IMG/VR virus record: IMGVR_UViG_3300027706_000004
Coordinates: 1-42,153 of that record
Origin: a virus
DNA: 42,153 nucleotides
Reading direction: 5' to 3' (one strand)
A program made the translations under genes and the position numbers. Below the pieces are notes generated by a model. The model saw only the letters and a program-made list of their open reading frames with translations. It had not been told where the DNA came from and made no database searches. Below, piece by piece: positions 1-42,153 of the stretch; the stretch's first letter is position 1, and each line of letters opens with the position of its first letter.

Positions 1-127
1 ATGCCTCGACAAGAACCGAGCTTGCAATGAGATTATTTGGAAGAGGTGGCTCCGAGCTTCTCGTTCTTCTTGATGATCTTGCAAGTGATGGGTTTGATAA
101 TGTCGTGAAGAGGGCAAAAGAACTTGG
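1..127. repeat. Terminal redundancy, copy 1 (circular contig overlap)
   Basis: These 127 bases are identical to 42027-42153. The repeat lies inside the tape measure gene and the reading frame runs through it without a break, so it is best read as the overlap left when an assembler linearises a circular or permuted genome. An overlap of 127 bases matches a common maximum k-mer size. A true direct terminal repeat in the middle of a structural gene would be unusual. The unique genome is therefore 42,026 bp. Confidence 0.95.
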
Positions 128-3100
128 TGTTACTATGGATACTGAGACAGCGGCAAAAGCCGACCTTCTCAATGATACATTCCATGAACTTAAATCCTCA
201 CTTACAGGCATTGCTATCTCTCTCGGTGTGCAGCTTATACCATTTCTTCAAAATGTGGCTGATGAGACGATTAACTGGGTAAGGCAGAATAGAGAACTCA
301 TTGCGCAAGACCTGGTTGGGGTCTTCCATGCCATTGGAACCATCGCATCACTTATAGTTGATGGAATAAAAGCTGCTATCCAGGCGATTGAGGACTTGAC
401 TTTACATATCGTCTCGATAGGAAAGGTAGTAGGCTCGGTCTTTACCGATATCGGAGGGGCTATAAAATCGTTCTGGGAAATAATAAAAGGCCCGGAGGCG
501 ACCAAGGCACTTGCCGGATTCTTTGGTGAAACGTCAGAGATGGCAAAGCAGGCACGCATATATTATGCCAATATGATCGGTGACAATAAATCTCTTGCCG
601 ATGCGGTAAAGACAACCGATAACACGCTCACATTCCAGGCGAAAAGTGTGGCGGAACACAATAAGAGTCTTTCAATATCATTTGCTGATACGGGTGAAAA
701 GACTAAGCAGCTCCATGACTCGATTCTGAAAGAGATTGATGCACTCAAATTGCAAGAGATTACGATTACCCAAGGTGCTGAGGCTGCTCTCAAATATACT
801 GCTGTGCAGAAACTAAGGGAAGGTAACTCAAGAGCCGATGTTGCCGCGTGGCTCGCACAGGCAGAGGCCACTCTACACGCAAAGGAATCTCTTGCCCGTC
901 TCAATGCAACAGCCGAAGAATCGGCGAAGCTAACATCGGAGTTAACCGATAGGGTAAAGGCTCTAAGAGAAGAGACAGTCTCTCTAATGCCGGAAGGATT
1001 GGGCAAACAGCTTGCGCAACTCAATCTCGATCTTCAAAATGCAATTGCAAAATCACAGCAAGTAAGACTCGGAGCATCGGAACAAGATATTAAGGCTGCT
1101 CAGGAAAGAATCTTGCAGATTACAAAACAATTTGCAGATAAAGAACAGAACCTTATGATTGATGCCATTGTTCCAGGTGCGGGAAAAATTGTTGCGGAAT
1201 TTGAGAAAAGGCAAAGAGATATTCAGGTGCTACTCGATAAGGGCGTAGTGGACTACAGGCAAGCAGAAGAACTAAAAGTCATTGCATCCAAGCAGGCAAA
1301 TGATCAGATACTCGCACTTGAAACACAGTTTGAGATTGACCGTCTCAAAGCACATGGTGGATTTGTAAATGATATGAAGGCTGGATTTCTCGAATTTGCC
1401 GAATCCATGAAAGATGATACGCAAGCCGTTCAACAGTTCTGGGCAAATACAATGTCCTCAATGTCACAAACATTTTCCAATGTGCTTTATGATACTATTA
1501 CCGGCAAATTTAATTCTCTACTCGATTATATAAAGAATTGGGGAAAGGCATTTCTCAAAATTATACTAGACCTTTTTACTGCAATAGAAATGAAACACCT
1601 TGTTCTTAATATTGCAGGAGTTATTTCACCACAAACAGGCATATCAGGAAACACAGGAGCTGATAAAGCACTAGCAGGACTTGGCATACTTAGCCCTTTA
1701 GCATCTATGGGGTCAACAAGTAGTGGGTTATTAGGAGCTTTTAGTTCTGCCTTTCCAACAGCAGCACTAAATATCGGTGATTTTGCTAATGTAATTGCGC
1801 CATTCTTGCCTGCTATAGGTGCGGGCGCCATTGGTGCTTATAGTCTTACACAAGGCAACTATGGTGCGGGCATAGGTGGAATAATCGGTGGCGCCGCTAG
1901 TGCAGTAATGGCATTAATACCCGGCCTCCAGGCATTTGCGCCTCTTGCTGCAATTGCTTTGCCTCTCATTGGCTCAATCATAGATAGTCTGTTCAAAAGT
2001 AAACCACGTGTGGAAATAGATGTTGGTCATATCCAAGATACAGAACATAGATTCGCTACAATTGCAGAATTTATGGAAGCAATTCAAAATACAGCGAGTG
2101 ATACAGCGAAAAAACTTATAGAGATGTGGGAAAGAGGAGGCACCGGACTTAGAACACAACCTATAAGGGATGCAATACTAAAATCTATAGATACGAATTT
2201 AGTTAAGCCAGTGCAAACAATTCTTGGTTCTCTTCCTTCTGATATAGCTGATAAACTCAATAAAGCATTTGCATCAGCGGAAGTTCTTTATAAAGGTTCT
2301 TTCCTTACCATAACGAAAACCGGAGAAGATATAGCAAAGAGGATTCAGGACTTTATACAGGGCGGCGCAAGTGCAGCAATGACATTTGCTATACGTGGAT
2401 TTTTTGAAATATTTCTGAAAACACTTGGAGTCGAGGCAGATAAGGCGGCAAATTTTATTAATGACCAATTCAAGCAATTCCAGGCACTTACTTCCGATGC
2501 ACAAAGAACGGCTTTTGCGCAGCAATTCCTGTTACAGATGAAGGCTGTGGCAGATGCCTATAACCTCGTAAACAACACGGTATTAGATGATTTGGGAAAG
2601 CAGATTAATCAGGTGCAGGCACTCTCTAAAGAATTGGGGTTTAACGGCGTGCCCACCATGCAGGAGTTCACAGCGAAACTAAAGGACATGCTCTCTAATG
2701 CACAAATAGACCCGGCGACACTCGCAAGCTTCCAGGCACTCCACGACGCGCTTATAAATACCAAATTCGCATTGGTTCAGGCTATAGGTTCTCTTGCTCA
2801 ATTCATCTCTCAATTAAATACAAAGATCGTTGGGCTTGGCGGTGCGGCTGTGGATGTCTCCGGACAGGTTCAAACGGCGATTGATGCGATAAAGAACACC
2901 ATCCTCCAAGGTGGTCTTACAACCGACCAGAGAGAACAGGCTTTACAGATGATGAGTTCTTTAGTTGATGAATTCGTAGCAGAACAACTCGCAGCTCAAC
3001 AGAAGATTCTTCAAGGGCAAATATCGGCTATCCAATCACAAATAACAGCACAGGAGAATCTAAAAACAGTTACACAGCAAAAGTATCAAGCCGAACTCGA

Positions 3101-4043
3101 TGCACTGAATAAATCCCTTGAGATTGCACAAAAATGGGCGGATTTATCATCTCAGATTAAAGATTCTCTAAGCAAGATAATCACATCCCCTCAAGCACCT
3201 CTTACGGGAATAGAGCAGATTAATTTTATACAATCTCAAATAGCATCGGCAAAGCAGGCACTCACTCTTGCCACTACGCCGGAAGCGCAGCAGGCAGCGG
3301 TATCAACCCTCAAGGATTTGCAGGAACAATTATTTAGTCTTGGTTCCAGTGCATTAGGGGCGGGTTCACCAGCTTTCCAGGCGATATTCGAGCAGGTGAC
3401 AAAGGAGCTAAACGATTTACTCAAGATTACCGATGCTGGGTCTAAGGATGTAGCGGCGATACAAGCGGAGATAGATGCAACTACAAAAGAAATGAATGAT
3501 AAACTCGCTGCGATTGACAGCAATATACAGAATCTCAATAATCAACTCTCCGCACTCCAGGCCGAGAGCAATCAACTGCAAGGTCAGGCAGCTGCGACTG
3601 CTAAAGCATATTATGATTTTATCCGCAATGAGGCAATGAAGGATTTACAGACTCGAATCTCTCAGCTTTCGACAATAGTCCCAATTGATGTTCAGCAGCT
3701 CAATATCGCCACGCAGCAATTAGGGGTTTTAACGAGTATAGATGCTACCCTAAAGAGGGTGACCGGAATGCAAGAAGGTGGTTATGTGAAGCCGAATACA
3801 ACCCAGATGGCTATATTGCATGGTGGAACAATGGGTGAATATGTATTTCCTGGAAACCGTCTCCCAGCTGCAATTGGACAGCCAGCAAATATGAATATAA
3901 GTATTACCGTTCCAGTCAATGTTCAAAACAATCAGAAAATGGATAAAGTATCTCTAAAAAGGGATATAGAGAATATAGTATGGAATGAAGTAGAACGTGG
4001 TGCATTAGGCAAGAAGATAAAAGAAAGGGTAACAGGACGATAG
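3..4043 (+). CDS. Tape measure protein, residues 190-1536 (continues from 41459)
   Basis: This is the 3' part of the tape measure gene; the 5' part is at 41459-42153. The joined product is 1,536 residues. Tape measure proteins set tail tube length and line its lumen. By the rule of about 0.15 nm per residue the tail would be near 230 nm (inference). The sequence has long helical, Gln/Ala-rich coiled-coil stretches, a Gly/Ala-rich hydrophobic segment near nt 1640-2000, and a C-terminal HGG-x3-EYVFPG motif seen in many tape measure proteins. It lies directly after the frameshifted tail chaperones, as in most siphoviruses. Its stop TAG is followed immediately by the ATG of the next tail gene. 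No lytic peptidase or muramidase domain was recognised in it. Confidence 0.93.
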   Translation, partial: ASTRTELAMRLFGRGGSELLVLLDDLASDGFDNVVKRAKELGVTMDTETAAKADLLNDTFHELKSSLTGIAISLGVQLIPFLQNVADETINWVRQNRELIAQDLVGVFHAIGTIASLIVDGIKAAIQAIEDLTLHIVSIGKVVGSVFTDIGGAIKSFWEIIKGPEATKALAGFFGETSEMAKQARIYYANMIGDNKSLADAVKTTDNTLTFQAKSVAEHNKSLSISFADTGEKTKQLHDSILKEIDALKLQEITITQGAEAALKYTAVQKLREGNSRADVAAWLAQAEATLHAKESLARLNATAEESAKLTSELTDRVKALREETVSLMPEGLGKQLAQLNLDLQNAIAKSQQVRLGASEQDIKAAQERILQITKQFADKEQNLMIDAIVPGAGKIVAEFEKRQRDIQVLLDKGVVDYRQAEELKVIASKQANDQILALETQFEIDRLKAHGGFVNDMKAGFLEFAESMKDDTQAVQQFWANTMSSMSQTFSNVLYDTITGKFNSLLDYIKNWGKAFLKIILDLFTAIEMKHLVLNIAGVISPQTGISGNTGADKALAGLGILSPLASMGSTSSGLLGAFSSAFPTAALNIGDFANVIAPFLPAIGAGAIGAYSLTQGNYGAGIGGIIGGAASAVMALIPGLQAFAPLAAIALPLIGSIIDSLFKSKPRVEIDVGHIQDTEHRFATIAEFMEAIQNTASDTAKKLIEMWERGGTGLRTQPIRDAILKSIDTNLVKPVQTILGSLPSDIADKLNKAFASAEVLYKGSFLTITKTGEDIAKRIQDFIQGGASAAMTFAIRGFFEIFLKTLGVEADKAANFINDQFKQFQALTSDAQRTAFAQQFLLQMKAVADAYNLVNNTVLDDLGKQINQVQALSKELGFNGVPTMQEFTAKLKDMLSNAQIDPATLASFQALHDALINTKFALVQAIGSLAQFISQLNTKIVGLGGAAVDVSGQVQTAIDAIKNTILQGGLTTDQREQALQMMSSLVDEFVAEQLAAQQKILQGQISAIQSQITAQENLKTVTQQKYQAELDALNKSLEIAQKWADLSSQIKDSLSKIITSPQAPLTGIEQINFIQSQIASAKQALTLATTPEAQQAAVSTLKDLQEQLFSLGSSALGAGSPAFQAIFEQVTKELNDLLKITDAGSKDVAAIQAEIDATTKEMNDKLAAIDSNIQNLNNQLSALQAESNQLQGQAAATAKAYYDFIRNEAMKDLQTRISQLSTIVPIDVQQLNIATQQLGVLTSIDATLKRVTGMQEGGYVKPNTTQMAILHGGTMGEYVFPGNRLPAAIGQPANMNISITVPVNVQNNQKMDKVSLKRDIENIVWNEVERGALGKKIKERVTGR

Positions 4044-4817
4044 ATGGGATACCCGCGCATAGCCGATAATTCAAAGTTTATTGACTACACAATAGTTAGT
4101 GTTACTTCTGAAGACCCTAATGCCCCAATATCGAGTATTAAAACATACAAATATCCTTCCCAGTCATGGCGGTCTACTTCTCTAGTGCAGCAGGACATTG
4201 TAATTGACCTTGCCACTCAATACGAAAATCCGGTTATCTATATGGATAATTTTAATTTTACTACCTTTCAAATTCACGGTAGTAGTGACGGTATTAATTT
4301 TCCATACTCGGTATCTATTACAGCAACTAAGAATAAACGTCTAAAAGATTTCAGGTATATAAAAGATTTGTCGGGATTTAACTATCAATATCTAAGGCTT
4401 CGCATCCCCTCTCAATCACCGGCCAGCGGAGAAGCCTTTTTCCTCCTTGGAGGCTTCTCCGTACTCTCTTCTATGGTAACACTTGGGGAGTATTTCGAGT
4501 ATTCGGAAACCTTTCTTGCCTCGATTCCTGGAATCACTGTGAGTTTTGCCGGGGGTGGAGTGGATGCAATTGCTCTCGGTGCAAGAAGGGCGGGAAAGTT
4601 CACGCCTACGGTACAGAGAACTGCAAAGGTGGATCAATCAGATGTATCTGAGATTTACGATAATTTTCTAATGTCGGAGCCGGTACTGCTCGATCTCAAT
4701 CGGGGTGATCCCACTGAGGCATATTTGATGATTAATTCGAATTTCCAACTTTCAGATACATGGGTGAATTATGGTATCAGGAATTATCAAAATTTAGAAT
4801 TACAGGTGGTCGTGTGA
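4044..4817 (+). CDS. Putative distal/minor tail protein
   Basis: The product is a 257-residue beta-rich protein encoded immediately after the tape measure stop codon, where siphoviruses place the distal tail or minor tail protein. The first 140 residues look like a beta-sandwich, possibly discoidin-like (inference): there is a regular alternation of aromatic and hydrophobic residues and an HGSSDG segment. The C-terminal third contains the FTPTVQRTAKVDQSDVSEIY region and resembles the tube-forming part of minor tail proteins. The stop codon overlaps the next start (TGATG), indicating translational coupling. No family was recognised with certainty; the name rests on gene order and composition. 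Confidence 0.6.
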   Translation: MGYPRIADNSKFIDYTIVSVTSEDPNAPISSIKTYKYPSQSWRSTSLVQQDIVIDLATQYENPVIYMDNFNFTTFQIHGSSDGINFPYSVSITATKNKRLKDFRYIKDLSGFNYQYLRLRIPSQSPASGEAFFLLGGFSVLSSMVTLGEYFEYSETFLASIPGITVSFAGGGVDAIALGARRAGKFTPTVQRTAKVDQSDVSEIYDNFLMSEPVLLDLNRGDPTEAYLMINSNFQLSDTWVNYGIRNYQNLELQVVV

Positions 4818-5368
4818 TGAAATTAAAAACTCTTCTTTGGAAGATTTGCAATTTCCCTAATCTCGCTAGAGGCTATTTGCGATGTATGAAGGATAATTTA
4901 GGTGGTGCTACACATCCTAAAGCACGATTATATATGCGTGTTCTTAAATATGATGATAATGGGAACTTGATAGATATAGAAAATCTTGGACTGGTTTCTG
5001 TAAATGTCATTACTGATGCAGGTGTGGCATTTATAGTTGATGCTTTTCAGGGACTAGTAACATTATCTAATATGAAATATCATGCAAGCGGGACGGGAAC
5101 CAATCCAGAGGCAGTAGGAAACACTGCACTTCAAACCGAGGTCGGCACAAGAGTTGCGGGAACTCAGGGTGAAGGCGCATCAGCAAATATATATTCAACA
5201 GTAGGACTGCTTTCATATTCCAGCTCCTTTTTTATTACAGAACATGGCTTATTTTCCGCAAGTTCCGGTGGTGTGCTATTCGATAGAAGCGTATTTGCAG
5301 CAAAGGCGGTTGATGCAAATACGAAGCTTGAGGTCACATATCAGGTAACACTCTCATCAGGAGGGTAG
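4817..5368 (+). CDS. Putative tail protein, 183 residues
   Basis: The start is ATG 4817, which overlaps the previous stop and has AGGTGGT six bases upstream; a longer frame opening at 4760 would overlap the previous gene by 58 bases and is less likely. The C-terminal two thirds carry SGTGT, TALQTEV, ITEHGLF and LFDRSVF. This pattern is seen in a common family of phage tail-associated proteins that hold a conserved small beta domain (family recalled, not searched). It probably forms part of the tail tip. It sits between the distal tail protein candidate and the large tail-tip protein. Confidence 0.6.
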   Translation: MKLKTLLWKICNFPNLARGYLRCMKDNLGGATHPKARLYMRVLKYDDNGNLIDIENLGLVSVNVITDAGVAFIVDAFQGLVTLSNMKYHASGTGTNPEAVGNTALQTEVGTRVAGTQGEGASANIYSTVGLLSYSSSFFITEHGLFSASSGGVLFDRSVFAAKAVDANTKLEVTYQVTLSSGG

Positions 5369-5379
5369 GAGAAAAATAA

Positions 5380-8300
5380 TTGCCATCATCAGGACCTAAA
5401 AATCCATCATCGGCTATCAATCAATCGAGAGGTGGTACGAATTGGTCTAACCTTACAAATGTGTTTACATCGGATACCAACCGCGCCACGTGTAGTCTGA
5501 ATCCAGGAGACATATCAAATTATGCCATCATAACCGGATTCGGGTTCACGAACTCGGACATACCCGTAGGCTCTACAATAGTGGGCATTCTGGACGAGGT
5601 GCAAAGAAGGAATAACGGCACGGCGGCAGTTAAGGACGATATAGTTAAGCAATATTTAAATGGAGGTATTGCGGGCAATAATAATGCCCTTTCCTCAAAC
5701 TGGGAATCATCTGATACATACGCTTCTCATGGCGGAAGCTCGGATTTATGGGGGCTTTCCATATCAGAAGCGGATATAAAGAATAACGCAAATGGTGTGG
5801 CAGTAGCGGTGATTTGTTCAGGAAACTTTGGTCAGACCGGAAGCGCAGCTATAAACCATGTCCGGCGCACGGTCTATTATGTACCACCTCAGCAGGTTGC
5901 CCTCGATGGTTCAATCGTTCCATCAGGCGTGATGTCATCAACGATGGTAAAGATATTAAGCGTTGATGGTTCCATTCAGTCCTCTGGTACTTTAGGAGTA
6001 ATTCCGGTTCTCTCTTTGATTCTTGGAGGTATTATTGCTCTAAGCGGGAATTTAACTCAGGTAATAAAAATGGCACTCTCTGGAACTATTACCTCTATAG
6101 GGACGCTGATTAATAAATTTATAACAATATTTTATTGGGCAACTCATTTTACGATTCCCGAATCATCATCGAAATATCCTCAAATTCTACTTGAATTAGC
6201 ATCCGATGAATCTCTTATCACGGGTTCTTCACCGTCCATTGAGGCTTATGAGAGAAGAATCATTGATTATCCCGCATTCGAGAAGACGGAATCGGATACA
6301 ATGTTTGGAATTTCCTCTTTCGGACAGACGGATGTAAAGATAGCAAACCTCGATAAGAAGCTCACTCTTGAAAGGGATATTCGCGGGTTTTTTGCAAGGA
6401 TATGGCGGATAAAAGAATCTGTGATTGAGGAATTTAGGGGAATTGTAAGAGGATTTAATCTAGGACTTGAGACCACAATCACTATAGAGGATTTGGACTC
6501 TCAAATTTTTAATTCCTCTTTTCCTAAAAGGATAATCACAACGGATTTATTTCCTACCGCAACGGATTTAGGAAAGCCTATTCCCATAGTGTTCGGAAGG
6601 GCATTGAAGCTCCCTCTCTACTATATTGGCAAGAATGAAGACGGCACACCTAACCGTGATAATACCTACTATGATTATCTACTAGGTGAGGGAACTGGAT
6701 TAAATGGCAATCATTTTAAGCAGGTATTTACAGTCTATGATGAAGATGCGGTGATGGAGGATATTGAAGGGAATATTGCAGGTGGCGACTTAAATTCTCT
6801 TATTCTTGAAAATGCAGACCGCCGGTTCGATGGATGGTACAAATGGTTTTGGATTCAGATATTGGATACTGATGGAGTTACCATTTTAGATGAAAATAGG
6901 TGGGCTATAGCTTATGATTCTGCTACAAATACAATCACTCCCAATTCGAGTTTCTCAGTCAACCCAATCGGAAAGAAATACCGATTGAGGATGTGGAGAT
7001 TCTATAATGGCTCTCAATCATCACCTTATTCTGGTTTTGCCTTTATTAGGTTTAAGAAGCGCATAGGGGATTTAAACAAGCTTGATAATCTCTATGCCGA
7101 TGTGGATGGATTGCAAGATGAAAAGAACTATGCAAGAGCAATTCAATCTCTTATTTCTAATCCAGTATGGGGCTTGGGTCTGGACGTTGACACAGGAGAA
7201 TTTGATAGCGTGGCTAATGATTCCGGAATTCTATCGATCTCTTGTGAGGGCGCGATAAAGGACTCTATTAAAGCAATTGACCTTTTTGCTTCGCTTCTTA
7301 CGGTAAGGGATATGAGTCTACATAGAAATGGCTCTAACTCTATTGGCATTGATGTTGACGCTGCTAAAATAAGTACGGGAAGTTTTGGATGGAATGATGG
7401 GTACTGGAACAATGTCACGGCAGATGGATTTCAAGGAATTCAGTTCAAGAATGTAAATGAACTCGTAAACCGTCTAACTGTGAATTACCGCTTTGACAAT
7501 AAATCAAATTCCTATGTTCAGCTAATGACGAGACAGGCGAATGGTTTAGGTGATGATAAGTTTCTCGACCTTCCTTTCTGCTATTCCTCAGAGGATGCCT
7601 ATAAAATTCTCTACTATAAGACGGAGAGATTAAAGGGGCAGGATAGAGTTTTGCCACTTGTCGGGAAAAAGCAGTGGGAGATAAAAAGGCGTGATGCCGT
7701 GAAAGTGTTTATTCCGGCGATTGGCATCAGCGGACAGATGTTTGAGGTTATAGGGCTTCGTAAGGAAAATGAACTATTAAATATGTCTCTATCTCTTGAT
7801 ACCCCTCAAGCATATATCCTTCCCGACCCGCCCGATGTGGATTTCCCTCCTACTGAATCACAGGATATTGCGCCGGATTTTTCAAACACGCCCCCTGACC
7901 CTGTATCCAATCTCCATATCACTGCGAATACGCTCGATGCAAATCCGGACGGTTCGGTAATATCCCGTGTGGACATCGCTTGGGATCCACCGGAGGATAA
8001 TTATACCGATGCAATGGTAAGCGTGAAATTATCATCTGACACTCTATGGACTCAGATAGGAACTGGATTTGATACATTCTCGATAAAGGGGCTTGTGCCT
8101 GGTCTTAACTATGACATTATGGTTGAATCGCGCGGGATAAATACGGCATTATTTGGACTAGCGGAAGAATTAACTGGTGTGTTGATTTCAGGGGATACCA
8201 CAATCCCAAAAACACCAACCGGCCTTGCATCAATCGGGCAGCTCTACCATGTGGGATGGAAGTGGAATGCAGTCACTGAGAATACGGATAACACAACCTT

Positions 8301-8886
8301 GATTGACAGCGATGTGTACGAGTTCGAGGTCTATCCAAACAATAACCTCAATAACCGTGAGCAGTATATTGAGATAAAGCCATCGGATAATCCTCAGTTC
8401 GATTATCTCACTCAAGCATCAAACCTTTCTACTCCGGTAACAAAATATGGGAGAGTAAGGATGAGAGATAAATCTGGCCATCATTCAAATTGGACTTCTC
8501 TTGTTTCTTCTTCAACACAATCGGGGACGACAAAGAACTCAGCAAGGAACGATGCCGATATAACGATTACCCCAAGCGGGGCTGTCCTTTCCGTATCCCT
8601 TACTACATTCGGTGGTCCTGTAGAGATATGGGCGAATACAAATGTGAGAAATAACGATGCAACTGCATCAGGAGGGGGGAGAATTGCCGTACTAAGAAAT
8701 GGCTCGGAGATTAGATTTAATTGGATTCCATCGGGCTTTACCGATATAAACCCGGCACAGCCAGATTTTCATTTTACGGATTTCTTTGCTCCGGCTCAAA
8801 CCAATACTTACACGCTTCAATACACGAATGGCGATACGGTGATTTTCTATAATAGATTTATGAGTGTGGAGGAGTTAAGAGCGTGA
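5380..8886 (+). CDS. Large tail-tip / host-specificity protein with fibronectin-III-like domain
   Basis: The product is 1,168 residues and starts at TTG 5380 behind GGAG. Residues 1-170 form a predicted beta domain, followed by two imperfect short repeats (DGSIVPSG and DGSIQSSG) and a hydrophobic Gly/Ile/Leu-rich stretch around residues 210-245. The middle (about 260-815) resembles tail hub or lambda J-like tip proteins, with VFGRAL, WGLGLDVDTGEFDS and VNRLTVNYRFDN segments. Residues of about 840-930 look like a fibronectin type III domain (DPVSNLHI, VDIAWDPPEDN, GLVPGLNYDIMVESRG), and a second such unit follows. The protein would bind the receptor or carry fibres at the tail end. The start of the next gene overlaps the stop by four bases. 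Confidence 0.78.
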   Translation: MPSSGPKNPSSAINQSRGGTNWSNLTNVFTSDTNRATCSLNPGDISNYAIITGFGFTNSDIPVGSTIVGILDEVQRRNNGTAAVKDDIVKQYLNGGIAGNNNALSSNWESSDTYASHGGSSDLWGLSISEADIKNNANGVAVAVICSGNFGQTGSAAINHVRRTVYYVPPQQVALDGSIVPSGVMSSTMVKILSVDGSIQSSGTLGVIPVLSLILGGIIALSGNLTQVIKMALSGTITSIGTLINKFITIFYWATHFTIPESSSKYPQILLELASDESLITGSSPSIEAYERRIIDYPAFEKTESDTMFGISSFGQTDVKIANLDKKLTLERDIRGFFARIWRIKESVIEEFRGIVRGFNLGLETTITIEDLDSQIFNSSFPKRIITTDLFPTATDLGKPIPIVFGRALKLPLYYIGKNEDGTPNRDNTYYDYLLGEGTGLNGNHFKQVFTVYDEDAVMEDIEGNIAGGDLNSLILENADRRFDGWYKWFWIQILDTDGVTILDENRWAIAYDSATNTITPNSSFSVNPIGKKYRLRMWRFYNGSQSSPYSGFAFIRFKKRIGDLNKLDNLYADVDGLQDEKNYARAIQSLISNPVWGLGLDVDTGEFDSVANDSGILSISCEGAIKDSIKAIDLFASLLTVRDMSLHRNGSNSIGIDVDAAKISTGSFGWNDGYWNNVTADGFQGIQFKNVNELVNRLTVNYRFDNKSNSYVQLMTRQANGLGDDKFLDLPFCYSSEDAYKILYYKTERLKGQDRVLPLVGKKQWEIKRRDAVKVFIPAIGISGQMFEVIGLRKENELLNMSLSLDTPQAYILPDPPDVDFPPTESQDIAPDFSNTPPDPVSNLHITANTLDANPDGSVISRVDIAWDPPEDNYTDAMVSVKLSSDTLWTQIGTGFDTFSIKGLVPGLNYDIMVESRGINTALFGLAEELTGVLISGDTTIPKTPTGLASIGQLYHVGWKWNAVTENTDNTTLIDSDVYEFEVYPNNNLNNREQYIEIKPSDNPQFDYLTQASNLSTPVTKYGRVRMRDKSGHHSNWTSLVSSSTQSGTTKNSARNDADITITPSGAVLSVSLTTFGGPVEIWANTNVRNNDATASGGGRIAVLRNGSEIRFNWIPSGFTDINPAQPDFHFTDFFAPAQTNTYTLQYTNGDTVIFYNRFMSVEELRA

Positions 8887-9113
8887 TATTTTTTATGATT
8901 TACAATAAAAATACAGGTGATATTGAAAACAATTGCTCTATCTGTAAGATTACCATGGCTATATCGGGATATGAGATTGACGCTAATCATGCGATTTTCG
9001 TTCTTGCGAGTGAGGATGATTTCAATAAAGCGAATGATTTTGACGATGCGGATAGGGAATATAAGTATCATGTGGTAAATGGAGTGCTGCAACTGAAACC
9101 CAAATACGGCTAA
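8883..9113 (+). CDS. Small tail-associated protein, unknown
   Basis: The product is 76 residues. The GTG start at 8883 overlaps the TGA of the tail-tip gene and has AGGAG eight bases upstream; ATG 8895 is an alternative. The protein is acidic (EDDFNKANDFDDADREYKYH) and ends in LKPKYG. Short acidic proteins directly after the tail-tip gene are common in siphoviruses, but no function can be read from this one. It is the last gene before a strong intrinsic terminator at 9138-9185, so it closes the head-tail transcription unit or marks a point where expression falls. Confidence 0.65.
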   Translation: MIFFMIYNKNTGDIENNCSICKITMAISGYEIDANHAIFVLASEDDFNKANDFDDADREYKYHVVNGVLQLKPKYG

Positions 9114-9137
9114 AATTTTAGAAAGGTGGTTATATCG

Positions 9138-9185
9138 AAAAAAGGGGATTTGTCTCTCTAACATGAGTGGCAAATTCCCTTTTTT
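9138..9185 (+). terminator. Intrinsic terminator between tail-tip and fibre genes
   Basis: An A6-GGGGATTTG arm (9138-9152) pairs with CAAATTCCC-T6 (9171-9185). This gives a 15-bp stem with one G-U pair and an 18-base loop, and the 3' arm ends in six T residues. The A-run also makes it a possible terminator on the minus strand. The next gene starts at 9201 with its own strong ribosome site. This suggests that fibre and lysis genes are reached by antitermination or partial read-through, or have a promoter not seen here. Confidence 0.8.
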
Positions 9186-9200
9186 ATTATGGAGGCGACC

Positions 9201-9635
9201 ATGACAGATTTTGCAACGGCAAGAGACCTTGTGGGAACATGGGAAAGCACGGAGATAACAGGGACGTGCCCGGATGTTTTTCCAAGCCCTAATGATCCGG
9301 CGGGCTACATACGATGGACAACCGATTCGTTGGGAATAGGACCGAGAATTTTTAACACAAAAACTATCATTGTCCACAACACACACGCAACAAACGATAT
9401 GAGAATAAAGGTAATTGCATACCACACCTCCGACACTACTCAGGGATTTGAGTTTCCCGGATGGGGCTCTAATGATGAACCAACCGATGGACTCGAGAGA
9501 ATCATTCCTGCACTCGGCCGGGCGGTGATTGAGATTCCAGACACTCTCGTTTTGGCAACTTTTGAAATATATCTCAAAAATAAGACATCGGGTCAGAATG
9601 CCACATACCTTGCCACAGCTACAGGGAGGCGATAA
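9201..9635 (+). CDS. Putative beta-sandwich structural protein
   Basis: The product is 144 residues. ATG 9201 is chosen because GGAGG lies five bases upstream; ATG 9189 would contain the ribosome site. The sequence is beta-rich with no signal peptide or membrane segment (TKTIIVHNTHATNDMRIKVIAYH, then a Gly/Pro-rich turn). It precedes the fibre protein by two bases, so it is probably translated together with it and may be a fibre-attachment or tip accessory protein (inference from position). No family was recognised. Confidence 0.6.
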   Translation: MTDFATARDLVGTWESTEITGTCPDVFPSPNDPAGYIRWTTDSLGIGPRIFNTKTIIVHNTHATNDMRIKVIAYHTSDTTQGFEFPGWGSNDEPTDGLERIIPALGRAVIEIPDTLVLATFEIYLKNKTSGQNATYLATATGRR

Positions 9636-9637
9636 TA

Positions 9638-11515
9638 ATGAGAAAATTATTTCTTCTGTTCTTATTTCTTTTTCCCTTAATTGCCCTTGCTCAATCCGGT
9701 CCAGGTCCCTACGTTCCCAACATCCCTAAAAAATCTACCGACCTCCAGGATATGCCGAAATCACTTATAGGGCATACTAATGATTGTCTCAAGGCAAACG
9801 CTGCACTCGGAATTTATACGCTTGGAGCTTGTTCTTCAAGTGGCGGTGCGTCTAAATTCACTGATTTAAGTGATGTGCCAAATTCGTATATCGGACAGGG
9901 GACAAATATCCCAAGGGTTAACTCGGGAGCAACAGGTCTTGAGTTTCGCACTCCGTCCCAGGTCAAATCTGATATTGGGCTTTCAAATGTTCCTAATCTA
10001 AAGGTCAATCTCAATGCCTCTGCCAATCCAACCGTAAATGATGATACCAATGCCGGATACTCAATTGGTTCCTTATGGATAAGAACGAACACCACGCCGC
10101 GGACCTATTGGGTTGCAACGGATGTAAGTGCTGGTGCAGCGGTGTGGAAACAATTGATATACTCCGACCAAGTTCTCGACACTAATGGCATTATTATTTC
10201 AAGTATTCTTCCAAATCCAAGTGCTTCCACTTTGGGCGGAGTGCAGTCAATTGCTTCTCAATCCCATAAATTCTTGACGGCGATTTCTACTTCGGGCGTG
10301 CCCTCTTCGGCGCAGCCCGCACTTGCCGACCTCTCCGATGCCTCAAGTGTATGCACTCTTACCGGTACTCAAACACTAACGAATAAAACGCTAAATGCTA
10401 ACTCGACAACTCTTATAGACAATACTGACAATACTAAGATTTTGCAATTCGGTCTGAGTGGTCTCACTACAGGACACACCGTTACTCTTACTCCTCAAGA
10501 CATTACTACTACATACACCATTATGGATAAAGAAACGTATGATGCTTTAGTGGCTACATTAGGACAGCCAAATGGTATTGGAATGTTAGACGGAAATGGA
10601 TTTCTTTTAGTTGAAGAGATGAATCCTAATTTACCGTTTAACGATTATGGTGGAACTGGCTCGTGTCAAGGTGTAGGAACTTTTCAGATAGACCGTACAA
10701 CTGGTGAAGGGTATTCATGTCTTGGAACTGGAACTAATCCTGTATCTATTTCGGATTTTGGTGATGCTTTTGTTTCCGTTACCGACGCTCACGGGCATTC
10801 TGTAAATGCGAGTGGAGCGGATACGATTCAGATGGCAGATAGTGGAGGTATGAGTATTGTTTGCGATAATGCAACTCATATATGTACGTATTCTCTAAAT
10901 ATAAGTGGACTTACAGAGGACACCACTCCTAGCGAAACTCAAGATTTCCTTCTGTTATATGATAATTCTACATCTACACATAAAAAACTAAAGCCTACAA
11001 ATCTTACGGTTGGTAAGGCTGATGCACTCTCTGCAAATGGTTCTAATTGTGCATCTGGTAATTATCCCCTTGGAGTAGATGCAAGTGGTAATGCAGAATC
11101 GTGTACCGCTGCACCCAAAGCTGTAGAAGTGTTTTTTTGGCTTTGTCAGGAAACTAATAGTTCTACAAGCACGAAATATTTGAACGCCGCTGGCTCTGTT
11201 TCATGTGTCACAACTGATGCTACAAATTCTCCGACTAGATATATCGTAACACGAACAGGAAACATTAAAAATCTCTTTTGTTCTATAGCTCAAGGAGCAT
11301 CTGCAACAAACAACATAACATTTACAGTGAGAAAAAACGGAGCTGATACAACTGTAACTTATAATCAAACTACAAGCGGCGTAGGAGCTGGAGACACGAC
11401 ACACTCTCCCGCAGTAAATCAGGGTGACGAGCTTAGCCTTAGCTATCTTTCCGCTACGTCTGCAACAAATTATGGATATATTAGATGCTCGGTAGAGGTG
11501 AATTTTACAAATTAA
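9638..11515 (+). CDS. Tail-fibre-like protein with N-terminal signal peptide
   Basis: The product is 625 residues. The first 19 residues form a textbook Sec signal (MRK, Leu/Phe-rich core, then ALA before QSG). The mature part is fibre-like: KFTDLSDVPNSYIGQG, VNSGATGLEFRTPSQVKSDIGL and TGTQTLTNKTLN are repeat types common in phage tail fibres. The C-terminal 130 residues form a beta-rich domain with VRKNGADTTVTYN, as in receptor-binding tips. Cysteines occur near residues 66, 240, 340 and in the C-terminal domain. A signal peptide on a fibre is odd because virion fibres normally assemble in the cytoplasm. The protein may be exported, or the hydrophobic segment may anchor it in the tail. It stands in one operon with the beta-helix protein. 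Confidence 0.75.
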   Translation: MRKLFLLFLFLFPLIALAQSGPGPYVPNIPKKSTDLQDMPKSLIGHTNDCLKANAALGIYTLGACSSSGGASKFTDLSDVPNSYIGQGTNIPRVNSGATGLEFRTPSQVKSDIGLSNVPNLKVNLNASANPTVNDDTNAGYSIGSLWIRTNTTPRTYWVATDVSAGAAVWKQLIYSDQVLDTNGIIISSILPNPSASTLGGVQSIASQSHKFLTAISTSGVPSSAQPALADLSDASSVCTLTGTQTLTNKTLNANSTTLIDNTDNTKILQFGLSGLTTGHTVTLTPQDITTTYTIMDKETYDALVATLGQPNGIGMLDGNGFLLVEEMNPNLPFNDYGGTGSCQGVGTFQIDRTTGEGYSCLGTGTNPVSISDFGDAFVSVTDAHGHSVNASGADTIQMADSGGMSIVCDNATHICTYSLNISGLTEDTTPSETQDFLLLYDNSTSTHKKLKPTNLTVGKADALSANGSNCASGNYPLGVDASGNAESCTAAPKAVEVFFWLCQETNSSTSTKYLNAAGSVSCVTTDATNSPTRYIVTRTGNIKNLFCSIAQGASATNNITFTVRKNGADTTVTYNQTTSGVGAGDTTHSPAVNQGDELSLSYLSATSATNYGYIRCSVEVNFTN

Positions 11516-11532
11516 ATATAGAGGTATAGGAA

Positions 11533-14500
11533 ATGAAATTACTAAATCAAATTATTCTTTTTTTTCTACTTAGCTGTCTTGCTCCATGCGCAGAGGCGGC
11601 AAGGAAATATATAGTACCTGAACAGCCCTTTGTAGGGTCTTATTGCTCGGATGGTAAGGATAACGATAATGACGGCTTGTATGATGCTTCCGATTCTAAA
11701 TGTTCTGCAACTGATACGTTTTCTACTTGCACAGGTGGTCTATGCGCTAATGTTAAAGATGCCATTCTTGCTGGCTATACTACTACATCAGATACCAATG
11801 CTGCAGGTGGTGCTTATGTTAGGCATCCGTCTACAACGCCTTTTGAAAAAGCTCAAATGGCTCTATGCCATAATTTTACTGCGGGGCAAACAGGCACATA
11901 TTACTTATGGCTTAGTTACAAAAGTTTTGATACAACAAACAATCTAGTCTATATAAGTTTTGATAGTCCATTTACAAGCACTCCGCCATCATCAGCTGCA
12001 ACTGTGCTTCCAACAGTTCAACTTAACTATGGCTTTCCTTCTACATATGTGTTTTTAGCAAGCGATATACTTAATCGTGTAAATGGCACTACACCGTTTA
12101 CTTTTAATGTTCCTAGTGCAGGAAATCACTGTCTCTTTATTCAATCGAGTCCTAATATTCGATTTGATGCTGTTTATTTATCTACCGATTCAGGGGCAAC
12201 CCCTACGACCGCGGGTGCAGTTACGCAACCTGTAGCGTACGAAATACAAAAATATCAGCCAAACGGATATGCCGAGCCGACTTCATGTTCAGACTCGATT
12301 TGGACTTATGCGAATAAAGTGCCTTTTAGTGGCTTTAAATCAAATGGATATGCATTAAATCCTAACTTCAAAGTTGTCTGGAACGGTACTAACAAAATTT
12401 ATGGATGCTTATCTGTAGATGATCCTACAATTACCAGTGCTTATTCAGGTAGAGATACATCAGCAATATTCGGGGACGATTATTCTCAAGTCAATCTAAA
12501 ATGGAATACAAGTACGGCAATAGATACGAGCACAATAGGAATTATTCTAAACCCAAATACTACTGCTTTGGATTCTACACATGGCGGAGTGTATGACTAT
12601 CAAGGAACTTCAGGTGGCACATATGATTTGGGATGGAATGGTGTAACTACTAAAACAGTTACTACAGTATCTAATACAAGCTGGTCTGTATTCTTTGTAG
12701 CTACGCTTCCGGCTACCATTACAGCTGATACAATTGGACTTGGCAATTTTCTAAATTATCAACAGTCTGGTCTTCTCGAATTTGATGCTTTTAATGCTAG
12801 TGGAAATGTAAATAACATTGCAAATTGGGGACGCGTAAAATTCTCTTCTGCTGGTGTGCCGCCTCCTCCAGCGGATACTACTCCACCAACTGTATCTTCT
12901 TGCTCGTGCTCTAGTATTACTGTGTCAGGAGCTACTTGTAGTTGCACAGTAGCGGATTCTCAAAGCGGAGTGAATTCATGTCAACTCGCATATGGAACAG
13001 CAAGTGACGGAAACAACTCCGCTAATTATGGTAATTATCCAAATACTATAAATATTACTCCAACAACCTCTGGCGGGACAACAACTTGCTCTGGAACTAT
13101 AACAAATCAGTCAGATAGCACTGTGATTTACTATACAATGCGAGCAACAGACAATGCTGGAAACAATGGCTATAGCACTGAAGGGAATTTCACTACTGCT
13201 ACACCTACAAATACAATTTATATCTCTCCTAGCGGCAATGATAGCACTGGTGATGGAAGTTCTACAAATCCCTACAAGACATTTGCAAAAGTCATTCCGA
13301 TGCTTCAGCCTGGCTATACTCTAATTCTCAAAGACGGTACATATACAAAATCTACTACTGGGCTTTTGATAGTTGGCAATTCTACTAGTGCTAAATCTGG
13401 AACTGCAAGTAATCACATTATAGTCAAAGCGCAAAATGAAAGACAAGCGTTTATAAAAAGCGATGGCACACTTCCAGCTATTTATGTTCATAATGGAATA
13501 GGTTATTGGGATTTCAATGGTCTAAGAGTCGAGAGCGTAGACTTGGATATTGCTTCTGGAGGCGGGCAATATCCTGTTGTTCAAGTTGGAGCTTCAGCTA
13601 CGGATACTGCAAATCATATTACATTTTCTAAATTACTTTGTGCACATAACAATAGATATTTCAATGTTGCATGTTTCCAATCAAGCTACTCGGATTCTGT
13701 AGTCGTAAAAGACTCGGAAGCCTATTATTTTCATAGACACGGATTTTCACACTATCATGCTACCAATTCCTTTTTTGTTCGAGACTATGTAAATAGTAGG
13801 CACTATGGTGATCTAAAAGTAGATTCTTCAGGACATTGCAATGATTCCTGGAAAGGTTCAGATGCCACTCAAGCAGCTGGAACTGGACCGCTTGCCTCAA
13901 GTGTTCAATCTCAACATGCTCAAACAACTTGCGGAGTAGGTCAGTGTATTTCAAGTACTGCTCCTGCTACTTGCAAAACATGTGCTACAGGTGATATTTG
14001 CGGATACGATTCGAGAATAGTAGATAGGGGAGATGAAGGGCTGATATGTTATTCATCAAATGGATGCACGATAATAAACTCTATATCAGAAGAGAATGAC
14101 CAAATTTCTGTAGGTAGAAATGGAGATACTAGCCCTATCAATAGATTGTTTGGTTCAATCTCTATGGGAGAAAATTCAGGACTCGATAATTTCTCTGCAA
14201 CTACTGCTACAGCGGATATATCAAATGGGAATATTTATGAAAATGATGTGGCGATAAATGGTAGTACCGGATTGTTTGAGAACTCGGTAAAGAATGCTAT
14301 AGCACGCAATATCACGCTTTATAATAATACAACTGGCATGAGTGCGAGTCATTTCGGTTCATTGTCAGATACAGCTATAGCGGGTCAAAGTTTCACTATT
14401 ACTAATATTCTCTCGTTTAATAATTCTGGTTCAGAGTTTACCGTAAATAATGCTACGTATCCAGCGGCAAGTGCAGTAATGCAAAATTGTTCAAACGGCG

Positions 14501-14910
14501 GCGGCACTACATCGGGAAGTTTTACGGCTAGCAATCTTTTTAATTCTGCTCCTACTGGTATGGGAACTGGAACTAATCAGTGCATTGTCTATGTGCCAGG
14601 TGGGAGTGATGGTTGCGCTGGCTATACTAATCCACTCGTAAACGGCATAGCATCGAATATGGTAGGCAAGGGACTAAACATAGGCGTAGGCGTAGATATT
14701 GGGGCTAACATAGTGCATAGATACAAGGATGATGGCTCAGGACTCGATTGCACACAGAAACTCTGGAATCAAACCACAGGACAATTCCCTTGTGGCGCTA
14801 CAGTTGCAGGCTTAAACGATGACCCAAATGGGTCTACAACGGCAACGCAAGCTTGTATCAATGTCCATAAGAGATTAAACGTTGGGGTAAATGGATGTAC
14901 TATACCCTAA
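11533..14910 (+). CDS. Secreted cysteine-rich beta-helix protein, lyase-like
   Basis: The product is 1,125 residues starting with a signal peptide (MKLLNQ, hydrophobic core, AEA before ARK). Just after it, residues of about 38-54 read CSDGKDNDNDGLYDASDSK, a Ca-binding DNDxDG motif seen in extracellular proteins. Near residues 445-560 an Ig/fibronectin-like domain holds CSCSS and CSCTV pairs. From about residue 560, TIYISPSGNDSTGDGSSTNPY followed by ILKDGTYT is the classic entry to a right-handed parallel beta-helix of the polysaccharide lyase/DUF1565 type, with helix-like repeats to about residue 990. Many cysteines suggest disulfides formed outside the cytoplasm. It could degrade host capsule or surface polysaccharide as a tailspike, or act as a secreted enzyme in lysogens. 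Catalytic residues cannot be assigned by eye. Confidence 0.72.
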   Translation: MKLLNQIILFFLLSCLAPCAEAARKYIVPEQPFVGSYCSDGKDNDNDGLYDASDSKCSATDTFSTCTGGLCANVKDAILAGYTTTSDTNAAGGAYVRHPSTTPFEKAQMALCHNFTAGQTGTYYLWLSYKSFDTTNNLVYISFDSPFTSTPPSSAATVLPTVQLNYGFPSTYVFLASDILNRVNGTTPFTFNVPSAGNHCLFIQSSPNIRFDAVYLSTDSGATPTTAGAVTQPVAYEIQKYQPNGYAEPTSCSDSIWTYANKVPFSGFKSNGYALNPNFKVVWNGTNKIYGCLSVDDPTITSAYSGRDTSAIFGDDYSQVNLKWNTSTAIDTSTIGIILNPNTTALDSTHGGVYDYQGTSGGTYDLGWNGVTTKTVTTVSNTSWSVFFVATLPATITADTIGLGNFLNYQQSGLLEFDAFNASGNVNNIANWGRVKFSSAGVPPPPADTTPPTVSSCSCSSITVSGATCSCTVADSQSGVNSCQLAYGTASDGNNSANYGNYPNTINITPTTSGGTTTCSGTITNQSDSTVIYYTMRATDNAGNNGYSTEGNFTTATPTNTIYISPSGNDSTGDGSSTNPYKTFAKVIPMLQPGYTLILKDGTYTKSTTGLLIVGNSTSAKSGTASNHIIVKAQNERQAFIKSDGTLPAIYVHNGIGYWDFNGLRVESVDLDIASGGGQYPVVQVGASATDTANHITFSKLLCAHNNRYFNVACFQSSYSDSVVVKDSEAYYFHRHGFSHYHATNSFFVRDYVNSRHYGDLKVDSSGHCNDSWKGSDATQAAGTGPLASSVQSQHAQTTCGVGQCISSTAPATCKTCATGDICGYDSRIVDRGDEGLICYSSNGCTIINSISEENDQISVGRNGDTSPINRLFGSISMGENSGLDNFSATTATADISNGNIYENDVAINGSTGLFENSVKNAIARNITLYNNTTGMSASHFGSLSDTAIAGQSFTITNILSFNNSGSEFTVNNATYPAASAVMQNCSNGGGTTSGSFTASNLFNSAPTGMGTGTNQCIVYVPGGSDGCAGYTNPLVNGIASNMVGKGLNIGVGVDIGANIVHRYKDDGSGLDCTQKLWNQTTGQFPCGATVAGLNDDPNGSTTATQACINVHKRLNVGVNGCTIP

Positions 14911-14966
14911 ATAGGCAAGAAAATAGTCAAGGAGAAAAACAATGGGGTAGTTCACTATTACGAGAG

Positions 14967-15455
14967 ATGAATAGAGAGAGATTAAGAAAGCAGTTAAAAG
15001 TCCACGAAGGAGTTTTTCACAGAGTGTATCTCGACTCTTTTAATATTCCTTCAATTGGTGTGGGATTTAATTTGCTGAGAGACGATGCAAGAGAGAAAAT
15101 CGCTCTTATCGGAGCGAACTATGACAGGCTTGTAGCAAGAGCGGATGAACTTACTGACGCTCAAATTGACGCTCTTCTTGATATGTGTATAGATGAAGCT
15201 GAGAGAACAGCGAGGGAGCTTTTCCCAGTATTTGATGGACTAGATGACACGAGGCAGCGTGTGCTATGTGATATGAGCTTTAATCTCGGATATACAAAAT
15301 TCTCTCATTTTATTATGCTAAGAAGGTATGTAGCAAAGGGCAATTGGACGGCTGCGTCAGTAGAGATGAGAAACTCTGATTGGTTTCGGCAAGTAGGAGT
15401 AAGAGGGATAAGGCTTGCCGCAATGATGCTAGATGGAGGTGAGTTGCCATTCTGA
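14967..15455 (+). CDS. Endolysin, GH24 (T4-type) lysozyme
   Basis: The protein has 162 residues from ATG 14967. It shows the GH24 signature: Glu14 in HEG, Asp23 in YLDSF, then SIGVG. In T4 lysozyme these are the Glu-Asp-Thr active-site residues; here Ser29 replaces Thr. Other conserved parts are DMSFNLGYTKFSHF and the WFRQVGVRGIRLAAMM segment. It would cut peptidoglycan. There is no signal or SAR segment, so it needs a holin. The start is uncertain: the best ribosome site (AAGGAG) leads to ATG 14942, which reads ATG GGG TAG and stops. With one G fewer in GGGG that ATG would be in frame. The frame is also open from ATG 14895, overlapping the previous gene by 16 bases. Confidence 0.88.
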   Translation: MNRERLRKQLKVHEGVFHRVYLDSFNIPSIGVGFNLLRDDAREKIALIGANYDRLVARADELTDAQIDALLDMCIDEAERTARELFPVFDGLDDTRQRVLCDMSFNLGYTKFSHFIMLRRYVAKGNWTAASVEMRNSDWFRQVGVRGIRLAAMMLDGGELPF

Positions 15456-15466
15456 ATTTAATAAAA

Positions 15467-15712
15467 GTGCTCTCGACAATTCTAATGAAGTCGGATGACC
15501 CTGACACTGGCAACAAGAGATTTATCGGAGTCTTGCTCATGATTTTTTTCGGACTTCTCTGGTTCTTCTTCTGGATTGGGCTTCATAGAGGGAATCTTAC
15601 AGAGACTGAATACGAGGGAGTGGTGGATATAGTTCATTATGGGATTTTTATATCTGCACTTATTTGGAGCTTTGGTTTTGGAGATTTCTATAGAAGGCAA
15701 ATAAAAAAATAG
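15467..15712 (+). CDS. Small two-helix membrane protein, candidate holin
   Basis: The product is 81 residues. Two hydrophobic segments, at about residues 18-39 (RFIGVLLMIFFGLLWFFFWI) and 56-72 (YGIFISALIWSFGFG), are joined by an acidic loop, and the tail is basic (RRQIKK). This shape and its place 12 bases after the lysozyme fit a class II holin. The GTG start at 15467 is weakly supported; ATG 15485 is possible. A second holin candidate, the XhlA-like protein at 19075, lies at the end of the block, so which protein times lysis is open. Confidence 0.6.
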   Translation: MLSTILMKSDDPDTGNKRFIGVLLMIFFGLLWFFFWIGLHRGNLTETEYEGVVDIVHYGIFISALIWSFGFGDFYRRQIKK

Positions 15713-15724
15713 GAGGACAGTAAA

Positions 15725-15997
15725 ATGAGTTTAACTACAATACCTGTAGAAGTAGATAAAGAGGCTTATGAAATTTCTCAAGCCCTTGTGATGATAGTTG
15801 CTGACGTGAAGAAAGCAGTGTCAGATGGAGTGCAGCCATCTGATATTGCACCCATTGTTACGTCTGTGATAGCGCATTTAGCTGATAAAATCGCTGAGTT
15901 TCAAATGCTCGCTCAAGAGGCTAAGGCGAATCAGACAGCATTTGCTAAAGCGTTAGCTATCAGCGCTAGCGATATGTATGAAGTTATGAGAGGATAA
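15725..15997 (+). CDS. Small helical phage protein, unknown
   Basis: The product is 90 residues with a strong AGGAGG ribosome site. It is predicted to be helical (EAYEISQALVMIVADVKKAVSDG, then AQEAKANQTAFAKALAIS). Proteins of this type, with the VDKEAYEISQAL-like opening, recur beside phage lysis genes as far as I recall, but no function is established. It has no membrane segment or signal. It is followed after three bases by the next small gene and is part of the late operon. Confidence 0.6.
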   Translation: MSLTTIPVEVDKEAYEISQALVMIVADVKKAVSDGVQPSDIAPIVTSVIAHLADKIAEFQMLAQEAKANQTAFAKALAISASDMYEVMRG

Positions 15998-16000
15998 GAG

Positions 16001-16255
16001 ATGATTATAACAGTTGCAGAAAATTTCATATATAAAGGGCGAAGATATAGAGCGGGAGAGTCCTGGACTCTTGAAGATGCTCCTTATGATTTGCAAGTTT
16101 ATGTCCGCACCATACAGGGCATTTACAGTCATAAAAGAGCAAACTGTTATTGTTGTTGTGATGATGAGGGAACGATAGAGCCGCTTGAAGATAAGAAAGA
16201 TGCAATATCTGATGATGAGTGGATAGAGCGAGCGCATGGGGAGGAAGATCATTAG
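16001..16255 (+). CDS. Small acidic protein with CYCCC cluster
   Basis: The product is 84 residues. The N-terminal half has a short beta-type opening (ENFIYKGRRYRAGESW) like the small SH3-like proteins found in phage structural operons. The middle holds four cysteines packed as CYCCC before a run of acidic residues. The cluster could bind metal or be redox-active, which is inference. It overlaps nothing and precedes the next gene by 14 bases. Its function is unknown. Confidence 0.55.
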   Translation: MIITVAENFIYKGRRYRAGESWTLEDAPYDLQVYVRTIQGIYSHKRANCYCCCDDEGTIEPLEDKKDAISDDEWIERAHGEEDH

Positions 16256-16269
16256 ATAGGGAGGTAGTC

Positions 16270-16800
16270 ATGGATTTCTTAGATGAGTTAAATATTTGGC
16301 GGGAGCAATTTAAGAAACATTTAAATGTCAAAGATTTGTCTGATGCAGAAAAACAGGATGTTCTTGAAATTGTTAAGGCGACATATAATTCTCTTGTATC
16401 TTATTTCGCTCTATCAACTGACTTTGATACATTGTGCAAAATTTTTGATGATAATATGCAAAATGCGGACATATCCTCTAAACTAAGAAAGATTGTTGAT
16501 TTGACGGTAGAGAGTGCGTGGGAGGCTATAAAAGACTTGAGTGATATTGAAAGTCAGCCAACACAAGAGCAGATAGAGCGAGCACATCAAGACGCTCTTA
16601 ATGCTCTTGGAGAGGCTAGAGCTTCTGACACTGCTAATCAATACGCTCAAGAGTTAAATGACATAGCTATTATGATTAATTCATGCTCTAATGAGTCTGA
16701 CGCTCTTCATGTAAGACTTTGCTATACAAATGCAAAAGCTAGGGCTGATGAAATAAGGTTTGAGATTTTGAGTAAAAATAAAAGTGGAGGTGCAAAATGA
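16270..16800 (+). CDS. Helical protein, unknown
   Basis: The product is 176 residues. ATG 16270 is preferred because GGGAGGT lies just upstream; a frame opening at 16219 would overlap the previous gene. The product is almost wholly helical and acidic (FLDELNIWREQFKKHLNVKDLSDAEKQ, later ERAHQDALNALGEARAS). The opening ERAH segment near residue 106 also occurs near the end of the preceding gene (IERAHGEEDH), perhaps a trace of shared origin. It is coupled to the next gene by an ATGA overlap. No family was recognised. Confidence 0.55.
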   Translation: MDFLDELNIWREQFKKHLNVKDLSDAEKQDVLEIVKATYNSLVSYFALSTDFDTLCKIFDDNMQNADISSKLRKIVDLTVESAWEAIKDLSDIESQPTQEQIERAHQDALNALGEARASDTANQYAQELNDIAIMINSCSNESDALHVRLCYTNAKARADEIRFEILSKNKSGGAK

Positions 16801-17108
16801 ATCTAGCAGTATGGTTTCCAAAACTTTTAGTTGTGCTCACAAATATTGTCACGATGGGTATGACGGGACTTGATATTTGGAAGGATTATGATAACAGAGT
16901 TGTAGACTCGAACAAAGTGCTCACAGAATTAAAGAGCATTCTAAGCTCTATTGCGGAATTCAATCAAGCTACTGCGGATTATCAAAACTTGATAATTCAA
17001 TTCGCTATGCAATTACTGCCCGAAGTTGTCTCTGGACTAAATATGTTCAGCTTTACTGGAAAGAAAATCATAGTAGATTTGCCAATAGGGGAGGTGATAC
17101 AGATATGA
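16797..17108 (+). CDS. Small membrane-associated protein, unknown
   Basis: The product is 103 residues, overlapping the upstream gene by four bases (ATGA) and the downstream lipoprotein gene by four bases. Residues 4-24 are hydrophobic (VWFPKLLVVLTNIVTMGMTGL) and may insert in the membrane. The remainder is helical, with a second moderately hydrophobic segment (LIIQFAMQLLPEVVSGLNMF). The tight overlaps on both sides suggest it works with its neighbours, which include an exported metalloprotease-like lipoprotein. Function is unknown. Confidence 0.55.
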   Translation: MNLAVWFPKLLVVLTNIVTMGMTGLDIWKDYDNRVVDSNKVLTELKSILSSIAEFNQATADYQNLIIQFAMQLLPEVVSGLNMFSFTGKKIIVDLPIGEVIQI

Positions 17109-17518
17109 AAACGGGATATATACCAAATAAAGTAGCAGTAGCCTTAATAATATTGGGAATAATTACGATAATAGGAGTATATCTTACCTCATGCGCTCCT
17201 AAGCACGTGGGATTATCCGAGCTTCAGACATATAATCAAGAGGTGCGCAAGTGTATGGAAGTGCCTGATAATATTCCGAACCCTCAACTCATTGTAGATA
17301 ATACTGGTGATACTGTAATGTGCAATGGGCAGACTAGAAAGGGCTGTTATAACGGCATTATTCACATCGCTCAGCAAACTACTGATCAAACAGTTAAACA
17401 CGAGATGGTCCATTATTACGCTGATAAAGTGTTGCATTTAGGCAATGACGCAGATCATAAATGTATGATGAATGGACAGAGTTGTTATCTAAAGTGTTCA
17501 GGGATTACAATGGAGTGA
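17105..17518 (+). CDS. Putative lipoprotein with HExxH metalloprotease motif
   Basis: The product is 137 residues. A hydrophobic segment (residues about 10-27) ends in LTSC (27-30), a good lipobox, so the mature protein would begin at Cys30 as an outer-face lipoprotein. Residues 99-103 read HEMVH, the zinc-binding HExxH of metallopeptidases, with His111 and His118 as possible third ligands. Six further cysteines (50, 73, 81, 120, 126, 130) suggest disulfides. The protein is small for a protease but the motif lies in a helical context (TVKHEMVHYYADKV). It may cut a host surface or wall-linked protein during lysis, or act in lysogens. As a lipoprotein in the lysis block, an o-spanin role is a weaker alternative. 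Confidence 0.6.
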   Translation: MKTGYIPNKVAVALIILGIITIIGVYLTSCAPKHVGLSELQTYNQEVRKCMEVPDNIPNPQLIVDNTGDTVMCNGQTRKGCYNGIIHIAQQTTDQTVKHEMVHYYADKVLHLGNDADHKCMMNGQSCYLKCSGITME

Positions 17519-17534
17519 GTTTGAGGGAGGAACC

Positions 17535-17717
17535 ATGAAAAAACTATCTGGAGAAAAGAAGGATTTTCGTATTAAGGTTGTAATGAGCGGAGAGCATCTT
17601 ACAGGCAAGATGAAGCAGAAGCTCATAAAGATGTTTAAGGATAATTTCACAGCAAATGTCTACGGCGAGGGTGATTGCTCTCTTAAGGTTGTCTCTATAA
17701 GGGAGATGAGAGACTAA
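17535..17717 (+). CDS. Small basic protein, unknown
   Basis: The product is 60 residues, with GGGAGGA upstream of ATG 17535. It is Lys-rich (MKKLSGEKKDFRIKVV, then GKMKQKLIKMFKDNF) and seems to have an alpha-beta fold with a short amphipathic helix. There is no signal peptide or membrane segment. It is followed by the next gene after three bases. Function is unknown; it may bind nucleic acid, judged only from its charge. Confidence 0.5.
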   Translation: MKKLSGEKKDFRIKVVMSGEHLTGKMKQKLIKMFKDNFTANVYGEGDCSLKVVSIREMRD

Positions 17718-17720
17718 ACC

Positions 17721-18032
17721 ATGAAACTCATGGTCCAAGCTGTAAGAGGACATTTAAGTCTGCCAGAGCCTATAAACATTGTGATGTGCACTGTATGCGG
17801 AGGGATATTTTCCACTCAAGTATATCAGCCCTACTTGCGTCTTATTGCAACGGTATTTGCCGATTACCATGTCTATCATATCGAGAATATATCAATTGAT
17901 ATTGTGTGTCCGTGCTGTCGAAGCGAAAGCGTTATGTCTTTCAGAATTGAGCCAAAAAATCCAGTAGTATCAACTGAAGAAATAGATAACAGGTTTCTTA
18001 CAATGCCTGTGGGGAGCACTTATCTTTCTTAA
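17721..18032 (+). CDS. Zinc-ribbon protein, unknown
   Basis: The product is 103 residues. Two cysteine pairs, CTVC near residue 22 and CPCC near residue 66, are spaced as in a zinc ribbon with a beta-rich insert between them. It begins three bases after the preceding stop with only a modest purine-rich ribosome site. It has no signal peptide, so it should be cytoplasmic, unlike the cysteine-rich protein encoded next. It is one of about eight small CxxC-pair proteins in this genome. Function is unknown. Confidence 0.55.
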   Translation: MKLMVQAVRGHLSLPEPINIVMCTVCGGIFSTQVYQPYLRLIATVFADYHVYHIENISIDIVCPCCRSESVMSFRIEPKNPVVSTEEIDNRFLTMPVGSTYLS

Positions 18033-18041
18033 GGAGCGTCA

Positions 18042-18347
18042 ATGGAACGAATATTTTTAGTTCTATGTTTAGCGTTATTTTGTGCTGGTTGGGCTTATGC
18101 GGATAACTGCTACTACTCTCAGAACTGGACATACAGAAAATCCAATCCTGAGTTTTCGTGTCCGCCAGGGTTCAAAGAATTTACTCATACTCAAGTGTTT
18201 GACATCACAATCTGCAAATCTCCCGATGTTCCAGGCGCAGAGCACCAGCTCATTAACGTCTGCAACGTAATTAGAGATGGTGTAGATGCGTGCATTATCA
18301 GAGTAAGCAAAAAGGGGGATTTCTGTTGGGATGTGGAGGAGGATTAA
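18042..18347 (+). CDS. Secreted small six-cysteine protein
   Basis: The product is 101 residues with a clear signal peptide (MERIFLVLCLALFCAGW, cleavage after AYA). The mature part of about 81 residues has six cysteines in single positions, which fits three disulfides in an oxidising compartment. It ends in an acidic tail (DVEED). AAGGAG stands before ATG 18042. It is not a recognised lysis protein. Its placement next to other exported products suggests a periplasmic or secreted phage factor, for example in host-surface change or exclusion of other phages (inference). Confidence 0.6.
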   Translation: MERIFLVLCLALFCAGWAYADNCYYSQNWTYRKSNPEFSCPPGFKEFTHTQVFDITICKSPDVPGAEHQLINVCNVIRDGVDACIIRVSKKGDFCWDVEED

Positions 18348-18524
18348 ATGTGTATACCCTTTGACGATGACGATATAGAGATAAATGATCATCTCAAGAT
18401 GCCCTCACCTGAGGAGCGTTTAGAGGCTATGCTCAAGCGCAGAGGGCTTTCTGAGATGCCTGATGCAAAGCCCAAGCAGAAATGCCCCAGGTGCGGGCTG
18501 GATGATTGTTGTATTTGCTTATAG
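18348..18524 (+). CDS. 58-residue zinc-binding protein
   Basis: The ATG at 18348 directly follows the previous stop and has GGAGGAGG seven bases upstream, one of the best ribosome sites in the window. The product starts acidic (MCIPFDDDDIEI) and ends in a knuckle with CPRC and CCIC. It has 58 residues. It is cytoplasmic by composition. The frame, spacing and ribosome site make it a credible gene despite its size. Function is unknown. Confidence 0.6.
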   Translation: MCIPFDDDDIEINDHLKMPSPEERLEAMLKRRGLSEMPDAKPKQKCPRCGLDDCCICL

Positions 18525-18541
18525 AAGGAGAGAGAGGGAGA

Positions 18542-19072
18542 TTGGCAAAACTAGACCCCAGATTCTGGCGCGCAATGCTACCTATAGGTGAAGGATTGAC
18601 AAGCAAAGCCTTTTGGGTTGCTGTGCTCATTATTGCTCTTGCCCTTGTATTTGTCTTTATGATCTCTCTTGCTCCACGCATTATTACGTATACAGACTTA
18701 AATGAAGCGATAGAGGCAAATAATGCGAGCATTGCGAAGTTTGAAGCGGAAAGAGAAAAAACAGTTGCGCATCTTGAGGAGCTAAAAAAGCAGTATTTGA
18801 TACTTGACGATGAGGTCAAAAGAGATAGAGCCATGCTCGATGCGTATAGGAGTGCTGTAAATCAGTATGAGATAGATTTAGCCTCTCTCTATACACGACT
18901 CAATAAGCTCAATCCTGATATAGGCAAAATGGAGAGGCAGATTAGGTCCCTAAGACAAGAGCTTGCTGAGACAAAAGAGGAGATATATAAATATGAAGGG
19001 ATGCTCAATTCTTGCGAGCAAAGGCAAAATATTTTGATGGAGAGGATAAAAACTCTTGAAAAAGGCAAATAG
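18542..19072 (+). CDS. Membrane-anchored coiled coil, inner-spanin-like
   Basis: The product is 176 residues from TTG 18542, chosen because a GA-rich ribosome site (GGAGAGAGAGGGAG) lies just upstream; an in-frame TTG at 18506 lies inside the previous gene. There is one membrane helix at about residues 23-48, then a long heptad-type coiled coil to the C-terminus (FEAEREKTVAHLEELKKQY onwards). A single N-terminal anchor plus a long periplasmic coiled coil is the layout of inner-membrane spanins. No nested or adjacent lipoprotein partner was found; the lipoprotein at 17105 is the only candidate. A tethering or lysis role is inferred. Confidence 0.55.
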   Translation: MAKLDPRFWRAMLPIGEGLTSKAFWVAVLIIALALVFVFMISLAPRIITYTDLNEAIEANNASIAKFEAEREKTVAHLEELKKQYLILDDEVKRDRAMLDAYRSAVNQYEIDLASLYTRLNKLNPDIGKMERQIRSLRQELAETKEEIYKYEGMLNSCEQRQNILMERIKTLEKGK

Positions 19073-19074
19073 AG

Positions 19075-19326
19075 GTGGATGAGAGACAACGCCCCGGCAC
19101 TCGCTATATTGATTCGGCTGATGAGCTTTCGTGGAATGAGTATAAGAGGGTTGTGCTCTCAGGGCTTGACAGGCTTGAGCATAGAGTAGAAATGTTAGAG
19201 CGAAAATCTCAGGATATGGATAGAAACATCGGTGTGCTCAATTTAAAAGCGGGCATCTGGTCGCTGATTGGCGGGATGATTCCGATATTAATTTTAATTG
19301 CTCTAAAAAAGCTGGGAGTAGGGTGA
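19075..19326 (+). CDS. XhlA-like holin/haemolysin family protein
   Basis: The product is 83 residues with a GTG start at 19075. An acidic-basic N-terminal half forms a coiled coil (LDRLEHRVEMLERKSQDMDRN), followed by a C-terminal membrane helix (about residues 59-80) and a short end with two lysines. This is the topology of the XhlA family of PBSX-like phages, which acts with a holin and an endolysin in lysis (family knowledge, not searched). It is the last clear late gene apart from the small Arg-rich peptide. Confidence 0.65.
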   Translation: MDERQRPGTRYIDSADELSWNEYKRVVLSGLDRLEHRVEMLERKSQDMDRNIGVLNLKAGIWSLIGGMIPILILIALKKLGVG

Positions 19327-19360
19327 AGAGTTTAAATCCTATTTCAGGAGGTGATTAAGT

Positions 19361-19483
19361 ATGTACCCGGAACATGCTATAAGTCAGAGAAGAATAGGTC
19401 GAGCAACAACAAGAGCAGGCACTAGAGCCCGCGCAAGGGGACGTGGTGCTGGCAGACAGACAACCAGGTCAAGTGGAACATAG
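19361..19483 (+). CDS. Arginine-rich 40-residue peptide
   Basis: A short frame of 40 residues starts at ATG 19361 behind a perfect AGGAGGTGAT ribosome site with a five-base gap. Ten of 40 residues are arginine, mixed with Gly, Ala and Thr in residues 9-40 (RRIGRATTRAG, then TRARARGRGAG). There is no Lys and only one acidic residue. The make-up is protamine-like, suggesting binding to nucleic acid, or action on membranes like an antimicrobial peptide. It is the last gene of the rightward late operon, before the hairpin at 19512. The ribosome site strongly suggests translation; the function is unknown. Confidence 0.55.
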   Translation: MYPEHAISQRRIGRATTRAGTRARARGRGAGRQTTRSSGT

Positions 19484-19511
19484 CGGGAGGAGGGTTACTC
19501 GGCAAGCGTTT

Positions 19512-19544
19512 TGAGGCGCTTCTTAGTTGCATAGGAGCGCCTCA
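19512..19544. terminator. Hairpin between convergent late operon and DpdA-like gene
   Basis: TGAGGCGCT (19512-19520) pairs perfectly with AGCGCCTCA (19536-19544) around a 15-base loop. It has no T-run, so it is not a classic intrinsic terminator, but it sits at the convergent junction where both operons must end. The whole stretch 19484-19719 has no convincing gene. A short frame at 19619 on the plus strand looks like chance. A direct repeat GGTTCC (19668-19673 and 19681-19686) lies near its right end. Confidence 0.5.
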
Positions 19545-19719
19545 GAGGGATACTCTCAGGCAATACTGCCATGCGTAAGATGGGAAAATCCAGTAAAAGA
19601 ATCTGATATAGCCGATTTGTGGCCGTATTGAGTGGCAGAGCCGCACAGATAACAAATACCGTGCAGGGTTCCACTAACAGGTTCCTTAATACAGAGGGAG
19701 GTAAGAATTTCTACACCCT

Positions 19720-20343
19720 TTACTTATTGTCTTGCCAGAGAAACAACTGTCTATTGTCAAGAATCACCTCAACTTTATCGAGCCGCTTTATTTGCCACAG
19801 TGGGAATGCTGAATCAAGAGAATCGGCTTCTACGAATTGAGCGTGCCTGATTTTTCTCGGAGTTCCACATCGTGCATAGTGGAATTTCTTTCCATGTCTG
19901 TGCGCTAATCTACTCCACGTATGTGCTGTAGTTTTGAATGAATCGTCTCCTCCTAGCAAAATTCCCGCAAACTTATGAATCACGGACTCAACACTGCCCT
20001 CAGACATTCCATTTTGTACTGCAAGATACCATGGCCAATCTCCTGGTAATTTATCAAGATACTGGCAAGAAAAATCAAGGCTCCTGAGTCCCTGCGCAAC
20101 CAGGTCAGGAACTATGGCAATATATGGTATTCCGACTCTATAGGCTTTTTCAAGTCTCCGCATATATGCCGAATCATCAAAAGAAACCCCGTGCCTCCAA
20201 TTCCTGAAGGCTCCATTATCAAATCCCCACGGCTCTCCCACATAAGGACGCGGGATTTGATCAATCCACATTCTGCCCCAGCGCTTTGCTTGGAGTTTCT
20301 GTAGAATCCTTCTGCTCCTCGTATCGCCTACTAGAATTGTCAT
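19720..20343 (-). CDS. DpdA/tRNA-guanine-transglycosylase-like protein
   Basis: The product is 207 residues on the minus strand, opposite to the late genes. The opening VGDTRSR, then WGFDNGAF, IAIVPDLVA, YLAVQNGM, GILLGGDDSFK and HYARCGTPRKIRHA follow the pattern of phage DpdA-like relatives of tRNA-guanine transglycosylase (from memory; no search made). Such enzymes exchange guanine in DNA for 7-deazaguanine bases and protect phage DNA from restriction. No preQ0 synthesis genes (folE, queD, queE, queC types) occur in the window, so the base would come from the host. The gene has its own promoter at 20443-20471 and lies between the late genes and integrase, a typical site for lysogenically expressed genes. 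An alternative is a TIM-barrel protein of other function. Confidence 0.62.
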   Translation of the reverse strand: MTILVGDTRSRRILQKLQAKRWGRMWIDQIPRPYVGEPWGFDNGAFRNWRHGVSFDDSAYMRRLEKAYRVGIPYIAIVPDLVAQGLRSLDFSCQYLDKLPGDWPWYLAVQNGMSEGSVESVIHKFAGILLGGDDSFKTTAHTWSRLAHRHGKKFHYARCGTPRKIRHAQFVEADSLDSAFPLWQIKRLDKVEVILDNRQLFLWQDNK

Positions 20344-20434
20344 AGCAACTCTCGCAAAAGTGAACCCCTAGTGCTTCAAGCAAAATTAGCGTTGTTTCCT
20401 CTCCGCTCTTTCCACATTTATCACAAAGCTCCAT
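20261..20434 (-). CDS. Small zinc-ribbon ORF overlapping the DpdA-like gene
   Basis: A 57-residue frame starts at 20434 (MELCDKCGKSG) and overlaps the DpdA-like gene by 83 bases in another frame. It has two good cysteine pairs, CDKC and CESC, 20 residues apart, typical of a zinc ribbon. No ribosome site precedes it. The predicted transcription start is about two bases upstream, so translation would be leaderless. The part after the second pair lies wholly in the overlap and looks unstructured. It may be real, or may be a leader read by chance. Confidence 0.35.
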   Translation of the reverse strand: MELCDKCGKSGEETTLILLEALGVHFCESCYDNSSRRYEEQKDSTETPSKALGQNVD

Positions 20435-20442
20435 ACGTCATG

Positions 20443-20471
20443 TTTATACATCGAACAAGCTTGCTAGTCAA
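20443..20471 (-). promoter_or_regulatory. Sigma-70 promoter of the DpdA-like gene, with palindrome in the spacer
   Basis: On the minus strand TTGACT (20466-20471), a 17-base spacer and TATAAA (20443-20448) form a near-consensus promoter. Transcription would start near 20436, giving a leader of about 93 bases to ATG 20343. The spacer contains the perfect palindrome CAAGCTTG (20457-20464), a possible operator or a chance site. The promoter means that the gene can be expressed independently of the lytic program. Confidence 0.65.
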
Positions 20472-20646
20472 GATGGATGGTAAGGCGCTGGCACGGTTTT
20501 TGGTACGACTTAGATTCAATTATCCGCACATAAACTAAAGAATCGGATACTGCACATATTCTCTATGTGACAGGAATTACACGAAATTTGTCTATTTATA
20601 AATTGATGATTGTAATGATAACTGAATGATTAATCCAGTTTCCACA
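20472..20646. other. Non-coding region beside integrase, candidate attP
   Basis: This gene-free stretch lies downstream of the integrase stop. It has the repeats expected of integrase or excisionase sites but no proof of function: two direct GCACATA copies (20526-20532, 20552-20558), the inverted pair CACATA/TATGTG (20553-20558, 20564-20569), three AATGAT copies around 20613-20630, and AATGATTA/TAATCATT (20625-20632, 20648-20655). The last pair overlaps the integrase stop and may help end its transcript. No tRNA 3' end was recognised, so the core site cannot be fixed. Confidence 0.35.
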
Positions 20647-21768
20647 CTAATCATTTGTATGGCTTACGCTAGCTTTGGCAGGGTTTTTGGACGGGGTTTT
20701 ATGTCTCTCTGCCAGTTTTTCTACTGCTTCTCGCAGGGCTTCATCGGGGTGGTAATAGCGCATGGACATATTGAGGCTACTGTGTCCAAGGATTTTACTT
20801 ACATCCGCCAGCGCCACACCGGCTTCAATCATTCTCGTTGCCGCCGTGTGACGCAGATCATGGAACCGTAAATCAGGCACTCCAGCATCGCGGCACGCTC
20901 TTTTGTATCGGTGATAGAGCGCGGCTGCATTGGTGTATTTCTCCCCTCTTGAATGGAGAAATACATAGGGCTGATGGCCGGAGTAGAGCTTTTGTTCAAG
21001 CAAGATGGTTTTAAGCTCTGAGTTGATTGGCACTCTTTTATTCTTCTTTGTCTTTACAAATCCTTTTTCAATAAATATATATCCATTCTCAAAATCTATA
21101 TTCTCCCACTTGAGGCTTACCACCTCGCTTCGTCTTAGTCCTGTATGGAGCACGGTTTGAATTATTGCCCGTAGATAAGGTGGGCATACTGACATGAGCC
21201 TCTTTTCCTCTTCATCTGTGAGTATGCGCTCCATCTGATTGTGCTCTGGCAGAAATTTTACTCTTGAGACGGGATTATCGCCAAAGAATTTTTCCTTCTG
21301 TTTTGCAATGTTATAGAGTGCCTTGAGGCATGTAAGCTCTCGATTGACTGTAGCGGGCGAGTTTAATCGTTTAAGGTGATTGGTTTCATTGAGTCTTTGT
21401 GTTTGATACGCAGAAATATCAGCGGGTGTAATTTCGTTTAATTTCTTTCTGGCAAAGAATCTCAGAAGCTGCTTGAGCGATTCTCTGTCTCTTTCCCATG
21501 CGCGGTTCTTTTTCACATTGCGGACGTACGTTATATATTCCCTTGAGAATTCCTCAAGCGTTGGGATTGTGACCTCTTCTATTCCTAGTTTGCTGAGTTG
21601 TATCTTGCGCCTTATCTCTTCCCACTGAGCCTCTGCCATTCTTTTTGATACTAGATTGCATGGTCCAAGGCTCTTTTTATGCTCACGGCCGCTCTGGGAA
21701 TACCGAACATACCAGTACGCCCTTTTTTGTCCATTCTTGCTCGTAAGGAATCTTTTATAGAGTCCCAT
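20647..21768 (-). CDS. int: Tyrosine recombinase integrase
   Basis: The product is 373 residues with the full domain set: an N-terminal arm-type DNA-binding region (about 1-60), a SAM-like core-binding domain (about 70-165) and the catalytic domain (about 175-340). The catalytic residues are visible: Arg in HTGLRRSEV, Lys in VKTKKNKRVP, HDLRHTAATR with His and Arg, GHSS with the second His, and Tyr in MRYYHPD. It would integrate and excise the phage. It overlaps the upstream membrane zinc-ribbon gene by 14 bases and belongs to the leftward repressor operon, so it would be expressed with the repressor on establishment of lysogeny. Confidence 0.95.
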   Translation of the reverse strand: MGLYKRFLTSKNGQKRAYWYVRYSQSGREHKKSLGPCNLVSKRMAEAQWEEIRRKIQLSKLGIEEVTIPTLEEFSREYITYVRNVKKNRAWERDRESLKQLLRFFARKKLNEITPADISAYQTQRLNETNHLKRLNSPATVNRELTCLKALYNIAKQKEKFFGDNPVSRVKFLPEHNQMERILTDEEEKRLMSVCPPYLRAIIQTVLHTGLRRSEVVSLKWENIDFENGYIFIEKGFVKTKKNKRVPINSELKTILLEQKLYSGHQPYVFLHSRGEKYTNAAALYHRYKRACRDAGVPDLRFHDLRHTAATRMIEAGVALADVSKILGHSSLNMSMRYYHPDEALREAVEKLAERHKTPSKNPAKASVSHTND

Positions 21769-22171
21769 TTGTAAATGGCGTATGGCACTTGTGACAAAAA
21801 TCTCTTGGATGCAAGTTCTTATATCCGCAAACGGGGCATATCTGAGAACGAGGAAGGCGTTTTGGTTGTATATCTTTCTGCTGTGAGACTTGTGTAAGGA
21901 GTTGCTGTCCTCGTGGAGTATTTATGGGAATCATCCCAATTTGCCCGCACTCAGGACACACTTCTTTCTTGGTCACGCTTCTCATCATTGTATAGAGCAG
22001 TCCCGGAATTACAAAGAGCCAGAGAAATATCTCAAAGACAATATTCCCTGGCGTGTATTGTTTGGGATGTCCTGCATAGAGACAATTTGGGCAGATTCTT
22101 TTTGGCTCCGATATTTTTTTGATAATAGCTATTGCAACGATAATAAGTAAAATCCAGAGGGCTGTTGGCAT
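21755..22171 (-). CDS. Membrane protein with two zinc ribbons
   Basis: The product is 138 residues. An N-terminal hydrophobic helix (residues about 4-18) and a second one (about 45-63) flank a CPNC knuckle whose partner is CPEC (about residue 74). A C-terminal ribbon follows (CPVC, then CHKC). It probably sits in the inner membrane with its zinc domains in the cytoplasm. It is encoded between the repressor and integrase, so it would be expressed in the lysogen, which is the usual setting for superinfection-exclusion proteins (inference). It may equally be an inactive accessory gene. No family was recognised. Confidence 0.55.
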   Translation of the reverse strand: MPTALWILLIIVAIAIIKKISEPKRICPNCLYAGHPKQYTPGNIVFEIFLWLFVIPGLLYTMMRSVTKKEVCPECGQIGMIPINTPRGQQLLTQVSQQKDIQPKRLPRSQICPVCGYKNLHPRDFCHKCHTPFTNGTL

Positions 22172-22387
22172 CTAAGATTGCACCGCTCTTTTGATTTTAT
22201 CTCGATTCTTAAATGCAGCTGGGGGAGGCTTTTTCTCGCTATCCAATGAGACATAGAAATTAGTGATATAGAGATTCCGAATATTGATTCGAACTGGCCA
22301 TTCCTTAAATCGTATGCGCACGCGTTTATTTGCCATTGGCTCTATACCATTTATAAGCCTGAGAAGTGGCCGGTCTTTGTCTTCCAT
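22172..22387 (-). CDS. Small basic protein in the lysogeny operon, unknown
   Basis: The product is 71 residues with a strong GGGGGGAG ribosome site before ATG 22387. It is Arg/Lys-rich with a beta-type middle (KRVRIRFKEWPVRINIRNLYITNFYVSL) and a proline stretch near residue 55. The stop is followed at once by the next ATG (TAGATG). It lies between the repressor and the membrane zinc-ribbon gene. No family was recognised. Confidence 0.5.
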   Translation of the reverse strand: MEDKDRPLLRLINGIEPMANKRVRIRFKEWPVRINIRNLYITNFYVSLDSEKKPPPAAFKNRDKIKRAVQS

Positions 22388-22404
22388 AACTTCTCCCCCC
22401 TTTT

Positions 22405-22908
22405 TTACGCGCTTTTTTCCATTCCACCCGGCAGGCTTATTTGCTCGATGGTACTTTCTCCTTTTTGAATCTTCTCCAAATACTCATCCACTTTTTTCAT
22501 TCTCTGCGCCCTGGTAAGTGCAACGCCTAGTTCCGATGCCTTTGCATTTACAATCTTTATGAGCTTGGCTCTCATTCCCCAAATGGAGCTTGGGATAAAT
22601 ATGTCTCCTTCATGTCTGCCCAATGCCCATTCTGGAATAAGCCCAAACGTGTGAACTATGAGTTGCACCATGTGAGGTTTTGGAGCGGTATTGCCCTTTT
22701 CCCAGTCCTGTATGTTTCTAAGAGACCTACCTATTACAGCGCCAAAATCCTCTTGAGTGAGATCGAGCTGGGTTCTCAGAGATGAAATAGCTTCAGCCCA
22801 ATCTACCGTCACCTCTTTCTTCTTTTCTACATACCTCTTCTGTCTTTTATGCAAATTTGCAAATAACCCCTTGACAGACACATTTTTGCGTACTATAATT
22901 GAGTTCAT
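22405..22908 (-). CDS. Lysogeny repressor, XRE-family HTH
   Basis: The product is 167 residues from ATG 22908, preferred because AGGA lies six bases upstream; a TTG six bases earlier is possible. A basic extension (residues 1-35) precedes an XRE HTH at about 37-88, with LTQEDFGAVIG and SLRNIQDWEKG as the HTH core. The C-terminal part is helical with no LexA/CI-type autoprotease residues recognised, so induction may not follow RecA cleavage. The gene is read leftwards from the promoter at 22930-22958 and faces a Cro-like gene. The rightward promoter lies within its first codons, which fits repressor control of both directions. Confidence 0.82.
   Translation of the reverse strand: MNSIIVRKNVSVKGLFANLHKRQKRYVEKKKEVTVDWAEAISSLRTQLDLTQEDFGAVIGRSLRNIQDWEKGNTAPKPHMVQLIVHTFGLIPEWALGRHEGDIFIPSSIWGMRAKLIKIVNAKASELGVALTRAQRMKKVDEYLEKIQKGESTIEQISLPGGMEKSA
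22851..22863. promoter_or_regulatory. Palindromic operator candidate GCAAATTTGC plus AAA
   Basis: GCAAATTTGC (22851-22860) is a perfect 10-bp palindrome just upstream of the rightward -35 box at 22871. On the minus strand the 13-base site reads TTTGCAAATTTGC. Nearly the same string, TTTGCAATTTGC, fills the spacer of the late promoter (29592-29603). It may be the site of the repressor or of the HTH-sigma4 protein. It also lies in the repressor coding region, so chance cannot be ruled out. Confidence 0.4.
22871..22899 (+). promoter_or_regulatory. Rightward early promoter (lytic)
   Basis: TTGACA (22871-22876), a 17-base spacer and TATAAT (22894-22899) match the sigma-70 consensus at all 12 positions. 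Transcription would begin near 22906 and drive the Cro-like gene at 22943 and the early operon. It lies inside the 5' codons of the leftward repressor gene. A promoter this strong must be held off by the repressor in the lysogen. Confidence 0.85.
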
Positions 22909-22929
22909 ATTCAATCCTACATGTTACTA

Positions 22930-22958
22930 ACTATATATACACATGAGCCAAAAGTCAA
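22930..22958 (-). promoter_or_regulatory. Leftward lysogeny promoter
   Basis: On the minus strand TTGACT (22953-22958), a 17-base spacer and TATAGT (22930-22935) give a good sigma-70 promoter. Transcription would start near 22923, leaving about 14 bases before the repressor ATG at 22908. The odd palindrome GTTACTAAC (22923-22931) covers the start and touches the -10 box, a possible operator. The promoter overlaps the start of the Cro-like gene and faces the rightward promoter. Confidence 0.7.
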
Positions 22959-23173
22959 CATTTAACGGCAAAAAAATAATGCACAACATCTGGGAACGGG
23001 ATATGACAGTACGGCGTTGGGCTGCGGCTAATGGGTTTAAGCCTGATACGGTTTATAAGCTCCTTGAATACGGCACGGGTGGAAAGAGGAGCGGTCCCGT
23101 AAACAGAAAAATCCTAAAAAGGCTCGAAGAGCAAGGGCTCCTCTCGGGAGCCAGGGAGGAGAGTTATGGCTAA
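22943..23173 (+). CDS. Cro/Ner-like DNA-binding protein
   Basis: The product is 76 residues, the first gene of the rightward operon. Residues of about 13-45 form an HTH (IWERDMTVRRWAAANGF, then KPDTVYKLLEYG) like Ner and BcepMu gp16-type phage proteins (family recalled). As a Cro counterpart it would shut off the leftward promoter, whose -35 box lies within its own first codons. No Shine-Dalgarno site precedes ATG 22943, unlike nearly all its neighbours, so translation may be weak by design. It overlaps the next gene by eight bases. Confidence 0.7.
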   Translation: MSQKSTFNGKKIMHNIWERDMTVRRWAAANGFKPDTVYKLLEYGTGGKRSGPVNRKILKRLEEQGLLSGAREESYG

Positions 23174-23411
23174 ATCTAATTTTGATATTTCCCGCCTCAA
23201 GCAGTTGCCCATTCTTACACTTGAGCAAGCCTCTCAGATTTATCCATTCAAATTATCCACCCTTCGCGCGTGGTGTCGCGCAAAAAAGATGGACTGCGTG
23301 AAACTCGGCAAACTCTACTATGTCACACATGAAAACATCCATACATTGCTTAACAAACACCGTCAAAATGCCAATAAAACAGCAGATGTGATTCTCATAA
23401 AAGGGAGGTGA
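23166..23411 (+). CDS. Excisionase-like HTH protein
   Basis: The product is 81 residues with GGAGGAG before ATG 23166. The core reads LTLEQASQIYPFKLSTLRAWCRAKKMDCVKLG then KLYYVTHENI, the winged-helix pattern of the MerR/excisionase (helix_turn_helix_17) family. It could guide excision by the integrase or act as an early regulator. It is the second gene of the rightward operon, which suits a protein needed on induction. Confidence 0.68.
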   Translation: MAKSNFDISRLKQLPILTLEQASQIYPFKLSTLRAWCRAKKMDCVKLGKLYYVTHENIHTLLNKHRQNANKTADVILIKGR

Positions 23412-23416
23412 TAGAG

Positions 23417-23599
23417 ATGTTGAAGTTTCTTATTGTGGGTTTTCTTTGTTTTATGGCTTACTGCTTCTGGCTCGGCATGGTGGCTATAAGACGCAAGCAC
23501 CACCCGGAGCCGGGCAAGAGGCTTACCCTCGCTAATGGGCTTATCCCGAGACAGAGGGAAGAAGAGGAAGAGGATTGGAGGTATCAGAAATGGTCATGA
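23417..23599 (+). CDS. Small single-pass membrane protein
   Basis: The product is 60 residues from ATG 23417, eight bases after GGAGG; a GTG at 23408 overlapping the previous stop is an alternative. A membrane helix covers residues about 3-23 (FLIVGFLCFMAYCFWLGMVA), followed by a basic then strongly acidic cytoplasmic tail with five successive Glu residues. It overlaps the next gene by ten bases. The function is unknown; early small membrane proteins often alter the host envelope or exclude other phages. Confidence 0.55.
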   Translation: MLKFLIVGFLCFMAYCFWLGMVAIRRKHHPEPGKRLTLANGLIPRQREEEEEDWRYQKWS

Positions 23600-23790
23600 T
23601 ACCAAAATCGTTTGAGCACAAGTATGTTCCCAAACGATGCGCAGAGTGCGGCTCACGCAATGTTGGAGAGTTTTATTATGAGCCGCATCTTGCCTCTCAT
23701 TTGCGTATAGATGCAAGTAACAAACCTATTCTTAGATTTTGCAATATCCTCTGCCTAAGAGGCTATCTCATAAAAAAGGGGGTGATATAG
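23590..23790 (+). CDS. Zinc-knuckle protein, unknown
   Basis: The product is 66 residues from ATG 23590, seven bases after GGAGGT. CAEC near residue 18 and a C-terminal CNILC near residue 53 could bind zinc. The pattern CAECGSRNVGEFYYEP with RFCNILCLRGYL resembles small phage or MYM-type treble-clef proteins. It overlaps the upstream membrane protein gene and abuts the next gene (the stop is followed directly by ATG). Function is unknown. Confidence 0.55.
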   Translation: MVMIPKSFEHKYVPKRCAECGSRNVGEFYYEPHLASHLRIDASNKPILRFCNILCLRGYLIKKGVI

Positions 23791-24036
23791 ATGGAAGATT
23801 CATTGGTTCCGCTCTCAGATGAGCGGATTTGTAAGATTAGGCAGATAAATATAGAGCCTTCATACGCTCACGGGCATCTGTCTAATTTTTTCTCCAATCT
23901 GGTGGTTGTGTACGAGAATGGAGACCGTCAGGTCCTTATGCAGCATATCCCGAACGAAGAGGCTGCAAGGCTTGCAGGTCTTATTATTGATGAAGTAGAG
24001 AAAATAAAACAACAGGAGGTAATACATCATGAGTAG
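23791..24036 (+). CDS. Small early protein, unknown
   Basis: The product is 81 residues with AGGGGGTGAT before ATG 23791. It is mixed alpha-beta: SNFFSNLVVVYENGDRQVLM suggests beta strands and NEEAARLAGLIIDEVEKIKQQ a final amphipathic helix. There is no cysteine pair or membrane segment. It overlaps the next start by eight bases, giving a tight early operon. No family was recognised. Confidence 0.55.
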   Translation: MEDSLVPLSDERICKIRQINIEPSYAHGHLSNFFSNLVVVYENGDRQVLMQHIPNEEAARLAGLIIDEVEKIKQQEVIHHE

Positions 24037-24259
24037 CACAAAACAAGAAGCCCCGACAATCGAAATTATCGGGGCTTCAACGCCATCGAAAGGTAACAAG
24101 AGCAATGATAACATGGACATAGCTCAAAATCAATGTCCTTTTTGCGATACTGAACTCAAAGAGGATGCTGATGAGTTCTGGTGTCCAAACTGTCTCTACA
24201 TTACCGCAAAATCAATTCTCAAGTTTGCATTTAAGGTTAACAGGAGGGCAAGAAGATGA
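24029..24259 (+). CDS. Zinc-ribbon protein, unknown
   Basis: The product is 76 residues with AGGAGGT before ATG 24029. Residues about 37-59 form a short zinc ribbon (CPFC and CPNC). The first 30 residues look disordered (Ser/Thr/Lys-rich) and their codons carry a strong hairpin at 24048-24077. The basic C-terminus (NRRARR) suggests nucleic-acid contact. The gene overlaps the next one by four bases (ATGA). Function is unknown. Confidence 0.55.
   Translation: MSSTKQEAPTIEIIGASTPSKGNKSNDNMDIAQNQCPFCDTELKEDADEFWCPNCLYITAKSILKFAFKVNRRARR
24048..24077. other. Strong hairpin in the 5' coding region
   Basis: AAGCCCCGA (24048-24056) pairs with TCGGGGCTT (24069-24077), and AAT/ATT extends the stem past one C-A mismatch to a CGAA loop. 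It begins about 20 bases after the start codon. On the minus strand it is followed by a T-rich stretch (CTTGTTTTG), so it may stop antisense transcription, or slow ribosomes on the sense strand. Confidence 0.55.
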
Positions 24260-24969
24260 GTCAGGAATTAGTCGTTAAAGAGCAACAGGAAAATGTATTT
24301 GCTTTATTCGATAAACTCGATGATGACATTATACTTGCCGAGATTGAGAACCGCGTAGTATCTACGTGGGTATACCATTTTATTCAAGACGGGCAGGATA
24401 TATGGGGTTTATCTAAAAAGGGGGTTGACCAAGCCCTAATGGAGCTTGAGAAGCAGGGGATTATCTATGATGAGCCAATCGTTAGCATTCAACCGGACCC
24501 TACTGACCCAGACTACATTTTATTTTTCGCCAATATCCGCAAATTCCGTTACGACGCTCAAATCAGAAAAATTGACCTTGGCTCTGTCTCTGGGTATAAG
24601 CGACAGTGCATCAAACACAAATCAGGCGTTAATGATCCATTCTGGTTTGAAAAAGGGGCGGCCAAGGCAACAAGGAATGCGAAAGCTCGGACCATTCCAG
24701 TCGAGATAGAGACAAAGATTATTGCTCTTGCTAAGACGCAGGGGAAAGTCAAACAGATAGATGATGTAGAATCTGAGGCTAAAGATGTCAATGATAAATT
24801 AGCAACTGAGAAGCAGAAGAACTATCTCAAGGGGCTCGTAGCCAAGAAGCTGGATGGTGATTGGAACGAGCTTTGCGCTGAATTTAATTTTCGAGACAAA
24901 GAGGAGTTACTTTCTAACGCTACTGTAAAGGAGGTAAATAGGTGTATTGAGTTTTTAAATAACCTATAG
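24256..24969 (+). CDS. Possible recombination/ssDNA-annealing protein
   Basis: The product is 237 residues. The central part has IWGLSKKGVDQALMELEKQG, then SVSGYKRQCIK and FWFEKGAAKATRNAKARTIP; the last segment recalls the Ala-Arg-Asn-Ala helix of Erf/Sak-type annealing proteins. The C-terminal 55 residues (ATEKQKNYLKGLVAKKL onwards) are a separate small helical domain also seen at the ends of phage recombination and ssDNA-interacting proteins. It precedes the replication genes, as recombination genes do in lambdoid phages. The family is not certain. A protein with another DNA role is possible. Confidence 0.4.
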   Translation: MSQELVVKEQQENVFALFDKLDDDIILAEIENRVVSTWVYHFIQDGQDIWGLSKKGVDQALMELEKQGIIYDEPIVSIQPDPTDPDYILFFANIRKFRYDAQIRKIDLGSVSGYKRQCIKHKSGVNDPFWFEKGAAKATRNAKARTIPVEIETKIIALAKTQGKVKQIDDVESEAKDVNDKLATEKQKNYLKGLVAKKLDGDWNELCAEFNFRDKEELLSNATVKEVNRCIEFLNNL

Positions 24970-24982
24970 CCATCCTCCATAA

Positions 24983-25016
24983 GGGGCCTTCTGCTACCCG
25001 AACGGCAGAGGGCCCC
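24983..25016 (+). other. 12-bp hairpin ahead of the pentapeptide gene
   Basis: GGGGCCTTCTGC (24983-24994) pairs with GCAGAGGGCCCC (25005-25016), with one G-U pair and a ten-base loop. There is no T-run. It ends 12 bases before the ATG at 25029, which has no Shine-Dalgarno site. The hairpin may partly end transcription, protect the upstream mRNA, or gate translation of the next gene. Confidence 0.6.
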
Positions 25017-25028
25017 GCTCAAACGCAG

Positions 25029-25595
25029 ATGAAAATCACTAACTGGATAACAAATGAAGTAATTTGTGAGAGTGACAAGTTGACCCTTGCAGATTTAGTC
25101 GAAGCTAATAAAGCCCATCTGTGCAAAGCCAATCTTCGCGGAGCCAATCTTCGCGGAGTCAATCTTGAAGAAGCTTATCTGTGTGAAGCGAATCTATGCG
25201 AAGCGAATCTATGCGAAGCGAATCTGTACGAAGCCAATCTGTGCGGAGTCAATCTTCGTGGAGCCAATCTTCGTGGAGCCAATCTGTATGGAGCCAATCT
25301 CGATGAAGCCGACATTTATGAAGCCGATCTGTGGGGCGCGCATTTTGACAAAAATATTTTGCGAGCCTCGTGGGGGATGCCGCTGAACGCAAAGACAGCA
25401 TTTTTACTGCTGTCTTTAAAAATTTCTCTGCCTGTAGAGTTGGCACAGGAGATGCTCCTCAATCCCAATTTTTGTTGGACTGAGGCATCTAGAGTGGCAA
25501 ATCAGTATCCCGATATTTTGGAAGCTTTACGGGATGCCTGGCCAGAGGTATATCGTAAACTCTGTAGCAAAAAATCTGTAGAAGGGGTGAAGTAG
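25029..25595 (+). CDS. Pentapeptide-repeat protein
   Basis: The product is 188 residues. Residues 29-108 are sixteen consecutive pentapeptides of the A(N/D)LxE/G type, enough for four turns of a right-handed quadrilateral beta-helix. The C-terminal 80 residues are helical. Some family members (Qnr, MfpA) mimic DNA and shield or inhibit gyrase, and its position next to the replication genes allows such a role, but this is inference; many such proteins have other functions. Several repeats carry Cys after the central Leu, which is unusual. No ribosome site precedes ATG 25029; a hairpin lies there instead. Confidence 0.85.
   Translation: MKITNWITNEVICESDKLTLADLVEANKAHLCKANLRGANLRGVNLEEAYLCEANLCEANLCEANLYEANLCGVNLRGANLRGANLYGANLDEADIYEADLWGAHFDKNILRASWGMPLNAKTAFLLLSLKISLPVELAQEMLLNPNFCWTEASRVANQYPDILEALRDAWPEVYRKLCSKKSVEGVK
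25113..25352 (+). repeat. 15-bp tandem repeats coding the pentapeptides
   Basis: Sixteen 15-bp units encode the beta-helix. Neighbouring units are almost or fully identical at DNA level: a CGAAGCGAATCTATG unit occurs twice in a row near 25198-25230, and GGAGCCAATCTTCG units occur in two separate pairs (near 25140 and 25259). Such identity points to recent duplication by slippage or unequal recombination, so the number of helix turns may vary between relatives. Confidence 0.8.
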
Positions 25596-25783
25596 ATTAC
25601 GCAGTCTGAGAGGTGGGTGGCCTGACGGGTGTTTAATGATGTGTGAAGTATGCCATTTTAAAAGAGGGGGTAAATGGGTGCTGTCAATTCTTGCACTTGC
25701 GTGCAAGCTCCAATCTTACTTTCCAAAATCACAGCTATTTCAAAACTCCTACAAAATTTATATATCAAACAAGGAAAAAGGTC

Positions 25784-26731
25784 ATGGGCAATAAAAGGAT
25801 GATTGATATGGATGGTTTATGTTTTGACGATGAACTTGCGGTCCTAGGCGTGGATGGACTTTTTCTATACGCTCGACTGTGGAGCCTGGCTGAGGATTCA
25901 GGATGTTTTCTTCTAAATGCTCAATGGATTCAGTGCCAGATGGGCATGGTCCGAAGTGCATTTTCAATTAACCGCATAAAAGAAATCATTGCAAAGCTGA
26001 TTGAATTACACAAGATAATTCCATACACAAAAGGGAATAAAACTTACGGGTATCTAAAGAATCTGAATAAGCACCAAAGGAAGCATTATCCATCTCCGCC
26101 AATCATCCCTTTACCAGATTGGATTGAATGGCATCCAAAACAGAAAGCCTCCGATCCGGTTCAGCATTACATCTGGAATGACCCTCCAGATGATATATCC
26201 CCCGATCCATCCCCCGATATATCCCCCGATATATCCCCCGACCCTACGAGGAGAGGAGAGGAGAGGAGAAGAGATAAAAGACTTAAAAGAATATCTCCTT
26301 CGGAGATAGAGGCGAACCTTGAAAACGGTTCGCTCTCAAGTTCTAAACAAATTGAGTATTGGCAGAGATTTCTTTTAGAACCTATGCCCGAATTATTTAC
26401 CGAGGTAATGGGATTTAAGCCCTTTAAGGAGAGCAAAAATGGCAGAGCTCAGCCGGAGACGGAAGATTTTAAGCACTCGAAAAAGTTCTGGGCATGGCTT
26501 TCAAGCTCATACAGTTTTAAGGGAGATGATTATATCTACGAAACTATGAAAAAACTTTTTAAATTCTTTGCAAGCGGCGTGAAACAGGGCGTTTACTGGA
26601 ATGTTGACGCTCCTACTATGAGGCATTTTTTCGCTAATAAAGAAAAAATTTTGGCTCGGTACTTAGAGAGCCAATCAATCAAAAAGGAGATAGGCCATGG
26701 ACAATCAAAAGAACTTGCCGTCAAAAATTAA
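25784..26731 (+). CDS. Replication initiator / replisome organiser, O-like
   Basis: The product is 315 residues from ATG 25784 with AAGGAAAAAGG upstream; a frame opening at 25643 is less likely. The N-terminal winged-helix region (GNKRMIDMDGLCFDDELAVLG, then LFLYARLWSLAEDSGCF) matches phage replication initiators of the replisome-organiser kind. Residues of about 138-155 form a Pro-Asp linker encoded by C-rich iterons. The C-terminal half is helical with a FKHSKKFWAWLSS segment and may contact a helicase or loader. The iterons inside the gene match the lambda O-ori plan. The 188 bases before it hold no firm gene, only a CTTGCAC/GTGCAAG hairpin (25690-25707) and a weak 51-residue frame. Confidence 0.7.
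   Translation: MGNKRMIDMDGLCFDDELAVLGVDGLFLYARLWSLAEDSGCFLLNAQWIQCQMGMVRSAFSINRIKEIIAKLIELHKIIPYTKGNKTYGYLKNLNKHQRKHYPSPPIIPLPDWIEWHPKQKASDPVQHYIWNDPPDDISPDPSPDISPDISPDPTRRGEERRRDKRLKRISPSEIEANLENGSLSSSKQIEYWQRFLLEPMPELFTEVMGFKPFKESKNGRAQPETEDFKHSKKFWAWLSSSYSFKGDDYIYETMKKLFKFFASGVKQGVYWNVDAPTMRHFFANKEKILARYLESQSIKKEIGHGQSKELAVKN
26194..26333. other. Putative phage replication origin: iterons, purine tract, inverted repeats
   Basis: Four 12-bp tandem iterons cover 26194-26241: units 1, 3 and 4 are TATATCCCCCGA and unit 2 is TCCATCCCCCGA. An unbroken 27-base purine run follows (26248-26274), then an A/T-richer stretch. Two inverted repeats come next: TATCTCC/GGAGATA (26292-26308) and GCGAACC/GGTTCGC (26312-26333). 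Lambda ori has the same order within gene O. The minus strand carries four G5 runs each spaced by seven bases, which meets the G-quadruplex rule. Confidence 0.65.
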
Positions 26732-27365
26732 ACTCGTTGAATTAGGACAAAACGACTTTGATAATGCTATTGAGAAGCAATGGCTTGAGATTAAGCGGAG
26801 GGAAAACACTAAAACCAGAGCCTATGAGCTTGAGGCTATTCGTTACTTGCGCGAGGAGCAAGGGATAGAAAATCCAAAAGAGCTGCTAAGCCAGCTCTTT
26901 AAAACTTATCAGGTTTTAGACCCTTATGCGGATTATATTTCAGTTGCCGAGCGTGAATATTTCCCTCACAACTTGAAAGACCGCACGATTGCGCGATTTT
27001 TGAGGGCTTTTAAGCCGCTTTTTTCAATTCTACAAAAGGCTCAACAAAGAATCGTTCTCCAGCAAACTTTTGACGCATTTTGGCAAAAATGTATTGCATA
27101 TTTGGAAAAAAGAGAGTACCCGCGCGATTTTCTAGATTTTATATGCGACCCTCAGTGCCCATTTAAAGAAAGCTCGTTCTACCACTGGCGCAAATTTGGT
27201 AGTGATGACCCCAAATATCTTGACCAGATGCTTGTATGGTTTCGCGCCTGTTTTGGTGTAAGCGGCATTGAGGAACTCTGCCAGGTCCCTCCCAATTCTG
27301 GAGAGTGGAACTGGTCCTGGCAAAAGATGAAGCGGTGTTACGAAGAATTTACTTTTGGAGAGTGA
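26697..27365 (+). CDS. Putative replication partner protein, unknown
   Basis: The product is 222 residues, overlapping the initiator gene by 35 bases with AAGGAGATAGG before ATG 26697. It is helical and rich in aromatic residues (SSFYHWRKFG, NSGEWNWSWQKMKRCYEEF). No Walker A motif was found, so it is not a DnaC-like ATPase. Its place directly after the initiator matches that of helicase loaders (P-type) in lambdoid phages, which supports only a positional guess. No family was recognised. Confidence 0.5.
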   Translation: MDNQKNLPSKIKLVELGQNDFDNAIEKQWLEIKRRENTKTRAYELEAIRYLREEQGIENPKELLSQLFKTYQVLDPYADYISVAEREYFPHNLKDRTIARFLRAFKPLFSILQKAQQRIVLQQTFDAFWQKCIAYLEKREYPRDFLDFICDPQCPFKESSFYHWRKFGSDDPKYLDQMLVWFRACFGVSGIEELCQVPPNSGEWNWSWQKMKRCYEEFTFGE

Positions 27366-27368
27366 AGA

Positions 27369-27650
27369 TTGGCTTATATTCCCGGCGCGCCTAAAAGACT
27401 CAAATTAACATCCAATGACGAGACGCACGAATACGATGTCATTGCGTGGAATGGGGTTAGTATGCTTGGGTTGCACCTAACCATTCGCCGCGTTCCTACT
27501 CCTGACGGCCATACCTTTGCCCCGATGGATTGGCTGATTCCTAAGGCGCTTTTAAGAGAGCGTTATTTTGATAAATATAAAAATCTCGTGATCACTATAG
27601 GACCGGGCAAAGGGGAAAAGTTGTTTGATTGTACCATGACTGGAGGTTGA
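27369..27650 (+). CDS. Small early protein, unknown
   Basis: The product is 93 residues from TTG 27369, with GGAG about eight bases upstream. It appears beta-rich at the start (KRLKLTSNDETHEYDVIAW) and ends in IGPGKGEKLFDCTMTGG. It has no cysteine pairs, signal or membrane segment. Short intergenic gaps on both sides keep it in the early operon. Function is unknown. Confidence 0.5.
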   Translation: MAYIPGAPKRLKLTSNDETHEYDVIAWNGVSMLGLHLTIRRVPTPDGHTFAPMDWLIPKALLRERYFDKYKNLVITIGPGKGEKLFDCTMTGG

Positions 27651-27654
27651 AATC

Positions 27655-27870
27655 ATGTTTGAATACATAAACCGTATGCGTGGCAAAGACATTGAATATG
27701 CCTCATCTACAAAGACAGAGCTTTGTTCTACCTGCGGCTCCCGGATAGCTCCCGGTGATACATACCTGAAAGTTGACGATCATGAGATCACAAAAGGCTA
27801 CGTGAGATTAAGACACAGAAAATACTGCCTGCCGTGCTCAAGAGGGTGGTTTGGAGGTAACGCTGGATAA
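27655..27870 (+). CDS. Zinc-finger protein, unknown
   Basis: The product is 71 residues. CSTC near residue 24 and CLPC near residue 60 frame a GDTYLKVDD segment, the arrangement of a treble-clef-like fold in which a beta hairpin separates the knuckles. GGAGGTTGAA stands before ATG 27655. It could be a small DNA-binding protein. The following 210 bases (27871-28080) hold only a weak TTG-initiated frame and a T5/A5 hairpin near 27975-28001. Confidence 0.6.
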   Translation: MFEYINRMRGKDIEYASSTKTELCSTCGSRIAPGDTYLKVDDHEITKGYVRLRHRKYCLPCSRGWFGGNAG

Positions 27871-28080
27871 TAGGCTGGAGGGACAGCTAAGATATGCCCA
27901 CGAGAATTTACCAGACTTACAGGAATCAACGAATGCACTCACACAAGGGGGGTAACATAGGCTTTTTGCTGATTTTGCGGATTTTTCGAGAAAAAACGCA
28001 ATTTTGCTATAAAAAAATAGCGGCATTTGCCCTTCTCACGCATTCTTATAGGGCTTCATCGAGGTGTTAAATTAGGAAAA

Positions 28081-28431
28081 GTGACCGTGATAAGGATTAA
28101 GCGTCTAAAGCCATCTGATGACCCCTGGCACATTCCAATGACAGAACGGGACCTAACCAGACTCATCCTGGACTATCTTAAGTGGATTCCTAACTCTACC
28201 TGGAAGAAAATCAGAGGCTCTATGGGCATGAGAGGGATATTAGACATAATTGGTTGTTGGGAAGGGAAGTATGTAGAGCTAGAGGTTAAGACAGAGAGAG
28301 GTAGGCTAACCCCTGAACAAAAGGCAAGAATCGAGGAAATTAGGCAGGCTGGAGGTATAGCAGAGGTAGTGAAAAGTATTGAGGATGTTCACAAACTCTT
28401 TGGCAAGGATGGTAGGATTGAAATCCTTTGA
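28081..28431 (+). CDS. VRR-NUC family nuclease
   Basis: The product is 116 residues from GTG 28081, preferred because AGGA lies four bases upstream; the frame is open to 28027. It has the PD-(D/E)xK core of VRR-NUC nucleases: Glu22 (TERDL), Asp55 in MRGILDIIG, Glu68-x-Lys70 in ELEVK and Gln80 after GRLTPEQ. Phage members are small stand-alone nucleases, some shown to cut branched DNA, so a role in Holliday junction or replication-fork processing is likely. It follows the replication genes and overlaps the next gene by 23 bases. Confidence 0.85.
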   Translation: MTVIRIKRLKPSDDPWHIPMTERDLTRLILDYLKWIPNSTWKKIRGSMGMRGILDIIGCWEGKYVELEVKTERGRLTPEQKARIEEIRQAGGIAEVVKSIEDVHKLFGKDGRIEIL

Positions 28432-28924
28432 CAAAGTAAATAATCCTTACGAAGCACATGACTTGCTTCGAAATGAAATTATTAAGAGCTATATACGCCG
28501 TGCCCTACGGTATTATTACGAATGGAAAAAAAATGGTGCACTAAAGGGAGAATCCCGACTATATGGCATATATAATATTTATCTTTCTATGCTTTCTGAT
28601 TTCGACTTGATAGAATCGTATCTTTTCGAAATAAAGATAAAAAATAAGGCAGCTTATACTTCGATAAATGGTTATCTACATGCACGCACATATGGTCAAA
28701 TTAAACTCGATAAGATATTTAGAAAATCTCCACTTACTTATGATACCTATAAACAATATATTGACTACTACGTAAACTTATTATTCAATAGTTTAATGAG
28801 GCTCGATAAGCGGGAATGCCCGTTTTGTTCTGTTCAGAAATTAGCGGGAAGACCTCAGCGAGTTCTGCCACAACCACTAACAGGAAAAATTTGTTTCTGG
28901 TGCCAAAGAAGAGTGGAGGCATGA
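28409..28924 (+). CDS. Helical protein with C-terminal zinc knuckle
   Basis: The product is 171 residues from ATG 28409; the exact start is uncertain, as no ideal ribosome site is visible and later TTG codons exist. Residues 15-120 are helical and rich in Tyr (SYIRRALRYYYEWKK, then YDTYKQYIDYYVNLLF). The end carries CPFC and CFWC about 26 residues apart, a zinc site. Its position just before the HTH-sigma4 gene and late promoter leaves open a regulatory role. Zinc sites occur in some Q-type antiterminators, but no such likeness is claimed. Confidence 0.5.
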   Translation: MVGLKSFDKVNNPYEAHDLLRNEIIKSYIRRALRYYYEWKKNGALKGESRLYGIYNIYLSMLSDFDLIESYLFEIKIKNKAAYTSINGYLHARTYGQIKLDKIFRKSPLTYDTYKQYIDYYVNLLFNSLMRLDKRECPFCSVQKLAGRPQRVLPQPLTGKICFWCQRRVEA

Positions 28925-28970
28925 AGATTATAGCATTATGATAAATGGTTATAGAGGCAGGTAAAGCAAT

Positions 28971-29561
28971 TTGATAGAACAAGATAGATTTAAAATCAGT
29001 GCGGTAGTAAGACTTAAGCATGGGCCTTTATTTGAATGGATGAGAGATAATAATTATACGCAGAAAGAATTGGCAAAATTACTGAATGTAAAGCAAACAA
29101 CTGTAGGAGCATGGATTAATCTTCGAACAATACCACGGGAGCCTATTCTAACTGCACTTTGTGACCTTACTGGTATGAGTTGTGAGGAATTATTTCCATC
29201 TGCTTATGTCTTTGCAGTAAGAAAAAAAAAGTTTAGCAATATGCAACAATTATATTTTACAAAAGAATTGCCACTTGCTGATATGCTTGCGTGGTCAAAT
29301 CAAGAGGCTTTACCTAGTGCTGAGAACATTATTATTGACCTGGAAGAAAAGGAGCTACTTAAAGAAGCAATTGACCATGCTCTTTCTGAAAAAGAAAAAG
29401 AGGTGATTAAAAGACGATTTGGTTTCAGTGGGTATGATGAGCACACATTAAATGAGATTGGTAGTCAACTACGTTGTTCTTCTGCATTTGTGGGACAGGT
29501 TGAAGTAAGGGCGCTAAGAAAGATTCGTATGTTTCTAAAGCAAAAAGCGAAATCTAAGTAA
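28971..29561 (+). CDS. Late regulator candidate: XRE HTH fused to sigma-70 region 4-like domain
   Basis: The product is 196 residues from TTG 28971, behind AGGT. Residues 17-75 form an XRE-type HTH (TQKELAKLLNVKQTTVGAW). Residues 131-187 align throughout with sigma-70 region 4: KEVIKRRFGF, HTLNEIGSQL, then QVEVRALRKIR. In E. coli sigma-70 Arg584, Glu585, Arg586 and Arg588 read the -35 box; the aligned residues here are Ser171, Ala172, Phe173 and Gly175, while Gln176 is kept. The fold seems preserved but not its usual DNA reading. The gene ends 19 bases before the late promoter, followed by an attenuator. It may recruit or alter RNA polymerase for late genes. An alternative is a sigma-like activator of another promoter class. 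Confidence 0.72.
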   Translation: MIEQDRFKISAVVRLKHGPLFEWMRDNNYTQKELAKLLNVKQTTVGAWINLRTIPREPILTALCDLTGMSCEELFPSAYVFAVRKKKFSNMQQLYFTKELPLADMLAWSNQEALPSAENIIIDLEEKELLKEAIDHALSEKEKEVIKRRFGFSGYDEHTLNEIGSQLRCSSAFVGQVEVRALRKIRMFLKQKAKSK

Positions 29562-29580
29562 TAAAAGCTCCAATTGCCTA

Positions 29581-29609
29581 TTGACAAACATTTTGCAATT
29601 TGCTATTCT
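29581..29609 (+). promoter_or_regulatory. Late promoter
   Basis: TTGACA (29581-29586), a 17-base spacer and TATTCT (29604-29609) form a strong sigma-70 promoter with a predicted start near 29616. The spacer ends in TTTGCAATTTGC (29592-29603), nearly the same as the switch motif at 22851-22863. In lambda, the Q binding site lies in this same part of pR'. It is placed to drive the terminase, head and tail genes. Confidence 0.8.
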
Positions 29610-29636
29610 TTCACTCGGTTGAACTATCTCAAAATG

Positions 29637-29670
29637 CCGGACAACCCATTTCGGGAAGTCCGGTTTTTTT
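29637..29670 (+). terminator. Intrinsic terminator in the late leader (attenuator)
   Basis: CCGGAC pairs with GTCCGG, and after an AA/AA internal loop CCC pairs with GGG around ATTTC (29637-29663). Seven T residues follow (29664-29670). It lies about 21 bases after the predicted late start and 18 bases before the small terminase start, so it would end a leader RNA of about 55 bases unless it is overridden. Confidence 0.88.
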
Positions 29671-29687
29671 GTTTATGAGGCTTGAAT

Positions 29688-30134
29688 GTGGCTAAAAAAC
29701 CACCCTGGCGACCTACCAAATATACTCCAGAACTTCAAGCAAAATTCGACCGCCTTGTTGATGAATGGGATTTTGAGGGTACTTATACAGACCCGCGAGA
29801 TGGCAAACAAAAACCAAAGACAAATAATTTCTGGCAACTTTGGTATGTTGACCAGCTTATTTATAAACTTGGTCTTGTGCGTGATACGTTCTATCGCTAT
29901 TGTAAATTGCATCCTGCCTTCTCGGATACCAAAAAAAGGTGGGAAACAAAACGCAATTTTGGACTTACAACAGTTGTTCCCTTTTTTGCTAAAAACCCGA
30001 CCATGTGGATTTGGCTTTCTAAGAATTGTCTTAAAATGTCCGAGCATCCCGTTGATGATGATGGTGATCATAGTCTCGATGCTCTTATTCGTGCCCTGGA
30101 ACAAAGTCGGAGGAAACGTGGGGATCAGGGGTAG
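29688..30134 (+). CDS. terS: Terminase small subunit
   Basis: The product is 148 residues from GTG 29688, seven bases after GAGG; TTG 29682 is too close to that site. The N-terminus (KKPPWRPTKYTPELQAKFDRL) is the usual opening of many small terminase proteins. The centre looks like an HTH (QLIYKLGLVRDTFYRYCKLHP) and a helical region follows. It would bind the packaging site and hand DNA to the large subunit. It is the first gene after the late attenuator and precedes the large subunit gene. Confidence 0.8.
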   Translation: MAKKPPWRPTKYTPELQAKFDRLVDEWDFEGTYTDPRDGKQKPKTNNFWQLWYVDQLIYKLGLVRDTFYRYCKLHPAFSDTKKRWETKRNFGLTTVVPFFAKNPTMWIWLSKNCLKMSEHPVDDDGDHSLDALIRALEQSRRKRGDQG

Positions 30135-30165
30135 CGATAAGGAGGGAGGAATTTCAGGGAACCAC

Positions 30166-31377
30166 ATGTTTAAGTGGGGACTCTTTTCGCCAAAGGCTTT
30201 AGACTCACTCGACTTATCCACACGCAGAATTAATATTTGGGAAGGCGCAGTCCGGTCATCAAAAACTATCACATCACTTGTGCGTTGGATGGAATTTGTG
30301 AAGACTGCTCCTCAAGGCGATTTTCTCATGGCTGGTAAGACCGAGAGAACGCTTAAAAGAAATATACTCAACCCATTGACCGAGATTGTAGGCAATAAAC
30401 ATTTCCGCTATAACATGGGATTGGGTGAAGCTCGGCTCTTTGGAACACGGATATATATTGTTGGCGCAAATGATGAACGTGCCGAGGGGAAAATTCGAGG
30501 ACTTACCATTGCCGGTGCATATCTTGATGAAATAACACTTATGCCTGAATCATTTTTTGATATGCTGCTATCTAGGCTTTCAGTTGATGGTGCGATGCTT
30601 TTTGGTTCTACAAATACCGACTCGCCGTTTCATTGGTTAAAGACTCAATTCCTAGAAAGGGAAGATTTAGATTTGGCCTCATTCCATTTTGAGCTTGACG
30701 ATAATCTCAATCTCTCCGAGAAATTCAAAGAGAATCTCAAAAAAGAATATACCGGCCTTTGGTATAAGCGGCTTATCGAGGGCTTATGGGTTATGGCACA
30801 AGGGGCAATATATGATATGTTTGATGATGCATTCCACGCTATAGATGTGCCGAAGAAATTAGCTGAATATATTAAAATTTGGTGTGCTGTGGACTATGGA
30901 ACATCCAATCCATGCACGTTCGGGCTTTATGGAAAACACCAAAACGGGAATACATACAAGTTGAGGGAATATTGGTATGATGGTCGGGAATCGGGAAGGC
31001 AAAAGACTGATTCGGAATATGTGAAGGATTTTGTAAAATGGCTTAGAGAGGTCAAGCCTCAAGTTGTTTATCTCGACCCTTCCGCAGCGAGTTTTAAGGC
31101 TGAACTTAGGAAATTAAATTTCAATGTTCAGGATGCAAATAACGATATTCTGGATGGTATTAGATTTATTTCTGGCATGTTAGGGAATGGGAAATATTTT
31201 ATTGATAAATCATGTGAAAACACGCGAAAAGAATATGTGAGTTATGTATGGGACTCGAATGCACAAAGAAAAGGTGAAGACAAGCCACTCAAGCAGAATG
31301 ATCATGCGGTTGATTGTGATAGGTATGGACTTTTTACTGAATATTCCAGGGGAGAAATAAATATCCGATGGCTCTAA
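30166..31377 (+). CDS. terL: Terminase large subunit
   Basis: The product is 403 residues from ATG 30166, with AGGGA five bases upstream; the frame opens far earlier but would overlay the small subunit gene. The ATPase part has Walker A GAVRSSKT (27-34) and Walker B in GAYLDEIT (about 125-132). The nuclease part shows WCAVDYGT, VVYLDPSA and NDHAVDCDRY, giving the acidic residues of an RNase H-like fold. The layout fits PBSX-type terminases, which often use headful packaging (inference). The end overlaps the portal gene by ten bases. Confidence 0.93.
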   Translation: MFKWGLFSPKALDSLDLSTRRINIWEGAVRSSKTITSLVRWMEFVKTAPQGDFLMAGKTERTLKRNILNPLTEIVGNKHFRYNMGLGEARLFGTRIYIVGANDERAEGKIRGLTIAGAYLDEITLMPESFFDMLLSRLSVDGAMLFGSTNTDSPFHWLKTQFLEREDLDLASFHFELDDNLNLSEKFKENLKKEYTGLWYKRLIEGLWVMAQGAIYDMFDDAFHAIDVPKKLAEYIKIWCAVDYGTSNPCTFGLYGKHQNGNTYKLREYWYDGRESGRQKTDSEYVKDFVKWLREVKPQVVYLDPSAASFKAELRKLNFNVQDANNDILDGIRFISGMLGNGKYFIDKSCENTRKEYVSYVWDSNAQRKGEDKPLKQNDHAVDCDRYGLFTEYSRGEINIRWL

Positions 31378-33551
31378 TCGAGTCAGCTCATAATTTATTT
31401 TCATGGCTCTTTATCTTTCTTGCCATCCTTCCTGCCGCTATTGAGAAAATTATTCCACGAAGAACCTTTGAACAAGCCCTCGGACGTTCTCTTACGCCGA
31501 TAAAGAAAGGACAAATTATAGGCTCTACATCTGCTGACCGCACATTCTGGTTATCTTCGAGAATGCTTCAGGCAAATGTCATATTGCAGCCGTACATACA
31601 GAATCCCTGGCTCTATGCCTCTGTGAAAAAGGCTGCAATAAATATATCGAGAGTGCCATTTGAGATTTACACCAACACGGCAAAGAGTCCAAAAAAAGTC
31701 GAATCTGGTCCACTCTATGATTTATTTACGCATCCTAATCCTATGATGACTGATGACCAACTCTTTGAAGCAACATCGGTATGGCTTGATATAGAAGGCG
31801 AGGCGTTTTGGGTGCTTAATAACCGCAAGAATGTAACAACAATCCCTGATGAGATTTGGGTATTTCCACCATCTCGTTTCAAACATATTCCTGATCCTAA
31901 GACCAATTTGCCAATTGGCTGGCAATATATAGTTGGCGGTAAAACTGTGAATCTTGCACCTTGGGAAGTGATACATTTCAAGTTATTTAACCCTTACGAT
32001 GATGTGAGGGGACTTGCTCCCTGGAAGGCAGGGCAACTCTCAGTAGAACAGGATTATTTGTCATCAAAGTATAATGTTTCATTTTTCAGGAATGGCGCGA
32101 CCGTATCTGGGATTTTGAAGGCAGGACAGAACCTCACGGATGACCAGTATAGCCGTCTCAGGCTTCAGATTGACGAACGGTATCAAGGGGCGGATAAAGC
32201 ACACAAGATTATGATTCTTGAGGGCGAGAATGCGGACTTTAAAGAGACATCATTATCTCAAAAGGATATGGCATTTACGGAACTTAAGAATCTCACACGC
32301 TCGGAGATATTTGCAATCTATTCTACAAATGAAGTTGTGCTCGGTATCTATTCGGATATACAAAGTTATGAAGGACTAAAAATTGCTCATAAAACGTGGT
32401 GGCAGGAGAATTTAATCCCCCGGATGCAATATATTTCTCAGAAACTCTATGCCGAACTATTTTCTCAAGTTGGCGATGGCAGCCAGTGGGGGGATTTTGA
32501 TACAGGTGTTATCGAGGCTCTTCAAGAAGATTTGGCGGATAAGCTCGACCAAGCGACAAAACTCTATGCAATGGGCTGGCCTATAAATCAAATCAATAAA
32601 CGGCTTTCCCTAGGTATGGAAGATGTTCCTTGGGGAGACGTGTGGTGGGGCAATATTAGCCTTGTGCCAATCTCAGATGATGGGTCAAGTGCAGTCGGAC
32701 AGGAAACTCCTCCGTCCCCCCCGCCTAAATCATATCTTAGGCTTGTTGAAAATACCCCCTCCTCGATGACGGAAACAGGGCAAATTTCAATAATTTCTGG
32801 TAACGAGTATCTGACTAAGCGTTCATCTATTCACAGGGATATTCAATGGAAACGGTTTATGGTTCGTCATGCGCCACTAGAAAAGTTGTTCCGGTCGAAA
32901 ATTAAGAAATGGATGTATGACCAGCGCTCTAAAATCCTTGCTAATCTCTCGAATATGATTAAGCGTGACATCACGGATATGATCTTCGATGATGAAAAAG
33001 AAATTGGCTCTCTCAAATTACTCCTCAAGCCCCTCTACGCAAAGGGAATCCAGCAAGGGGCTGAGATGGTGGCAGAGGAATTGGGTGCGATAGATTTCGT
33101 ATATAATCCACTCGACCCTAGCGTACTTGCTTTTATGACTATGAGAATTACTGGTATTGCACCCGACATTGTAGATACCATTAAACAAGGGTTACGTAAT
33201 ACACTTACTCAAGGCATATCGGCAGGAGAGAGTATTACAGAGCTAGCTGATAGGGTGAGGGAGATATACAATTTTGCCGCGACAAGGAGTTTTACTATTG
33301 CAAGAACGGAAAGCGCGATAAGCATAAATGGCGGAAGAAATATTGAGATGCAAAAGCAGGGCGTAAAGAAAAGAGAGTGGTTGACAGCGCGTGATGAGGC
33401 TGTAAGGGAAAGTCATAGGAAATTGGAGGGTGAAGTAAGAGATATGAGAGAGAAATTTTCAAATGGATTGATGTTTCCCGGTGATCCGAGCGGAGAAGCC
33501 TCTGAAGTTATAAATTGTCGGTGTATTGAACTTCCAATAGTGGAGGATTAG
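31368..33551 (+). CDS. Portal protein fused to a MuF-like head protein
   Basis: The product is 727 residues. Residues of about 60-440 are an HK97-type portal (YASVKKAAINISRVPFEIY, WEVIHFKLFNPYDD, VSFFRNGATVSGIL). The C-terminal part (about 590-727) is a Mu F-like domain: FTIARTESAISINGGRN, WLTARDEAVRESHRKLEGEV and NCRCIELP. Portal-MuF fusions are known in some phages. Unusually, residues 8-26 are strongly hydrophobic, like a membrane helix, for which no role in a portal is known. The start at ATG 31368 overlaps the terminase gene and lacks a strong ribosome site, so a downstream start is possible. Confidence 0.9.
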   Translation: MALIESAHNLFSWLFIFLAILPAAIEKIIPRRTFEQALGRSLTPIKKGQIIGSTSADRTFWLSSRMLQANVILQPYIQNPWLYASVKKAAINISRVPFEIYTNTAKSPKKVESGPLYDLFTHPNPMMTDDQLFEATSVWLDIEGEAFWVLNNRKNVTTIPDEIWVFPPSRFKHIPDPKTNLPIGWQYIVGGKTVNLAPWEVIHFKLFNPYDDVRGLAPWKAGQLSVEQDYLSSKYNVSFFRNGATVSGILKAGQNLTDDQYSRLRLQIDERYQGADKAHKIMILEGENADFKETSLSQKDMAFTELKNLTRSEIFAIYSTNEVVLGIYSDIQSYEGLKIAHKTWWQENLIPRMQYISQKLYAELFSQVGDGSQWGDFDTGVIEALQEDLADKLDQATKLYAMGWPINQINKRLSLGMEDVPWGDVWWGNISLVPISDDGSSAVGQETPPSPPPKSYLRLVENTPSSMTETGQISIISGNEYLTKRSSIHRDIQWKRFMVRHAPLEKLFRSKIKKWMYDQRSKILANLSNMIKRDITDMIFDDEKEIGSLKLLLKPLYAKGIQQGAEMVAEELGAIDFVYNPLDPSVLAFMTMRITGIAPDIVDTIKQGLRNTLTQGISAGESITELADRVREIYNFAATRSFTIARTESAISINGGRNIEMQKQGVKKREWLTARDEAVRESHRKLEGEVRDMREKFSNGLMFPGDPSGEASEVINCRCIELPIVED

Positions 33552-33552
33552 C

Positions 33553-35199
33553 ATGGATAGAATCATAAAGACTTTCATTCCAGAGCTTAAAAATGTAAAC
33601 GTAAAAGATAACACTGCTGAGATGATTGTTTCCACTCAGTCATTAGACCGAATGGGGGATGTAGTTTTGCTCTCCGCCTGGAAAAAGGGTCTATCCCATT
33701 TCAAAAAACATCCGGTACTGCTTTCCTCTCACAATTACGGAAATCTCACAAATCAAATTGGTATGATTTCGGGAATCGGTATTACAGAAGAGGGTCTCAA
33801 TGCCAAGATGCAATATTTTGTGGGAGAAGGCAATCAGCAAGCGGATTGGGGCTGGAAACTCGTTGAAAAGGGCATCGCAGCTTATTCAGTAGGATTTAAG
33901 TCACACAGTATGAGTTATGGCGACCAGATTGAAACTGATGAAGAGATACCGTCGGAAATAAAAAAGCTAAAGCCTCAGCGGGTATTTAAAGATGTAGAGC
34001 TTCTCGAAATCTCTCAAGTATTAGTTCCTGCAAATGCCGAGGCTGTCCAGAATGCTTTAAAATCTGACGATATGGGAATGAGAACCGTAGCAGCTGGAAT
34101 AATCCAGAAAGGACTAATAGAAATAAATGAAAAAGAATTTTTTTCACATGAGGATAATGGTGATATATCCGGTAACAAAGCAATAGTGGTTTCCTCATTT
34201 CCCTCCCCCGAAGCAAAGGGCGTTGTTCCTTATAAAGAAACGCCGAAAGCTCCAGAAGATGCAGCGTGGAATGCTGCCGCTGAGATGACTGCTCTATGGG
34301 GAGATGGCAGCAATCAACCGAAATATGCCCAGGCGCATACATGGTTTGACTCTTCTGCAAATGATGACGATAAAGACGGCTATCCAGATGTGAAAGGTGC
34401 TTATAAACTCCCTCATCATGATAGAAACCTCAAAGTGGTATGGCGTGGAGTAGCTGCTGCTATGGCTGCTTTACTCGGAGCGCGGGGAGGCGTGGATGTG
34501 GGTGGCGATAAGACGGGTGTATATTCTCACCTTAAAAAGCATTATGCTCAATTCGATAAGACTCCTCCTGATATGAAATCCTATGAGACGATTGATGATG
34601 TTCTTGAAGGATGCAAGGATGTAGATACCGCGATTCTATTCATTCAGCAAATTAAGGAAATCGAGTTCGAGAAAGCACTTGAGGAAATGAAAGCTGTTTA
34701 TGAAGCTGAATCCGAACTCAAAGCTGGTGCGGTTCTCAGTGGCAAGAATAAAGATAAACTAATGAAAGCCCAGGGTATGATGATGGACGCTCACAGTCAT
34801 ATCAAGGACGTACTGGCATCGGCAGAAAAAGGACTCGATGGCGATGAGGATTTGGATATTGAACTTGAGAAAATTATAGAAGAGCAAATTAAGGCAAAAG
34901 GCTCCGAGGTGCAAACAATTCTTTTTGAGAAATCCAAGTATTCTGTTGACGAAGCCAGGAAGTGGCTTAATGCCCATAACTTCAAGTCGGATAAAGTAGA
35001 TTCCTCTGACCCTAATGTTCATAGATTTAGACAATTCGATCCTGCTCTATGTGATAAATCCACTTACGGTTCCATTCGGTTCAAGGATGGCATCACAGGG
35101 GTTGTATGTGTGAAGAAAAAGGGGATGGAATCCGAAAGCTATATCAAGATGATATTTACCGATATGAAAAAAGCTGAAAGCATATTAAAAGTTAATTAA
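33553..35199 (+). CDS. Prohead protease with long C-terminal extension
   Basis: The product is 548 residues, larger than a typical prohead protease of about 200. Residues 1-175 are an HK97-type (S78) protease: His near residue 60 in LLSSHNYGN, Ser near 113 in AAYSVGFKS and the EISQVLVPANAEA strand. Residues of about 220-335 form a separate domain (VVPYKETP, AWNAAAEMTALW, GARGGVDVGGDKTGVYSHLKKHY) also found attached to phage proteases. A helical, acidic region (about 340-465) could be a scaffold, and a final alpha-beta domain (VDEARKWLNAHNFKSDKV) follows. The extension may act as a scaffold removed on maturation. Confidence 0.82.
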   Translation: MDRIIKTFIPELKNVNVKDNTAEMIVSTQSLDRMGDVVLLSAWKKGLSHFKKHPVLLSSHNYGNLTNQIGMISGIGITEEGLNAKMQYFVGEGNQQADWGWKLVEKGIAAYSVGFKSHSMSYGDQIETDEEIPSEIKKLKPQRVFKDVELLEISQVLVPANAEAVQNALKSDDMGMRTVAAGIIQKGLIEINEKEFFSHEDNGDISGNKAIVVSSFPSPEAKGVVPYKETPKAPEDAAWNAAAEMTALWGDGSNQPKYAQAHTWFDSSANDDDKDGYPDVKGAYKLPHHDRNLKVVWRGVAAAMAALLGARGGVDVGGDKTGVYSHLKKHYAQFDKTPPDMKSYETIDDVLEGCKDVDTAILFIQQIKEIEFEKALEEMKAVYEAESELKAGAVLSGKNKDKLMKAQGMMMDAHSHIKDVLASAEKGLDGDEDLDIELEKIIEEQIKAKGSEVQTILFEKSKYSVDEARKWLNAHNFKSDKVDSSDPNVHRFRQFDPALCDKSTYGSIRFKDGITGVVCVKKKGMESESYIKMIFTDMKKAESILKVN

Positions 35200-35205
35200 C
35201 AAGTT

Positions 35206-35424
35206 TCCCATTTCCGGTTAGGCTCTGCCATATAACCGAGGAATTGGGATAAGTTATTCGTATTAATCCGGGCTGGTCTCTGACATACAGCCCAAATAGT
35301 ATTCCAGCGTAGTAGCTGGGAGCATTGCCTCCAGACAGCGAACCGTCAAAAATCCACAACAAATTACTACTCGAATTATATCCGCGGTATCTGAGGGATT
35401 TCAGGAAAACGCATATTCGCGGAT
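35206..35424 (+). ncRNA. Structured untranslated leader before the major capsid gene
   Basis: The gap 35200-35479 holds no gene in an otherwise packed operon. Several stems can be drawn: CGGTTA/TAACCG (35215-35220, 35233-35238) with inner GGC/GCC; GGGCTG/CAGCCC (35270-35275, 35288-35293); CCAGC/GCTGG (35304-35308, 35315-35319); ATCCGCG/CGCGGAT (35380-35386, 35418-35424) enclosing CTGA/TCAG. It may raise capsid mRNA stability or control translation. No known RNA family was recognised, and the type label is a guess. Confidence 0.45.
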
Positions 35425-35479
35425 TGTATTTGGGCTAGGAACAACAAGTTTGTCAATTTCAACTGGAGGTTAGAAAACA

Positions 35480-36676
35480 ATGGAACTAGAAGAGGTTTTA
35501 AAAGAGATAGCGGCAAAGCAAGCCGGACTTACAGGACTTGTCGAGACCAAGTTTGGAGATATAAGCAAGAAGATTGACGAATATGACAAGAGATTAGCTA
35601 TGTTGGAAGGGCTTGCAAAACATAGGGGTGTTTCCCTTCCTGGCGTGGAAGATGAAAAAGAAAAATTCTCATTTGGTAAGGCAATCAGGGCTATCAAACT
35701 CCGTAACTGGGATGGCGCAGGATTCGAAAAGGAAATATTCGAGCAGGCATGGACAAAGGTTATGGGTACAGGAAGCGGCAGCCTAGGGGGATACTGGGTC
35801 CCACAGCAATTTTTAACCGATGTCATAGAAAGATTAGTTGCTGAGACAACGGTAATTAAAGCAGGTGCTACGGTTCTCAATGACCTTCAGGGATCACCCG
35901 TGATTCTCCCTAAAATATCCGGCGGTTCTACTGCCTATTGGGTATCGCAAGGTTCTTCAATCACCGGCTCGGACATGACAGCTGCTCAGGTAACAATGAC
36001 CCCGCATGAACTCGCAGCGCTCGTCAAACTCAATAATCAGCTTCTATTACTCTCGCCACTTTCGGTAGATAACATGGTGAGAAATGACATTGTCACTCAG
36101 ACATCACTCCTTGCCGACATAACGGCATTGAGAGGCGATGGACAGTCGGCGACACCCTATGGTATAGCTAATACGGCAAATATTTTGACCGTAGCAATAG
36201 GGACTACCGGCGGACCTTTCACATTTGATGTAGCTTCCAATATGGTCAATAAGCTCGAGATGGCAAATGCGTTGAGAGGTAATCTTGCTTTCATTTCTAA
36301 TCCGAAAACATGGAATCAGTTAAGAAAATTCAAGGTACTCCAGTATAGTGGTGATACCGCTGGACTTCCACTTATCCTCCCGATGACAAATCAGCAGCTA
36401 CGGGATACGCTAGGATGGGATTTCTTAAGCACAACTCAAATTCCAATTAATCTCACAAAATCTACCGGACATGACCTCACCGAGGTCTATTTTGCGAATT
36501 GGGCGGAATTACTCATAGGTATGTGGGGCGGTGCAGAGATTAAGCTTTCAGAAGAGACAAGTGATGCCTTTGAGAAAAACCAAACATGGGTAAGGATCAT
36601 CACTTTGATGGACTTTGCCGTGAGGCATGAACAGAGTTTCTGTCTCTGTAATGATGCCAACACGGATTTATCATAG
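35480..36676 (+). CDS. Major capsid protein, HK97 fold
   Basis: The product is 398 residues with GGAGG before ATG 35480. Residues 1-60 form a coiled-coil delta domain (LEEVLKEIAAKQAGL, then KKIDEYDKRLAML) likely cut away by the prohead protease. The rest is HK97-like: GGYWVPQQFLTDVIERL, the WVSQGSSI region of the E-loop/P-domain, LAALVKLNNQLL, the ALRGDGQSATPYGI motif and WVRIITLMDFAVRHEQSF near the end. It forms the icosahedral shell. It lies between the structured leader and a 12-bp hairpin, both of which may help its high expression. Confidence 0.93.
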   Translation: MELEEVLKEIAAKQAGLTGLVETKFGDISKKIDEYDKRLAMLEGLAKHRGVSLPGVEDEKEKFSFGKAIRAIKLRNWDGAGFEKEIFEQAWTKVMGTGSGSLGGYWVPQQFLTDVIERLVAETTVIKAGATVLNDLQGSPVILPKISGGSTAYWVSQGSSITGSDMTAAQVTMTPHELAALVKLNNQLLLLSPLSVDNMVRNDIVTQTSLLADITALRGDGQSATPYGIANTANILTVAIGTTGGPFTFDVASNMVNKLEMANALRGNLAFISNPKTWNQLRKFKVLQYSGDTAGLPLILPMTNQQLRDTLGWDFLSTTQIPINLTKSTGHDLTEVYFANWAELLIGMWGGAEIKLSEETSDAFEKNQTWVRIITLMDFAVRHEQSFCLCNDANTDLS

Positions 36677-36694
36677 AACCTAAAGATATTGATA

Positions 36695-36728
36695 GTAAGG
36701 GCTGGACTTTCCAGGTTCCAGCCCTTAC
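36695..36728 (+). other. Perfect 12-bp hairpin after the capsid gene
   Basis: GTAAGGGCTGGA (36695-36706) pairs fully with TCCAGCCCTTAC (36717-36728) around a ten-base loop. No T-run follows. It may act as a partial terminator or as a 3' stabiliser that lets capsid mRNA outnumber downstream messages. The next gene starts at 36757 with its own GGAGG. Confidence 0.7.
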
Positions 36729-36756
36729 ATAAAATTAATGCGGAGGTAATTAAACA

Positions 36757-37161
36757 ATGGCAGAAGATATAGGTGGTGAAATAAAAAGCGTGCTCGCACT
36801 CGCACCAGTGGCGGCAAGTTCAGCACAAAATGGATTGGGAATTGATAAAACTGGCTTTCGTTCCGCAACGTGTGTAATTGCAAATGGGGCTGCAACGGGA
36901 TCACCTACTTCATACACAGTTGATGCAAAGATTCAGCAATCAAGCGATGATGGCTCAACTGATGCTTATGCAGATGTAAGTGGCTTAACCATGACTCAAA
37001 TTACAGTAGATAATAAAGTCGGTGAGATTAATTTTGATCTTACCGGACTCAAAAAATATGTTCGAGTTGTGGTAACGCCTGCACTTACTGGCGGAACATC
37101 ACCAAAGGCTTTAATAGGGGCTGTGATGATACTGGGAAACCCGCAGTATTTGCCTCAATAG
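36757..37161 (+). CDS. Putative head decoration/accessory protein
   Basis: The product is 134 residues, beta-rich. AATGCGGAGG precedes ATG 36757. The sequence pattern (ALAPVAASSAQNG, KTGFRSATCVIANG, AKIQQSSDDGSTDAYADV, LKKYVRVVVTPAL) matches small beta-sandwich proteins often encoded right after the capsid gene, which I take as decoration or head-surface proteins (from memory). It may stabilise the shell. It is separated from the capsid gene by the 36695 hairpin. Confidence 0.65.
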   Translation: MAEDIGGEIKSVLALAPVAASSAQNGLGIDKTGFRSATCVIANGAATGSPTSYTVDAKIQQSSDDGSTDAYADVSGLTMTQITVDNKVGEINFDLTGLKKYVRVVVTPALTGGTSPKALIGAVMILGNPQYLPQ

Positions 37162-37206
37162 AGGGTTGTAGGCACTGATACCATCGCAGTTTCCGAGGAG
37201 AAGACC

Positions 37207-37434
37207 ATGAGAGTAAAAGTTCGTAATGGATATGTGGCTTATGTAGAGAATCGTTCTCACTTTCCGGGAGAAATCATTGATATTGATGAACAAACGTACT
37301 ATAGTCAGGAGCACAAGTTTGAACCCGCTCCGCCGGAAGGGCAAAAGATAACGGTTGAGACAGAGGCAATGGAAGCACCAGAAGAGAATAAGATGATAAG
37401 TCCGGAAGATGTAAAGAAAAAAGGAAAAAGATGA
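37207..37434 (+). CDS. Small head-operon protein, unknown
   Basis: The product is 75 residues with GAGGAG before ATG 37207. The N-terminal half is a small beta domain (KVRNGYVAYVENRSHFPGEIIDIDEQTYY) like the short SH3-type proteins next to phage head genes; the C-terminal half is charged and probably disordered (ending KKKGKR). The stop overlaps the connector start (ATGA). No function is established. Confidence 0.6.
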   Translation: MRVKVRNGYVAYVENRSHFPGEIIDIDEQTYYSQEHKFEPAPPEGQKITVETEAMEAPEENKMISPEDVKKKGKR

Positions 37435-38009
37435 GTATACAGTTTGTTTCCGTTGCTGATTTAAAAGCGCTTCTTGAAATCAGTGACTCGGACAGGGATA
37501 GCCTGCTTACGACCATAATCCAGCTTACATCTGCCGAGATGGAGAGTTATTTGAATTTGCAACTAAAGAAGCAAGAAAGAACCATGAAATTCAATGGTGG
37601 TCGAACGATATATTTTCTTCCAGCATATCCGGTTGATTTGACTCAGGACTTTACCGTTACAGTTGCTGGTGCAGCGATGATAAAAGACTCTGATTACTAT
37701 GTGCTTGATGACATTGGTATTGTGCGGTTTATTTATTCTCCACTCGATTTTCCGCCTTGGGCTGTTTCCATTACATGGACTGGTGGTTATGTTGAGTCAA
37801 CAGGAAATGAGAAGGTCTTAGCCGTACCGGACAAATTGAAGAAGGCATGTTTATATCAGTGCCGATATGAGTTTACAAGAAGACGCGATTGGGGGCTTCA
37901 GTCGGAGTCCCTTCCAAGTGGGAACGTGAATATTTATAAGCCAGCAGATTTTCTACCGGATGTAAAGGCGATACTTGACTCGATGAGGGCATTTCCAACC
38001 GAGAGATGA
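37431..38009 (+). CDS. Head-tail connector protein, gp6-like
   Basis: The product is 192 residues. The N-terminal helical part (SVADLKALLEISDSDRDSLL, then QLTSAEMESYLN) is the mark of HK97 gp6/SPP1 gp15-type adaptors, followed by a beta-rich insert with NGGRTIYFLPAYPV and a WTGGY turn before a helix (VPDKLKKACLYQCRYEF). It would dock under the portal. ATGA overlaps at both ends tie it to its neighbours. Confidence 0.85.
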   Translation: MSIQFVSVADLKALLEISDSDRDSLLTTIIQLTSAEMESYLNLQLKKQERTMKFNGGRTIYFLPAYPVDLTQDFTVTVAGAAMIKDSDYYVLDDIGIVRFIYSPLDFPPWAVSITWTGGYVESTGNEKVLAVPDKLKKACLYQCRYEFTRRRDWGLQSESLPSGNVNIYKPADFLPDVKAILDSMRAFPTER

Positions 38010-38593
38010 TTAGAGCGATAGTTTCAGCCGATAATCTGACTCTTTACGTTAAAGAATTTAACACAAAGGCATTTTCCGCTCTTGTGGATGAGGTGAATAA
38101 GCAGAGCGTTAAATTGACAAATTATACGATTCAACGTCACCTGACTGGCGGTACGACCGAGGATCGCTTAAGGGTAAGAAGCGAACAGATGAGAAGAACA
38201 ACACGACCGCTTCAATCTCGGATAGAAGGCTCCAGGATATCGGGTGGTGTGCAATTCGGGGTTGATTATGCCAAAGTCCATGTTGGACCGAAAGGCTCTT
38301 TTTTTACGATTAAACCAAAAGGGAAATGGCTTGCAATACCTACTGAGGCTGCTCTGACTCCTACAGGACAGATGAAATACCCTCATGCGAGAGACTATCC
38401 GAATACCTTTATCAATCCTAAAAATAAACAGTTGGTTATGGGAAGGCTTAGCAAAAATTTAATAGTGCCATTTTTTATTTTGCGGAGATTTGTAAAAGTC
38501 CCGCGTAGAGTTGATCCTCAAGAGATTCTGTTGGCGAAAGGACCGGAGATTTCTCAGTCTCTGGTAAAAGCAATTGATCGAGGAAAGAGATGA
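38006..38593 (+). CDS. Head-tail joining / tail completion protein
   Basis: The product is 195 residues and starts at ATG 38006, overlapping the connector stop. Its position between the connector and the tail terminator candidate, and the helical start followed by a beta-rich part (GGVQFGVDYAKVHVGPKG, then KPKGKWLAIP), fit the HK97 gp10/tail completion group. It has a basic, Arg-rich face. The family is inferred mainly from gene order. Confidence 0.6.
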   Translation: MIRAIVSADNLTLYVKEFNTKAFSALVDEVNKQSVKLTNYTIQRHLTGGTTEDRLRVRSEQMRRTTRPLQSRIEGSRISGGVQFGVDYAKVHVGPKGSFFTIKPKGKWLAIPTEAALTPTGQMKYPHARDYPNTFINPKNKQLVMGRLSKNLIVPFFILRRFVKVPRRVDPQEILLAKGPEISQSLVKAIDRGKR

Positions 38594-39018
38594 CTCAAAC
38601 ATATAGGCAGGCTATTCTCGCAAATATGCTTTCAGTCATACAGAGTATCTCGGAGATAAAGCACGTGGAGATAAATAGGGCAATTGCAGTGGATTTGGAT
38701 ATTGTACCGCTTCCATGTGTGTTCATATTCTCAGATACTGAGGCTCCGATGCCTGATGAAGGTGCGATAGGTACGCAGGCCTGGAACTTCACCGTTACAC
38801 TCGATGTATATGCTCAAGATTCTGATATGGAAAATTTGCTCGGATTGATTGAGGTTGCGGTGATGAGTGATCCGGGACGCGGCAATGTTCATGCTAAGCG
38901 CACTGAGAGACTCGGCTTTGAATTGCACACTATTTCATCCGACCGTTCTCTGATGGGTTTTAGTGTGCCTTATTCAATTGTTTATCAGCATGATTATGGA
39001 AATCCATATATCAGTTAG
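38590..39018 (+). CDS. Tail terminator / minor tail protein
   Basis: The product is 142 residues from ATG 38590, overlapping the previous stop. The layout (helix YRQAILANMLSVIQSI, then strands LPCVFIFSDTEAP and WNFTVTLDVYAQD, a helix with MENLLGLIEVAVMSD, then strands) is that of tail terminator proteins such as lambda gpU and SPP1 gp17. It would cap the tail tube before head joining. It directly precedes the major tail protein. Confidence 0.65.
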   Translation: MTQTYRQAILANMLSVIQSISEIKHVEINRAIAVDLDIVPLPCVFIFSDTEAPMPDEGAIGTQAWNFTVTLDVYAQDSDMENLLGLIEVAVMSDPGRGNVHAKRTERLGFELHTISSDRSLMGFSVPYSIVYQHDYGNPYIS

Positions 39019-39052
39019 AGAAGGGAAAAACTTTGATTGGAGGTAGATGAAA

Positions 39053-40501
39053 ATGAGTTCAACACAGCAAGCTAGCGGTAACTCAGCACGTGTTTCCTGG
39101 AAGCCAAGTAAGAGTTTTGGAGTTCCGGATTTTGATGAGATAAGTGGTGTAAATACTACCCTTGCAGCGGATGTTGCGCCTGGAAGCACATCAATTACAG
39201 TTGCCGATGCTACTGGCGCAGCTGCCGGAAACATTTTGAGAGTAGGCGATGACGACACATATCAGGTGTTAAAAATCGCGAGTAATTATGTATCCGGCAC
39301 TACCATCGGAATAGACCCGGCAACACCGATTTACTATCAGTTATATTCTGGCGATACAGTAAGAGAAATAGACCCAACTGGGTTCCAGAAATTGGCAGCT
39401 TTTGCCACTATTGATAACGTGATGTCAAGAGGGAGATTCGAGTCCGGTGCCATCACGGGGCAGCCGATGCTGGAAGCTATCCGCTCCGGCAACGTGGATT
39501 TAACATTTAACATGACATTTGAGCTTGGTACTGAGGGTGTGGGATTTCTTTTCTACAATGCATTGACAAATTCATACATTTCCGAGGGTACAGATAAAGG
39601 GGGCGGTGTATCCACAACCCTGAGTGGGGCAGTCGCGGCTGGAGATAAACAAATAGTTGTTACATCGGGTTCTGGATTTGCGGATAATCAAATTTACCGT
39701 CTTGGGTCTGGGGCAACAGCAGAAGTAATAAAAGTAGACCCGAGTTACACATCGGGAACTACCATACCTCTTACAAAGAAATTGAGATTTGCTCATGCCG
39801 ATACAGAGGCAGTAGTCCAACTTGATGAGACGAAGCCAATTAAGCATACAATAGTTCGTGGTATTACACAGTCGCCTGGACTTGATATATTACTTGCTTT
39901 TAAAGACGTTGATTCTTATGCCTTTCTTCGCGGATGTACGATTAATTCCCTTTCTGGCACAGTAACCCCTGACGGTTCTACAAAAGTCACGGTTGGATTT
40001 ATAGGCAAGGCTGGACAAATTCTTACAGCAGATATTTTTGGCACACCAGCGGATGTCTCTCATGATTTCTATAACCCCTGGGAAGGGAGAATCACTCTGG
40101 ATGGGACGGTAAATAAGCGCATAACCTCTTTCACTTTCAATATCACAAATAATGTCGAAGGGGCAAGCTACATTATCGGGAGTCCGTTTAGAGGTTCTGC
40201 CACTATGGGTGATAGAAGGACGGGAGGTACTATTGAGTATCAGTATTTCGATCAAGACATCGTTTCTAAAACCATGCTTGAATCCGATGTCGTTATACAG
40301 ATCAAATGGACATATATCAAAGATGCAAAACACAGTCTACTCATAAAATATCCGCGTGGCAGATTCACCGGAACCGTTCATCCTGGAGTTCCTGGCAAGG
40401 GTGCTTTGAAAGACAGTAAAACATTTGATGGTCTTCGAGATAGCGGAACAAATACAGATATACATATAGAGATAGAGAGTACGGAAGTAACTCTTCAGTA
40501 G
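39053..40501 (+). CDS. Major tail protein with two internal repeat domains
   Basis: The product is 482 residues from ATG 39053, nine bases after GGAGG; ATG 39047 is too close to that site. It is larger than a plain tube protein. Two related segments, starting near residue 35 (TTLAADVAPGSTSITV) and near residue 188 (TTLSGAVAAGDKQIVV), each contain SGTTI about 40-45 residues later and look like an inserted beta domain duplicated within the protein. Tube-like parts (QPMLEAIRSGNVDLTFNMTFE, and ITSFTFNITNNVEG) lie around them. It would form the tail tube, with the repeats on the outer face (inference). Confidence 0.78.
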   Translation: MSSTQQASGNSARVSWKPSKSFGVPDFDEISGVNTTLAADVAPGSTSITVADATGAAAGNILRVGDDDTYQVLKIASNYVSGTTIGIDPATPIYYQLYSGDTVREIDPTGFQKLAAFATIDNVMSRGRFESGAITGQPMLEAIRSGNVDLTFNMTFELGTEGVGFLFYNALTNSYISEGTDKGGGVSTTLSGAVAAGDKQIVVTSGSGFADNQIYRLGSGATAEVIKVDPSYTSGTTIPLTKKLRFAHADTEAVVQLDETKPIKHTIVRGITQSPGLDILLAFKDVDSYAFLRGCTINSLSGTVTPDGSTKVTVGFIGKAGQILTADIFGTPADVSHDFYNPWEGRITLDGTVNKRITSFTFNITNNVEGASYIIGSPFRGSATMGDRRTGGTIEYQYFDQDIVSKTMLESDVVIQIKWTYIKDAKHSLLIKYPRGRFTGTVHPGVPGKGALKDSKTFDGLRDSGTNTDIHIEIESTEVTLQ

Positions 40502-40519
40502 AAGGGGGGAAGAGAATTT

Positions 40520-41068
40520 ATGCCATCATTTAGCGATTTAAAAACACCGAGTTTTAAACACATTCATATTCGGCCATTTGAGAATATTGATATGGAGAAA
40601 TCCGAATCGGGTGAATTGAGGAAAATCGGGATGCCAATGAGAAGGGATGCAAACGGCTCGTGGATAAGACTCCCAGAGATGTGGAAAGAGGTAGAGTTTA
40701 CGGTGTTGGCACCAACCATAAAGCGTATGCAGAAACTCTCGGCAGTAGACCAAAAAAATATCATATTCGACAAGGACGGTAATAGAAAAGTCCCCGTATC
40801 AACCGAGGAGCTTCCATACTACATAGCACATGAACTCATAGTAGATACGAATATTGATAAGAATGGAGAGCCTGTTCCATACAATGTAGAGATGAGGAAA
40901 TGGCTTGAACATGAGTTCAATACGTGGGTTGATTTGCTGAATGCATTTAGAACCACATACCTCGAAGCGGGCGGAAAACGTGAAGAGCAGAAAAAAGAGG
41001 AGGTAAGAGAAGAAGAGGATTTTTTAGGAGATTCACCGAATTCGCAAGAAACTGGCTCGGATATTTAA
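40520..41068 (+). CDS. Tail assembly chaperone (G-like)
   Basis: The product is 182 residues between the major tail protein and tape measure genes, the fixed place for the G/GT chaperone pair. GGGGGGAAGAG stands before ATG 40520. It is a helical acidic protein (TIKRMQKLSAVDQKN, KWLEHEFNTWVDLLNAF). The end is charged (EEQKKEEVREEEDFLG) and carries the slippery heptamer T TTT TTA at 41020-41026. A share of ribosomes should shift by -1 there to make a 315-residue fusion. The chaperones coat the tape measure protein during tail assembly. Confidence 0.8.
   Translation: MPSFSDLKTPSFKHIHIRPFENIDMEKSESGELRKIGMPMRRDANGSWIRLPEMWKEVEFTVLAPTIKRMQKLSAVDQKNIIFDKDGNRKVPVSTEELPYYIAHELIVDTNIDKNGEPVPYNVEMRKWLEHEFNTWVDLLNAFRTTYLEAGGKREEQKKEEVREEEDFLGDSPNSQETGSDI
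41020..41026 (+). promoter_or_regulatory. Programmed -1 frameshift site T TTT TTA
   Basis: In the zero frame the codons are GAT TTT TTA, so the heptamer T TTT TTA fits X XXY YYZ exactly. The -1 frame is open from 40984 to 41466 with no start codon near its left end, so it can be reached only by slippage. Its place in the last codons of the first chaperone matches lambda G/GT. No strong downstream stem was seen. Confidence 0.8.
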
Positions 41069-41466
41069 TAAGTGAACATAGTCAATCCGTTTCATATTTC
41101 GATATAGTAAAGGAAATAAAGAGGCTTGAGCAAGAGAAGGAAATCAAATCATGGTGGGATGAAGAGGACGAAAAACTTTTGCAGAACTATATTAAAGCAA
41201 AAGGCGAATATGAGAAGGATTATAGAAGTCTCGGAGAAGAAGGGGCTTTGGCTTATAACCTCTGGTCTCAGGTTGCCGGCCAGAGAAATGTTAATGGAAT
41301 TTTAGAATTCAGTGCTATCAAATATTTACTTTATCTGCACATAAAAGAGGAAATCATAGCAGACGAAGATGAATTCAAGTTTTTTAGATTGATTCTTGGA
41401 ATAGAAAATAAAATACAAGAATTAAGACAGGAAGGAAAGGGTAAAGCAAAGGGATACAATGCCTGA
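41026..41466 (+). CDS. Tail chaperone frameshift extension (T-like)
   Basis: After the -1 shift the frame adds 146 residues (starting RRFTEFARNWLGYL) to the first 169 residues of the chaperone, for 315 in all. The part is helical and charged (KEIKRLEQEKEIKSWWDEED, later LIKGI-like helices ending KGKAKGYNA). A TTG at 41179 in the same frame gives a shorter frame but lacks a ribosome site, so the shifted product is favoured. The stop overlaps the tape measure start by eight bases. Confidence 0.75.
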   Translation, partial: RRFTEFARNWLGYLISEHSQSVSYFDIVKEIKRLEQEKEIKSWWDEEDEKLLQNYIKAKGEYEKDYRSLGEEGALAYNLWSQVAGQRNVNGILEFSAIKYLLYLHIKEEIIADEDEFKFFRLILGIENKIQELRQEGKGKAKGYNA

Positions 41467-42153
41467 CCAGGGATCACTTACTATAAAAATCGTCGTGGAT
41501 ACCGCCGATCTTCAACGCCTTACAGAAGAGGCGCAAAAGACGGGAAAGCAGGTTGAGTTATCTCTTGGTCAATCCCTCAAAAATGCAGGAGAGGAAGCCT
41601 CAAGCTCTACTCAAAAGCTCGGAAGCTCTTTTGAGGGACTTCTTAGCAGCATTCATCCGGCAGCAGTGGCAATCACGGCGGTTGTTGCGGCTGCAACGGC
41701 TTTCGGTGGTGCAATCCTGGGCACTGCGAAGCTTGCGGCAGATTTTGGAGAGTCCCTTCATAATATGTCCATCACATCCGGGGTATCTGTTGAGACGCTA
41801 TCCTCTCTCAAGCTAGCTGCCGAAAAAGCAAATCTCTCAATGGCCGATCTTTCAATCAGTTTCAGATTTCTCAATAGGGCAATTTCAGACGTGGCATCTG
41901 GTGTAAAGAGTGATGCGTCAGAGGCATTGGCAAAGCTTGGCGTATCGGTAAAAGATGCAGGCGGTCATGTAAAAACAATAGAACAGATACTCCCCGATCT
42001 TGTAACAAAGTTCTCCGAGGTCAAGGATGCCTCGACAAGAACCGAGCTTGCAATGAGATTATTTGGAAGAGGTGGCTCCGAGCTTCTCGTTCTTCTTGAT
42101 GATCTTGCAAGTGATGGGTTTGATAATGTCGTGAAGAGGGCAAAAGAACTTGG
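41459..42153 (+). CDS. Tape measure protein, N-terminal part (continues at 3-4043)
   Basis: ATG 41459 follows AAGGGATAC. The opening SLTIKIVVDTADLQRLTEEAQ is typical of tape measure proteins, followed by a hydrophobic segment (residues about 66-90, AAVAITAVVAAATAF) and the LHNMSITSGVSVETLSSLKLAA and LFGRGGSELL parts shared by many phage tape measures. The frame runs through the repeated 127 bases and continues from base 128 of the window. The joined length is 1,536 residues. Confidence 0.93.
   Translation, partial: MPDQGSLTIKIVVDTADLQRLTEEAQKTGKQVELSLGQSLKNAGEEASSSTQKLGSSFEGLLSSIHPAAVAITAVVAAATAFGGAILGTAKLAADFGESLHNMSITSGVSVETLSSLKLAAEKANLSMADLSISFRFLNRAISDVASGVKSDASEALAKLGVSVKDAGGHVKTIEQILPDLVTKFSEVKDASTRTELAMRLFGRGGSELLVLLDDLASDGFDNVVKRAKEL
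42027..42153. repeat. Terminal redundancy, copy 2 (circular contig overlap)
   Basis: This copy is identical to bases 1-127. Base 42153 corresponds to base 127, so the sequence continues at 128 after circularisation. The tape measure frame is the same in both copies. Confidence 0.95.

Follow-up and report, generated by a model that had tools for sequence, protein, structure and literature searches.

Gene organization at the early/late junction of an uncultivated phage

The window analysed here, the whole 42,153-nucleotide stretch of IMG/VR record IMGVR_UViG_3300027706_000004, ends in an exact 127-base copy of its own start (1-127 = 42027-42153), which makes the record a complete phage genome of 42,026 bases, circular or circularly permuted. 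The genome is that of a temperate siphovirus-like, uncultivated phage. Terminase homologues of 55-59% identity are found in genomes of one Clostridia-containing phylum, which offers a hint at the host; homologues of up to 64% identity occur in viral contigs, and the closest relative is L111. Early genes run rightward from 22943 behind an early promoter at 22871, and the last of them encodes a protein that joins an XRE domain to a sigma region 4 domain. This gene, a second strong promoter and an intrinsic terminator together mark the junction between early and late genes, and are followed by terS, terL and the portal, capsid, tail (including tape measure) and lysis genes. The features relevant to this junction are as follows.

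20647-21768, minus strand: integrase
22405-22914, minus strand: divergently oriented, repressor-like XRE gene in the lysogeny module
22871-22899, plus strand: early rightward promoter TTGACA-17-TATAAT, heading the operon whose last gene is the fusion gene (sigma-70 site scoring)
28379-28924: gene before the fusion gene, for a 181-aa protein ending in a C-terminal CxxC-x21-CxxC
28971-29561, plus strand: gene for the 196-aa XRE-sigma region 4 fusion protein, starting with TTG and placed last in the early operon (Pfam, AlphaFold)
29043-29192, plus strand: XRE HTH domain, residues 25-74 (Pfam HTH_3, PF01381)
29265-29528, plus strand: homology to the end of sigma region 3.2 and to region 4, residues ~99-186 (Pfam, NCBIfam)
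29581-29609, plus strand: late promoter TTGACA-17-TGC-TATTCT, one of the top two promoter sites phage-wide
29637-29670, plus strand: intrinsic terminator of the late leader, a 27-nt hairpin followed by T7
29688-30134, plus strand: terminase small subunit (terS), likely GTG start at 29688 (phrog_309, 3e-4; homologue in L111, 6e-20)
30166-31377, plus strand: terminase large subunit, PBSX family (TIGR01547, 3e-43)

Elsewhere in the genome, a strong hairpin (9142-9183, dG -23) with T-runs on both strands lies between late genes and resembles a bidirectional terminator within the late operon.

The last early gene joins an XRE domain to sigma region 4

The initial annotation, made from the sequence letters, had read this gene as an XRE HTH joined to a region 4-like domain and had called for a structure prediction. 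Both halves were confirmed by profile searches, such that residues 25-74 match HTH_3 (E=8e-9, 35.8 bits against a cut-off of 23) and residues 137-186 match Sigma70_r4 (PF04545, E=6.1e-14), each above the curated Pfam cut-off. In the AlphaFold model, two helical domains predicted with confidence (residues ~18-78 and 124-195) flank a disordered linker (79-124), and PDB searches with the protein return sigma region 4. Alignments to NCBIfam sigma models begin at residue ~99 (SigK, 99-194), and a segment equivalent to LGDFIED, past the sigma finger, is visible in them. Because this segment aligns, the end of region 3.2 is retained, and the region 4 homology starts at about residue 99-110. Sigma region 2 has no match in Pfam or NCBIfam, and the N-terminus is instead the XRE domain. 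The protein, which has a pI of 9.06, also matches the phage sigma-70 factors of phrog_351 (4e-16), and its residues 118-192 weakly match the C-terminal half of phrog_36 (E=0.046, region 4 part only). DUF1492 is not matched in Pfam. Neither the Q families nor any other described antiterminator family is found in Pfam, in NCBIfam or among the PHROG matches listed, in agreement with the earlier view that no antiterminator of this make-up had been described.

In sigma-70, residues R584, E585 and R588 read the -35 element. Alignment places S171, A172 and G175 of the fusion protein at these three positions, and Q176, R180 and R183 are the equivalents of Q589, K593 and R596; the core of region 4 is preserved, but not its -35-reading residues. 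With R584, E585 and R588 replaced, this region 4 would be better suited to docking on the polymerase than to -35 recognition. It is probably not a reader of TTGACA, and polymerase contact is its more likely use.

A probably self-sufficient late promoter is followed at once by a strong terminator

The stop codon of the fusion gene (29561) is separated by 19 bases from TTGACA at 29581-29586, which is followed by a 17-base spacer, an extended -10 (TGC) and TATTCT at 29604-29609, with a predicted start at ~29616. This spacing agrees with that first annotated. The 29581 and 22871 sites tie as the best sigma-70 sites on both strands of the 42 kb, under a score that also rewards TG, and the 22871 site sits precisely where the early rightward promoter belongs. 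Sites as good as 29581 are expected by chance ~0.33 times genome-wide and ~3e-4 times in a 76-base gap, so that the occurrence of one in this gap cannot be put down to chance. Given a perfect -35 and an extended -10, the promoter should be self-sufficient and need no activator. An operator-like TTGACAAACATTTTGCAA spans its -35 and GCAATTTGC occupies the end of its spacer; the dyads of both are within chance, and no operator dyad near the promoter rises above it (P 0.49). Two -10-like pause candidates lie past the predicted start, AACTAT (29622) and CAAAAT (29630), at a chance level of 0.64. Direct repeats of the Ltr kind upstream of the promoter do not exceed chance either.

The terminator, CCGGACAACCCATTTCGGGAAGTCCGG followed by T7, is canonical and forms a hairpin at 29637-29663 (dG -15.3 to -17.8) that starts 21 bases past the predicted start and ahead of terminase, as had been noted. 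It ranks among the strongest in the phage and also closes the early operon. The terS open reading frame spans 29682-30134, and its Shine-Dalgarno sequence (GAGG, 29677-29680) lies 6 bases past the T-run, with no room for a second promoter between the terminator and terS. For this reason, all upstream transcripts that enter terS, whether initiated at the early promoter or at 29581, must cross the terminator. Attenuation by an RNA switch was considered and rejected: only ~20 nt precede the hairpin, and no competing complement to the hairpin arms was found.

The regulator slot and its leader in terminase relatives

In relatives that share the terminase or portal, the gene before terS usually encodes a RinA/ArpU-type (phrog_36) or other region-4-bearing protein, where the RinA/ArpU type was in some cases called by eye, from sequence and position, and not by profile. 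This makes the position before terS a late-regulator slot, in which the fusion protein is a new occupant. Other region 4 proteins upstream of terS include one of 204 aa in L072 and region-4-like proteins of 133-148 aa in L138 and L160. Moreover, a phage sigma factor in L096 aligns with the C-terminal half of phrog_36 (1e-5), which suggests that the RinA/ArpU tail is itself related to sigma region 4.

Several arrangements in these relatives may be recorded in their own right. A zinc-ribbon and region 4 protein (L071:3227-3574, minus strand; Sigma70_r4, 2e-8) is encoded directly before terS, and the leader after its gene contains a tRNA-like sequence in addition to a terminator hairpin. In L094 (5716-6423) a single 235-aa open reading frame directly before terL combines a region-4-like part (phrog_1190, residues 7-111) with a terminase small subunit (phrog_2538, 126-209). 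In two terminase relatives a phage sigma factor gene (L096:3232-4053 and L125:4247-4810) immediately precedes the gene for an ArpU-type late regulator or a small HTH protein, which is followed by terS. The phrog_36 (RinA/ArpU) protein at L106:3979-4416 has a second match, to phrog_79, 'anti-termination protein Q-like' (E=0.005), which may connect the two families.

Is a promoter followed by a terminator peculiar to this phage? Leaders were compared from L034-L042, L071, L090-L106 and L111-L190. A terminator-like hairpin (dG -9 or better) lies between the regulator and terS at 16 of 17 loci against 4.4 expected from same-locus controls, in a set that includes the window, was partly picked for the presence of a regulator, contains two near-identical staphylococcal leaders and has some long leaders in which the control rate is high; many of these hairpins end 18-60 bases before terS. 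Among 58 viral contigs not picked for a regulator, a hairpin near terS was found in 20, with 8.4 expected. Leaders of L039, L096, L102, L106, L112, L113 and L115 contain TGnTATAAT (or TGCTATACT) without a -35, and several of the enriched hairpins sit behind such an extended -10 promoter. The enrichment of terminators before terS shows that the promoter-terminator leader is a shared design and not special to the fusion protein. What is special to the window is the fusion itself together with a perfect -35, as opposed to the extended -10 without a -35 in relatives. The initial annotation's proposal of a new type of late-gene switch was thus overstated, since such leaders are common in relatives with ordinary RinA/ArpU-type regulators.

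A second XRE-region 4 fusion was not found in ~600 bacterial genomes, phage and plasmid records, or the 80 viral contigs with the nearest related terminases. The ~600 genomes from two phyla, and a few more, were scanned with the fusion protein itself. Single-protein scans, which on contigs detect close relatives only, returned plain sigma factors or plain XRE proteins from viral and genome contigs, phages, plasmids and the ~600 genomes, and a region 4 profile scan of viral contigs returned SigK-like and other full sigma factors but no fusion. Two candidates, L003 and a long-looking Acetobacter match, were rejected as ordinary sigma factors. Comparing profiles of region 4 and of individual Ltr-like proteins was uninformative, since one of the two sides consisted of a single sequence. 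The searched data thus gave no fused homologue whose linkage to a promoter-terminator leader could be compared, and the terminators that are enriched before terS in terminase relatives accompany other regulators.

A model for late-gene control

The XRE-region 4 protein is probably the late-gene regulator of this phage. We tentatively propose, as its most likely mode of action, that it lets polymerase pass the leader terminator. The late promoter would fire constitutively and yield a leader RNA of only ~55 nt. As the fusion protein accumulates, its XRE domain would bind the promoter or DNA close to it, and the region-4-like domain would dock on the polymerase in early elongation, most likely on the β flap usually held by sigma region 4, such that the polymerase could then cross the terminator and transcribe the late genes. 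The protein would thereby act like lambda Q, 21Q or AlpA from outside their families. The β flap is known to hold sigma region 4 or T4 gp33, and also lambda Q (PMC2988020). The earlier suggestion that the protein poses as a partial sigma fits both the loss of the -35-reading residues and the precedent of gp33 as a sigma region 4 mimic (PMC2988020), while remaining an inference.

Antitermination is a plausible, if unproven, function for the fusion protein. It is favored by the gene layout, by the strength of the terminator with no room for a promoter before terS, and by a promoter that is far better than chance and self-sufficient, unlike the -35-less promoters beside ArpU-type regulators; the lost -35-reading residues would also fit polymerase docking. 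Against it stand the lack of an operator dyad or pause element above chance, of a Q-family match and of a fused homologue, as well as the presence of leader terminators beside RinA/ArpU-type regulators. A phi13 Ltr is needed for promoter activity and acts on a fragment reaching only +50 (PMC13123087), and a leader terminator alone therefore proves no antiterminator.

The main rival is control of initiation, a possible though less probable reading in which the protein acts in the manner of RinA, ArpU or Ltr: XRE would bind near the promoter, the region-4-like domain would recruit or stabilize RNA polymerase, and a leaky terminator would only damp read-through from the early operon. The fusion gene occupies the same genomic slot as the phrog_36 regulators of relatives, and the weak phrog_36 match together with that of the L096 sigma factor suggests that region 4 is a common part of such activators, in line with the requirement of the phi13 promoter for Ltr. 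However, a perfect -35 and an extended -10 should make an activator unnecessary, the upstream direct repeats are missing, and transcripts would still face a strong terminator. Nor does the activator model explain how RinA/ArpU-type late operons pass their leader terminators; the terminator excess suggests that these operons may also need read-through.

It is improbable that the protein is instead a repressor or timing factor, with XRE over the late or early promoters and the region 4 piece competing with host sigma, thereby shutting down early or host transcription in the manner of T4 gp33. XRE domains are typically repressors, flap-bound gp33 represses basal transcription (PMC2988020), and the operator-like sequence lies across the -35; however, its dyad is within chance, and a repressor gene placed immediately ahead of the virion genes would not account for passage through the terminator. 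Least probable of all is antitermination by another factor, either the adjoining 181-aa protein, whose cysteine spacing may resemble that of the lambda Q zinc finger, or a leader RNA element, with the fusion protein serving an unrelated role, as the 181-aa protein has no family or PDB match and an AlphaFold model too poor for use (pLDDT 44), and an Rfam search of the late leader gave no match.

If the fusion protein is an antiterminator, phages have made a Q-like factor from a piece of sigma, and a single small protein plus a leader of 130 bases would then suffice to test a direct link between control of initiation and of elongation. A broader hypothesis, which we regard as unlikely but worth stating, is that there is a wide class of promoter-loaded antiterminators, independent of the Q and AlpA families, to which region-4-bearing phage late regulators such as the XRE fusion, and perhaps some of the RinA/ArpU proteins, belong. 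Its members would place a sigma-derived domain on the β flap by the RNA exit channel and carry polymerase past the terminator often found before terS.

Comparison with known late-gene regulators

The layout at this junction (the final early gene, then a strong promoter with a terminator directly behind it, then the late operon, with no promoter between terminator and late genes) is that of lambda pR'-tR', as the initial annotation had recognized, and is shared with the lambdoid Q proteins (lambda Q, 21Q, 82Q) and AlpA of Pseudomonas aeruginosa, which likewise pair a strong host-sigma promoter with a DNA-binding HTH protein. AlpA binds between the -10 and -35, and RNAP then bypasses terminators that begin at +26 and +54 (PMC7969949, PMC9371919); the terminator here begins at ~+21. 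Unlike Q and AlpA, the fusion protein has no sequence match to these families, combines XRE with a true region 4 in place of their folds, and has no recognized segment for the exit-channel ring by which Q-like action is defined, and the binding and pause elements of the window do not rise above chance.

As with RinA, ArpU and Ltr (phrog_36, phrog_248, DUF1492), the fusion gene is the last early gene and lies directly before the late promoter and terS (PMC13123087); the C-terminal HTH of these regulators is related to sigma region 4 by profile searches, and the leaders of relatives also carry a terminator before terS. In contrast, the fusion protein has 196 aa rather than the ~130 aa of these small basic proteins and an XRE domain rather than their usual N-terminus, and its promoter differs in its perfect -35, which the relatives do not have, and in the absence of about four imperfect direct repeats upstream. 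With T4 gp33, which works with gp55, the protein shares the use of a region-4-like module apart from a whole sigma and the apparent abandonment of -35 reading, whereas gp33 does not resemble sigma in sequence to any discernible degree and acts together with a sliding clamp, and the fusion carries a true region 4 homologue joined to a DNA-binding domain. Phage sigma-70 factors (phrog_351 and others) are homologous across the end of region 3.2 and region 4; the fusion protein lacks region 2 and the rest of region 3, and therefore cannot open a promoter alone.

By HTH_3 the protein belongs with the XRE/Cro-C1 proteins, and by Sigma70_r4 it carries sigma-70 region 4. Since it has no Q profile, neither the size nor the repeats of the Ltr group and no region 2, it is a member of none of the Q, Ltr and sigma families, and is probably, by kind, a phage late-gene regulator encoded beside its promoter.
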